Shown one piece after another: positions 1-41,778 of a DNA stretch of 41,778 nt. The position numbers and the translations under genes are program-made. Within the stretch, counting starts at the first letter, position 1, and every line of letters starts with the position of its first letter. The stretch spans positions 1 to 41,778 of the forward strand of contig JAFWEP010000040.1 of NCBI GenBank assembly GCA_017512885.1, written 5' to 3'. Origin of the DNA: Erysipelotrichaceae bacterium (GTDB lineage: Bacteria > Bacillota_I > Bacilli_A > Erysipelotrichales > Erysipelotrichaceae). The notes under the pieces were generated by a model. That model was not told where the DNA came from, did no database searches, and saw only the letters and a program-made list of their open reading frames with translations.

Positions 1-82
1 CAAAAGAGCCTCCAAGAAAAAGAAAAGATCCGTGAACGATAAGGCGAAAGACTACCGTTACAGATCGGCGAAGAAGAAATGA
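1..82 (+). CDS. 3' end of an unidentified gene with a lysine-rich tail
   Basis: Only the last 26 codons are inside the window. The open frame begins at base 2 and ends with TGA at 80-82. The encoded tail is very basic (KKKK, KAKDYRYRS and a final AKKK), a kind of C-terminus common on RNA-binding proteins such as RNase R or DEAD-box helicases. Those are only possibilities, because no domain is visible. The frame closes just before a strong hairpin terminator and no start exists within the window. It could be a chance open frame, but its position right before a terminator, convergent to tldE, argues for a real gene end. Confidence 0.5.
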   Translation, partial: KRASKKKKRSVNDKAKDYRYRSAKKK

Positions 83-85
83 TCA

Positions 86-146
86 GAAAAAGGGCTGTCC
101 CTCAGCCGTGTTCAGTCACGGACTTTTCGGACAGCCCCTTTCTTTT
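86..146. terminator. Bidirectional intrinsic terminator between the left-edge gene and tldE
   Basis: GGGCTGTCC (92-100) pairs with GGACAGCCC (129-137). A-rich sequence lies on the left and a T-rich run (138-146) on the right, so it can stop transcription in both directions. It sits between two converging genes. The loop is long (28 nt), but it also contains a small CGTG/CACG helix. Confidence 0.75.
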
Positions 147-149
147 GGT

Positions 150-1442
150 TTAAGAGATGCGGATATCGCTGAAGACCGCGTATTTCGGTCCTTTCAGGGA
201 AAGCCCTCTTTCTCCGCTGACGACCTCTTCTTCCGGAGAGAAACGTACGGTCTTGATGGCTTCGTAGATATTGCCGCTGATCGAGAATCCGGTCAGCGGA
301 ACGATCTTCTCTCCGTCGTGGTAGAGCGCCAGACGGACTTCACCGCCGAAGTAGCCGGAACTTTCATCCAGCTGCGGGGAGGAGAAGTTCATCACTTCGA
401 GGTAGGGTCTCTGACGGTCTTCTTCGCTGATGCAGGCCTCGCTCTTCAGCACCATCACCGGATAGCTGCCGGTGATCTTTTCTTCTTTCAGGTAGGTGCC
501 GAAGCGCAGATCGCCCCAGGAAGCAACGGCTTTGCCGTCCTTGATGACAGTGGTCTCACCTAAGGGCAGACCGGAAGCATCGACCGGGGAGGAGTTGTTG
601 GCGCCCTTCTCTTCCCCTTTCAGGATCAGATCGAAAGGTACCGGAGAGATCTCCTGTCCGATCTCGTAGTGATTGCTCTTGTAGTAACGGCTGCGGTAAG
701 AGAGATCATTGGCGAAGTTGCCGACTAAGCGCATCAGCATGCCGCCCTTGACGTAGACCGGCAGGTCGACCGGGATCCCGGCTTCCTGCGGAGTGACCGC
801 TGCAGCCCGGTAGAGGACGTTATGCAGTTCTTCAGCCATAAGCTTCGTGAAGGCGGAGACATCGAGATCCGTCGTCGCATGGCTGAAGTAGAGCTCATAC
901 TCTTCTCCCTGCCAGGAACAGGAAGGAATGGATTCGAAGAACAGCGAGAGCTTCTCGAAGGAGTGCTCGACGCCGTTGGAGTTCAGGAAGTGCGTGCTGG
1001 TCTTGTTGACGAAGATCTCGGTCGCATTGAGGCTGCTGTTCTCGATCACGTCAGCCGCAAAGATGGCATCTGCCGCTTTGACGGCCAGTTCCGTCATATC
1101 GCAGACATTGTCCAGCTTGCGGGTGAGGTTCTCGCTCTTTTCCGCCAGCGGATAGTACGGGTTACGGGCAGCTTCGGCTTTCTTTAAGGTCGCTGCCGCC
1201 TTTGCCTTCAGGGTCTCAGCGTTGTCGGCGGCGATCAGCGCAAAGCTCGAAGAACCGCGGAAACCATCGAAATCTTTGTAAAGAGTGACGACCGTATCCG
1301 TCGTTTCGACAGCGCGGTTGGTCTCCAGATCTTTGAGGACATAGAATAACTGCCGGGATTCCGTCTTCGTTTCCCGGATCTCGTAAGCAGAGATGCCTTC
1401 CGCTTCGGAAAGGATCGTTTTGATTTCCTGAATATTCATCAT
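150..1442 (-). CDS. tldE: TldE/PmbA-family protein, partner of TldD
   Basis: A 430-residue protein of the TldD/PmbA (U62) family. TldE is the non-catalytic partner in the TldD-TldE heterodimeric zinc protease, which degrades unfolded or modified peptides in the cytoplasm. No HExxxH motif is visible, as expected for the TldE subunit. The C-terminal region contains the family-type stretch GGEVRLALYHDGEKIVPLTG followed by a glycine- and serine-rich segment. It overlaps the end of tldD by a few bases (start ATGATG at 1437-1442), which indicates translational coupling. The start may be either of the two adjacent ATG codons. A strong terminator follows. The large plus-strand open frames over this gene are shadows. 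Confidence 0.88.
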   Translation of the reverse strand: MMNIQEIKTILSEAEGISAYEIRETKTESRQLFYVLKDLETNRAVETTDTVVTLYKDFDGFRGSSSFALIAADNAETLKAKAAATLKKAEAARNPYYPLAEKSENLTRKLDNVCDMTELAVKAADAIFAADVIENSSLNATEIFVNKTSTHFLNSNGVEHSFEKLSLFFESIPSCSWQGEEYELYFSHATTDLDVSAFTKLMAEELHNVLYRAAAVTPQEAGIPVDLPVYVKGGMLMRLVGNFANDLSYRSRYYKSNHYEIGQEISPVPFDLILKGEEKGANNSSPVDASGLPLGETTVIKDGKAVASWGDLRFGTYLKEEKITGSYPVMVLKSEACISEEDRQRPYLEVMNFSSPQLDESSGYFGGEVRLALYHDGEKIVPLTGFSISGNIYEAIKTVRFSPEEEVVSGERGLSLKGPKYAVFSDIRIS

Positions 1443-2824
1443 CCCAGTTTCACCTTCGCTTTCAAATACGGTCCTCCGTCAGAGACGAAGACCCACTCCT
1501 TATGACCTTTGCCGCACATGCCGGAACCGATCACCCGATGTTCTTTGGAGACCATCGAGATCGAATTCAGCAGATCCAGGACAAAGCCGGAGATCACGAC
1601 CGGCGCGACGATCTTGCCGGTGAATTCCCCGTCTTTGATCTCAAGACCGTAGGCAGCCGTACACTGGATCTGCCAGTTCTTGGGATCTTCCATGCCGTTG
1701 TCGGTCTGGCAGAGATAGTAACCGTGCTTCACGGACTTGATCATGTCTTCGACTTCCGATTCACCGGGAGCGAAGAAGGTGTTGGTCATGCGGGTATACG
1801 CCTTGCGTTTGTAGGATTCGCGGCGGCCGTTGCCGGTCGGCTCGCTTCCCAGCTCCAGGGCGGAGAGGGCATCAGAGATGCCGGTCTGCAGGATGCCGTC
1901 CTTGATGATCAGGGTGTCATGAGCCAGGACGCCGTCATCATCGAAGAAATAGGAAGCAGCGGAGAGGACCGCGCCGGCGCCGTCATGCATATTGACCAGG
2001 GGGCTCGCGACCTGCTTGCCGATGTAGTTCATGGACTTGGCACGGTGCTTCACGAACATGTCCATCTCGACGCCGTGGCCGAAGGCTTCGTGAGCGATCA
2101 GACCGGTGATGGTGGGATCGGTGATGATGTCGTAGACACCGGGTTCGATGGCGGTCGCTTCCAGCATGTGCAGGACATGCTTGCAGGCCTTTTCCTTGCC
2201 GGCATCCAGTTCTTCCAGAGCCAGTGCGGTATCTGCTTCGTTCTCAGTGCAGTAGGCATCCTTCAGCACTTCCCCTTCCCGGCTCATCAGCATCATCATG
2301 CAGTTGGTCCAGGCGTAGTACTGATCGAGGCACTTTTTGGTCGATACGAAGATCTTGGAGACTTCCCGCTGACGGCACATGACATTGGCGTTGATGATCC
2401 GTTCATCATACTTCTCGCAGTATTCGCGGATCGCCGTCAGTTTCTCCATGATCTCCTGATCCGGCAAGGGATGCGCATCTTCCCGGCAGAAGGACTTTAC
2501 CAGTTCTTCTTCCTGAAGCGGCTGAGCAGAGACGAAATCCTGCTTCAGGACCGGAAGCTGCAGTTCCTGACGGACTTTCTGCAGATCCAGACCGCGGATG
2601 TCATTGCAGGAGTATTCGCTGTAGTGGGACTGTCCGTAGACCCGGATGACGAATCCGCATTCATTCTCGGTTTCGTCAGAAGACATCTGACGGGTACCGG
2701 ACAGGTACTGCTTGGTTTTGGCATAGGAACCCAGGACAGAGACGTAAGCGAAATCTTCCGACAGATCCTTTACGATCACTTTGGCATCTTCCAGGCGTTC
2801 CTGTAAAAAGGGATAAAGGGCCAT
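1439..2824 (-). CDS. tldD: TldD family zinc metalloprotease
   Basis: A 461-residue TldD homologue, the catalytic subunit of the TldD-TldE protease. The zinc-binding motif HEAFGHGVEMD is clear near the middle (HExxxH type). The frame stays open further upstream across the tRNA gene, but I chose ATG at 2822-2824 because a good ribosome binding site (AGGAGGATC) precedes it and the protein then starts at the family position (MALYPFLQERLEDA). The C-terminus has the conserved GMCGKGHKEWVFVSDGGP segment. It is the first gene of a two-gene operon with tldE and has its own extended -10 promoter. Its substrate here is unknown, and no peptide precursor gene is visible nearby. Confidence 0.92.
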   Translation of the reverse strand: MALYPFLQERLEDAKVIVKDLSEDFAYVSVLGSYAKTKQYLSGTRQMSSDETENECGFVIRVYGQSHYSEYSCNDIRGLDLQKVRQELQLPVLKQDFVSAQPLQEEELVKSFCREDAHPLPDQEIMEKLTAIREYCEKYDERIINANVMCRQREVSKIFVSTKKCLDQYYAWTNCMMMLMSREGEVLKDAYCTENEADTALALEELDAGKEKACKHVLHMLEATAIEPGVYDIITDPTITGLIAHEAFGHGVEMDMFVKHRAKSMNYIGKQVASPLVNMHDGAGAVLSAASYFFDDDGVLAHDTLIIKDGILQTGISDALSALELGSEPTGNGRRESYKRKAYTRMTNTFFAPGESEVEDMIKSVKHGYYLCQTDNGMEDPKNWQIQCTAAYGLEIKDGEFTGKIVAPVVISGFVLDLLNSISMVSKEHRVIGSGMCGKGHKEWVFVSDGGPYLKAKVKLG

Positions 2825-2854
2825 AAGATCCTCCTTTTCTAAATACCTGTAAGT

Positions 2855-2863
2855 ATTATAGCA
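2855..2863 (-). promoter_or_regulatory. Extended -10 promoter for tldD-tldE
   Basis: Read on the minus strand this is TGC followed by a perfect TATAAT (2855-2860), an extended -10 element. No good -35 box is present 17 nt upstream; the position is occupied by the T-rich tail of the tRNA terminator. Transcription would start near 2848, giving a short leader with an AGGAGG site. Confidence 0.55.
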
Positions 2864-2875
2864 GAGAATGCCGGA

Positions 2876-2903
2876 ACGAAAAGAAAACCGCTCAGAGAGC
2901 GGT
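2876..2903 (-). terminator. Intrinsic terminator after tRNA-Glu
   Basis: On the minus strand ACCGCTC pairs with GAGCGGT over a TCT loop and is followed by TTTTCTTTTC. It closes the transcript that carries the tRNA gene and separates it from tldD. Confidence 0.8.
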
Positions 2904-2915
2904 CTGTTTGTTATA

Positions 2916-2991
2916 TGGTGACTCGGACGGGGTTTGAACCCGTGAATGTCGCCTTGAGAGGGCGATGTGTTAACCATTTCACCACCGAGCC
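2916..2991 (-). tRNA. tRNA-Glu (anticodon CUC)
   Basis: A 76-nt cloverleaf read on the minus strand. The acceptor arm GGCTCGG pairs with CCGAGTC (one G-U pair), followed by discriminator A and an encoded CCA. The anticodon stem TCGCC/GGCGA encloses the loop CTCTCAA, giving anticodon CTC, which reads GAG (glutamate). The T arm contains GGGTTCAAACCCC. It sits 25 nt after rplT and is followed by its own terminator. Confidence 0.96.
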
Positions 2992-3010
2992 ATAGTGGAG
3001 CCGTAGCTCC

Positions 3011-3016
3011 ATTATA
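3011..3016 (-). promoter_or_regulatory. Possible -10 box upstream of tRNA-Glu
   Basis: A perfect TATAAT (minus strand) abuts the rplT stop codon and lies 19 nt before the tRNA 5' end. A convincing -35 box is not visible. A small hairpin (TGGAGC/GCTCCA, 2996-3011) lies between this box and the tRNA. The tRNA may be transcribed from here or by read-through of the infC operon. Confidence 0.35.
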
Positions 3017-3373
3017 CTACTTTTCCAGTGCTTTGGAAGCAGTTTCGCAGATAGATTTGAATCCTGCCGGATCGTTGATGGCGATCTCGGACAGCATCTT
3101 GCGGTTCATCTCTACGTTTGCGAGCTTCAGACCGTGCATCAGCTTGGAGTAGCTCAGTCCGTTCAGACGGGCACCCGCATTGATACGTGCGATCCAGAGC
3201 TTGCGCATCTCGTTCTTGAGCTTTCTGCGGTCATTGAAGGAATAACGCAGAGAACGCATGACCTGCTCATGAGCTGTACGGTACAGGAGATGCTTGGAAC
3301 CAAAGTAACCTTTTGCCGACTTCAGTACCTTTTTTCTTCTGGCACGTGTCGGGGTAGAACCTTTAACTCTCAT
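3017..3373 (-). CDS. rplT: 50S ribosomal protein L20
   Basis: An 118-residue protein of the standard L20 length. It is rich in lysine and arginine, with the typical opening [18 protein letters not shown] and [21 protein letters not shown]20 binds 23S rRNA early in 50S assembly. In B. subtilis it also represses its own infC-rpmI-rplT operon by transcription attenuation, and the leader upstream of infC here fits that scheme. The start is fixed by AAGGAGG before ATG. It is the last protein gene of the operon, 11 bases after rpmI. Confidence 0.97.
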
Positions 3374-3384
3374 CTTGAACCTCC

Positions 3385-3579
3385 TTAACCCTGCAGCAGG
3401 ACCTTGACGCGCTTAGCGTCGGTCTTGTCCATGATGGCACTCTTACGCAGAGATACCTTCTGTTTGTGTGTCTTGTTGGCGGCGAAGTGAGACGTGTAGG
3501 CGTGATGTCTCTTCAGTTTTCCGCTGCCGGTCACCTTGATGCGCTTGGCAAAGGTGCGCTTCGTTTTCATCTTCGGCAT
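3385..3579 (-). CDS. rpmI: 50S ribosomal protein L35
   Basis: A 64-residue basic protein with the canonical L35 opening [20 protein letters not shown] and the [19 protein letters not shown] core. It is a structural protein of the large subunit. AGGAGG precedes the ATG with good spacing. It lies between infC and rplT in the order conserved across most bacteria. Confidence 0.97.
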
Positions 3580-3591
3580 TTGCTAGCCCTC

Positions 3592-4113
3592 CTATTTCTT
3601 TTTCGGTGCGATCACACAAGACATGATCCGTCCCTCCAGCATCGGCTTCTTTTCGACATTGCCGACCTCGGTAAGGGCTTCGGTAAACTCGTTCATCGTC
3701 TTCATGCCGACTTCCTGACGGGTGATCAAACGCCCGCGGAATCGCATGTCGATCTTGACCTTTTTCCCGCTCTCGAGCCATTTACGGGCCTGATTCAGCT
3801 TCGTTTCGAAATCATGCGTGTCGATGACCGGAGATAAGCGCAGCGGCTTGACTTCGGTGACATGCTGATTCTTCTTCGCTTCTCTGGCTTTCTTCTGAGC
3901 TTCGAAACGGTACTTCTCATAATCCATAATCTTGCAGACCGGCGGTTGTGCTTGCGGAGCGACACAAAAGAGATCCAGATCGAGATCATAAGCTTTCTCG
4001 AGCGCCTCTCTGCGCATCATAACTCCCATCTGTTCGCCCTCAGGGCCGATGACCAGGACTTCCTTGAAGTGGATGTTGTCGTTTACCAGATCATCATTTC
4101 TTCTTCTTGTAAT
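3592..4113 (-). CDS. infC: Translation initiation factor IF-3, with AUU start codon
   Basis: IF-3 binds the 30S subunit and checks start-codon and initiator-tRNA pairing. The first ATG in frame (4029) would begin the protein at GVMMRREALEKAYDLDLD, cutting off most of the N-terminal domain. Reading upstream restores the conserved segment NDNIHFKEVLVIGPEGEQMG in frame, and no ATG is available there. Two ATT codons (4116-4114 and 4113-4111) follow the ribosome binding site GGAGGT (4120-4125). The second has the better spacing (6 nt) and gives 173 residues; the first would give 174. An AUU start is the known device by which IF-3 limits its own translation. Both domains and the linker (residues about 75-95, KKAREAKK) are present. 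Confidence 0.95.
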   Translation of the reverse strand: MTRRRNDDLVNDNIHFKEVLVIGPEGEQMGVMMRREALEKAYDLDLDLFCVAPQAQPPVCKIMDYEKYRFEAQKKAREAKKNQHVTEVKPLRLSPVIDTHDFETKLNQARKWLESGKKVKIDMRFRGRLITRQEVGMKTMNEFTEALTEVGNVEKKPMLEGRIMSCVIAPKKK

Positions 4114-4125
4114 AATGACACCTCC

Positions 4126-4244
4126 ATGAAAATAAAAAGCGAGTCAAAGCCCACTATTTCTCCCGCATGCAGTAGCACGTGTACCCAAGTCCGAGGGACA
4201 TCAGGTGAGAAGTGGCCTTCTTCTTTCTACCTACTTTTTATTAC
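4126..4244 (-). ncRNA. L20-type attenuator leader of the infC operon
   Basis: The untranslated leader of about 120 nt runs from the promoter to the infC ribosome binding site. On the transcript GGCCACT (plus coordinates 4211-4217) can pair with AGTGGGC (4149-4155), closing a long domain with an inner TTCTC/GAGAA helix. The same AGTGGG is also the 5' arm of a terminator hairpin, so the two folds exclude each other. Position and logic match the Bacillota L20 leader. The family assignment comes from context and hand folding, not from a covariance search. Confidence 0.65.
4129..4155 (-). terminator. Regulated (attenuator) terminator upstream of infC
   Basis: On the transcript GTGGG (4150-4154) pairs with CTCGC (4139-4143, two G-U pairs) over a CTTTGA loop, followed by TTTTTATTTT. 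The stem is short and weak, as expected for a switchable terminator. It ends just before the infC ribosome binding site. Confidence 0.6.
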
Positions 4245-4250
4245 TCCATA

Positions 4251-4279
4251 ATAATAAGAACTTGACGTCATACTGTCAA
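4251..4279 (-). promoter_or_regulatory. SigA promoter of infC-rpmI-rplT
   Basis: A consensus -35 box TTGACA (4274-4279) lies 17 nt from TATTAT (4251-4256, 5 of 6). The -35 box is inside the last codons of trmD, and the spacer lies in the trmD 3' hairpin. Transcription would start near 4244. Confidence 0.8.
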
Positions 4280-4285
4280 GTTCTT
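4256..4285 (-). terminator. Hairpin at the trmD stop codon
   Basis: An 11-bp perfect stem, AAGAACTTGAC with GTCAAGTTCTT, overlaps the trmD stop (4268-4270). The minus-strand tail is ATTATTATGG, which is only moderately T-rich. The plus-strand tail is TTTCTTT. It may act as a weak terminator for trmD, and it doubles as part of the infC promoter. Confidence 0.5.
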
Positions 4286-5017
4286 TTCTTTACTGTTCTG
4301 CAATTCTTCGCGGATCTCCTGCAGAAGCTCTCTTTCTTCTTCGGTAAGCGCCCTTCCCTTCAGCAGATCGGGACGGTAACGAAGCGTTTCGTAGAGCGCC
4401 TGTTTCTTCCGCCAGCGGGCGATCTTCTGATGATCACCGCTCAGAAGTACCTTCGGAACAGACATCCCTTCATAGTGCTCCGGCTTCGTATACTGCGGGT
4501 ATTCCAGCAGGCCGTCATCATAGCTCTCGCTGTCCAGGCTCTCCTTGCGGATCGCTCCTTCCTGCAGACGGATCAGGGAATCCATCACTACCATCGAAGG
4601 CAGTTCTCCGCCGGTCAGGATGTAGTCACCGATCGAGATGCGCTCGTCGATATAGTTCTCGACGCGGGCATCCATGCCTTCGTAGTGTCCGCAGATGATG
4701 ACGATATGTTCCTTCTGCGCCAGCCGCCGGGCGTCCTGCTGGGTAAAGGGCTTTGCCTTGGGGGAAGTCAGCAGCACATAGCTGTTTTCCTTTACGACCG
4801 ATGATAATACCCGATGGATCGGCCCTGCCTTCATCAGCATACCGGCTCCGCCGCCGTAAGGCGTATCATCGACATGACGATGTTTGTCATTGGAGAAGTC
4901 GCGGATATCGACGACTTCCACCTCAGCCTTCCCGGCCTGCAGTGAACGCTTGATGATCGATGTATTCAGGAACGGCGGATACATCTCCGGGAAAAGGGTC
5001 AGGATCGAGAACTTCAT
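4268..5017 (-). CDS. trmD: tRNA (guanine-37-N1)-methyltransferase
   Basis: A 249-residue SPOUT-class methyltransferase that makes m1G37 next to the anticodon and so prevents frameshifting. The AdoMet-binding knot is seen in LLTSPKAKPFTQ, IICGHYEGMDARV and GDYILTGGELPSMVVMDSL. The length matches the family. The start overlaps the rimM stop (ATGA), so the two are translationally coupled, which is the conserved rimM-trmD arrangement. The 3' end carries both a hairpin and the infC promoter. Confidence 0.97.
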   Translation of the reverse strand: MKFSILTLFPEMYPPFLNTSIIKRSLQAGKAEVEVVDIRDFSNDKHRHVDDTPYGGGAGMLMKAGPIHRVLSSVVKENSYVLLTSPKAKPFTQQDARRLAQKEHIVIICGHYEGMDARVENYIDERISIGDYILTGGELPSMVVMDSLIRLQEGAIRKESLDSESYDDGLLEYPQYTKPEHYEGMSVPKVLLSGDHQKIARWRKKQALYETLRYRPDLLKGRALTEEERELLQEIREELQNSKEKNLTV

Positions 5018-5517
5018 AAGAGACCTTCGATCTCTTTTATGTGGATCTTCTTTTCTTCGAGGTCCACCTTCTCGATAAAGACCGGCAGGAACGGAACGAG
5101 GCTTTCGGAACCGTCTTCCTTGCGGACCCGCAGATAATTGGAAGTGACACCTTCCTCGACCTTGACGACCGTGCCTTTCAGCACTCCTTCACTGTAAACA
5201 GAGAGACCTTCCAGATCGCGGAAGTAGTACTCCCCTTTCGGTAAAGGCGGGATATCGTCTTCGTCTTTGTAGAGTTCGATGTCGCGCAGTTTCTCGGCAT
5301 CATCCATGGACTGGCAGCCTTCCAGCTTCAGCAGCCAAAAGTTGTCGGAACCGGAACGGGAGGAGACGATCTCTTTCCCCTGCTCATCGTTCTCCTGCAG
5401 ATAGATACGGCTTCCCTGACGGAAACGTTCTTTCGGAAAATCCGTGTAACAGTATACTTTTACTTCCCCTCTGACACCGAAGGGCTTGGTGATCTTGCCT
5501 ACGAGTATTTTCTTCAT
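5014..5517 (-). CDS. rimM: 16S rRNA processing protein RimM
   Basis: A 167-residue RimM with an N-terminal RimM barrel (VGKITKPFGVRGEVKV, residues 5-20) and a C-terminal PRC-barrel around GEYYFRDLEGLSVYSEG. It assists maturation of the 30S head, where it contacts S19. The frame is open upstream, but the protein family begins at MKKILVG, so I placed the start at ATG 5515-5517. No Shine-Dalgarno sequence precedes this ATG. Instead a perfect TATAAT ends 6 nt before it, just downstream of the khpA terminator, so the mRNA may be leaderless. The upstream ATG codons at 5553 and 5523 also lack a good site. Confidence 0.92.
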   Translation of the reverse strand: MKKILVGKITKPFGVRGEVKVYCYTDFPKERFRQGSRIYLQENDEQGKEIVSSRSGSDNFWLLKLEGCQSMDDAEKLRDIELYKDEDDIPPLPKGEYYFRDLEGLSVYSEGVLKGTVVKVEEGVTSNYLRVRKEDGSESLVPFLPVFIEKVDLEEKKIHIKEIEGLL

Positions 5518-5523
5518 GCCCAT

Positions 5524-5529
5524 ATTATA
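5524..5529 (-). promoter_or_regulatory. -10 box of a probable leaderless rimM-trmD promoter
   Basis: A perfect TATAAT on the minus strand, 6 nt (ATGGGC) before the rimM ATG. The khpA terminator U-tract is immediately upstream. A TTGACA-like box at 16-18 nt is poor (TGGAAT at best). Transcription from here would begin at or next to the rimM start codon. Confidence 0.45.
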
Positions 5530-5557
5530 AAAAAAGAAGGATGGAAATTCCATCCTT
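5528..5557 (-). terminator. Intrinsic terminator after khpA
   Basis: On the minus strand AAGGATGG pairs with CCATCCTT, followed by CTTTTTTT. The stem begins inside the khpA stop codon TAA. This is a textbook terminator, and it splits rpsP-khpA from rimM-trmD. Confidence 0.85.
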
Positions 5558-5804
5558 ACAGGGATTCGAATTTGATCGTGATCCGCTTGTTTTCGATCTT
5601 GGATGCGACCTGCATCATCTGCCGGATCGCATTCGCCATCATGCCCTGACGTCCGATCAGACGGCCGATATCATTGTTGGAAGCATAGACATAGAGCAGG
5701 ATCTCATTTTCGTTGAGGCTCTCCATCTGCTTCACGGCGACGCTGTCTTTCTCGTCGCAGATCGGTCTGACCAAATTCAGAAGCGTGTTCTGCAGGTCGA
5801 TCAT
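5556..5804 (-). CDS. khpA: KH-domain RNA-binding protein KhpA
   Basis: An 82-residue single KH-domain protein (YlqC/KhpA family). The GxxG loop is GRQG within NDIGRLIGRQGMMANAIRQM (residues about 45-64). In streptococci KhpA pairs with KhpB/Jag and binds many small RNAs and mRNAs, affecting cell division. It starts 3 bases after rpsP ends, the conserved rpsP-khpA pairing, and ends in a terminator fused to its stop codon. Confidence 0.92.
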   Translation of the reverse strand: MIDLQNTLLNLVRPICDEKDSVAVKQMESLNENEILLYVYASNNDIGRLIGRQGMMANAIRQMMQVASKIENKRITIKFESL

Positions 5805-5806
5805 GC

Positions 5807-6067
5807 TTACTTCGATTCCGCGAACTTCTTCATGATACCTGCATGAGACAGGATACCACGAACGGTGTCAGTCGGGATCGCGCCGTTTCCGAGCCACTTC
5901 AGGACCTTTTCTTCATCGATATTGATGATGGCCGGTTCCTTGGTGGGATCGTAAGTACCGACCGTCTCGATCTCGCCGCTGTCACGCGGGCTGCGGGAAT
6001 CGGATGCAACGATACGATAGAACGGAGCTTTCTTGGCGCCCATTCTCTTTAATCTTAATTTGACCAT
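5807..6067 (-). CDS. rpsP: 30S ribosomal protein S16
   Basis: An 86-residue S16 with the canonical opening [20 protein letters not shown] and the segment [13 protein letters not shown]. It is a 16S rRNA-binding protein needed for 30S assembly. GGAGG precedes the ATG. It is first in an rpsP-khpA transcript from a near-consensus promoter. Confidence 0.97.
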
Positions 6068-6091
6068 ATTACTTTTCCTCCAACATGACCT

Positions 6092-6120
6092 ACTATACGC
6101 TTCGGTACAGATACTGTCAA
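6092..6120 (-). promoter_or_regulatory. SigA promoter of rpsP-khpA
   Basis: TTGACA (6115-6120), a 17-nt spacer and TATAGT (6092-6097). The element lies in the 71-nt gap after ffh. Its upstream half, with ACTTGACAGTAT preceded by an A-rich run, is nearly the same as in the infC promoter. Confidence 0.8.
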
Positions 6121-6138
6121 GTATTTTTCCTTTACGCT

Positions 6139-7452
6139 TTACAGACCGAAGAGTCCCCTCATTCCGGAGAGCTGCTTCATCATTTTCTTCATCTTGTCAT
6201 ACTGATTCAGCAGACGGTTGACATCGGTGGTCGTGGTGCCGCTGCCTTCAGCGATGCGGCGTTTGCGGCTGCTGCGGATCAGAGAGGGATCTTCCCTTTC
6301 CTCCCTGGTCATGGACTGGATCATGGCCTTGGTCTTGACGAGCTGTTTATCAGCATCGGAATCTTCCAGGGCCTTGGAGTATTCGGACATGCCCGGCAGC
6401 AGTTTGGCGATCGAAGCCAGCGGGCCCATCTTCTGGGACTGCTCGATCTGACGCAGCAGATCATCCATCGTGAACTTGCCGGAGAGGAGCTTTTCGGCAT
6501 CCTTCTCGGCCTGTTCCATATCCATCTTTTCCTGAGCCTTTTCGACCAGGGTCACGACATCGCCCATGCCCAGCATACGCTCAGCCAGACGTTCCGGATG
6601 GAAGGTCTCCAGATCTTCGATCTTTTCACCGACACCGGTGAACTTGATCGGAACACCCGTTACCGCTTTGACGGAAAGGACGCCGCCGCCCTTGGAATCA
6701 CCGTCGAACTTGGTAACGACGAGACCGGTCACATTGAGCTGTTCATGGAAAGCGGAAGCAACGTTGACGATATCCTGACCGGTCAGGGCATCCACCGTCA
6801 GCAGGATCTCCTGCGGCGAAAGCGTTTCTTTCATCGCCTGCAGTTCCTGCATCAGTTCCTCATCGATCTGCAGCCGGCCGGCCGTATCGATCAGGACCGT
6901 ATCGTAATGCTTCTCACGGGCATAGGCAACGCCTCTCTGCGCCGTTTCCAGCGCGGAGGTATCGGTGCCCAGCGAATAGACTTCGACGCCGATCTCGGCT
7001 CCTAAAGTCTTTAACTGGTCGATGGCTGCCGGACGGATGACGTCCGCGGCGATCAGCATCGGTCTCCGGTTCTGTTTCTTCAGCTGATAGGCGATCTTGG
7101 CAGCCTGGGTCGTTTTACCGGTACCCTGCAGACCCACCAGCATGATCACCGTCAGTCCGGAGGGAGCGAAGTTCAGCGGTTCCTCTTCGCCTAATAGCTT
7201 GACCAGACCGTCATGAACGATCTTGGTCAGCGCTTCGCCGGGTTCGACCGAGGTCAGGACTTCCTGACCCAGAGCTTCTTCCCGGATCTCATTCAGAAAG
7301 TTGCGGACGACAGTGTAGTTGACGTCAGCTTCCAGTAAGGCTACGCGGATCTCTTTCAGCGTATCCTCCATATTGTTCTCGCTCAGTTTTCCTTTGCCCT
7401 GCAGATTGCGCAGGGTGCGAGTCAGTTTTTCCTGCAGATTATCAAATGCCAT
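6139..7452 (-). CDS. ffh: Signal recognition particle protein Ffh (SRP54)
   Basis: A 437-residue SRP GTPase that binds signal sequences and 4.5S/6S scRNA and docks with FtsY at the membrane. The N domain is residues 1-90. The G domain has GLQGTGKTT (107-115), DTAGRLQ and [10 protein letters not shown]. The methionine-rich M domain ends with RRIAEGSG and [10 protein letters not shown] chose ATG at 7450-7452 because GGGAGGAGATCC precedes it; the frame extends 7 codons further without a site. The usual ylxM partner gene is absent next to it, and the SRP RNA gene is not in the window. Confidence 0.96.
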
Positions 7453-7471
7453 AAGGATCTCCTCCCGGGAC

Positions 7472-7501
7472 ATTATATAAAAAATCCCTGTCTACCGACA
7501 A
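7472..7501 (-). promoter_or_regulatory. Possible ffh promoter overlapping the ssb terminator
   Basis: TTGTCG (7496-7501, 4 of 6), an 18-nt spacer and a perfect TATAAT (7472-7477). The -35 box is inside the terminator stem of ssb, and the spacer includes its U-tract. The same nested layout is seen at trmD/infC and khpA/rimM. Confidence 0.5.
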
Positions 7502-7507
7502 GGATTT
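7476..7507 (-). terminator. Intrinsic terminator after ssb
   Basis: AAATCCTTGTC pairs with GACAGGGATTT (one G-U pair) over GGTA, followed by TTTTATATAAT on the minus strand. Confidence 0.8.
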
Positions 7508-7513
7508 CCCCTT

Positions 7514-7825
7514 CTAGCTGCGATATACCGTCATTTTTTCGGCAATGATCTCACAGCGGTAACGTGCTTTGCCGTCACTGAGATAGTTGCTGGCAGAGAG
7601 CCTTCCCTTGATGCCGATGGACATCCCGGCATCGATGTTCTTTTCGCATTCCTCTGCCAGATTGCGCCACATCGTGACCTGGAAGACATCCTTGTCGGTA
7701 CCGCCTTCCGCATTGCGGAAGGAACGGTCGACTTCGATCAGCAGCGAACAGAAACGGTTGCCCGCCGATGACTCCTTGAATTCCGGTTTCTCCTTGACCT
7801 GTCCGACTAATATGACCTGATTCAT
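7514..7825 (-). CDS. ssb: Short single-stranded DNA-binding protein without acidic tail
   Basis: A 103-residue OB-fold SSB (MNQVILVGQVKEKPEFKES, then VFQVTMWRNLAEECEKN and GIKGRLSASNYLSDGK). It ends at KMTVYRS directly after the OB fold. The flexible linker and the acidic tip that recruit repair and replication proteins in the main SSB are missing. That makes it resemble the accessory, competence-linked SsbB of B. subtilis rather than SsbA. The start at 7823-7825 is set by GGAGGAAA. It stands alone between two terminators, with a weak promoter candidate. Confidence 0.85.
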   Translation of the reverse strand: MNQVILVGQVKEKPEFKESSAGNRFCSLLIEVDRSFRNAEGGTDKDVFQVTMWRNLAEECEKNIDAGMSIGIKGRLSASNYLSDGKARYRCEIIAEKMTVYRS

Positions 7826-7852
7826 TTTCCTCCTTTCGTTACCTGCATCTAC

Positions 7853-7881
7853 AGGATAACGAACGGGGCCCAACGGGACAA
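7853..7881 (-). promoter_or_regulatory. Weak promoter candidate for ssb
   Basis: TTGTCC (7876-7881, 4 of 6), a 17-nt spacer and TATCCT (7853-7858, 4 of 6), about 28 nt before the ssb start codon. No better match is visible in the gap, which is bounded upstream by the ftsK terminator. Confidence 0.3.
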
Positions 7882-7964
7882 ACGTGAGAAACGGTCATTC
7901 TTTTGCAGGTTCTGCAGAATTCCTACAGAGAAAACTGCTTTCCCTTCCCATTCCCGGCAAGTTG

Positions 7965-7993
7965 AAAAGAATGAGACATTCCGTCTCATTCTT
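7965..7993 (-). terminator. Intrinsic terminator at the ftsK stop codon
   Basis: AAGAATGAGAC pairs with GTCTCATTCTT (11 bp) over GGAAT, followed by TTCAACTT. The 5' arm contains the stop codon TGA of ftsK. Confidence 0.75.
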
Positions 7994-10352
7994 CTTCATC
8001 CTCTTCTTTCTTCAGATAGACTTCCCGGGGCTTGGAGCCGTTCACAGGGCCGATATAACCGGCTTCCTCCAACGCATCGATGATGCGGGAGGCACGGTTA
8101 TAGCCGATGCCGAAACGACGCTGTAAGAGGCTCGTAGAGGCCTTCTGGGACTCACGGACATATTCGATGACCTCCGGCAGCATCGGATCTTCTTCACGCT
8201 GGGCATGGGAGGCATCGCCGCCGGCCCGATTGCTGTTGAGCAGAGCGAAGTAGGCATCGTCATAGGTCGGCTGACATTCCTTCTTCAGGAAGGAAGTGAC
8301 CCGCTGGATCTCCGCATCGCGGACATAGACGCCCTGCAGACGGATCGGGACCGATTCATCCTGCGGACTGTACAGCATATCGCCGTTGCCCAGCAGTCTT
8401 TCCGCCCCGGCCTGGTCGAGGATCGTGCGGGAATCGATGCTGGAAGCGACCGCCAGCGAGATACGGGAAGGAATATTGGCCTTGATGATGCCGGTGATGA
8501 CATCGGTGCTCGGACGCTGGGTGGCTACGATCAGATGGATGCCGCTGGCTCTTGCCAGCTGAGTGATACGCTGGATGCTGAGCTCGACTTCCTTGCCGGC
8601 TAATGCCATCATATCCGCCAGCTCATCGATGATCACGACGATGTAAGGCATCCGCCGCATCTCGCTCTCATCCGCTTTGCGCTGAGCGTTATGTCTGGCC
8701 ACGAAGTCGTTGTAGCCGGCGATATTGCGCACGCCGGTATCGGCGAAGGCGTCGTAGCGTTCTTCCATCATCGCCACGACCCTTTGCAGCAGCGTGCTGG
8801 CCATCGCGACATCGGTGATGACCGGCCAGAGCAGATGCGGGATATCGTGGTAAGGCGTGAACTCGACTTTCTTGGGATCGATCAGGATCAGTTTGACGTC
8901 ATCGGGATGGTTGCGCATGATCAGCGACATGATGACGGCATTGATGCATACGGATTTACCGGTACCGGTCGCACCGGCGATCAGCAGATGCGGCATACGG
9001 TCCAGTTCGCAGTAGACGCCCTGTCCCATCAGGTCCTTGCCCAGGACGAACAGCAGCGGCGAATCTTTCTTCTTCTCCGGGACGCTGTCGATCAGCTCGA
9101 TCATATTGACCGGCACCGACTGCACGTTCGGCACTTCGATGCCGACCGCATTCCGGCCGGGGATCGGGGCTTCGATACGGACGTCCTTGACGGCCAGTTC
9201 CATCTTCAGGTTGTCCTGCAGGGAGAAGATGCGGTTGACCTTGACGCCGCTCTCCGGCTTGACTTCGAACTTGGTGACGGTCGGACCGATATGGATATTG
9301 ACCAGGTCGGCTTCGATCCCGAAGTTGTGCAGGATCTCAATGACCATATCGCCCTTCTCTTCCGCATTCTGACGGTTGCGCTGCAGCGCTTCCTTCTGCC
9401 GGCCATCCGCTTTCTCCAGCAATGAAGAAGGCGGCAGGACGTACTTGCCGCGGAGCACGACCGGTTCGGCGGTCACCGAAGGACGGGAATCCGTGGCTTC
9501 TGTCTTCTCGACGATCGCCGGACGGACCACCGGCTTTTCGACAGGGTCCGGCTTGCGGACTTCGGGAGCAACCATCTGCTGTTCCTCTTTCTCTTTCAGC
9601 AAAGAAGCAGCCGAGGTCTTATGGCCCTTCTCTTTCTCGCTGAGATCGACAAAGGCCGTGGAATACTTCTTGCGGGTAGCCTTGGAAGCCGCAACAGGCT
9701 TGGTATCCGCACTGATATCGTTAAACGAGCTTCTGCGTTTGGCTTCCTGGCGCTGCAGAGCTTTCTCTTCACGCAGGATCTGTCTCTCTTTCTTGGCCGT
9801 TTCGTGGTGATCTTTGGCTTTTCCGAAGAGCCAGGCATAGACCTGATCCGGCGTCATCAGCAGGACGGCGATCAGGAAGAAGACGATCAGTGCCAGCAGA
9901 GCGCCCCTTCTGGCAAAGGCCAGGAACAGCAAATAATAGAAGAGATGTCCCAGGATCCCGGCCCGGAAGTCGGTGCTGCTGCTTCCCAACAGTCCGAAAT
10001 GAGTACGGATGTATTCAGAGAGCGTATAGCGGTCTCCGATGTCCGGGAAGAGGTAGCCTTCTAACAGGAATACCGCCAGATTGAAGATCAGAAGGCCGAC
10101 AAAAAACTTCGGCCGTAAAGGCAGAACCTTCCTGAGTAACAGTTTATGGAAGCTGACGAAGATCAGGCTTAACAGGACGACGAGATAGGCCTTCCCGAAA
10201 AGGAAAGAAAGGAAATTCCCGGTGTAGACCCCGAATGTTCCCAGACGGACAGCGGCGAAATAGGCCAGTACTGTCAGCAGGATCAGGGCGATCAGCGGAA
10301 AGATCCATTCTCCGTCATTGGTCTTTACGTTCTTTTTCTTTTTTGCCGGCAT
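7986..10352 (-). CDS. ftsK: DNA translocase FtsK/SpoIIIE
   Basis: A 788-residue DNA pump that moves chromosome arms through the closing septum. Four to five N-terminal membrane segments lie between residues about 18 and 166. A charged linker (about 180-330) is rich in K, E and R. The RecA-like motor has Walker A GATGTGKS (460-467) and Walker B VVIIDELADMM. The C-terminal winged-helix gamma domain (YVRESQKASTSLLQRRFGIG onward) would read KOPS/SRS sequences. I placed the start at ATG 10350-10352 because GAGGGATAGA, formed by the end of rnjB, is a well-spaced binding site. FtsK beside an RNase J2-type gene matches the B. subtilis rnjB-spoIIIE neighbourhood. Confidence 0.95.
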   Translation of the reverse strand: MPAKKKKNVKTNDGEWIFPLIALILLTVLAYFAAVRLGTFGVYTGNFLSFLFGKAYLVVLLSLIFVSFHKLLLRKVLPLRPKFFVGLLIFNLAVFLLEGYLFPDIGDRYTLSEYIRTHFGLLGSSSTDFRAGILGHLFYYLLFLAFARRGALLALIVFFLIAVLLMTPDQVYAWLFGKAKDHHETAKKERQILREEKALQRQEAKRRSSFNDISADTKPVAASKATRKKYSTAFVDLSEKEKGHKTSAASLLKEKEEQQMVAPEVRKPDPVEKPVVRPAIVEKTEATDSRPSVTAEPVVLRGKYVLPPSSLLEKADGRQKEALQRNRQNAEEKGDMVIEILHNFGIEADLVNIHIGPTVTKFEVKPESGVKVNRIFSLQDNLKMELAVKDVRIEAPIPGRNAVGIEVPNVQSVPVNMIELIDSVPEKKKDSPLLFVLGKDLMGQGVYCELDRMPHLLIAGATGTGKSVCINAVIMSLIMRNHPDDVKLILIDPKKVEFTPYHDIPHLLWPVITDVAMASTLLQRVVAMMEERYDAFADTGVRNIAGYNDFVARHNAQRKADESEMRRMPYIVVIIDELADMMALAGKEVELSIQRITQLARASGIHLIVATQRPSTDVITGIIKANIPSRISLAVASSIDSRTILDQAGAERLLGNGDMLYSPQDESVPIRLQGVYVRDAEIQRVTSFLKKECQPTYDDAYFALLNSNRAGGDASHAQREEDPMLPEVIEYVRESQKASTSLLQRRFGIGYNRASRIIDALEEAGYIGPVNGSKPREVYLKKEEDEEE

Positions 10353-10353
10353 T

Positions 10354-12018
10354 CTATCCCTCGGTATTGATCTCAACGATCGCCGGCAGGATCATCGGAC
10401 GCTTGCCGGTCTGCTTCAGTACATAACGGCTGATCTTTTCCTTGGCTTCGCTGCGGGCTTTCATGTTGTCGTAGCGGCCTTCTGCGACCATCTCCTGAAT
10501 GGTCGTGATCAGCAGGTTCCCGACTTCTTCCAGGATATAATCCGCGTCCTTCAGATAGATGACTCCGCGGCTCTGGATATCCGGTCCGCCGATCAGTTCC
10601 TTGGTCGCGAAATCCAGTACGACGCCTAAAACGATCGCACCGTCGGTAGAAAGAGTTTCCCGGTCCTTGATGACCATACCGCCGATATCCAGCTTGTCGC
10701 GGCCGGAGATCAGTGTATCGTTCAGGGTCAGGGTGTCATGGGTGGAAGTCAGTTTCCCCCCTTCCAGGGTGGCGAACTGACCGTTGTCGAGGATGATGAT
10801 CCGGTCCGGCGTGACGCCCATCTGCAGAGCGATCTCGGCATTGGCGATCAGAGAGGTATAGTTCCCCTTGACCGGGATATAGTAACGCGGCTGCAGCGTG
10901 TTCAGCATCATCTTCAGGTCTTCGACCGAGGCATGCATGGAGAGGACATCACGGGCACCGATCTTGGCGACTGGGATCCCGGCGATATAGAGATCGTCTT
11001 CCATGGCGGCGCCTTCCTTTTCCGTACCGGGAACGATCGGCGAAGCGATGATGACCTGATCGTTCTCGCTCAGCGAGATGACCTGATCATCTCCCAAAGC
11101 GATGCGGTTCATATGGGTAAAGACTTCGTTTCCGGAACCGGAGACGATGACGACCGTATTGGGATCGTCGTTGCGGAAGTTCTTGCGGTCCAGGAGCAGT
11201 CCGGAAGGCATCCGGTAATAGCCGAGTTCTTCGACATCCTTCAGGATACGGACATGATCCGGGTCGCTGAAGAAGACTTTCCGTTTGTATTTGCGGGCCA
11301 GTTCCAGGACCTCGATGATGCGGAACAGGTTCTGCTTATAGAGAGTGATCACGATCCGTTTGGAAGCATCCCCGAAGTAACGTTCCACGATGGAGGTGAT
11401 GCGGTGTTTCGGTGAAGTGAAGCCGGGCTTGTTGGCGCCGACCGATTCGCTGAGCAGAGCCAGGACCTTGCGGGAATGCAGCTGAGACAGAGATTCGATG
11501 CTCATGGTGAAGGCATCGTTGATCATATCGTAGTCATTGATGAATTCACTGCTGTAGACGATCAGGCCCTCTCCGGTCTCAAAGGCGATACCGATGCCGT
11601 CAGCGATCGACTGGGTCACCGAGAAGGTATAGACCTTGTGACCGGCAACGTTTAAGGAAGAGTTGCGCTTGACGACCTTGACCTTCTTGCGCAGACCATG
11701 GGAAGCAAACTCTCTTTCCAGGATACGGGCCGTCAGTGCGGTCGCATAGACGTCGACATCCAGCTCCTGCAGGAGATACGGCAAAGCCGCCATGACATCG
11801 TCATGGCCGTGAGTGATGAAGACGGCTTTTACCCGGTCCTTGTTTTCGAGGATATAACGAAAATCCGGGATGATATATTCGATCCCCAGCTGTTCAGAGG
11901 TATTTGGGTACTTGATTCCACAGTCTACAATGAAAATGTCTTCGTCGATCTCGAAGACATACATATTCTTACCGTCTTCGCTGAGACCGCCGAGAGCCAT
12001 GATACGCGCTTTTGACAT
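10354..12018 (-). CDS. rnjB: RNase J2-type beta-CASP ribonuclease with degenerate active site
   Basis: A 554-residue metallo-beta-lactamase/beta-CASP protein. The first metal motif reads THGHDDVMAALPYLL: His70, His72 and Asp74 are present, but the final His of HxHxDH is Val75. The later motif expected as LSDST reads LLSESVGANKPGFT, and the C-terminal HGEY-type motif reads PVKGNY, so further metal ligands are changed. This pattern, with the adjacent ftsK, supports the weakly active J2 paralogue that works with J1 in mRNA decay and 5' exonuclease action. The start at 12016-12018 follows GGAGG and fits the family N-terminus. A near-consensus promoter lies in the end of miaB. Confidence 0.85.
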   Translation of the reverse strand: MSKARIMALGGLSEDGKNMYVFEIDEDIFIVDCGIKYPNTSEQLGIEYIIPDFRYILENKDRVKAVFITHGHDDVMAALPYLLQELDVDVYATALTARILEREFASHGLRKKVKVVKRNSSLNVAGHKVYTFSVTQSIADGIGIAFETGEGLIVYSSEFINDYDMINDAFTMSIESLSQLHSRKVLALLSESVGANKPGFTSPKHRITSIVERYFGDASKRIVITLYKQNLFRIIEVLELARKYKRKVFFSDPDHVRILKDVEELGYYRMPSGLLLDRKNFRNDDPNTVVIVSGSGNEVFTHMNRIALGDDQVISLSENDQVIIASPIVPGTEKEGAAMEDDLYIAGIPVAKIGARDVLSMHASVEDLKMMLNTLQPRYYIPVKGNYTSLIANAEIALQMGVTPDRIIILDNGQFATLEGGKLTSTHDTLTLNDTLISGRDKLDIGGMVIKDRETLSTDGAIVLGVVLDFATKELIGGPDIQSRGVIYLKDADYILEEVGNLLITTIQEMVAEGRYDNMKARSEAKEKISRYVLKQTGKRPMILPAIVEINTEG

Positions 12019-12034
12019 TGTTTTTCCTCCGGAA

Positions 12035-13498
12035 TTATTCAGAAATATTATAAGGGAACGGAGATATGATTTCAACGGCTTCCCCGTTGAGCGAATAGGA
12101 GTGCGTTTCCGTGATCCGGACCTTTACCAGATCGCCGGCATGGATGTTTTCACCCTTGAAATTGACGAGCTTATTCTCCGGCGTATAGCCGGCGAAGATC
12201 TCTTTCTTCTTCTTGGAAGAGCCGTCGCAGAGCACGATGACTTCCCGGTTCAGGAAGGCGGCATTGCGCTCATGCGCATAGTAGCCGACCTTCTCATTCA
12301 GGATCTGCAGCCTTTCTTCCTTGACTTCCCGCGGGGTCAGATCTTCCATCCGAGCCGCCGGTGTGCCGCCGCGCGGGGAATAGATGAAGGTAAAGGCGCT
12401 ATCGAACTGACAGTGATCATAGAGGCTCAGAGTATCGGCAAAGTCTTCGTCTGTTTCGTTGGGGAAACCGACGATGATGTCCGTGCTGAAAGAAGCCTGC
12501 GGGATCTTCTCACGGATACGGTCAAAGAGGTCGAGGTATTCTTCCCTGCTGTAGGAGCGGTTCATCTTCTTCAGGATGCGGTCGCTGCCGGACTGCACCG
12601 GAAGATGGATGTAGGGCATCAGATTCTCATGGGCAGCCAGCACATCGATGCACTCCTGATCGAAGTTGTGGGGATGAGGGGTCATGAAGCGGATCCGCTC
12701 AAAACCGACCTCGGAAGCTGCCTGCAGCAGCTGGGCAAAACCGTGGGCGTGACCGAGATCAAGACCGTAGGCGTTGACATTCTGTCCCAGCAGACAGATC
12801 TCGCGGTAGTTCTGTGCCTTCAGTTCCTTCAGTTCGGCGAGGATGTCGCCGATGCGGCGGGAACGTTCCTTGCCCCGGGTATAGGGCACGATGCAGTAGG
12901 TGCAGAACTTGTCGCAGCCGTACATGATATTGACCCAGGCTTTGTGCCTGCTGTTACGGTGGCTGGGCAGGTCTTCCACGACCTCCCCTTCCCGGGAATA
13001 GATCTCTACGACTTTCTTTCCGGTCTTCATCGTTTCCGCCAGCAAGGCCGGCAGACGGTGCAGGTTATGGGTACCGAAGATCAGATCGACCTGCGGATAC
13101 TTCTTCAGGACATCCTGGACCGAACGTTCTTCCTGGGCCATGCAGCCGCACATCCCGATCAGCATCTCCGGCTTCTTCCGTTTGTATTCCAGGAAGGCTC
13201 CCAGTTCCCCGTAGACCTTCTCTTCGGCATTCTGCCGGACGGCACAGGTATTGACCAGGATCAGGTCGCTTTCAGCATAGGAAGAGGCTTTCTGATAGCC
13301 CATCCCTTCCAGCATGCCGGCCATCGTTTCCGAATCGCGTTCATTGGCCTGGCAGCCGTGAGTCAGTATATAGTAACGTTTTCCTTCACCCAGCGTCCGG
13401 TATTCTTCCGGCATGGTGAAAAGATCCCGGGCGATATGCTCCGGATCGCGCTGCCGGCGGGCGGCTTCCTTGAGGTTCGGTAAACGGTAATCATTCAT
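12035..13498 (-). CDS. miaB: tRNA-2-methylthio-N6-dimethylallyladenosine synthase MiaB
   Basis: A 487-residue radical SAM methylthiotransferase that converts i6A37 to ms2i6A37 in tRNAs reading U-starting codons. The N-terminal UPF0004 domain holds the cysteines of the auxiliary cluster (THGCQANERD, VNTCAVR and GCMAQEE). The radical SAM motif is CDKFCTYC in the segment MYGCDKFCTYCIVPYTRG. A C-terminal TRAM domain follows. AAGGAG lies 8 nt before the ATG. It is transcribed after the ferredoxin gene, across a terminator, and the ferredoxin could feed electrons to this enzyme (inference). Confidence 0.95.
   Translation of the reverse strand: MNDYRLPNLKEAARRQRDPEHIARDLFTMPEEYRTLGEGKRYYILTHGCQANERDSETMAGMLEGMGYQKASSYAESDLILVNTCAVRQNAEEKVYGELGAFLEYKRKKPEMLIGMCGCMAQEERSVQDVLKKYPQVDLIFGTHNLHRLPALLAETMKTGKKVVEIYSREGEVVEDLPSHRNSRHKAWVNIMYGCDKFCTYCIVPYTRGKERSRRIGDILAELKELKAQNYREICLLGQNVNAYGLDLGHAHGFAQLLQAASEVGFERIRFMTPHPHNFDQECIDVLAAHENLMPYIHLPVQSGSDRILKKMNRSYSREEYLDLFDRIREKIPQASFSTDIIVGFPNETDEDFADTLSLYDHCQFDSAFTFIYSPRGGTPAARMEDLTPREVKEERLQILNEKVGYYAHERNAAFLNREVIVLCDGSSKKKKEIFAGYTPENKLVNFKGENIHAGDLVKVRITETHSYSLNGEAVEIISPFPYNISE
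12047..12075 (-). promoter_or_regulatory. SigA promoter of rnjB-ftsK inside miaB
   Basis: TTGAAA (12070-12075, 5 of 6), a 17-nt spacer and a perfect TATAAT (12047-12052), all within the last codons of miaB. Transcription would start near 12040, giving a leader of about 22 nt with GGAGG. Confidence 0.65.
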
Positions 13499-13513
13499 AA
13501 GTGTTTCTCCTTA

Positions 13514-13538
13514 AAGAAAAACCAGGTGAATCCTGGTT
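13514..13538 (-). terminator. Intrinsic terminator at the ferredoxin stop codon
   Basis: AACCAGG pairs with CCTGGTT over ATTCA and is followed by TTTCTTT. The stem starts within the TAA stop codon. Confidence 0.75.
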
Positions 13539-13711
13539 TAGAGGGACAGTGCTTCTACAGGGCAGCCGCCGACGCAGGCTCCGCACTCGAGGCAGGCGCT
13601 CTCATCGACTTCGGCCTTGCCGACATCGTTGAGCTTGATCGCTCCTACCGGGCAGGTAGCTTCGCAGGCTCCGCAGCCGACGCAGAGTTCCTGATCAACT
13701 TTTACGGGCAT
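13538..13711 (-). CDS. 2[4Fe-4S] ferredoxin
   Basis: A 57-residue clostridial-type ferredoxin with two CX2CX2CX3CP clusters (Cys10, 13, 16, 20 and Cys40, 43, 46, 50). It is a low-potential electron carrier in the cytoplasm. The start at 13709-13711 follows AAGGAGG; the longer open frame upstream runs through the promoter and has no site. It has its own strong promoter and a terminator, so it can be expressed alone. Confidence 0.95.
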
Positions 13712-13735
13712 TACAAAATCCTCCTTGGTGATTTC

Positions 13736-13764
13736 ATTATAAGAAATAGACCGGGAAAATTCAA
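13736..13764 (-). promoter_or_regulatory. SigA promoter of the ferredoxin gene
   Basis: TTGAAT (13759-13764), a 17-nt spacer and a perfect TATAAT (13736-13741), placed in the short gap right after xerC. Confidence 0.65.
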
Positions 13765-13775
13765 TGATGCCCGAT

Positions 13776-14690
13776 TCAACGACTGTGCGGATGCGCCTCC
13801 AGGATGGCTCTCGCCAGTCGGTCATACGTCAAATGGGTGTACAGCTGGGTCGTCGAGAGACGCGCATGTCCCAGCAGTTCCTGTACGGTCTTAAGATCGG
13901 CTCCGTTGTCGAGCAGATGGGTCGCAAAGGAATGACGGAACATATGCGGATGCAGCGGTACCTTGAAGCCGGCCTTCTCCCCGCTCTCCTGCAGCAGTTT
14001 CTGCACGGTCCGCGGTGCGATGCCTTTCCCTCGCGAAGTCACGAAGAGATGCTCCTCCTCGCTGCCGGCATAGACCCTGCGATAGTTCGCGATATAGCGT
14101 TCGAAGAGATCGTTCAGAGCCGGATAGTACGGCAGGATCCTCTCCTTGTTGCCTTTACCGATGACCCGCAGGGAACAGCTGGCCGGATCGATATCGGAGA
14201 GCTTCAGGCTGCAGCACTCCGAGATCCGCAGGCCGCAGGCATACAGAGTCTCGATGATGGTCCTGTCTCTTAACTGGACCGGATCTTCCAGATCAAAGAG
14301 ATTCAGCAGTTCCTCGATCTGGGAAAAGGTCAGCACATCCGGCAGATGTTTCTCGACATGGACGCCTTTCATCTGCAGGAAGGGATTGTGGTCCACTTTG
14401 TGCATCTCGCCCAGATAGCGGTAGAAGGTGCGCAAAGAGGAGAGATTGCGGGCAAAGGAGGCATTGGACAGTTTCCCGGCGGAAAGCTGACCGCTGCGCA
14501 GAGCGGCGGTATAGTCAAGCACCGTCTCTTTGCCGACCGCATTCAGGTCACTGATCCCCTTCTCTTCCAGGAAGTTCAGGAAACGTTCCACATCCCGGCC
14601 GTAAGCATCGACCGTATGCGCCGAACCGCTGCGGGTCAGCGAAAGATGATGACGGAAGCGTTCCAGTTCCTCATACAGCGAGCTCGTCAC
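13776..14690 (-). CDS. xerC: Tyrosine recombinase XerC (CodV type)
   Basis: A 304-residue tyrosine recombinase with an N-terminal SAM-like core-binding domain (residues 1-100) and a catalytic domain. The full catalytic set is visible: Arg155 (GLRISE), Lys179 (GKGNKER), His249 and Arg252 (HMFRHSFAT), His275 (LLGHARLST) and Tyr284. Such enzymes resolve chromosome dimers at dif, working with FtsK. It follows topA-trmFO, the same order as topA-gid-codV in B. subtilis, which supports housekeeping XerC rather than a phage integrase. It overlaps trmFO by 20 bases. Confidence 0.9.
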
Positions 14691-15972
14691 GGTAGTCTCT
14701 GACCTCCTGCAGGGCTCTTTCTATGCGCAGGTGTTTCTTTTCTTTGGCCGGTACATCGGCAGGATCCTGAAAGATCCCGAAGTTGGCATTCATCGGTACC
14801 AGTTTGGTGGTGGCGGGATTACTGATGTAGGAAGCCATCGCTCCGATCATCGTCCCGCGGCTCAGTGTCCGGATCTCCTTGCCCTGCAGCTGCTGATAGA
14901 GCGATAAGGCTGCATAACAGCCGCTGGCGGTGCTTTCGATATAGCCCTCGACTCCGGTCAGCTGTCCGGCCGCATAGAGCAGCGGATAGTCCCGGAAGCC
15001 GTAGTGATCATTGAGCACGTGCGGGGAATTCATGTAGGTATTGCGGTGCATAACGCCGTAGCGCACGAATTCGGCATTCTTCAAAGCCGGGATCATAGAG
15101 AAGACCCGCTTCTGTTCCGGGAAGGTCAGATGGGTCTGGAAACCGACCAGATTGTAAAGGGTATCCAGAGCATCGTCTCTTCTGAGCTGCACGACCGCAT
15201 AGGGACGTTTTCCGTCCTGTTCGAGTCCGACCGGTTTGAGCGGTCCGAACAGCATCGTCTTCATGCCTCTCCTGGCCATCGCTTCGATCGGCATGCAGCC
15301 TTCAAAATAGATCTCCTTGTCCATATTCCGGACAGCGATCGTTTTGGCGGAGACCAGCGCTTCATAGAAGGCAAAGAATTCCTCCCGGCTCAAAGGACAG
15401 TTGATGTAGTCGCCGGGATTCTCATCGTCATAACGGGACTTGTAGTAGGCGCTGCTGAAGTCGACGGATTCCCGGGTCACGATCGGCGCCACCGCATCAT
15501 AGAAGTACAGGGAATCCTGGTGGATCAGTTCGGCCAGTTTCTCGGCCAGTGCCCCTTCGAGCAGCGGACCGCAGGCCAGGATCGTCGGAACAGTGAGATC
15601 GAGCTCCGTCACTTCTTGCCGATGCAGGGTGATCAAAGGATGGGAAAGGATCTTTTCGGTGATCTCCCGAGAGAACCCGACCCGGTCAACGGCCAGTGAA
15701 GAGCCGGCCGGGACCCGGTGCTGATCGGCAGCTGCCATGATCAGCGATCCCAGTTCCCGCAGTTCGTTTTTCAGCAGACCGACCGCATTCTCGGGATTGT
15801 CGCTGCGCAGGGAATTGGAACAGATCAGTTCCGCCAGATCATCGCTCTGAAAAGCAGGATGCCGGCGGACCCCCTTCTGTTCGTAAAGATCGACTTCAAC
15901 TCCGCGCTGCGCCAGCTGCCAGGCTGCTTCGCAGCCGGCCAGCCCGCCGCCGATCACTCTGACCCTGCTCAT
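14671..15972 (-). CDS. trmFO: Methylenetetrahydrofolate-tRNA-(uracil-5-)-methyltransferase TrmFO
   Basis: A 433-residue flavoprotein that forms m5U54 in the T loop using methylene-THF, the Gram-positive replacement for TrmA. The FAD-binding Rossmann motif VIGGGLAGCEAAWQLA lies at residues 6-21. The family segments AFQSDDLAELICSNSLRSD and GYIESTASGCYAALS are intact. The start codon overlaps the topA stop (ATGA), so they are coupled. Confidence 0.95.
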   Translation of the reverse strand: MSRVRVIGGGLAGCEAAWQLAQRGVEVDLYEQKGVRRHPAFQSDDLAELICSNSLRSDNPENAVGLLKNELRELGSLIMAAADQHRVPAGSSLAVDRVGFSREITEKILSHPLITLHRQEVTELDLTVPTILACGPLLEGALAEKLAELIHQDSLYFYDAVAPIVTRESVDFSSAYYKSRYDDENPGDYINCPLSREEFFAFYEALVSAKTIAVRNMDKEIYFEGCMPIEAMARRGMKTMLFGPLKPVGLEQDGKRPYAVVQLRRDDALDTLYNLVGFQTHLTFPEQKRVFSMIPALKNAEFVRYGVMHRNTYMNSPHVLNDHYGFRDYPLLYAAGQLTGVEGYIESTASGCYAALSLYQQLQGKEIRTLSRGTMIGAMASYISNPATTKLVPMNANFGIFQDPADVPAKEKKHLRIERALQEVRDYRDELAV

Positions 15973-17987
15973 GCGCTCTTTTTGCGCCGGTAGGTCCGTT
16001 TCGGCGTCTCACCTTCAATGTTTTCGATATGACGGCATTTCGGGAAATTGGAGCAGCCGTAGAAATAGGTGCCGTAGCGGCTCTTGCGCTTTAAAAGCTC
16101 GCCGCCGCAATCCGGACAGATCTTTCCGGTGTGTTCCGGTTCTTCCTTGGGCTTGTTTTCCAGGTTGGCGGTATAACGGCAGGTCGGGAAGTTGGCACAG
16201 GAGATGAACTTGCCGAAACGGCCGCTGCGGTAGACCAGATCTCCGCCGCAGAGCGGGCAGCTCTCACCGGTCTTCTCTGCTTCCTTCTTGGGCATCTGTT
16301 CTTCAGCCTTCTCATAGAGGGGCAGGAAGTTGTCATAGAACTGATGCAGGGACTGTTTGGAGTCCAGCTTGTTTTCGGCGATCAGGTCCAGTTCCTTTTC
16401 CATGCGGGCGGTGTATTTCTCGTTGATGACGGAAGAGAAGTATTCTCCCAGCTTGTCATCGGTCAGACGGCCCTGTTCGGTCGGGAAGAAGACCTTGGTA
16501 CGGGAGGATTCCGTGCTCTTTTTCAGTTCGACGTAGCCTCTGGCCACGATCGTATCGATGATCGTCGCATAGGTCGAAGGACGGCCGATGCCTTCTTCTT
16601 CCAGGGCTTTGATCAGTTTTGCTTCGCTGTAGCGGGAAGGCGCTTCCGTGAAGTGCTGCAGGGCATCGACGCTCTTCGCATTCAGTTCTTCCCCTTCTTC
16701 CAGGACCGGCAGTTCCACATCCTTGGAAGCATCATATTCCTTATAGACTTTCAGATAACCGTCAAAGACCAGGACCGAACCGCTGGCTGTGAAGGTCAGA
16801 TCATTCGTACGGAAGAGCGCCGTCAGCGCATCGTTCTCAGCTGGGGCCATCAGTGAAGCCAGCGCCCGCAGATAGATGAAGCGGTACAGCTTGTACTGAT
16901 CGGCTGTCAGATAGGGCTTCATGGCTTCCGGGGTATTGTTCAGGTCGGTAGGACGGATCGCTTCGTGGGCATCCTGCGCATTCTCGTCGTTGCGGACACG
17001 GTAGGTCCCGCGGTACTTCTTTCCGTATTCCTCTTCGATCTTGCCGAAGGCAGCGGAAACGAATTCGTTGGAAAGACGGGTCGAGTCGGTACGCATGTAG
17101 GTGATGAGACCCTGAGTCTCGCTGCCGATATCGATGCCTTCATAGAGTTTCTGCGCCAGCATCATCGTCTTCTTGGCACCGAAGTTCAGCTTGGAACTGG
17201 CTTCCTGCTGCAGAGTGGAAGTCGTAAAGGGCAGCCGGGCCGGTCTCTTTTTCTTGCTGTGGGTCAGGGATTCGACTATAAAGGGAGACTGCGCCCGGAC
17301 CTTCACAGCCTGCGCTTCCGCTTCGTTATGCAGTTCCGCTTTCTCTCCGCCGATCTTCGAAAGGACCGCTTTGAAGGAATCTTTTCCTTTTAAGAGCGTC
17401 GCTTCGATCGTCCAGTATTCTTCCGGTACGAAGGCTTCGATCTCCTTCTCCCGGTCGCAGATCATCTTCAGAGCGACCGACTGTACGCGTCCGGCCGATT
17501 TGGAATGGATCTTCTTCTGCAGCAGCTTGGAGAGCTTGAAACCGATGATCCGGTCCAGGATCCGTCTCGTTTCCTGAGAAGCGACCAGATCCATATCGAT
17601 GGCCCGGGGATCCTGAATGGCCTTTAAGATCGCATTGCGGGTGATCTCGTTGAAGACGATGCGGTCCTTATCCTTGACGTCCAGTCCCAATACTTCCGCC
17701 AGATGCCAGGAGATGGCTTCTCCCTCGCGGTCCATATCGGTCGCGAGATAGACCCTTCCGGCTTTGGCGGCTTCGGTCTGCAGCTGTTTGACGACGTCTT
17801 TCTTGTCGTTGCTGACGGCATAGGTCGGCTCGAAGTCGTGCTCGACATCGACGCCAAGACCTCCCTTGCCCTTGATGGCCAGGTCACGGATGTGGCCTTT
17901 GGAGGAAAGGACCTTGTAATCCTTCCCTAAATACTTTTCTATCGTCTTCGCCTTGGAGGGCGATTCTACAATGACCAGATCTTTCAT
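15969..17987 (-). CDS. topA: DNA topoisomerase I
   Basis: A 672-residue type IA topoisomerase that relaxes negative supercoils. The TOPRIM domain is at the N-terminus (VIVESPSKAKT and DMDREGEAI). The catalytic tyrosine is Tyr297 in GLITYMRTDST. Two C-terminal C4 zinc ribbons (CPLCGG...CANFPTC and CPDCGG...CSNFPKC) precede a basic tail. I placed the start at ATG 17985-17987, which has an AGAGGAAA site and matches the family N-terminus, rather than at the frame's first ATG. Confidence 0.96.
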   Translation of the reverse strand: MKDLVIVESPSKAKTIEKYLGKDYKVLSSKGHIRDLAIKGKGGLGVDVEHDFEPTYAVSNDKKDVVKQLQTEAAKAGRVYLATDMDREGEAISWHLAEVLGLDVKDKDRIVFNEITRNAILKAIQDPRAIDMDLVASQETRRILDRIIGFKLSKLLQKKIHSKSAGRVQSVALKMICDREKEIEAFVPEEYWTIEATLLKGKDSFKAVLSKIGGEKAELHNEAEAQAVKVRAQSPFIVESLTHSKKKRPARLPFTTSTLQQEASSKLNFGAKKTMMLAQKLYEGIDIGSETQGLITYMRTDSTRLSNEFVSAAFGKIEEEYGKKYRGTYRVRNDENAQDAHEAIRPTDLNNTPEAMKPYLTADQYKLYRFIYLRALASLMAPAENDALTALFRTNDLTFTASGSVLVFDGYLKVYKEYDASKDVELPVLEEGEELNAKSVDALQHFTEAPSRYSEAKLIKALEEEGIGRPSTYATIIDTIVARGYVELKKSTESSRTKVFFPTEQGRLTDDKLGEYFSSVINEKYTARMEKELDLIAENKLDSKQSLHQFYDNFLPLYEKAEEQMPKKEAEKTGESCPLCGGDLVYRSGRFGKFISCANFPTCRYTANLENKPKEEPEHTGKICPDCGGELLKRKSRYGTYFYGCSNFPKCRHIENIEGETPKRTYRRKKSA

Positions 17988-18021
17988 AGTGCGTTTCCTC
18001 TGTATGTTTCTATTTGCCATA

Positions 18022-18759
18022 TTATGCGCAATTTTTCTTCTCCGTCAACATCTCCGTATCAATAAAGCCTGCTCCTTCACTGAGCAAAAGGTTGCAGCCC
18101 TCCCCTTCTGCTTCGTTCCAGCGGTATGGCAGACAGTAGACTTCGCGTCCGATGCGCAGAGCTTCGGTCACGGTCGTCATCGTTCCGCTGCGGCGGCTGC
18201 ACTGCATGACATAGACTTCCTGACCCAGAGCGGCGATGAGCCGGTTGCGGAACGGGAAATGACAGGCAAAGGGTTCACAATTGTCCGGATACTCCGAGAG
18301 GATCAGCTGCTCTTTCGCCAGTCTGCGGATCAGTTCTTTGTTTTCGGCCGGATAACAGCGATCGATCCCGCAGCCCAGGATCCCGATCGTATGTACAGCG
18401 CTCAAGTGCGCCCGGGCATCGATGCCGCTGGCGAGACCTGAGACGATCACCTTGTCCTGCAGATGGTTATGACAGAGTGCGCTCGTAGCCTCCAAGGCAT
18501 AGCTGCAGGGCTTGCGGGAGCCGACGACCGAGACCGCTTCCTTCTTTAAGAGCGAGAGATCTCCGTGGTAAAAGAGCACGAAGGGCGGATAAGGGATGCT
18601 GCGCAGTCTGTCCGGATACTCTTTATCGAGGATCGTCAGACAGTTCTGCGGCACTTCCTCCGTCCCGGGGAAGAGCGTGCCCTGGCGCAAAGCACGCAGG
18701 ATACGAAAGTATTCGCCTCGGCACTGAACGGCCAGGCTGATCAGTTCATTTCTATCCAA
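18022..18759 (-). CDS. dprA: DNA processing protein DprA (compact form, UUG start)
   Basis: A 245-residue Rossmann-fold protein that loads RecA on incoming single-stranded DNA during transformation. The motifs VVGSRKPCSYALEA, SGLASGIDARAH, GILGCGIDRCYP and FPFRNRLIAALGQEVYVMQ are clear. The C-terminal winged helix common in DprA is missing, and the N-terminal part is short. The first ATG in frame (18795) has no binding site. TTG at 18757-18759 lies 6 nt after AGGAGGT, so I chose it. That binding site is locked in a 9-bp hairpin. It sits between rnhB and topA, an order close to that in B. subtilis. Confidence 0.88.
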   Translation of the reverse strand: MDRNELISLAVQCRGEYFRILRALRQGTLFPGTEEVPQNCLTILDKEYPDRLRSIPYPPFVLFYHGDLSLLKKEAVSVVGSRKPCSYALEATSALCHNHLQDKVIVSGLASGIDARAHLSAVHTIGILGCGIDRCYPAENKELIRRLAKEQLILSEYPDNCEPFACHFPFRNRLIAALGQEVYVMQCSRRSGTMTTVTEALRIGREVYCLPYRWNEAEGEGCNLLLSEGAGFIDTEMLTEKKNCA

Positions 18760-18766
18760 AAGAATA

Positions 18767-18792
18767 CCTCCTGACTTGTTATTGTCAGGAGG
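18767..18792 (-). promoter_or_regulatory. Hairpin that masks the dprA ribosome binding site
   Basis: CCTCCTGAC pairs with GTCAGGAGG (9 bp, no mismatch) over an 8-nt loop. The 3' arm is the dprA Shine-Dalgarno sequence. It is followed by TATTCTTTT, so it could also act as a weak terminator between rnhB and dprA. Confidence 0.7.
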
Positions 18793-18804
18793 CAAGCGAT
18801 TTTC

Positions 18805-19407
18805 CTACCCTTTTTCAATGATTTTTCTTACCGGAGCGTAAGATCTGCGGTAAAAATCCTGGATCCCGTATTCTTCCAGCAGTTCCAGATGCCTTTTGGT
18901 CGGGTATCCTTTATGCTTTGCCAGTTCGTACTGCGGATACAGTCGGTCCAGTTCTTTCATGTAGCGATCCCGTTCGACCTTGGCCAGGATGCTGGCAGCA
19001 GCGATCGAGATGCTGCGGGCGTCGCCTTTGATCAGAGGGATGTTATTGGCGAGCGGAAGCTTTACCGCATCGCTGAGTACTGCAGCACACTCATAGGAAG
19101 AACCCAGCCGGGTCATGGCCTGCCGCGTCGCTTCCAGGATATTCAGCCGGTCGATCTCCTGCGGGGAGACCAGTTCCACTTTCCAGTAGAGCGCATCCCG
19201 GGTGATGATCTCGTAGAGCGCCTCCCGTTTCTTCTCCGAAAGCTTCTTGGAATCATTGATCTCCGGATTCTCATAGAAAGGAGGCAGCACGCAGCAGCCG
19301 ACGCTCAGCGGACCGCACAAGGGCCCTCTGCCGGCTTCATCGATCCCCATCACTGACTGCGGCCAGAACTTTTTCTCGTATTCATTCTCCAGCGGGGCAT
19401 GTATCAT
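18805..19407 (-). CDS. rnhB: Ribonuclease HII
   Basis: A 200-residue type 2 RNase H that removes single ribonucleotides and RNA-DNA hybrids. The catalytic motif GIDEAGRGPLCGPL is near residue 20. The carboxylate-bearing segments NDSKKLSEKKRE, LSDAVKLP and ASILAKVERDRYM are conserved. It overlaps the end of rbgA by 26 bases. The second RNase H in the window, rnhC, is the HIII type. Confidence 0.95.
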   Translation of the reverse strand: MIHAPLENEYEKKFWPQSVMGIDEAGRGPLCGPLSVGCCVLPPFYENPEINDSKKLSEKKREALYEIITRDALYWKVELVSPQEIDRLNILEATRQAMTRLGSSYECAAVLSDAVKLPLANNIPLIKGDARSISIAAASILAKVERDRYMKELDRLYPQYELAKHKGYPTKRHLELLEEYGIQDFYRRSYAPVRKIIEKG

Positions 19408-20224
19408 AGGTCACCTGATAACGTTTGTCATTGCGCAGTTCGTTCAGGAAGGTATCGGCGGTACGCAGCCGGTCGGCTTCTCCGCCGCTCTTCAGCAGGC
19501 TCCGGGAAAAAGCGATCTTCTCCAGAAGATCCCCTTCTTCATTCTCCAGACCGTAGATCTCTTTTAAGAGACCTGGATATTCTTTCTGCAGGAAAGCGAT
19601 CCCCTTCTCAGCCAGATCGATCCTGTCCAGGATCTGATCGTTTAAAGATCCGACCAGAGCCAGTTTCAGGGCGCAGTCCGGATCAGAGAACTTCGGCCAA
19701 AGCACGCCGGGGGTATCGACCAGTTCCAGTCCTTCTTCCAGTTTGATGGTGCTCAGGGAACGGGTAACACCGGGACGGTTCTCCGCCTTCAGGCTGCTGT
19801 GTCCGGAAAGACGGTTGATGAAGGTGGATTTGCCGACATTGGGGATGCCGGCGATCATGATCCGCAGGATCTTGTTACGGATGCCGCGCTTCAGGGCTTT
19901 CTGCCGCTTCGGCTCCAGCAGGCGCCGTACGGCCGGCAGTACTTTCTGCCGTACATCGTCATGCAGCGTATCGACGGCGATGACGTTCTCTTCCCCGAAA
20001 TAAAAGAGCCAGGCAGCGGTCTTCCGGCTGTCGGAGCGGTCTTTCTTGGTCAGGACGATCAGGCGCAGCTTGCCGGAGATCATCTTCTCCAGCAGCGGGT
20101 TGGCACTCGAAACAGGGAGCCGGGCATCGCGCAGTTCGATGACGAGATCGACATCCTTCAGTTTCTCTTCCATCTGCCTCCGGGCTTTTTCCATGTGCCC
20201 GGGGTACCATTGCAGCTGACTCAT
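19382..20224 (-). CDS. rbgA: Ribosome biogenesis GTPase RbgA (YlqF)
   Basis: A 280-residue circularly permuted GTPase needed for late 50S assembly. The G4 motif TKKD precedes G1 (GIPNVGKST) and G3 (DTPG), the permuted order. The C-terminal RNA-binding helical domain follows. I chose ATG at 20222-20224, which overlaps the lepB stop (ATGA) and gives the family start MSQLQWYPGHMEKA. The lepB-rbgA-rnhB order is shared with B. subtilis and its relatives. Confidence 0.95.
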   Translation of the reverse strand: MSQLQWYPGHMEKARRQMEEKLKDVDLVIELRDARLPVSSANPLLEKMISGKLRLIVLTKKDRSDSRKTAAWLFYFGEENVIAVDTLHDDVRQKVLPAVRRLLEPKRQKALKRGIRNKILRIMIAGIPNVGKSTFINRLSGHSSLKAENRPGVTRSLSTIKLEEGLELVDTPGVLWPKFSDPDCALKLALVGSLNDQILDRIDLAEKGIAFLQKEYPGLLKEIYGLENEEGDLLEKIAFSRSLLKSGGEADRLRTADTFLNELRNDKRYQVTYDTCPAGE

Positions 20225-20727
20225 TTGAGACCTGCCTCCGTAAACGGCCACAGAACGAGGATATCCTTGGAAAGGATCTCTGCAGCAGAGAAAGGACCGT
20301 AGTAGCGGGAATCACGGGAGACCCCGCGGTTATCGCCCATAACGAAGTATTCGTCTTCCTGCAGCTGGATATCGAGATCGGCCGTGATGACGTCTTCTGC
20401 GAGGAATCCTTCCGCTACCGCCTCGCCGTTGATGTAAAGCGTATTGTCACGGAAGCTGACAGACTCTCCGGGCAGTCCGATGATCCGTTTGACGATCGGA
20501 TAAGAAAGGCGTTCTGAACGCAGGACCACGATATCGAAACGTTCTAAGCCGAAATGACGTCCGAGGATGAAACTGAGGCCGATGTCCCCTTCTTTTAACA
20601 GCGGGTACATCGACCGGCCTTCGACTCTGACCGGGATCAGGATGAAAGTCGTCAGCAGAAAAACGATGACGACGGAGGTCACCACTGTCTGCAGCAGTTC
20701 TTTCAATGTATCCTTCCAGTTCTTCAT
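20221..20727 (-). CDS. lepB: Signal peptidase I
   Basis: A 168-residue membrane-anchored serine peptidase that cleaves signal peptides of exported proteins. One N-terminal membrane helix (residues about 13-34) precedes the catalytic Ser in VEGRSMYPLL and the catalytic Lys in YPIVKRIIGLPGE. The conserved MGDNRGVSRDSRYYG box is present. No binding site precedes ATG 20725-20727, which directly follows the rplS terminator tail. An in-frame TTG (codon 8, 20704-20706) has GGAAGG five nt upstream and is a credible alternative start. Confidence 0.94.
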   Translation of the reverse strand: MKNWKDTLKELLQTVVTSVVIVFLLTTFILIPVRVEGRSMYPLLKEGDIGLSFILGRHFGLERFDIVVLRSERLSYPIVKRIIGLPGESVSFRDNTLYINGEAVAEGFLAEDVITADLDIQLQEDEYFVMGDNRGVSRDSRYYGPFSAAEILSKDILVLWPFTEAGLK

Positions 20728-20730
20728 AGT

Positions 20731-20757
20731 GAAAAGAAAGGCCGCAGGAGCGGCCTT
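20731..20757 (-). terminator. Intrinsic terminator between rplS and lepB
   Basis: AAGGCCGC pairs with GCGGCCTT over TCCT, followed by TCTTTTC. The U-tract ends about 3 nt before the lepB ATG. Confidence 0.8.
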
Positions 20758-20760
20758 AGA

Positions 20761-21108
20761 TTAACGTACTTCCTTAAGACGGGCTGCCTTACCGGAACGA
20801 TTGCGCAGATAGAACAGTTTCGCTCTTCTGACCTTGCCCTGGCGAACGACCGTGATCTTATCGATAAGCGGGGAGTTGATCGGGAAGCTTCTTTCGACGC
20901 CAACACCGTTGGACAGCTTACGGACAGTGAAGGTACGGCCAATGCCGGAACCCTTGACAGCGATCACAACGCCTTCAAATGCCTGAATACGGCTCTTGTC
21001 ACCTTCTTTGATGCGAACATCGACCTTGACGGTCTGGCCCGGACGGAGTTCGGGGAGATCGGAGCGCATCTGCTCCTTTGTGATCTCAGTTACGAGATTC
21101 AGATTCAT
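20761..21108 (-). CDS. rplS: 50S ribosomal protein L19
   Basis: A 115-residue L19 located at the subunit interface. Conserved segments are FRPG-like [35 protein letters not shown], and [18 protein letters not shown] placed the start at ATG 21106-21108, which has AAGGAGGAAAG upstream; the longer open frame upstream is the leader. Elsewhere rplS usually follows trmD, but here the two are about 16 kb apart. Confidence 0.96.
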
Positions 21109-21132
21109 ACTTTCCTCCTTAGTCAATCTGTA

Positions 21133-21171
21133 ATCAGCGCTCATAATCCAAGGGAAAAGCGGAACACTGAT
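21133..21171 (-). ncRNA. Leader hairpin of rplS (L19-leader-like)
   Basis: On the transcript ATCAGTGTTC pairs with GAGCGCTGAT (10 bp with two G-U pairs) over a 19-nt loop. It ends 24 nt before the start codon. Position and size fit an autoregulatory L19 leader of the kind described in low-GC Gram-positives. The match is by position and hand folding only. Confidence 0.5.
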
Positions 21172-21187
21172 GCATAAATGCTTAAAT

Positions 21188-21216
21188 AATTTAACACATA
21201 TCCTTGAATAAGGCAA
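21188..21216 (-). promoter_or_regulatory. Promoter candidate for rplS
   Basis: TTGCCT (21211-21216, 4 of 6), a 17-nt spacer and TAAATT (21188-21193, 4 of 6), placed directly after the recD2 stop codon. Confidence 0.45.
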
Positions 21217-21218
21217 GT

Positions 21219-23342
21219 CTATATTTCGCCTAAGAGACGCTCTTTGAGCGTCGTCTGACGCTGTTCGCGGGTGCGTGAGATGCCCTGGTAGAAAGCCTCT
21301 TCATCCCCGATCAGGATCAGTTCCCGTTTGGCCCGGGTGGCAGCCGTATAGATCAGGCTCTTCTCCAGCATGATCCGGTGATAGCGGGAGATCATCAGGA
21401 AGACGATCGGGTATTCGCTGCCCTGCGCCTTGTGTACGGATACGGCATAGGCCAGGGTGATGTTCTCGAGATCATCGAAGGCATATTCGACATAGGTATC
21501 ATCGAACTGCACGATGAGGGTCTTGTCCCGTATGTTGATCTCACAGAGGATCCCGATATCGCCGTTATAGACGTCATCACCGGGCTGATTCTTCAACTGT
21601 AGGATCTTGTCGCCGATGCGGAAGCTGCGTTTCCCGCTCCGGACCTCCGGGTCGTTCGGCTTCAGAGGGTTGTAGGTCTCCTGCAGCAGATGATTGAGGG
21701 CATCGATGCCCAGACCTCCGGCATACATCGGAGCCAGTACCTGTATGTCTTCCATGGAATAGCCTTCCTGCAGTTTCTCTTCGATCTGCTGCAGCAGGAC
21801 CTGACTGTCTTCGGACGGCGTATTCAGAAAGACGACATCGTTATGATAGTCATTGAGGTCGCTCTCCCCTTTCAGGATATCGGCAGCCAGGGCGATGATC
21901 TCGTTGCCCTTGCGCTGGCGGAAATTGGCGCTCAGTTTCGTGCAGGGGAAAAGCCCGCAGTCCAGAAGATCGTGCAGGACATTGCCGGGCCGGATCGAAG
22001 GCAGCTGGGCGCTGTCGCCGATGATGCAGATGCGGCGTACGGCTCCGCAGGCCTTCAGGATCGAAGCGAAGAGCTGCGAATCGACCATCGAGAACTCATC
22101 GATGATCAGCGTATCGAGCAGGATCGGATTCTGTTCGTTGAAGGAGAAGGTATTGGTCTCCTTGTCCCATCCTAAAAGAGAATGGATCGTACAGGAATCG
22201 ACGCCGCAGAGCTCGCTGATGCGCTTGGCCGCTCTGCCGGTCGGAGCAGCTACCTTGATCAGGGCATAGGGGTCTTCCTGCCGGCTCAGGGTGACCAGCG
22301 CCTTGACGATCGTGGTCTTGCCGGTGCCGGGTCCGCCGGTGATCAGGGAGAAACGGTTGCGGAAGAAGGCAAAGATGGCATCGGCCTGTTTCTGATCGTA
22401 AACGATCCCTTCCTCTTCCTCCAGCGCCGAGAGCCAGTCCTCGATGCGTTCGCTGTCATATTCCTCGGAGAGACCGTATTCCGGCAGCAGCTCGCTGATC
22501 GTGCGCTCCGCCTGATACTCGGCAAAGGGATAGAGCCGTTCCCCCTCTTCCACGATCCGGAATTCATCGACCGCATCCTGCAGCACGAAGTCCGCATCCG
22601 GATAGCCGCTGTCCCGCCGATAGCGTTTCAGCAGTTCCTCGCGCGGCTGCCAGACATTGCCGCTGCGGAAGCAGAGGTCTTCGAGGATGCTGACGAACAA
22701 TGCCCGCTTGCGGCGCAGATCGTCTTCCGGGATCCCGGAAGCAAGGCAGTAGTGGTCGATCTTGCGGAAACCGATGCCGCTGATGGTATAGAAGATCTCA
22801 TAGGGGTCCCGCTCCAGCATGCCGAAGAGGTCCTCCCGGAAGGTATTGATGATGACGGTGCAGTCCCGGGAACTGAGACCGCCGGTCAGGAAGAGCCGGC
22901 GCTGTTCTTCCAGAGGATCATTGATCACTTCAAATCCCTCACGCAATGCCTGCTTCTGACGGGCAGTGATCGGCAGGGTCTCGATCAAGGAAGGATCTTC
23001 CTTCAGCTGCTGCAGACAGTCCGCTCCCATCACTGCTACGATCTTTTCGGCCGTCTTCATGCCGATGCCCTTGAAGAGCCCTCCCGACAGCAGACGCAGA
23101 CATTCCTCTTCCTCGGAAGGCAGCAGGGTCTCATAGGTCTCGACCTTGAACTGAAAACCAAAACGGGGATGCATGACATACTCCCCTTTCAGCAGATATT
23201 CTCTTTCTTTATCGATCCCGCTCAGCGGACCGGTCACGACGATGCTTTCACCGTCGCTCTGAAAACGATAGACGGCGTAGGAGCCGTTATTGAACAGACA
23301 GTAACCGAACTTCCCGCGCAGGGATTCTTTCTCTTCAGACAT
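21219..23342 (-). CDS. recD2: RecD2-type ATP-dependent DNA helicase
   Basis: A 707-residue SF1B 5'-3' helicase of the RecD2/YrrC family, acting in repair and replication restart without RecBC. The N-terminal OB-like and helix-hairpin-helix region (residues 1-200) includes [15 protein letters not shown] and [12 protein letters not shown]. Walker A GGPGTGKT is at 336-343 and Walker B IIDEFS around 414-418. The C-terminal UvrD-like part contains [15 protein letters not shown]. It overlaps mnmA by 8 bases, as in the trmU-yrrC region of B. subtilis. Confidence 0.94.
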
Positions 23343-24465
23343 GACGGGAGGCCTTCTCCTGCAGCAATTGCTGCTGCTCGATGCCTTTCGTGTAGGTATG
23401 TTCGATCACACCGCCGCCCAGCAGTTCATCATCCTTATAGAAGACGGCCTGCTGTCCGGGCGTGACCGCCTTGCAGCCCTGCGGATAGCGCAGCAGGACG
23501 TCGCCGTTCTCCAGATACTGCAAAGTGACCTGCTGATCCGGCTGGCGGTAACGGAACTTGACCTGCAGTTCCCCTTCCTGCGGCCGGCGGATCCAGTTCA
23601 GGGAAGAGATCAGTGCACTGTCGGAATACAGGAAGGTATCATCCTTGTAGGAGGCCAGATACAGGATATTCTTTTCGACATCCTTGCCGACACAGTAGTA
23701 TGGTCCGTCTTCTCCGCCGACATGAAAACCTTTGCGCTGCCCCAGTGTGTAATAGTAAACCCCTTCGTGTTCACCCAGAACGGCGCCGGAATTGATATCG
23801 ACGATCTTTCCCGGCTTCATCGGGATATAGTTCTGTAAGAACTTACGGAAGTCTCTCTCGCCGATGAAACAGACACCGGTCGAGTCCTTCTTTTCGGCGA
23901 TATCGAGACCGAGCTCTTCAGCGATCTTCCTTACTTTCGGTTTCTCATAAGTCCCTAACGGGAACAGACAGCTTTTCAGTCCCTGCGCTGCGACCTGCGC
24001 CAGGAAGTAGGACTGGTCCTTGTTGCGGTCATCGGCTTTGAAGAAACGGTCGCCTTCTCTTTTGAGATAATGACCGGTAGCGATCATAGGAAAACCATGC
24101 GCTTCCGCATAGTGCAGGAAGGCCGAGAACTTGATGTATTTGTTGCAGAGGATATCCGGATTCGGCGTCCGGCCCTTCTGGTATTCTTCAACAAAGTTTC
24201 GGAAGACATCATCCCAGTATTCCCGGATATAGTCGACCCGGTAGAGCGGCAGTCCCAGCTGATCAGCGGTCCGCTGGGCATCCTGGAAGTCCTTCTCCTG
24301 CGGACAGACCGGATCCAGCAAGGTCGGATTGCCCAGGGTATCATTGTTCAAGGCAGAGTCCCAGTTGCGCATATAGCAGCAGCTGACCTCATAGCCCTGC
24401 TCTTTCAGCAGGTAGGCAGCGACTGCCGAATCCACTCCGCCCGAGAGACCGACGAGCACCTTCAT
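23335..24465 (-). CDS. mnmA: tRNA-specific 2-thiouridylase MnmA
   Basis: A 376-residue ATP-pyrophosphatase that makes s2U34 in tRNA-Glu, -Gln and -Lys. The PP-loop SGGVDS is at residues 8-13. The two catalytic cysteines are in NPDILCNKYIKF and TGVCFIGERDF. The window also encodes tRNA-Glu(CUC), but its C34 is not a substrate. The start overlaps the spx stop (ATGA), so mnmA is coupled to spx. Confidence 0.96.
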   Translation of the reverse strand: MKVLVGLSGGVDSAVAAYLLKEQGYEVSCCYMRNWDSALNNDTLGNPTLLDPVCPQEKDFQDAQRTADQLGLPLYRVDYIREYWDDVFRNFVEEYQKGRTPNPDILCNKYIKFSAFLHYAEAHGFPMIATGHYLKREGDRFFKADDRNKDQSYFLAQVAAQGLKSCLFPLGTYEKPKVRKIAEELGLDIAEKKDSTGVCFIGERDFRKFLQNYIPMKPGKIVDINSGAVLGEHEGVYYYTLGQRKGFHVGGEDGPYYCVGKDVEKNILYLASYKDDTFLYSDSALISSLNWIRRPQEGELQVKFRYRQPDQQVTLQYLENGDVLLRYPQGCKAVTPGQQAVFYKDDELLGGGVIEHTYTKGIEQQQLLQEKASRHV

Positions 24466-24875
24466 GCGCAGCCTCCCTCTTCATCCTGACATTCTTCATC
24501 ATCGCGGATCTCCGCTTTGCGGAAGTTCTCCGGCAGGAAGGCCGCGATCTCTTCGGCATCGTAACCGATCTGGAAGACCCGGTCATTGAGGATGATCGGA
24601 CGGCGCAGGACGGAAGGATTGGCAATGACGAAATCGACCAGTTTCCCGATAGAGAGCTGTTCGATGTCGATCTTTCCTTCCTGGATGATCTTGGAACGTT
24701 TGGAGATGATGTCCTCGGCACCGTTCTCACTGCGCTGCAGCAGGTATTTCACTTCTGTCGGGTTCAAGGCAATATTAAAGATATTCTTTTCGATATAGGG
24801 CAGTTTATTTTCTTTCAGCCAGGCTTTGACCTTACGGCAGGAGGCACACCCCGGCGAAGTATAGACAACGATCAT
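24462..24875 (-). CDS. spx: Transcriptional regulator Spx
   Basis: A 137-residue ArsC-like protein. It has the redox switch Cys10-x-x-Cys13 (SPGCASCRK), the Spx signature of a thiol-stress regulator that binds the RNA polymerase alpha C-terminal domain. The middle segment GAEDIISKRSKI and the end of the fold (VLRRPIILND) are typical. The C-terminus adds an acidic, cysteine-bearing tail (DDEECQDEEGGCA) not usual in Spx. AAGGAGG precedes the ATG. It leads a spx-mnmA-recD2 operon and could thus tie thiol stress to tRNA thiolation (inference). A plain ArsC-family reductase is less likely. Confidence 0.88.
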   Translation of the reverse strand: MIVVYTSPGCASCRKVKAWLKENKLPYIEKNIFNIALNPTEVKYLLQRSENGAEDIISKRSKIIQEGKIDIEQLSIGKLVDFVIANPSVLRRPIILNDRVFQIGYDAEEIAAFLPENFRKAEIRDDEECQDEEGGCA

Positions 24876-24903
24876 GGGAACCTCCTTTCTCAGAATTCAA
24901 TTT

Positions 24904-24932
24904 ATTATAAGCCATGCACACTTGATTTTCAA
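24904..24932 (-). promoter_or_regulatory. SigA promoter of spx-mnmA-recD2
   Basis: TTGAAA (24927-24932), a 17-nt spacer and a perfect TATAAT (24904-24909). Its -35 box shares base 24927 with the -35 box of the divergent trpS promoter. Confidence 0.75.
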
Positions 24933-24951
24933 TTTCCCAAAGGAATATACT
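24922..24951 (+). promoter_or_regulatory. Promoter of the T-box/trpS transcript
   Basis: TTGATT (24922-24927), an 18-nt spacer and TATACT (24946-24951). Transcription would begin near 24958, right where the T-box leader starts. Confidence 0.6.
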
Positions 24952-24957
24952 TGACTC

Positions 24958-25156
24958 GAAGATAAGTAGCGAACAGAGCCCTCTTCCCCAGAAAGACCGG
25001 AGGATGGAAACGGTCGGAGATCTGTGAGCGAAATGGGACTTCCTCGTTCAGCCGGCAGCAGTCGGCTGCGGCCGACACCGTTAACGTCCAGAGGTTCGTC
25101 AGAACGAATATGGGTGGTACCACGGCGCAAGCTGTCCCATAAGGTACTTTTTTCTT
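24958..25156 (+). ncRNA. T-box riboswitch, tryptophan specific
   Basis: The T-box core GGGTGGTACCACGG is at 25112-25125. The AAGATAAGTAGCGAA segment near 24959-24973 is the AGTAG/GA-type element of Stem I. A candidate specifier GAAATGG places the Trp codon TGG at 25034-25036. The terminator uses GTACC (25118-25122) with GGTAC (25143-25147), an inner ACGGC/GCTGT hairpin and a following T-run. The antiterminator can form by pairing CCGT (25078-25081) with ACGG (25122-25125). Uncharged tRNA-Trp would stabilise the antiterminator and switch trpS on. The motif is certain; the specifier choice also rests on the downstream gene. Confidence 0.93.
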
Positions 25157-25171
25157 TTTAGGAGAACAGAT

Positions 25172-26158
25172 ATGAAGAGAATGCTGTCAGGGATCAAACC
25201 CACCGGATCGCTTACGCTAGGCAACTACATCGGAGCCTTGCGTCATTTCGTCGAATACCAGGATGAATACGAAGTCATCGCTTTCATCGCCAATCTGCAC
25301 TGCATCACGGTCTACCAGGAACCGAAGGAACTGCGCAAGAACCTGAAGGATGCCGTTGCCCTGTATCTGGCAGCCGGTCTCGATCCGCAGAAAGCGACCA
25401 TCTTCTTACAGACCGATGTCCCGGAACATGCCCAGTTGGGCTATATCCTGGCCTGCTACACCTATCTCGGAGAACTGAACCGGATGACCCAGTTCAAGGA
25501 CAAGATGGCCAAGGGCGAACAGAACCTGACCGCCGGTCTTTACAGCTATCCCTGTCTGATGGCAGCGGATATCCTGCTCTATGATCCGGATTACGTACCG
25601 GTCGGTGATGACCAGAAGCAGCATGTCGAACTGACCAGAGACATCGCTGCCCGCTTCAACAACAAGTACTCCCCGACCTTCAAGCTGCCGGAACCCTTAT
25701 CCGCCAAGGTCGGCGCCCGGATCATGTCCTTAAGCGATCCCAGCCGCAAGATGTCGAAGTCCGATCCCTCCAACAACGGCTGCATCTATCTGCTGGATGA
25801 TCCGGCTGTCGCGAAGAATAAGATCATGCGGGCGGTGACCGACTCCTATGGCGAGATCCGTGCCGATAAAGAAAAACAGCCCGGTCTTTACAACCTGCTG
25901 GAGATCGCTGCTTCTCTTTCGGATACGACACCGGAAGCCCTGGCTCTGGAATTCAGCGGCAAAGGCTACGGCGAACTGAAGAAATATGTGGCGGAAGTCG
26001 TCTGTTCCTCGCTGAACAGTCTGCAGGAGCGCTACCGTGAGATCCTCGCCAACAATGTCATTGAGGATGTCCTGAAGGAAGGCGCGGAAAAAGCGCACCG
26101 CATCGCCTATAAGAAACTGGCAACGGTCAGCCGCAAGGTCGGACTCGAGATCCGTTAA
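25172..26158 (+). CDS. trpS: Tryptophanyl-tRNA synthetase
   Basis: A 328-residue class I synthetase charging tRNA-Trp. It has the HIGH-equivalent TLGNYIGA near residue 15 and KMSKSD (SRKMSKSDPS) near residue 195. The length is typical. AGGAGA precedes the ATG. It is controlled by the T-box upstream. Its stop codon lies in the palindrome TTAA, which is also the stop of the convergent yitT-family gene. Confidence 0.97.
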   Translation: MKRMLSGIKPTGSLTLGNYIGALRHFVEYQDEYEVIAFIANLHCITVYQEPKELRKNLKDAVALYLAAGLDPQKATIFLQTDVPEHAQLGYILACYTYLGELNRMTQFKDKMAKGEQNLTAGLYSYPCLMAADILLYDPDYVPVGDDQKQHVELTRDIAARFNNKYSPTFKLPEPLSAKVGARIMSLSDPSRKMSKSDPSNNGCIYLLDDPAVAKNKIMRAVTDSYGEIRADKEKQPGLYNLLEIAASLSDTTPEALALEFSGKGYGELKKYVAEVVCSSLNSLQERYREILANNVIEDVLKEGAEKAHRIAYKKLATVSRKVGLEIR

Positions 26159-27030
26159 TCCAAAGGCTTCTGATAGTAATTGCCGATCACCCGCTTCGTC
26201 TCCTGTACGTTGATGAAGGCATGGGGGTCGGCTTTTAATATGGCGCTGACCACATCATGTTCCTGGTAGCTGTTAATGATCGTATACAGTACCGTACGCT
26301 GCGTATGGGCATAGACCCCTTCTCCGTCCAGGCGGGTGATACCGTGCCGGACGCAGGCCAGTACGCTCTCTTCGACTGCTTCCGGCAGAGCCGTAATGAT
26401 CGTTAGTGTCTCGTTGCGGTAACGCTTATGCATGCGGTTGACGACCTGGGTCGAACAGAACTGGAAAATGATCGAGTATAACGCTCTCTCCCAGCCGTAG
26501 AGCAGTCCGGCCAGACAGAGGATGAAGACATTGACAGCCATGATATAGTTCCAGATCGGCCGGTTGAAACGCGAACTGACATAGACCGCGATAAAGTCCG
26601 TACCGCCGGAAGAAGCATTGTGCGAGAGTGCCAGACCGATCGCAAAACCGTTCAGTACGCCGCCGAAGACTGCCGCCAGCAAAGGATCGTCGACCGGAAA
26701 CAGCGGCTGAAAGAACAGTGTGAATAGCGATACCAGCGAGAACTGTACGAACGAGAACACCATGAAATGCTTGCCGATACGTCGGAAGACAAGCAGGGTG
26801 ATGATCAGGTTGAAGGCCGCATAAAAGACGCCAAAAGGCACATAGATCCCGGCGAAGTCCAGCAACAGGTCGGAAAGGATGCGGGAAACGCCGGAGAAGC
26901 CGCCCGGATACAGTTTGGCCGGCATCGAGAACGTGACCAGACTGAGGGACTGGATGACGGAGGAAAGGACCGTCCATACCAGCATCTTTCCGTCCCGGCG
27001 GGTCTCTTCTTCCCAGTTGATGTTACTCAT
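26155..27030 (-). CDS. YitT family membrane protein (DUF161/DUF2179)
   Basis: A 291-residue protein with about five membrane helices in residues 17-195 (the YitT_membrane/DUF161 repeat, including LYPGGFSGVSRILSDLLLD and NASSGGTDFIAVYVSSRFN). A soluble DUF2179 domain follows (residues about 215-285, VYAHTQRTVLYTIINSYQ). The biochemical role of the family is not settled. It starts 8 bases before the end of rmuC and is the last gene of the cvpA operon. It ends nose to nose with trpS. Confidence 0.9.
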   Translation of the reverse strand: MSNINWEEETRRDGKMLVWTVLSSVIQSLSLVTFSMPAKLYPGGFSGVSRILSDLLLDFAGIYVPFGVFYAAFNLIITLLVFRRIGKHFMVFSFVQFSLVSLFTLFFQPLFPVDDPLLAAVFGGVLNGFAIGLALSHNASSGGTDFIAVYVSSRFNRPIWNYIMAVNVFILCLAGLLYGWERALYSIIFQFCSTQVVNRMHKRYRNETLTIITALPEAVEESVLACVRHGITRLDGEGVYAHTQRTVLYTIINSYQEHDVVSAILKADPHAFINVQETKRVIGNYYQKPLD

Positions 27031-28147
27031 GTGTTTCTTCTCCCCTGTACAATTCTTCGAAACGCCGGGCGATCCTGACGGCCGTCGTTTCTTCCTTCTG
27101 CAGATCTTCGCTCAGTTTCTGCAGATCGCCGCTGAGCTTCTCGCTGCGCTGGCGGTAGCGCTGGAACTCCTGTGAAAGGCTCTCCAGCTGTTTCAGCAGT
27201 TCTTTCAGATTGGCATCTCTTCTCTGCTGCAGATAGATCGAACGGATGGCCGTCAGATAGGCCATCAGCGTCGTCGGTGAAACGAGATAGACATGACGGC
27301 GGTAGCTGAGCTCCACCAGATCGGGATAGTTCCCGTAGATCTCGGCATAGACCGCTTCGGCCGGCAGGAAGAGGAAAGCGAATTCCGCCGTTTCTCCGGG
27401 CAGGATATACTTCCGGGCGATATCTTCGATATGCTTGCTGACATCTTTGCGGAAAGCCTTGCGGTACTTTTCCTTCTCTTCAGGAGAGATCCCCTCCGCA
27501 AAGATGCGCTGATAGTTCTCCAGAGGAAACTTGGAGTCGACAGCGATCGGATCGAGACCGTCAAAACCCTCGATCAGAGCGTCAGCGAGCGTTCCGTTGG
27601 ACAGAAGTGCCTGCCGGCGGTAACGCAGCGCATTGGCCCCGTAAACCGCTTCTAAGAGCGAATACAGCTCGATCTCCCCGAAGGTTCCCCGGCTCTTCTT
27701 GTCCTGCAGGACATTCTGCAGGGAAGCGATCTCCCGGGAGAGCCGGTTCAGTTCCTGCTGGGTCAGATCGAGATGAGCGATCTGCTGCGCGATCTCGTTC
27801 CTTTCCTTCTGAGAGGCATCGCGTTCGTACTGCAGGCTGTCCCCCAGTTCATCTTCGATATGAGAGAGCCTTTCGTTGGTGCGGTCATAAAAACGGTCAA
27901 AATTGCCCTGCATGTTGCCGGAAAAGGAAAGCAGGTCCCTGTTCAGGGAGGTCTTGACGTCGCTGACGTTCTGCTGCAGATGCAGACCGAGGTCAACGAT
28001 CTGTCTCTTCCGTTCTTCATCGTTCTCTTTGAGACTGCGGCGCAGATCGTTCTGTGACCGGTGCAGATAGAGCACGATCAGCAGCATGACAGCCAGCAGG
28101 ATCAGCAGTAACAGCGCAAAAAGAAGGATCACGATCTCGTTATTCAT
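27023..28147 (-). CDS. rmuC: DNA recombination protein RmuC
   Basis: A 374-residue RmuC with one N-terminal membrane helix (residues 5-28), a long coiled coil (about 30-150) and a nuclease-like domain (GTFGEIELYSLLEAVYG, VDSKFPLENYQRI and FLFLPAEAVYAEI). RmuC limits DNA rearrangements at inverted repeats in E. coli. The start overlaps the comK-like stop by 8 bases. A TATAAT 8 nt before the ATG is probably coincidental. Confidence 0.93.
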   Translation of the reverse strand: MNNEIVILLFALLLLILLAVMLLIVLYLHRSQNDLRRSLKENDEERKRQIVDLGLHLQQNVSDVKTSLNRDLLSFSGNMQGNFDRFYDRTNERLSHIEDELGDSLQYERDASQKERNEIAQQIAHLDLTQQELNRLSREIASLQNVLQDKKSRGTFGEIELYSLLEAVYGANALRYRRQALLSNGTLADALIEGFDGLDPIAVDSKFPLENYQRIFAEGISPEEKEKYRKAFRKDVSKHIEDIARKYILPGETAEFAFLFLPAEAVYAEIYGNYPDLVELSYRRHVYLVSPTTLMAYLTAIRSIYLQQRRDANLKELLKQLESLSQEFQRYRQRSEKLSGDLQKLSEDLQKEETTAVRIARRFEELYRGEETHE

Positions 28148-28568
28148 CGTTGCCCATTATACCCCTTTCCCGGATCTTCCGGCGATAATCTTCAAGGATG
28201 TTCAGCTGACGGTCGATGATGCGCTTGTCTTCCGGGATCCGGCAGCGGATCCCGCCCAGAAAGAAGAGCGCTGTCCCCTCTTCTTCTTTCCGGCTCAGCA
28301 GCAGTGCTCCTTCGTTGATGAGGATGCAGTCACTGCTCTGCAGGCTCCTGGTACAGAGCCAGGCATGATCGCCGTTGTCGCAGAGGATGACCGGGATCTT
28401 GTAGGAGATGCCGGTCAGGTACGCGAAGGAAGCATTCCGTCCGTGCAGGTCGGAACCGTTGGACAGGACCGACTGTTCAGCCAGTTTCCTGACCGAAAGA
28501 GGGCTCTCATGTCTCTTTCCCTGCATGTCCAGATAGAACTCATTCGTATAGATCAAAAAATCCCGCAT
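28140..28568 (-). CDS. ComK-like competence transcription factor
   Basis: A 142-residue protein. The stretch NGSDLHGRNASFAYLTGISY, followed by KIPVIL, lines up with the ComK core (GSSYAGRK...TKISHKPPI). The later CTRSLQSSDCILI lines up with the FPT.S...C.WI segment. B. subtilis ComK is longer (192 aa) and activates DNA-uptake and recombination genes. The C-terminal 25 residues here are a charged helix. In-frame stops lie just upstream of the ATG, so the N-terminus is fixed near here, but the binding site is poor. The ATG lies in the loop of a terminator-like hairpin. The gene follows a small membrane protein gene and overlaps rmuC. The assignment rests on motif recall, not on a search. Confidence 0.68.
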   Translation of the reverse strand: MRDFLIYTNEFYLDMQGKRHESPLSVRKLAEQSVLSNGSDLHGRNASFAYLTGISYKIPVILCDNGDHAWLCTRSLQSSDCILINEGALLLSRKEEEGTALFFLGGIRCRIPEDKRIIDRQLNILEDYRRKIRERGIMGNDE

Positions 28569-28588
28569 ATATCATTATTTCCGGGATC
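28554..28588 (-). terminator. Terminator-like hairpin around the comK-like start codon
   Basis: AGATCCCG pairs with CGGGATTT (8 bp, one G-U) over a 16-nt loop that contains the ATG (28566-28568). It is followed by a run of six T on the minus strand (28554-28559) that forms codons 3 to 5. It could end the uvrC transcript or gate entry into comK-rmuC-yitT. Confidence 0.6.
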
Positions 28589-28599
28589 TTCTGAAATTC

Positions 28600-28764
28600 C
28601 TATGCTTCTTCGTTATCAGCGTAGTCTTTTACGCTCTGCAGGATCTTACGGGTACTGCTGTTCTCCTTGAATCCGATCACCGAGGCCATCAGGATCTGCA
28701 GGCTGAAAACGACGAGGGCAAGCAGCACCAGGAAGGATATCCAGTCATTGTAGTTTTCCAGCAT
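28600..28764 (-). CDS. Small single-span membrane protein, 54 residues
   Basis: The protein begins MLENYNDWISF, has one hydrophobic helix (about residues 9-32, with LVLLALVVFSLQILMASVI), and a charged cytoplasmic-type tail ending KDYADNEEA. AAGGAGAAGACG precedes the ATG, a strong ribosome binding site located inside the end of uvrC, which it overlaps by 20 bases. It is short enough to be missed by length cut-offs. I do not recognise a family. Its place between uvrC and the ComK-like gene suggests translation coupled to uvrC. Confidence 0.78.
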   Translation of the reverse strand: MLENYNDWISFLVLLALVVFSLQILMASVIGFKENSSTRKILQSVKDYADNEEA

Positions 28765-30514
28765 CGTCTTCTCCTTTCAGTTTGTCATAGACAGCTTCGG
28801 CGACTTTCTCCGGCAGGAGCTGCTGCAGCTCTTCCAGAGAGGCAGCCCGTACAGCGGCAATGGAGCGGTACTTGCGCAGCAGCATCGTCCTTCTCTTCTC
28901 TCCCAGTCCGGGGATCCCGTCCAGCGGAGAACGGTAGACGCTCCTGGCTCTTCTCTTGCGGTGATAGCTGATCGCAAAGCGGTGGACTTCATCCTGCATG
29001 TTGGCGAGGACGAAGAAGAGGTTGGACTTTTTGTCGATCTCGATCTTCTTACAGTTGCTGTCCATCAGGTAGTTGGTCTCGTGATGGTCATCCTTGCCGA
29101 GACCGGCCAAAGGGATATCCACTTCCAGCATGCCCAGGATCTCCTTGGCTGCTTCGATCTGGATGCGGGCACCGTCGACGATGATCAGGTCCGGCTGTTC
29201 GCTGCCTTCCTTCAACATGCGGAAATAGCGCCTGTACATGACTTCCTTCATCGATTTCAGGTCGTCGGCGCCCTCTTCGAGCTTGTAGAGCCGATAGTCC
29301 TTCTTGGAAGGTTTCAGATCCTTGTAGACGACCATGGCGGCGACGGTCTCTTTTCCGGCGGTATGCGAGTTGTCGAAGAGCTCGATGCGGTGGATCGGTC
29401 TTCCGAAGATCCGTTTCAGTTCTTCCTGGGCATCGATCAGATAGCGTTCCTTCTTTTCGATGATATCACGGTGCTGTTCAAGATGTGCCAGAGAGTTTTC
29501 TTCGGCCTGTTTGAAGAGCTGGGACTTGTTGCCTTTGGTAACGGTCTTGACCGGGAAATCAAAAGCACCGTCGAGATAAGGCATCAGGACAGAAGGTACA
29601 TATAAGGTCTTGGGATCCTTGTTCAGCTGATAGAACTGATAGAGGTAGGACGAAACATAGTTCTCCGGGTCACCGATCAGGTAATCCAGGAACTTATGGG
29701 TACTAAGCAGTTTGCCCTTGCGGATGAAGAGACCGGTGATCGCGATATAGCCGTCCTGCACCGCATAGTTGAAGACATCGAAGTCTTCCCTGCCCCGGAT
29801 CTGTACATCCTGACGGGCCGCGACATACTGCACATCGCGCAGCAGATCGCGGTACTGCGCAGCCTGTTCATAATCCAGCTGATCGACCGCCTTCTGCATG
29901 CGGACTTTCAGATCGCGGATGATCCCGGCGATATCTCCGGACAGGAAGGAATCGATATCCTTGCGGGTCTTTTCCAGTTCCTGATCATCGACCGCATGGA
30001 CGCAATAGCCCAGACACTGATGGATATGGTAATAGAGACAGAGCTCTTTCTTTAAGGGGAAACACTTCCGGGTCGGAAAGAGGTGGTTGATCAGATCGAC
30101 GGTGTTGCGGGCTGCTCCGACATTGGGATAAGGCCCGAACAGTTTTCCTTTGTAGCGTCCGGTCTTCTTCAGACGTACGACTGAACAATAAGGTTCTTTC
30201 TCAGCGGAAAGCAGGATATAGGGGTAGGACTGATCATCCCGGAAGACCCGGTTGTATTCCGGATCGTATTCCTTGATCAGGTTGTATTCCAGGATGAGCG
30301 CTTCCTTCTCGCTCTTGGTGACGATATAGTCAAAATCCACGATGTGTGAGACCAGTTTCGTGGTCTTATAATCGTGGGCTCCGCGGAAATAGGAATTGAC
30401 CCGGTTGAACAGATTGATCGCTTTGCCGACGTAGATGATCTTCCCGCTGCGGTCCTTCATCTGGTAACATCCCGGTTTCTTCGGCAGCGTCAGCAGTTTA
30501 TCCTTCAGTGCCAT
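28745..30514 (-). CDS. uvrC: Excinuclease ABC subunit C
   Basis: A 589-residue nucleotide excision repair endonuclease that makes both incisions. The N-terminal GIY-YIG domain (KPGCYQMKDRSGKIIYVGKA), the UVR motif (LDYEQAAQYRDLL, about residue 215), the RNase H-like C-terminal nuclease (IELFDNSHTAGKETVAAMVV and LIIVDGARIQ), and terminal helix-hairpin-helix repeats (DGIPGLGEKRRTMLL) are all present. It overlaps mutS2 by 17 bases. The order cvpA-mutS2-uvrC is common in Bacillota. Confidence 0.97.
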   Translation of the reverse strand: MALKDKLLTLPKKPGCYQMKDRSGKIIYVGKAINLFNRVNSYFRGAHDYKTTKLVSHIVDFDYIVTKSEKEALILEYNLIKEYDPEYNRVFRDDQSYPYILLSAEKEPYCSVVRLKKTGRYKGKLFGPYPNVGAARNTVDLINHLFPTRKCFPLKKELCLYYHIHQCLGYCVHAVDDQELEKTRKDIDSFLSGDIAGIIRDLKVRMQKAVDQLDYEQAAQYRDLLRDVQYVAARQDVQIRGREDFDVFNYAVQDGYIAITGLFIRKGKLLSTHKFLDYLIGDPENYVSSYLYQFYQLNKDPKTLYVPSVLMPYLDGAFDFPVKTVTKGNKSQLFKQAEENSLAHLEQHRDIIEKKERYLIDAQEELKRIFGRPIHRIELFDNSHTAGKETVAAMVVYKDLKPSKKDYRLYKLEEGADDLKSMKEVMYRRYFRMLKEGSEQPDLIIVDGARIQIEAAKEILGMLEVDIPLAGLGKDDHHETNYLMDSNCKKIEIDKKSNLFFVLANMQDEVHRFAISYHRKRRARSVYRSPLDGIPGLGEKRRTMLLRKYRSIAAVRAASLEELQQLLPEKVAEAVYDKLKGEDDAGKLQ

Positions 30515-32801
30515 TTTTGAACTCCACGATCGTCACGGCTCCCCCGCCGTCATAATAGTCACCGTCCTTAAAGGACTTGATGAAGGAAGTCTTCTTGCAG
30601 AGATCCCGGCTGGCATTGCGCAGAGCGAGAGTGCCCAGACCATGAATGATCTTGGCGCCGCTCCTTCCGGAGGCAAAGGCATCATCGAGGTATTTGCTCA
30701 AGAGCGGCAGAGCCTCATCGACCCGCATCCCGATCAGATTGATCTCGGAAGGAACGCTCTTTCTCTTTACACTGGTGCGGACCGTCGGTTTCTTCGGCAG
30801 CGGCGGAAGTTTCTGCAGGTCGCGGATCTTCACATTGATCTCCATGCCGTTTAAAGCCACTCTGGCCCGGTTCTTCTCCAGAGACATCAGGATGCCGACT
30901 CCCTCGCTTCCGTGGATCCTGACCCGGTCTCCGGCCTGCAGAGGACTGCTGTCAGTGCTGCTTTCCGTGGGCTCTAAGGTATTCAGCTCCTCCAGCCGGG
31001 AAACAGCCTTCTTCGGGCGGGAAGGCGTCTGTGCCGAGCGTTTCAATTCGGCCAGGATCTTCTCGGCTTCTTCTTTCTTTTCTTCCAGATAGGCATCCAG
31101 CTCTTCACGGTAGGAAGATTCCAGTTTCTTCTTTTCTTTCGCAAAACGATGTTTTTCCGCTTCCAGCTGCTGCTGCTTTTTCTGAGCTGCTTCTTTCTCA
31201 CGCTGCAGCTCTTCCTGCAGTCTTTCCTGTTCCTTGATCTTCTCCCGCAGTTCTTCCAGGAGCGTTTCTTCCTCGCTGCGGTGTGCCTTCAGGTAGCGTT
31301 CCGCTTCCTGCAGCAGTTCTTCGTCATCGATGTAGCGGTGAGCGATCGCCAGGGCATTGGATTCGCCGATCACATTCTCGCTGTACTTGTAGGTAGGCTG
31401 CAGTTTTTCGTTGTCGAAGCCGACAGCCGAAAGCAGGATCCGGGGATCTTCATAGGCGTATTTCTTGATCTCATCGTAGTGTGTGGTGAGGATGAAAGGA
31501 ATGTGCCGTTCGCTGAAACGGTCGAGGATGGCCAGGCTCAGGGCCTCCGCTTCCTTGGGGTCGGTGCCGGTCGCCAGTTCATCGATCAGCACCAGCGAGG
31601 ACGAAGTCGCTTCCTTCAGGATCACATCGATGTTGCGCAGATGGGAACTGAAGGTAGAGAGCGAGCTTTCGATCGAAGAAGCATCTTCGATATCGACGAA
31701 GAGCCGGTCGTAGAGCGGTACGAAGGCTTCGGAAGCGATCAGCGGGATCCCGGTATAGGTCATCAGTACGGCCAGTCCGATGACTTTTAAAGAGACGGTC
31801 TTGCCGCCGGTATTGGAACCGCTGATGACGATGCCGTTGTATTCCTTACGGAAACGATAGGTATTGGAAACGACCTGTTTGTATGGGATCAGGGGATGAC
31901 AGATATCCTTGAGGAAGAGTTCCCCTTCTCTGGTCAGTTTCCCGATCGTGCCCTGATAGTCCTGACCGAAATGGGCCTTGGCAAAGATCACATCCAGGGC
32001 TGTCAGGCTTTCATAGTCATTCAGATAGAGGGCTGCCGAAGAGGAGATCCTGCGGCTGGCTTCGCGCAGGATGCGGGCGATCTCCGCCTGGATCTCTTCC
32101 TGCGAAGAGAGACGGCGGTTATTCAGTTCGACGAATTCGGCCGGTTCGACATAGGCGGCCTGGCCGCTGGCGCTTTCCCCGAACTTGTAGCCGTCGTACT
32201 TGTTTTTGTCGGAGTTCTTGATCAGGAAAGTGACCCGGTCATTGCGGGTAAAGGAAGATGTCTCCTGCAGAGAGGAGGCATGTTCGCGGGTAAAACGTTT
32301 GGCTTTTTCCGCTAAAGCAGCGCTGACTTCCTCGCTGCGGCGGAAGAGCTGTTCCAGTCTCTTGGAAGCTGTACGCTTGATCTGCGCATTCTGATCAACG
32401 ATCGCATCGATCTCGCGGTAGGTCTTCTCATCCAGCATCAGGGCATCGACATAGTCACGCAGTTCATCCAGACCGTCGATCGAACGCAGGAGGGCAGCGA
32501 TGCGGCGGGTATGCTGGTGGAAGGCCAGACACTGCTGCAGTTCAAAAGGCGTTAAGACGATGTCCTTCAGAGAACGCTCTAAAGCATCCCTTACATCCGG
32601 GATGCCGTCAAAGGAGATGTCTTTTCCCTTCTTCAGGATATTCAGGGCTTCTTCGCTCATCCGGTTCTTCCGCTCGATCAGCAGCGGATTGAAGACGATC
32701 TCTTCATTCAGGATCTCTGCCGGCGAAGAAGGCATGCCGCAGTAATGGGTGATCTTTTCCCGGACCTCCTGAAACTGCAGGCTCTCGATGGCTTTAATCA
32801 T
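30498..32801 (-). CDS. mutS2: Endonuclease MutS2 (ribosome rescue/recombination ATPase)
   Basis: A 767-residue MutS2. The lever and core region (1-300) precedes the ATPase with Walker A GSNTGGKT and Walker B SSLVLIDELATGTDP. A long coiled coil (about 500-600) and the C-terminal Smr domain (LIGMRVDEALPLLSKYLDDA, then IIHGLGTLALR) follow. In this family MutS2 suppresses recombination, and in B. subtilis it splits collided ribosomes. The usual Smr motif HGKGTGxLR appears here as HGLGTLALR, a change of two positions. It overlaps cvpA by 8 bases. Confidence 0.95.
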   Translation of the reverse strand: MIKAIESLQFQEVREKITHYCGMPSSPAEILNEEIVFNPLLIERKNRMSEEALNILKKGKDISFDGIPDVRDALERSLKDIVLTPFELQQCLAFHQHTRRIAALLRSIDGLDELRDYVDALMLDEKTYREIDAIVDQNAQIKRTASKRLEQLFRRSEEVSAALAEKAKRFTREHASSLQETSSFTRNDRVTFLIKNSDKNKYDGYKFGESASGQAAYVEPAEFVELNNRRLSSQEEIQAEIARILREASRRISSSAALYLNDYESLTALDVIFAKAHFGQDYQGTIGKLTREGELFLKDICHPLIPYKQVVSNTYRFRKEYNGIVISGSNTGGKTVSLKVIGLAVLMTYTGIPLIASEAFVPLYDRLFVDIEDASSIESSLSTFSSHLRNIDVILKEATSSSLVLIDELATGTDPKEAEALSLAILDRFSERHIPFILTTHYDEIKKYAYEDPRILLSAVGFDNEKLQPTYKYSENVIGESNALAIAHRYIDDEELLQEAERYLKAHRSEEETLLEELREKIKEQERLQEELQREKEAAQKKQQQLEAEKHRFAKEKKKLESSYREELDAYLEEKKEEAEKILAELKRSAQTPSRPKKAVSRLEELNTLEPTESSTDSSPLQAGDRVRIHGSEGVGILMSLEKNRARVALNGMEINVKIRDLQKLPPLPKKPTVRTSVKRKSVPSEINLIGMRVDEALPLLSKYLDDAFASGRSGAKIIHGLGTLALRNASRDLCKKTSFIKSFKDGDYYDGGGAVTIVEFKNGTEG

Positions 32802-33399
32802 TCAGGAACTCCTGCTGTTCCAGCCACTGTTTGAACGTTTCCCGCAGATCCTGGACCTCATCTCCGATCTCTTCGACGGTGATCCGGGAGCTCACTTCCG
32901 AAAGCAGCTGGTTGCTGAAGGAAGCGATCGGCTGCAGGACGCTCTGGGAACGGATCTCCCGGCCATGCGGAATGACCGGCAGAGCCAGGAACATCGCCAG
33001 CAGGATGACCCAGATCGTCGCATTCAGAGCACCGGCAAAGAGTCCCATCAGCCGGTTCAGGGTACCGATGACCGGTACTTTGGAAACACCTTTGAACAAA
33101 GGCACGATGAAGGTAAGTACGAGCCGGAAGACCAGTACGATGATCAGGAACCAGAGTCCGATATTCAAAAACGGCGTCAGGGAACGGAGCAGGACATCTT
33201 CAAAAGACTCCGGCTGGATCAGCGTCAGCTGATCGGCCAGGACCGGCGAAGCGAACCAGCCGATCGCGACCGAAGCGACCGACAGCAGCAGGTTCAGCAT
33301 TTCGTAGACAAAACCGTGTTTATAGGCGGTCACCAAGGAAACGATATAGATGATGCCGACCAGGATATTGACGGCCAGCACAAATTCTTTTACAGTCAT
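32794..33399 (-). CDS. cvpA: CvpA family membrane protein
   Basis: A 201-residue membrane protein with four predicted helices (residues about 5-25, 33-50, 72-97 and 115-137). The CvpA-type segment GWFASPVLADQL lies between the second and third. The C-terminus is amphipathic and soluble. The family is named for colicin V production, but its general role is unclear. GAGGTAAGTT precedes the ATG. It leads the cvpA-mutS2-uvrC operon. Confidence 0.88.
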   Translation of the reverse strand: MTVKEFVLAVNILVGIIYIVSLVTAYKHGFVYEMLNLLLSVASVAIGWFASPVLADQLTLIQPESFEDVLLRSLTPFLNIGLWFLIIVLVFRLVLTFIVPLFKGVSKVPVIGTLNRLMGLFAGALNATIWVILLAMFLALPVIPHGREIRSQSVLQPIASFSNQLLSEVSSRITVEEIGDEVQDLRETFKQWLEQQEFLND

Positions 33400-33417
33400 A
33401 ACTTACCTCTCTGCATC

Positions 33418-33446
33418 ATTTTAGCGAAAAGGAAAAGACTTTACAA
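33418..33446 (-). promoter_or_regulatory. SigA promoter of the cvpA-mutS2-uvrC operon
   Basis: TTGTAA (33441-33446, 4 of 6), a 17-nt spacer and TAAAAT (33418-33423, 5 of 6), about 18 nt before the cvpA start. It is back to back with the rnhC promoter candidate. Confidence 0.6.
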
Positions 33447-33462
33447 CGAAGCAGGATGCCTG

Positions 33463-33471
33463 TGGTAAACT
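33463..33471 (+). promoter_or_regulatory. Extended -10 of a probable leaderless rnhC promoter
   Basis: TGG followed by TAAACT (33466-33471, 4 of 6), ending 6 nt (GTCATC) before the rnhC ATG. No Shine-Dalgarno is present. TTTACA at 33440-33445 is 20 nt away, too far for a normal -35. Confidence 0.42.
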
Positions 33472-33477
33472 GTCATC

Positions 33478-34362
33478 ATGAATACCTTGAGTCTGAAAGC
33501 CGACCGGGAGATGCTGGAGAAGATCGATCAGCATTTCCGCGAATGGAAAAAAGAGAATCCCAATCCCTATATCTCTGCCTTCTATCAGGGAGATGACGTG
33601 ACGATCTCCGTCTATACCAGCGGAAAGGTCGTCTTTCAGGGAAAGAATGCCCATGTCTACGGAGCGGCTTTCCTGAATAAGAAGATCCACGATGAAGCCG
33701 GATCCGACGAAGTCGGTACGGGAGATTACTTCGGACCGGTCTGCGTCTGTGCCTGCATCCTGCGGGCGGAAGACCAGGCCTTTCTGGAACGTTTTGCGAT
33801 CGACGACAGCAAGCAGCTCAGCGATGAAGAGATCCGCAGGACGGCTCCGGAACTGATGAAGGTGCTCCCCTATTCGCTGCTGATCCTGAAACCGGCGCAG
33901 TACAATCAGGTCTATCCCCGCAACAATATGGTCGCTATCAAAGCCAAGATGCACAATCAGGCATATGTCAATCTGAAACACAAAGGCTATGCCATCCCCA
34001 AGGCAGCCTATGTCGATCAGTTCGTAGCGGAAGATACTTACTACCGCTATCTGGCTGCGGAGAAAGAAGTCTATCACGACCTGATCTTCGAGACCAAAGC
34101 GGAAAGCGCGCATCCGGCGGTCGCCTGCGCTTCGATGATCGCCCGTTATGCCTTCCTGCGGGAAATGGATGCCCTCTCCGAGAAAGTCGGCTTCCCGCTG
34201 CACAAAGGCGCCGGCGATCAGGTCGATCTGGACGGTCTGCGTTTCGCAGAGACCTACGGTCTGCAGCGTCTGCCGGAAGTGGCCAAGATGCATTTCCGCA
34301 ACACGCAGAAGATCAGAGAACTGCTGGAAGAAGCCAGAGAACAGGATATCGAAGAACGATAA
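33478..34362 (+). CDS. rnhC: Ribonuclease HIII
   Basis: A 294-residue RNase HIII with an N-terminal TBP-like substrate-binding domain (residues 1-75) and the catalytic core (DEVGTGDYFGPVCVCACIL). DDSKQLSDEEIR and CASMIARYAFLREMD carry further catalytic carboxylates. It removes RNA-DNA hybrids. Linkage with cvpA-mutS2 matches B. subtilis, though here it is divergent. No ribosome binding site precedes the ATG. The family N-terminus begins only a few residues upstream of the first strand, so the start cannot lie far away. Confidence 0.95.
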   Translation: MNTLSLKADREMLEKIDQHFREWKKENPNPYISAFYQGDDVTISVYTSGKVVFQGKNAHVYGAAFLNKKIHDEAGSDEVGTGDYFGPVCVCACILRAEDQAFLERFAIDDSKQLSDEEIRRTAPELMKVLPYSLLILKPAQYNQVYPRNNMVAIKAKMHNQAYVNLKHKGYAIPKAAYVDQFVAEDTYYRYLAAEKEVYHDLIFETKAESAHPAVACASMIARYAFLREMDALSEKVGFPLHKGAGDQVDLDGLRFAETYGLQRLPEVAKMHFRNTQKIRELLEEAREQDIEER

Positions 34363-34370
34363 AGGTAAAA

Positions 34371-34402
34371 GAAAGGTATCTTCACGGGGAAGATACCTTT
34401 TT
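34371..34402. terminator. Bidirectional terminator between rnhC and the lipoprotein gene
   Basis: AAGGTATCTTC pairs with GAAGATACCTT (11 bp) over ACGGG. TTTTTCTT follows on the plus strand, and TTTCTTTT follows on the minus strand, so it serves both converging genes. Confidence 0.88.
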
Positions 34403-34414
34403 CTTAATGGAATG

Positions 34415-35332
34415 TTACTGAATGCTGGTGATCAGGGAATTCATCTGGTCTTCCGTAAGACCGTGGCCTTCCTGTCCGGCATTGAAGAGGATCACGTAGT
34501 TGAATCCGCCGAAGCTGAAGGAAGCGTTGTTGATGAGAGTGCCGTCGCCCAGGCAGTTGACGGTCAGCCCCTTATGGCTGTAGTTCCAGGACTTGCTGTA
34601 GTTGTTGAAGTCACCGGAGAGCTCTTCCGCATCGACAACGTTGGACTTGCGGATCAGCATCTCGTCATCATGACCTTCATAGAGTCCGCCGTAGACGCCT
34701 TCCATGCAGATGTACTTCCAGAACTTCATGCCTTCCGGCAGAGCTTCTTCGACCGGCAGATCCATCTCGAAGCCGGCGATCTCAGCAGCCTTTGCGGCAT
34801 CTTCGGTCTCGGTCCAGGGATTCGGCATACCGGGTGCATAATCTTCTTCGGCTACGAAGAGCGTGCCTTCAGCGATATCGCCCATGCCGTCCTTCCATTC
34901 CAGACCTTCCTCAGTGACCAGGAAACTTCCTTTCCCGTCCGTGTAGCCGGTCTCGCGGGACTTTTCCGTACCGTCATCGTTGAAGACGATCGTTTCCATT
35001 TTCGCATCCTTGTAGTCCAGCTGTTTCTTGTCGGCATCGTAAACGGCATGCATCGTCCATTCGCTGTGGGCAGCGGCGCTGGAGCTCCAGCTCACGCTGA
35101 TGTCCGCACCGTCTTCGACTGCCGTCAGCGTCAGTACGCCGCGTCCGGCAACGGAATCGACATAGGTACCGGCGAGTTCTTCGCAGGATGCGGAAGCCGG
35201 AGCCTCACTGGCTTCCGGGGCAGCCGTGGGTTCCGTCGTTTCGGAAGGCTGCGGTTCTGCCGGTTTGCTGCAGGCAGTAAGAGTCACGAGTGACAGGAAA
35301 AGTACTGTCAGGATCGTTAAGAATCTTTTCAT
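34415..35332 (-). CDS. Lipoprotein with a DUF4367-like C-terminal region
   Basis: A 305-residue exported protein. The signal peptide ends in a lipobox (LVTLTAC, lipidated Cys21), then a disordered P/E/A/S/T linker, typical of a lipoprotein held on the outer face of the membrane. The middle domain (about 50-160) is a beta-rich, acidic region I do not recognise. The C-terminal part (PNPWTETEDAAKAAEIAGFE onward) recalls DUF4367-type domains found in many gut Bacillota lipoproteins. ATG at 35330-35332 has AAGGAG 8 nt upstream and is preferred over the ATG six bases earlier. It has its own promoter and terminators on both sides. Function unknown. Confidence 0.82.
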   Translation of the reverse strand: MKRFLTILTVLFLSLVTLTACSKPAEPQPSETTEPTAAPEASEAPASASCEELAGTYVDSVAGRGVLTLTAVEDGADISVSWSSSAAAHSEWTMHAVYDADKKQLDYKDAKMETIVFNDDGTEKSRETGYTDGKGSFLVTEEGLEWKDGMGDIAEGTLFVAEEDYAPGMPNPWTETEDAAKAAEIAGFEMDLPVEEALPEGMKFWKYICMEGVYGGLYEGHDDEMLIRKSNVVDAEELSGDFNNYSKSWNYSHKGLTVNCLGDGTLINNASFSFGGFNYVILFNAGQEGHGLTEDQMNSLITSIQ

Positions 35333-35356
35333 TTTCATTTCTCCTTATCCTCACAG

Positions 35357-35385
35357 ATTGTAGACCTCCCGGTTCAAAAAGTAAA
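35357..35385 (-). promoter_or_regulatory. Promoter of the lipoprotein gene
   Basis: TTTACT (35380-35385, 4 of 6), a 17-nt spacer and TACAAT (35357-35362, 5 of 6). The -35 box overlaps the tail of the preceding terminator. Confidence 0.5.
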
Positions 35386-35411
35386 ACAAAGGAAGCCGTT
35401 ATGGCTTCCTT
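35383..35411 (-). terminator. Intrinsic terminator after the STAS-kinase gene
   Basis: AAGGAAGCC pairs with GGCTTCCTT over ATAAC, followed by TGTTTTAC. It closes the three-gene operon that starts at 38267. Confidence 0.85.
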
Positions 35412-35413
35412 CT

Positions 35414-36595
35414 TCAGAACTGAAGGGTATCGATGTTTTTGCTGAGCTCGATGATGTGCTGTTTGCAGTTCTCGATCTCTTTGCGGCCCTGCTCGTTCTC
35501 CAGTCCCTTGCGGCGGATGAGCCGGCGCATGATGCGGGTATAGCCGATCAGGCGGGCTTTATCGGCGATCGCTGTGATCTCTTCTTCGCTCTTTCCTTCG
35601 AAGTAAAGGTGCAGGATCGCTTCCCAGATCTCCTTGCCCTTGGCATTGGTGATGCCCAGGAAGTCAACGATGACCTGATGATCCAGTTCGCTGAAGCCCT
35701 GATAGGCATTGAAGATCGAGGCGAATTCAAAGATCGGATGACCGTAGCAGAGCGTGTCCATATCGATCAGCATCGGCTCTCCGTCCTGCAGCATGACGTT
35801 CTTCAGGTGATAGTCACCGTGCAACATATGGTGTACGTCCGGAACGTCTTCGATCAGCTTGCAGAGTTTCGTATAGGTCTCTTCCGGTAGGTATTCCTTC
35901 AGGAAGTGCGCCCAGTCCAGGGCAACATCTTTCATGTCCGGCATCGTTGCAGGATCGATCTCAGTGGCATGGATCTTCTTCAGCAGATCGACGTCCATCC
36001 GGATGATCTCATCCTGTCTCTCCGGTTCTTCGATCAGGATCTTGGCAAAGGTCTTGGAGTTGAGCAGTTCAAAGACAGAACCGTAGCCTTCCTCGGCTTT
36101 GACGATATCGTAAGGGATCGCCGTAGGAATGCCCAGGATCAGTGCGGTGCGGGCCAGTTCCCGTTCTCTCTCGATATCAGAGAGTGCATCCATATCGTAA
36201 TAGACCTTGACGATCGTATCCGGATCGATCCGGTAGACCTTCCCGTTGGCTCCCTGACCGATCAGTTCGCAGCCGGCAACGGACATCTTGCGGAAACCTT
36301 TCCGGATCTCCATCATCTCCGTGAAGCCGGTCATGTCCAGCACCTCATAAACTTCCGGCCGGACGTTGATGACCTTCAGGTCGGGGCAGTCTTTCTTCAG
36401 ACGCAGGATCACCCGCAGTCCGGCACTGGAGATATACTCCAGTTCTTCGGAATCGATGATGACAGCCTTTCCGGGAGCTTCGGCTCTGGCAGCATTGATC
36501 GCTTCTTCCAGTTCCGGGGAATTGCTGGAATCGATATGTCCGCAGAATCCCAGGATCAGAGTATCCTCGTTCAATTGGGTCTTCAGAAGTTCCAT
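35414..36595 (-). CDS. STAS domain fused to an APH-type kinase
   Basis: A 393-residue two-domain protein. Residues 1-105 are a STAS (anti-sigma antagonist) domain with the phospho-acceptor box EYISSAGLRVIL, where Ser57 aligns with the phosphorylated serine of RsbV. Residues 106-350 are an aminoglycoside-phosphotransferase/choline-kinase-like fold. It has a glycine loop (IGQGANGKVYR), the ATP lysine Lys130 (TIVKVYY), the catalytic loop HGDYHLKN (259-266, Asp261) and the metal-binding IDMD (277-280). All kinase residues are present, so it should be active; its substrate is unknown. A basic helical tail (RRLIRRKGLENEQGRKE) ends the protein. It lies 21 nt after the RsbW-like gene, the partner expected to phosphorylate the STAS serine. 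No antibiotic role is implied. Confidence 0.85.
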   Translation of the reverse strand: MELLKTQLNEDTLILGFCGHIDSSNSPELEEAINAARAEAPGKAVIIDSEELEYISSAGLRVILRLKKDCPDLKVINVRPEVYEVLDMTGFTEMMEIRKGFRKMSVAGCELIGQGANGKVYRIDPDTIVKVYYDMDALSDIERERELARTALILGIPTAIPYDIVKAEEGYGSVFELLNSKTFAKILIEEPERQDEIIRMDVDLLKKIHATEIDPATMPDMKDVALDWAHFLKEYLPEETYTKLCKLIEDVPDVHHMLHGDYHLKNVMLQDGEPMLIDMDTLCYGHPIFEFASIFNAYQGFSELDHQVIVDFLGITNAKGKEIWEAILHLYFEGKSEEEITAIADKARLIGYTRIMRRLIRRKGLENEQGRKEIENCKQHIIELSKNIDTLQF

Positions 36596-36616
36596 AATGC
36601 TATTCTCTCCTTGCTT

Positions 36617-37150
36617 CTATTCGATATTCTTGCGGATGCGCAGGATATTGCTTCCGTCTTTGTATTCGTAAGTTACTTCATCCATGGTCTTTTTGACCAG
36701 GAAGATGCCGAGGCCGCCGATCTCACGCTGTTCGGCCTTCAGGGTCACATCCGGGTCTTCCGACTTCAGCGGATCATAGGGAATGCCCTGATCGATGAAG
36801 GTGATGATGACCGCTAAAGGATCCTCTTCCACATCGACCCGGACCGTAGCCGGACCGGTCTCGGGATGGTAGGCATACTTGGCGATGTTGCTGAAAAGCT
36901 CATCGATCGCTACATCGATCTGCATCCGGGCTTTTACCGGGCAGTCCAGTTCTTCCAGTTTCCGATCCACGAATTCGGTCACGACCGGAATGTTTTCGAT
37001 CGTCGCATCCAATGTCATCTCGTTCTGTTCTCCTTTGTACGGCAGACTCAGCAAGGCAGGATCGTCACAAAGCTCATCGAAAAGAGCGTCAGTTTCTTCT
37101 ATCTGACTTTCCTTTCCAATGCAATATCCTTCCTGATCTTTGTGCGGCAT
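36617..37150 (-). CDS. RsbW/SpoIIAB-like anti-sigma factor ATPase
   Basis: A GHKL ATPase of 177 residues from the chosen start. The N box is IDELFSNIAKYAYHP, the G1 box IDQGIPYDPL, and the G2 box GGLGIFLVKKTMDEVTYEY. Such proteins bind a sigma factor or another target and phosphorylate a STAS antagonist. ATG at 37148-37150 has AGGAAACAC upstream. An internal ATG at 37018 matches the usual family start (MTLDATIENIPVV), but its binding site GGAG is 11 nt away. The longer start adds a 44-residue acidic extension. The gene lies between the hydrolase and STAS-kinase genes. No sigma factor gene is nearby. Confidence 0.85.
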   Translation of the reverse strand: MPHKDQEGYCIGKESQIEETDALFDELCDDPALLSLPYKGEQNEMTLDATIENIPVVTEFVDRKLEELDCPVKARMQIDVAIDELFSNIAKYAYHPETGPATVRVDVEEDPLAVIITFIDQGIPYDPLKSEDPDVTLKAEQREIGGLGIFLVKKTMDEVTYEYKDGSNILRIRKNIE

Positions 37151-37175
37151 GTGTTTCCTGTTCCGATCCCTTTTA

Positions 37176-38267
37176 TTATACTGCATTCGTTTCGATCTCC
37201 GTATCTTTCCGGATCCCGGACTGTACGGCCGTCAGGATCAGTTCCTGGATCGTCTTTTTCGAGACATCGGAACTGGAGACGGCTTTCTTTAAGACCTGCA
37301 GGAAGCCCTTGCCGGCGATCTCCTGGATCGTATCCGCTCCCCCTGCCGAAAGCGCTCCAAACAGTTCCTCCACGAACTGTTCCCGTTCATCCTGAGAGAT
37401 CTTTTCGATCCATTCGTTGATGGCCTTGCAGAGGTAGTTGCTGAAGGAATGGAAACGGTCGGTCTCTTCGACGCCTCTGCCCATGATCTTCCAGTGCGAA
37501 AGATCGTGCGAAAGCAGCGACTCATCCGTGCAGCGTACGATGTGCAGTTCTCCGCAGGAAAGCGGGAACAGGCGGCCGATAAAACCGAAAGACGGCACCA
37601 GCCGGATGATACGGTCAGCCAGTCCCTGGTATCTTTCAGGAGCCATGATCTCCGCAGCAAGCCCCGGCGCATCGTTCAGATAGATCTTCCGGATCTTCTT
37701 CCGTTTCTCTTCCGGCAGAGAAGCACAGGCATAGAGTGCCAGATTGCCGCCCTTGGAATGGCCTCCGACATAGTATTCCCTCTCCTCTTCCAGCATCCGG
37801 TTCAGGTAAGCTGCGGCGTAGACCTGCCCGGCCGTCTCGGTAAAGGACATCATAAAGTCTTCCTTCCAGCCGGTCAGCGTATTGTCCGTTCCGCGGAAGG
37901 CCGTAAAAGAAGTCTTCTCATCGAGCACGAATTCCACGGCGGCAAACTGCATATCCTTCTCTTCTTCATAGATATCCAGATATCTTCTAACGATAATATC
38001 CCGATAGCGAGGACAGGCGCAGGCTTTATAGACAAAAGTCTCCATCCCGCCCGTCACGGTCTTGAGGCAGTAGGCATCTTTTGCGGCAATGATCTCGGCA
38101 CATTCCGAAAGCTTCACTTCCCGGACGGACTTATCGCAAAAGACCGGCTTCAGATCGAGATAGGCCAGTTCCGAGAGGATGATGCTGTCCGCCAGCTGAA
38201 GACCGTCTTCGGAGATCAATAGATCACCTCTCCAGTCGATGTACTGTTCCAGTCGCGTCGTCTTCAT
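37176..38267 (-). CDS. Mbeg1-like (DUF2974) alpha/beta hydrolase
   Basis: A 363-residue lipase-like protein. The N-terminal family segment YIDWRGDLLIS, the lipase segment FTAFRGTDNTLTGWKEDFMM and the nucleophile elbow GGHSKGGNLA (Ser171) are conserved. It probably acts on a lipid or ester in the cytoplasm; the true substrate is unknown. No signal peptide is seen. The ATG has no ribosome binding site, but TATAAT ends 6 nt upstream. A strong SD-like run lies inside codons 12-16 before an in-frame TTG, yet starting there would delete the conserved WRGD segment, so I kept the ATG. It is the first gene of the operon with the RsbW-like and STAS-kinase genes. Confidence 0.86.
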   Translation of the reverse strand: MKTTRLEQYIDWRGDLLISEDGLQLADSIILSELAYLDLKPVFCDKSVREVKLSECAEIIAAKDAYCLKTVTGGMETFVYKACACPRYRDIIVRRYLDIYEEEKDMQFAAVEFVLDEKTSFTAFRGTDNTLTGWKEDFMMSFTETAGQVYAAAYLNRMLEEEREYYVGGHSKGGNLALYACASLPEEKRKKIRKIYLNDAPGLAAEIMAPERYQGLADRIIRLVPSFGFIGRLFPLSCGELHIVRCTDESLLSHDLSHWKIMGRGVEETDRFHSFSNYLCKAINEWIEKISQDEREQFVEELFGALSAGGADTIQEIAGKGFLQVLKKAVSSSDVSKKTIQELILTAVQSGIRKDTEIETNAV

Positions 38268-38273
38268 AGGTCT

Positions 38274-38279
38274 ATTATA
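38274..38279 (-). promoter_or_regulatory. -10 box of the Mbeg1-RsbW-STAS/kinase operon
   Basis: A perfect TATAAT on the minus strand, 6 nt (AGACCT) before ATG. No good -35 box is visible at 16-18 nt (TGGGAA is the best). The transcript would start at or beside the start codon. Confidence 0.45.
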
Positions 38280-38307
38280 AACCAGCTCTGTGCTTTCTTC
38301 CCACTAT

Positions 38308-38330
38308 AGAAAAAACCCTGTTGCCAGGGC
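38308..38330 (-). terminator. Intrinsic terminator after guaB
   Basis: GCCCTG pairs with CAGGGT over GCAA on the minus strand, followed by TTTTTTC. It separates guaB from the Mbeg1-like operon. Confidence 0.82.
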
Positions 38331-38339
38331 TTGTGATTC

Positions 38340-39842
38340 TTAGTTGGTTCCGGTCGCGTTCTTGACGATGACGTCGTGTGCGCCGCCTTCGACGATCGAT
38401 GTGGAAGATACGAGCGTCAGTTTGGCTTTCTCACGGAATTCCGGCAGTGTGACGGCACCGCAGTTGCACATCGTGGACTTGACCTTGGAGAGCGTCAGAC
38501 CGACGTTGTCCTTCAGAGCACCGGCATAAGGAACATAGGCATCGACGCCTTCCTCGAAGGAGAGCTTCTTCGCACCGCCCAGATCGTAACGCTGCCAGTT
38601 GCGGGCACGGTTGCTGCCCTCTCCCCAGTATTCCTTGTAGTAGGAACCGTTGATCATGATCTTGGCAGTCGGGGATTCTTCAAAACGGGAGAAGTAACGT
38701 CCCAGCATGACAAAATCCGCACCCATGGCCAGCGCCAGCGAGATGTGGTGGTCATAGACGATACCGCCGTCGGAGCAGATCGGGACATATTCACCGGTCT
38801 CTTCGAAGTATTCATCGCGGGCCTTGGCAACTTCGATGACAGCTGTCGCCTGACCGCGGCCGATGCCCTTCGTTTCACGGGTGATGCAGATGGAACCGCC
38901 GCCGATACCGATCTTGACGAAATCGGCTCCGGCATCTGCCAGGAAGCGGAAACCGTCCCCATCGACGACGTTGCCGGCTCCGACCTTGACGTTCGGTCCG
39001 CAGTTCTCTTTGATCCATTTGATGGTGTCGGCCTGGAACTGGGTGAAGCCTTCCGAGGAGTCGATGCAGAGCGCATCGACGCCGGCTTCGACCAGCAGCG
39101 GTACACGGGTCGCATAGTCGCGGGTATTGATACCGGCACCGACCATGAAACGCTTATGCTTATCGAGCAGTTCGTTGGGATTCTCTTTGTGAGAGTCATA
39201 GTCCTTGCGGAAGACGAGATAGGTCAGATGACCTTCCTCATCAACGATCGGCAGGGTATTCAGCTTATGATCCCAGATGATCTCGTTGCAGGCGGCCAGA
39301 TCCAGAGAGGTATCGCCGCAGACCAGATGATCACGATGGGTCATGTACTGTTCGACCTTATCGTTCATATCGACCTTGCTGATGCGGTAGTCACGGCTGG
39401 TGATGATGCCTTTCAGGATGCCGTTGGCACTTCCGTCGGAAGTGACGGCGACTGTGGAATGACCGGTACGTTCGATCAGTTCCAACAGTTCCCCGATCGT
39501 CTGTTCCGGACGGATATTGGAATCGGAAACAACGAAGCCGGCTTTGTAGTATTTGACTTTACGTACCATTTCTGCCTGGTCTTCCGGAGACTGAGAACCG
39601 TAGATGAAGCTCATTCCGCCCTCTTTGGCCAGAGCGATCGCCATGCGGTCGTCAGAGACTGACTGCATGATCGCAGAGATCATCGGAATACGAAGTTCGA
39701 TGGAGCTCTTCTCACCCTTGTGGTAACGGAAGAGAGGAGTCGTCAGATCGACATTGGTAGGAACGCAATGGGCGTCAGAATAGCCGGGAACCAGAAGATA
39801 CTCGTTGAAAGTACGTGATACGTTTTCAAAATACTTTGCCAT
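38340..39842 (-). CDS. guaB: IMP dehydrogenase
   Basis: A 500-residue IMPDH that oxidises IMP to XMP, the committed step to GMP. The TIM barrel is split by a CBS pair (about residues 95-220, [20 protein letters not shown]). The catalytic loop [19 protein letters not shown] holds the active Cys. [22 protein letters not shown] and the flap region ([16 protein letters not shown]) are conserved. The start has GAGGTGG upstream. It is alone between its own promoter and a terminator. Confidence 0.96.
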
Positions 39843-39862
39843 TTTCCACCTCGTTTTGAACT

Positions 39863-39891
39863 ATCTTAGCACAAAGGCTTTCGGTTGACCA
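39863..39891 (-). promoter_or_regulatory. Promoter candidate of guaB
   Basis: TGGTCA (39886-39891, 4 of 6), a 17-nt spacer and TAAGAT (39863-39868, 4 of 6), with an extended TGC just before the -10. It diverges from the proS promoter about 20 nt away. Confidence 0.45.
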
Positions 39892-39909
39892 CGAAAAATT
39901 TTTCAATTG

Positions 39910-39918
39910 TGATATAAT
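39910..39918 (+). promoter_or_regulatory. Extended -10 promoter of proS
   Basis: TGA followed by a perfect TATAAT (39913-39918), an extended -10. TTGACC at 39885-39890 is 22 nt away, too far for a standard -35. The predicted start near 39925 would coincide with the GAGGTG binding site, so the leader is very short. Confidence 0.55.
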
Positions 39919-39935
39919 CTCAACGAGGTGACGAT

Positions 39936-41609
39936 ATGCGTTTAAAAGATTCCTATTTCTATACTCTCCGGGAAGATGCCCGGGATGAAGATTCCGTCTC
40001 CGGAAACCTTCTGGTAAAGGGTGGTTTTATTAAGAAGACCAGTGCCGGTGTCTATATGATGCTGCCGCTGGGACTGCGTGTACAGGCGAAGGTCGAAGAG
40101 ATCATCCGCAAGTACATGAACGAAGCCGGTTCCCAGGAAGTCAGGATGCCGGCGCTGATCGCTGCAGATTACTACGAGAAATCCGGACGTCTGAAGAACT
40201 TCGGGCCGGACCTCTTCAAACTGAAGGACCGCAGCGGCAAGGATATGGTCCTGGGTCCGACGCACGAAGAGCTCTTCGCGGTCGCGGCCAAGTCCGTGAT
40301 CCGTTCCTATAAGGATATGCCGGTCAGCATCTACCAGATCCAGAGCAAGTACCGTGATGAGCCCCGGGCCCGTTTCGGTCTGATCCGGGTCAAGGAATTC
40401 GTGATGAAGGATTCCTATACCTTCGACCGCGATGAAGCCGCTCTGGATGTGGCTTACGGCAAGATGTTTGAAGCCTACAAGAAGATCTTCAATGAACTGG
40501 GTCTGAACTACCGCATCGTAAAAGCCGATACCGGCATGATGGGCGGTCTGCTTTCCGAAGAGTTCCAGGCAGTCACGGAGATCGGTGAAGACAGGATCGT
40601 CTACTGTGAAGGCTGTGATTATTCCCGCAACGAAGAAGTAGCGGAGACGGTCGTACAGGAAGTCCCCTGTGCGGAAGAGCTCCCGCTGCAGGAAGTGGCT
40701 ACGCCCCACTGTGAGAGCATTCAGGATGTCTGTGAGTACCTGCATGCCGATCCGAAGAACTCCGTCAAAGCGCTGCTGATGAAGGCCGATGAGGAATTCG
40801 TCGTCTTCTTCATCCGCGGTGACCGTGAATTCAATGAACTGAAGGCCTGCAAGCTGCTCGGCGTCAAGGAGATCGGTTTCGCCGATGATGCCCTGATCGC
40901 CACCAGCAACGCCGTACCCGGCTATACCGGCCCGATCGGTCTCAATGCGAAGATCGTCATCGACCGTGAAGTCCTGGCCATGCACAACTTTGTCTGCGGC
41001 GCCAACAAGGAAGGTTTCCACTATATCAATGCCAATCCGAAGGATCTGCATTACGATGTCTGCGGCGATATCATCAACGTTCAGGAAGGCGACATCTGCC
41101 CGGTCTGCGGCAAGCCTCTGAAGTTCACCCACGGCATCGAAGTCGGCAATACCTTCAAGCTCGGTACGAAGTATGCGGATGCCCTGGATCTGACCTATCT
41201 TGATGCCTCCAACAAGGCCCAGTCGGTCTGGATGGGCTCCTACGGTATCGGTCTCGGCCGTACGATCGCTGCTGTCGTCGAACAGAACAACGATGAACAC
41301 GGCATCATCTGGCCGGTCAATATCGCTCCCTACAAGGTCGCTGTCGTTCCGGTCAATATGAAGGACGAAACACAGAAAGCTGTTGCCGAAAAGGTCTATC
41401 AGGAACTGACAGCAGCCGGTGTGGAAGTCCTGCTGGATGACCGGGAAGAGAGAGCCGGAGTCAAGTTCAATGATATGGAACTGATCGGCATCCCCTACCG
41501 TCTGACGGTCGGACGCAAGGCGGCTGAAGGGATCCTGGAATTCAAGGACCGCCGCAGCGGTGAAAGCAAAGAGTTCACCGTTGAGGAAGCTGTAGCATTC
41601 CTGAAGTAA
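39936..41609 (+). CDS. proS: Prolyl-tRNA synthetase (bacterial type, with editing insertion)
   Basis: A 557-residue class II synthetase. Motif 1 and motif 2 (KYRDEPRARFGLIRVKEFVMKD) are in the N-terminal half. The INS domain that edits Ala-tRNA-Pro lies between about residues 225 and 385 (FFIRGDREFNELKACKLLG and AVPGYTGPIGLN). Motif 3 (SYGIGLGRTIAAVVEQNND) and the anticodon-binding domain (VAVVPVNMKDE onward) complete it. GAGGTG lies 5 nt before the ATG. No T-box precedes it. A perfect hairpin follows, but its plus-strand tail is not T-rich. Confidence 0.97.
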   Translation: MRLKDSYFYTLREDARDEDSVSGNLLVKGGFIKKTSAGVYMMLPLGLRVQAKVEEIIRKYMNEAGSQEVRMPALIAADYYEKSGRLKNFGPDLFKLKDRSGKDMVLGPTHEELFAVAAKSVIRSYKDMPVSIYQIQSKYRDEPRARFGLIRVKEFVMKDSYTFDRDEAALDVAYGKMFEAYKKIFNELGLNYRIVKADTGMMGGLLSEEFQAVTEIGEDRIVYCEGCDYSRNEEVAETVVQEVPCAEELPLQEVATPHCESIQDVCEYLHADPKNSVKALLMKADEEFVVFFIRGDREFNELKACKLLGVKEIGFADDALIATSNAVPGYTGPIGLNAKIVIDREVLAMHNFVCGANKEGFHYINANPKDLHYDVCGDIINVQEGDICPVCGKPLKFTHGIEVGNTFKLGTKYADALDLTYLDASNKAQSVWMGSYGIGLGRTIAAVVEQNNDEHGIIWPVNIAPYKVAVVPVNMKDETQKAVAEKVYQELTAAGVEVLLDDREERAGVKFNDMELIGIPYRLTVGRKAAEGILEFKDRRSGESKEFTVEEAVAFLK

Positions 41610-41778
41610 AGAAAAGAAGCGATGTGCAATGCACATCGCTTCAGAGCGTTGACAAACTGCCCTTCCAGATAACAAAGATATTATCCCGAATAAAAAGTGG
41701 GAGAAACAATGCGTATACCAAGGGAATATGATGGTTAGATCCCATTATTAGTGCTTATAAGGTGCAAAAGTGGTAATC
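41610..41778. other. Right edge without a recognised gene; perfect hairpin at 41616-41642
   Basis: GAAGCGATGTGC pairs with GCACATCGCTTC (12 bp, 3-nt loop) directly after proS. On the plus strand it is followed by AGAGCGTTGAC, which is a poor terminator tail. On the minus strand it is followed by TTTTCTTTAC, a good tail. It may therefore end a minus-strand transcript coming from beyond the window. From about 41650 the sequence becomes clearly AT-richer than the rest. A short frame begins after GGGAG at 41719 (MRIPREYDG, then stop), too short to call. I see no tRNA and no inverted repeat end. Confidence 0.5.

Follow-up and report, generated by a model that had tools for sequence, protein, structure and literature searches.

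Within the window (the whole stretch of DNA analysed, 41,778 nucleotides of contig JAFWEP010000040.1 from an Erysipelotrichaceae bacterium), three genes on the minus strand lie between two terminator-like hairpins. These features, together with two related genes on other contigs of the source genome, are as follows.

35388..35412 (-), terminator-like hairpin with a 10 bp stem, immediately 3' of the STAS-APH stop codon
35414..36595 (-), STAS-APH fusion protein, 393 aa (Pfam, alignment, AlphaFold)
36617..37186 (-), RsbW/SpoIIAB-like GHKL ATPase, the predicted switch kinase (HATPase_c_2, E=8.5e-21)
37012..37066 (-), possible remnant of a PP2C C-terminus or linker at residues ~41-58 of the ORF, immediately preceding the ATPase domain (in register with PP2C-ATPase fusions by BLAST)
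37176..38267 (-), Mbeg1-like alpha/beta hydrolase, 363 aa (PF11187, E=7e-60)
38313..38332 (-), terminator-like hairpin upstream of Mbeg1, between it and an IMP dehydrogenase-like gene
L008:316-2109 (contig C35, same genome), sensor PP2C phosphatase with two hydrophobic segments, an outer domain and a PP2C domain
L003:91-1860 (contig C38, same genome), MATE transporter with a C-terminal RsbW-like HATPase_c_2 domain

Profile searches recovered the Mbeg1-like hydrolase, the RsbW-like GHKL ATPase and the STAS domain fused to an APH-type kinase where a sequence-only reading of this DNA had placed them. That reading had also assigned the three genes to one transcript. Indeed, no minus-strand terminator was predicted between the Mbeg1, ATPase and STAS-APH genes, which together with the flanking hairpins makes a single transcript plausible, but the hydrolase proved to be no conserved part of the module (see below). 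The ORF of the ATPase gene (36617-37186) contains an ATG at 37018 that is preceded by AAAGGAG and would give a protein of 133 aa; stand-alone ATPases of relatives have 134 and 142 aa. The true start is therefore probably at 37018 rather than 37186, and the upstream extension of the ORF (37018 to 37186) is probably fortuitous. With a start at 37018, the 11-nt overlap with the Mbeg1 gene is likely spurious, the two genes being separated by a gap of ~160 nt. (Note that downstream of the STAS-APH terminator, at window positions 34415-35338 on the minus strand, lies a gene for a lipoprotein-like protein with an LTAC lipobox and no Pfam family.)

We surveyed 95 STAS-APH loci, 15 from the family and 80 from elsewhere, the latter kept from at least 576 relatives found in one scan of genome contigs. 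At 76 of the 95 loci, an RsbW-like ATPase was either fused to STAS-APH or encoded on its strand no more than 6 kb away, which bears out the linkage expected of these two genes across genomes; at 29 loci STAS-APH and the ATPase form a single protein. A PP2C phosphatase lay near the module at 54 loci and a PP2C-ATPase fusion was present at 33. The fusion state has changed 14 times for PP2C-ATPase and six times for STAS-APH-ATPase, and this variety of gene orders and fusions indicates that no single fixed layout accounts for the linkage. Moreover, chance linkage should be rare, since the 2.1 Mb source genome holds one PP2C gene and three HATPase_c_2 genes other than those of histidine kinases. 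STAS-APH and the RsbW-like ATPase together make up a conserved and widespread partner-switching module, distributed among gut and rumen Clostridia, Erysipelotrichaceae and Treponema.

Conserved co-occurrence of DUF2974 (Mbeg1), HATPase_c and STAS-APH genes, a search for which had been proposed as a check, thus holds for the latter two and fails for the first. In particular, Mbeg1 adjoined the module at 0 of the 95 loci, its homologue lay on another contig than the module in all 11 relatives that have one, and a second Mbeg1 paralogue is encoded elsewhere in the source genome. We accordingly rejected the hydrolase, which is probably an incidental neighbour, as a member of the module. The same observations make it very improbable that the Mbeg1 hydrolase is the regulated output of the switch, an idea that might otherwise be suggested by the shared strand and by the lack of an intervening minus-strand terminator-like site.

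Several other genes recur at these loci. An HD_4 hydrolase gene is present at 31 of the 95 (for example, L047:7175-7744), in most cases flanked by the genes for the ATPase and STAS-APH, and in Treponema the hydrolase is fused to PP2C (L132, L133); its HDxxED motif suggests a SpoT/Mesh1-like enzyme. A gene for a PHP-domain phosphoesterase of ~290 aa (L077:8119-9015 and 15 further loci) almost always follows STAS-APH(-ATPase) immediately. In a second type of STAS-enzyme fusion, the enzyme is a Cof-type HAD phosphatase and STAS occupies one or the other end of the protein (L045:5325-6473, L054:8757-9869 and L058:4947-6035). HD_4, HAD/Cof and PHP families act on phosphorylated small molecules, and the presence of such enzymes near the module in relatives hints at a phospho-metabolite pathway. 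In genus g2, the STAS-APH gene has neither an ATPase nor a PP2C gene beside it and immediately precedes a gene for a GH1 glycosidase (L056:5970-7118, L057:6542-7681). Finally, an orphan family of ~200 aa with no Pfam match occurs near the module (L095:10444-11058, L042:3394-4005, L043:10906-11508, L061:6012-6599); the idea that it is a degenerate ATPase was unsupported (hhalign probability 3.7%).

The STAS-APH protein comprises a STAS domain at residues 6-99 (PF01740, E=3e-14) and a Pfam APH domain at residues 110-298 (PF01636, E=4e-17), the APH-fold kinase region as a whole spanning residues ~103-393. The AlphaFold model of the window protein has two domains and is confident (pLDDT 94.5, pTM 0.81); for a naturally occurring one-chain STAS-APH-ATPase protein, the model scores were pLDDT 87.7 and pTM 0.77. 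RsbV (Z 15.7; 97 residues at 1.7 A) and SpoIIAA can be superposed on the STAS domain, and Ser57 aligns with the phosphoserine position Ser58 of SpoIIAA, providing the candidate phosphorylatable Ser/Thr that is characteristic of the STAS antagonist of a partner-switching system. In an alignment of 62 STAS-APH relatives, no variation was seen at Ser57, Lys130, His259-Gly-Asp261, Asn266 or Asp278, and at least 90% of the sequences keep Asp280, in agreement with the earlier claim that all catalytic residues of the kinase (Lys130, Asp261, Asp278/280) are present. Because these residues are kept in 62 proteins, the APH domain should be a catalytically active kinase. As for its substrate class, structural matches of the APH half to APH and to choline/ethanolamine-kinase-like proteins were tied. 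The closest NCBIfam model, TIGR02172 (Fibrobacter APH-like paralogues, a model from which STAS is absent), scored 115.4 bits, below its cut-off of 228.2, and the best curated APH resistance model gave 22.7 bits, where its cut-off is 325. An aminoglycoside resistance enzyme is thus unsupported by the curated APH models, the fold alone being shared.

The catalytic Glu (equivalent to Glu46) and the Mg-binding Asn (equivalent to Asn50) that mark the GHKL switch kinases of partner-switching systems are kept in 82 of 82 module ATPases. Six HATPase_c_2 matches were found in the source genome, three of which are ordinary histidine kinases. A 142-aa HATPase on contig C23 was considered as a second RsbW and set aside, its neighbours being Fe-S and NuoE-like redox genes.

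A whole-genome search of the source genome revealed a single STAS domain, that in the window, and a single SpoIIE/PP2C phosphatase, that on C35. The earlier statement that neither a phosphatase nor a sigma factor is nearby is therefore correct for the surroundings of the window, but the phosphatase does exist in the genome. Its hydrophobic segments lie at about residues 10-28 and 256-274, and its outer domain has ~225 aa. In genomes of the same genus, PP2C and ATPase are a single protein of 727-728 aa that adjoins STAS-APH. The C35 PP2C is co-linear with residues 1-589 of this congener protein (52.7% identity), and the window ATPase is 61% identical to the C-terminal part of the congener protein and 72% identical to that of another genus. 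Since the C35 PP2C and the window ATPase match the two halves of the congener fusion, the lone PP2C is the natural partner of the ATPase; and since the window gene groups among PP2C-ATPase fusion lineages, the split state of the source genome looks derived. A scrap of PP2C sequence ahead of the ATPase start would fit a derived split, although this match is suggestive only, as seven of 1846 shuffles scored as high.

The SpoIIE-type phosphatase also accompanies STAS-APH from genome to genome. Defining the module class of PP2C by a PF07228 score of >130 bits (other PP2Cs scored <90), we found it in 32 of 32 STAS-APH genomes and in four of 192 without STAS-APH. Within the family the counts were 16 of 16 genomes with full-length STAS-APH and four of 130 without (Fisher p=6e-18, with kinship ignored), and in genera g2, g19, g23 and g26 members with STAS-APH have the PP2C, whereas those without it usually lack the PP2C too. 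Outside the family the counts were 16 of 16 and 0 of 62, with both genes on the same contig in 15 of the 16. STAS-APH itself was present in 18 of 395 genomes of the wider class.

We then consider the output of such a switch. The source genome encodes three sigma factors, namely RpoD, a SigH-like factor of 196 aa encoded beside nusG, which is the position of sigH, and an ECF-type factor of 201 aa, behind whose gene lies a putative anti-sigma gene for a protein with a predicted membrane segment. Sigma region 3 was found only in RpoD, both here and in six other module-bearing genomes, and no SigB/SigF-type sigma factor was detected in any of these seven genomes. Nor did a linked sigma factor that would make the module ordinary SigB-type control emerge from the loci, only three of the 95 having a sigma-like gene within 8 kb. 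Among the 82 module ATPases, the sigma-contact positions of SpoIIAB corresponding to Arg20 and Lys41 are kept in none and in one, respectively. Both residues have been described as mediating sigma binding, and Arg20 is also close to the SpoIIAA site (PMC10345196), so that the argument against a sigma factor from the loss of Arg20 may be weaker.

The module might nonetheless be an ordinary partner switch, in which the ATPase would be an anti-sigma factor for RpoD, SigH or the ECF-type factor, STAS-APH would bring about release and the APH domain would only modulate STAS. We consider this unlikely, given that SigB/F-type factors are missing from the genomes examined, sigma-like genes at the loci are few and the sigma-contact residues are absent, and given that the 196-aa factor sits at the sigH position and the ECF-type factor has a putative membrane anti-sigma gene of its own. 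It has in its favour that STAS, RsbW-like ATPase and PP2C are the classical set, that RpoD and two more sigma factors are available in the source genome and that RsbW is reported to act on the primary sigma factor in Chlamydia (PMC4552016).

The lack of a SigB/F-type factor, together with the loss of sigma-contact residues, leads us to prefer a kinase output to a sigma output. Of the earlier proposal that the switch controls the kinase or the hydrolase rather than a sigma factor, the part concerning the kinase is thus the better reading and the part concerning the hydrolase is unsupported. Set beside the observed gene content, fusions, catalytic residues, linkage, co-occurrence and absence of SigB/F-type factors, our preferred reading, to which we assign a probability of about 0.62, is a sigma-factor-free partner switch in which the PP2C and the RsbW-like kinase would set the state of Ser57 and thereby gate the APH kinase, and perhaps the MATE transporter. 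In this mechanism, for which we infer from sequence the phosphorylation, the binding, which way the regulation runs and the tie to the MATE transporter, the window ATPase would phosphorylate Ser57 of the STAS domain and the membrane PP2C, with its two transmembrane segments and outer domain, would dephosphorylate it. STAS without phosphate would bind the ATPase and phosphorylated STAS would be released; as the APH kinase is covalently joined to STAS, binding and release of the ATPase would gate the kinase directly. The MATE-ATPase would be a probable second client on the same STAS domain.

The distribution of the MATE-ATPase bears on this last step. Within the family, it was found in 11 of 16 STAS-APH genomes (that of G002 being in two pieces) and in 0 of 130 others (p=4e-13, with kinship ignored). 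Outside the family, a clear MATE-ATPase was present in two of 16 STAS-APH genomes and in 0 of 62 without, both lying within about 2 kb of a module-class PP2C, and in further genomes MATE-ATPase genes adjoin the module. The MATE-ATPase may perhaps compete for the STAS domain of STAS-APH. Separately, SDF-family symporters with an N-terminal RsbW-like domain (hhalign 93.7%) were found at L083:6334-7980, L112:2900-4507, L078:6325-7935 and L067:3785-5440; in this domain the Glu is kept and the N-box Asn seems to be missing, as in a possible pseudo-ATPase on a transporter. The STAS-HAD and SDF-ATPase fusions appear to follow the same logic as the MATE-ATPase. A tentative extension, which we regard as possible rather than probable, is a network free of sigma factors in which each half of the partner switch is attached to effectors, STAS to APH or HAD enzymes and the ATPase domain to MATE or SDF transporters, and in which one membrane phosphatase would determine the enzyme-transporter pairs that come together and are active.

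A stand-alone STAS gene accompanied the module at 49 of the 95 loci, and in those genomes the sole or main substrate is not necessarily STAS-APH. Together with the co-occurring MATE-ATPase, these solo STAS genes raise the possibility that the APH domain is an input, either sensing or modifying a metabolite or serving as an idle ligand-binding domain that tunes STAS, the output then being the MATE-ATPase or the target of the solo STAS. Multi-domain STAS proteins of the stressosome, as well as YtvA (PMC10949197), bear sensor domains next to STAS. However, 62 diverged proteins all retain the full set of kinase residues, which would be needless for pure ligand binding, and in other STAS fusions within the network the partner is a phosphatase-type enzyme (STAS-HAD), such that we judge an input role of the APH domain to be quite improbable.

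The usual view of partner switching is that it serves to release sigma factors, and the known exceptions with an enzyme output work for the most part on diguanylate cyclases. The module shares its three domain families with RsbU/RsbW/RsbV-SigB and SpoIIE/SpoIIAB/SpoIIAA-SigF of Bacillus but differs from them in having no SigB/F-type factor, in the loss of the contact residues and in the fusion of the antagonist to a kinase. It thus appears, from its sequence features, to be a variant of partner switching that has the features of such systems for which we looked and lacks those of SigB/SigF control, namely a cognate sigma factor and the sigma-contact residues. SiaABCD of P. aeruginosa (PMC7647112) is its nearest working analogue: there a sensor PP2C, an opposing kinase and a phosphorylatable protein resembling an anti-sigma antagonist act by partner switching on an enzyme, with no sigma output. 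In SiaABCD, however, the output is a separate diguanylate cyclase, SiaD, whereas here STAS and an APH-fold kinase share one chain, the ATPase is in many cases a fusion with PP2C or STAS-APH, and ATPase domains also occur on transporters. Another enzyme-output case is HsbR-HsbA-HsbD of P. aeruginosa (PMC5085249), in which an anti-anti-sigma STAS protein binds and controls the diguanylate cyclase HsbD; unlike STAS-APH, HsbA consists of STAS alone and has a further role in sigma-factor control, and there is no STAS-kinase fusion. Among openly accessible papers, we found nothing on STAS-APH, MATE-HATPase or TIGR02172. The natural one-chain STAS-APH-ATPase fusions offer compact material for biochemistry. 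If our preferred reading is correct, 'anti-sigma' annotations in module genomes may mislead, and partner switching would come to include the direct regulation of transport and of small-molecule phosphorylation.
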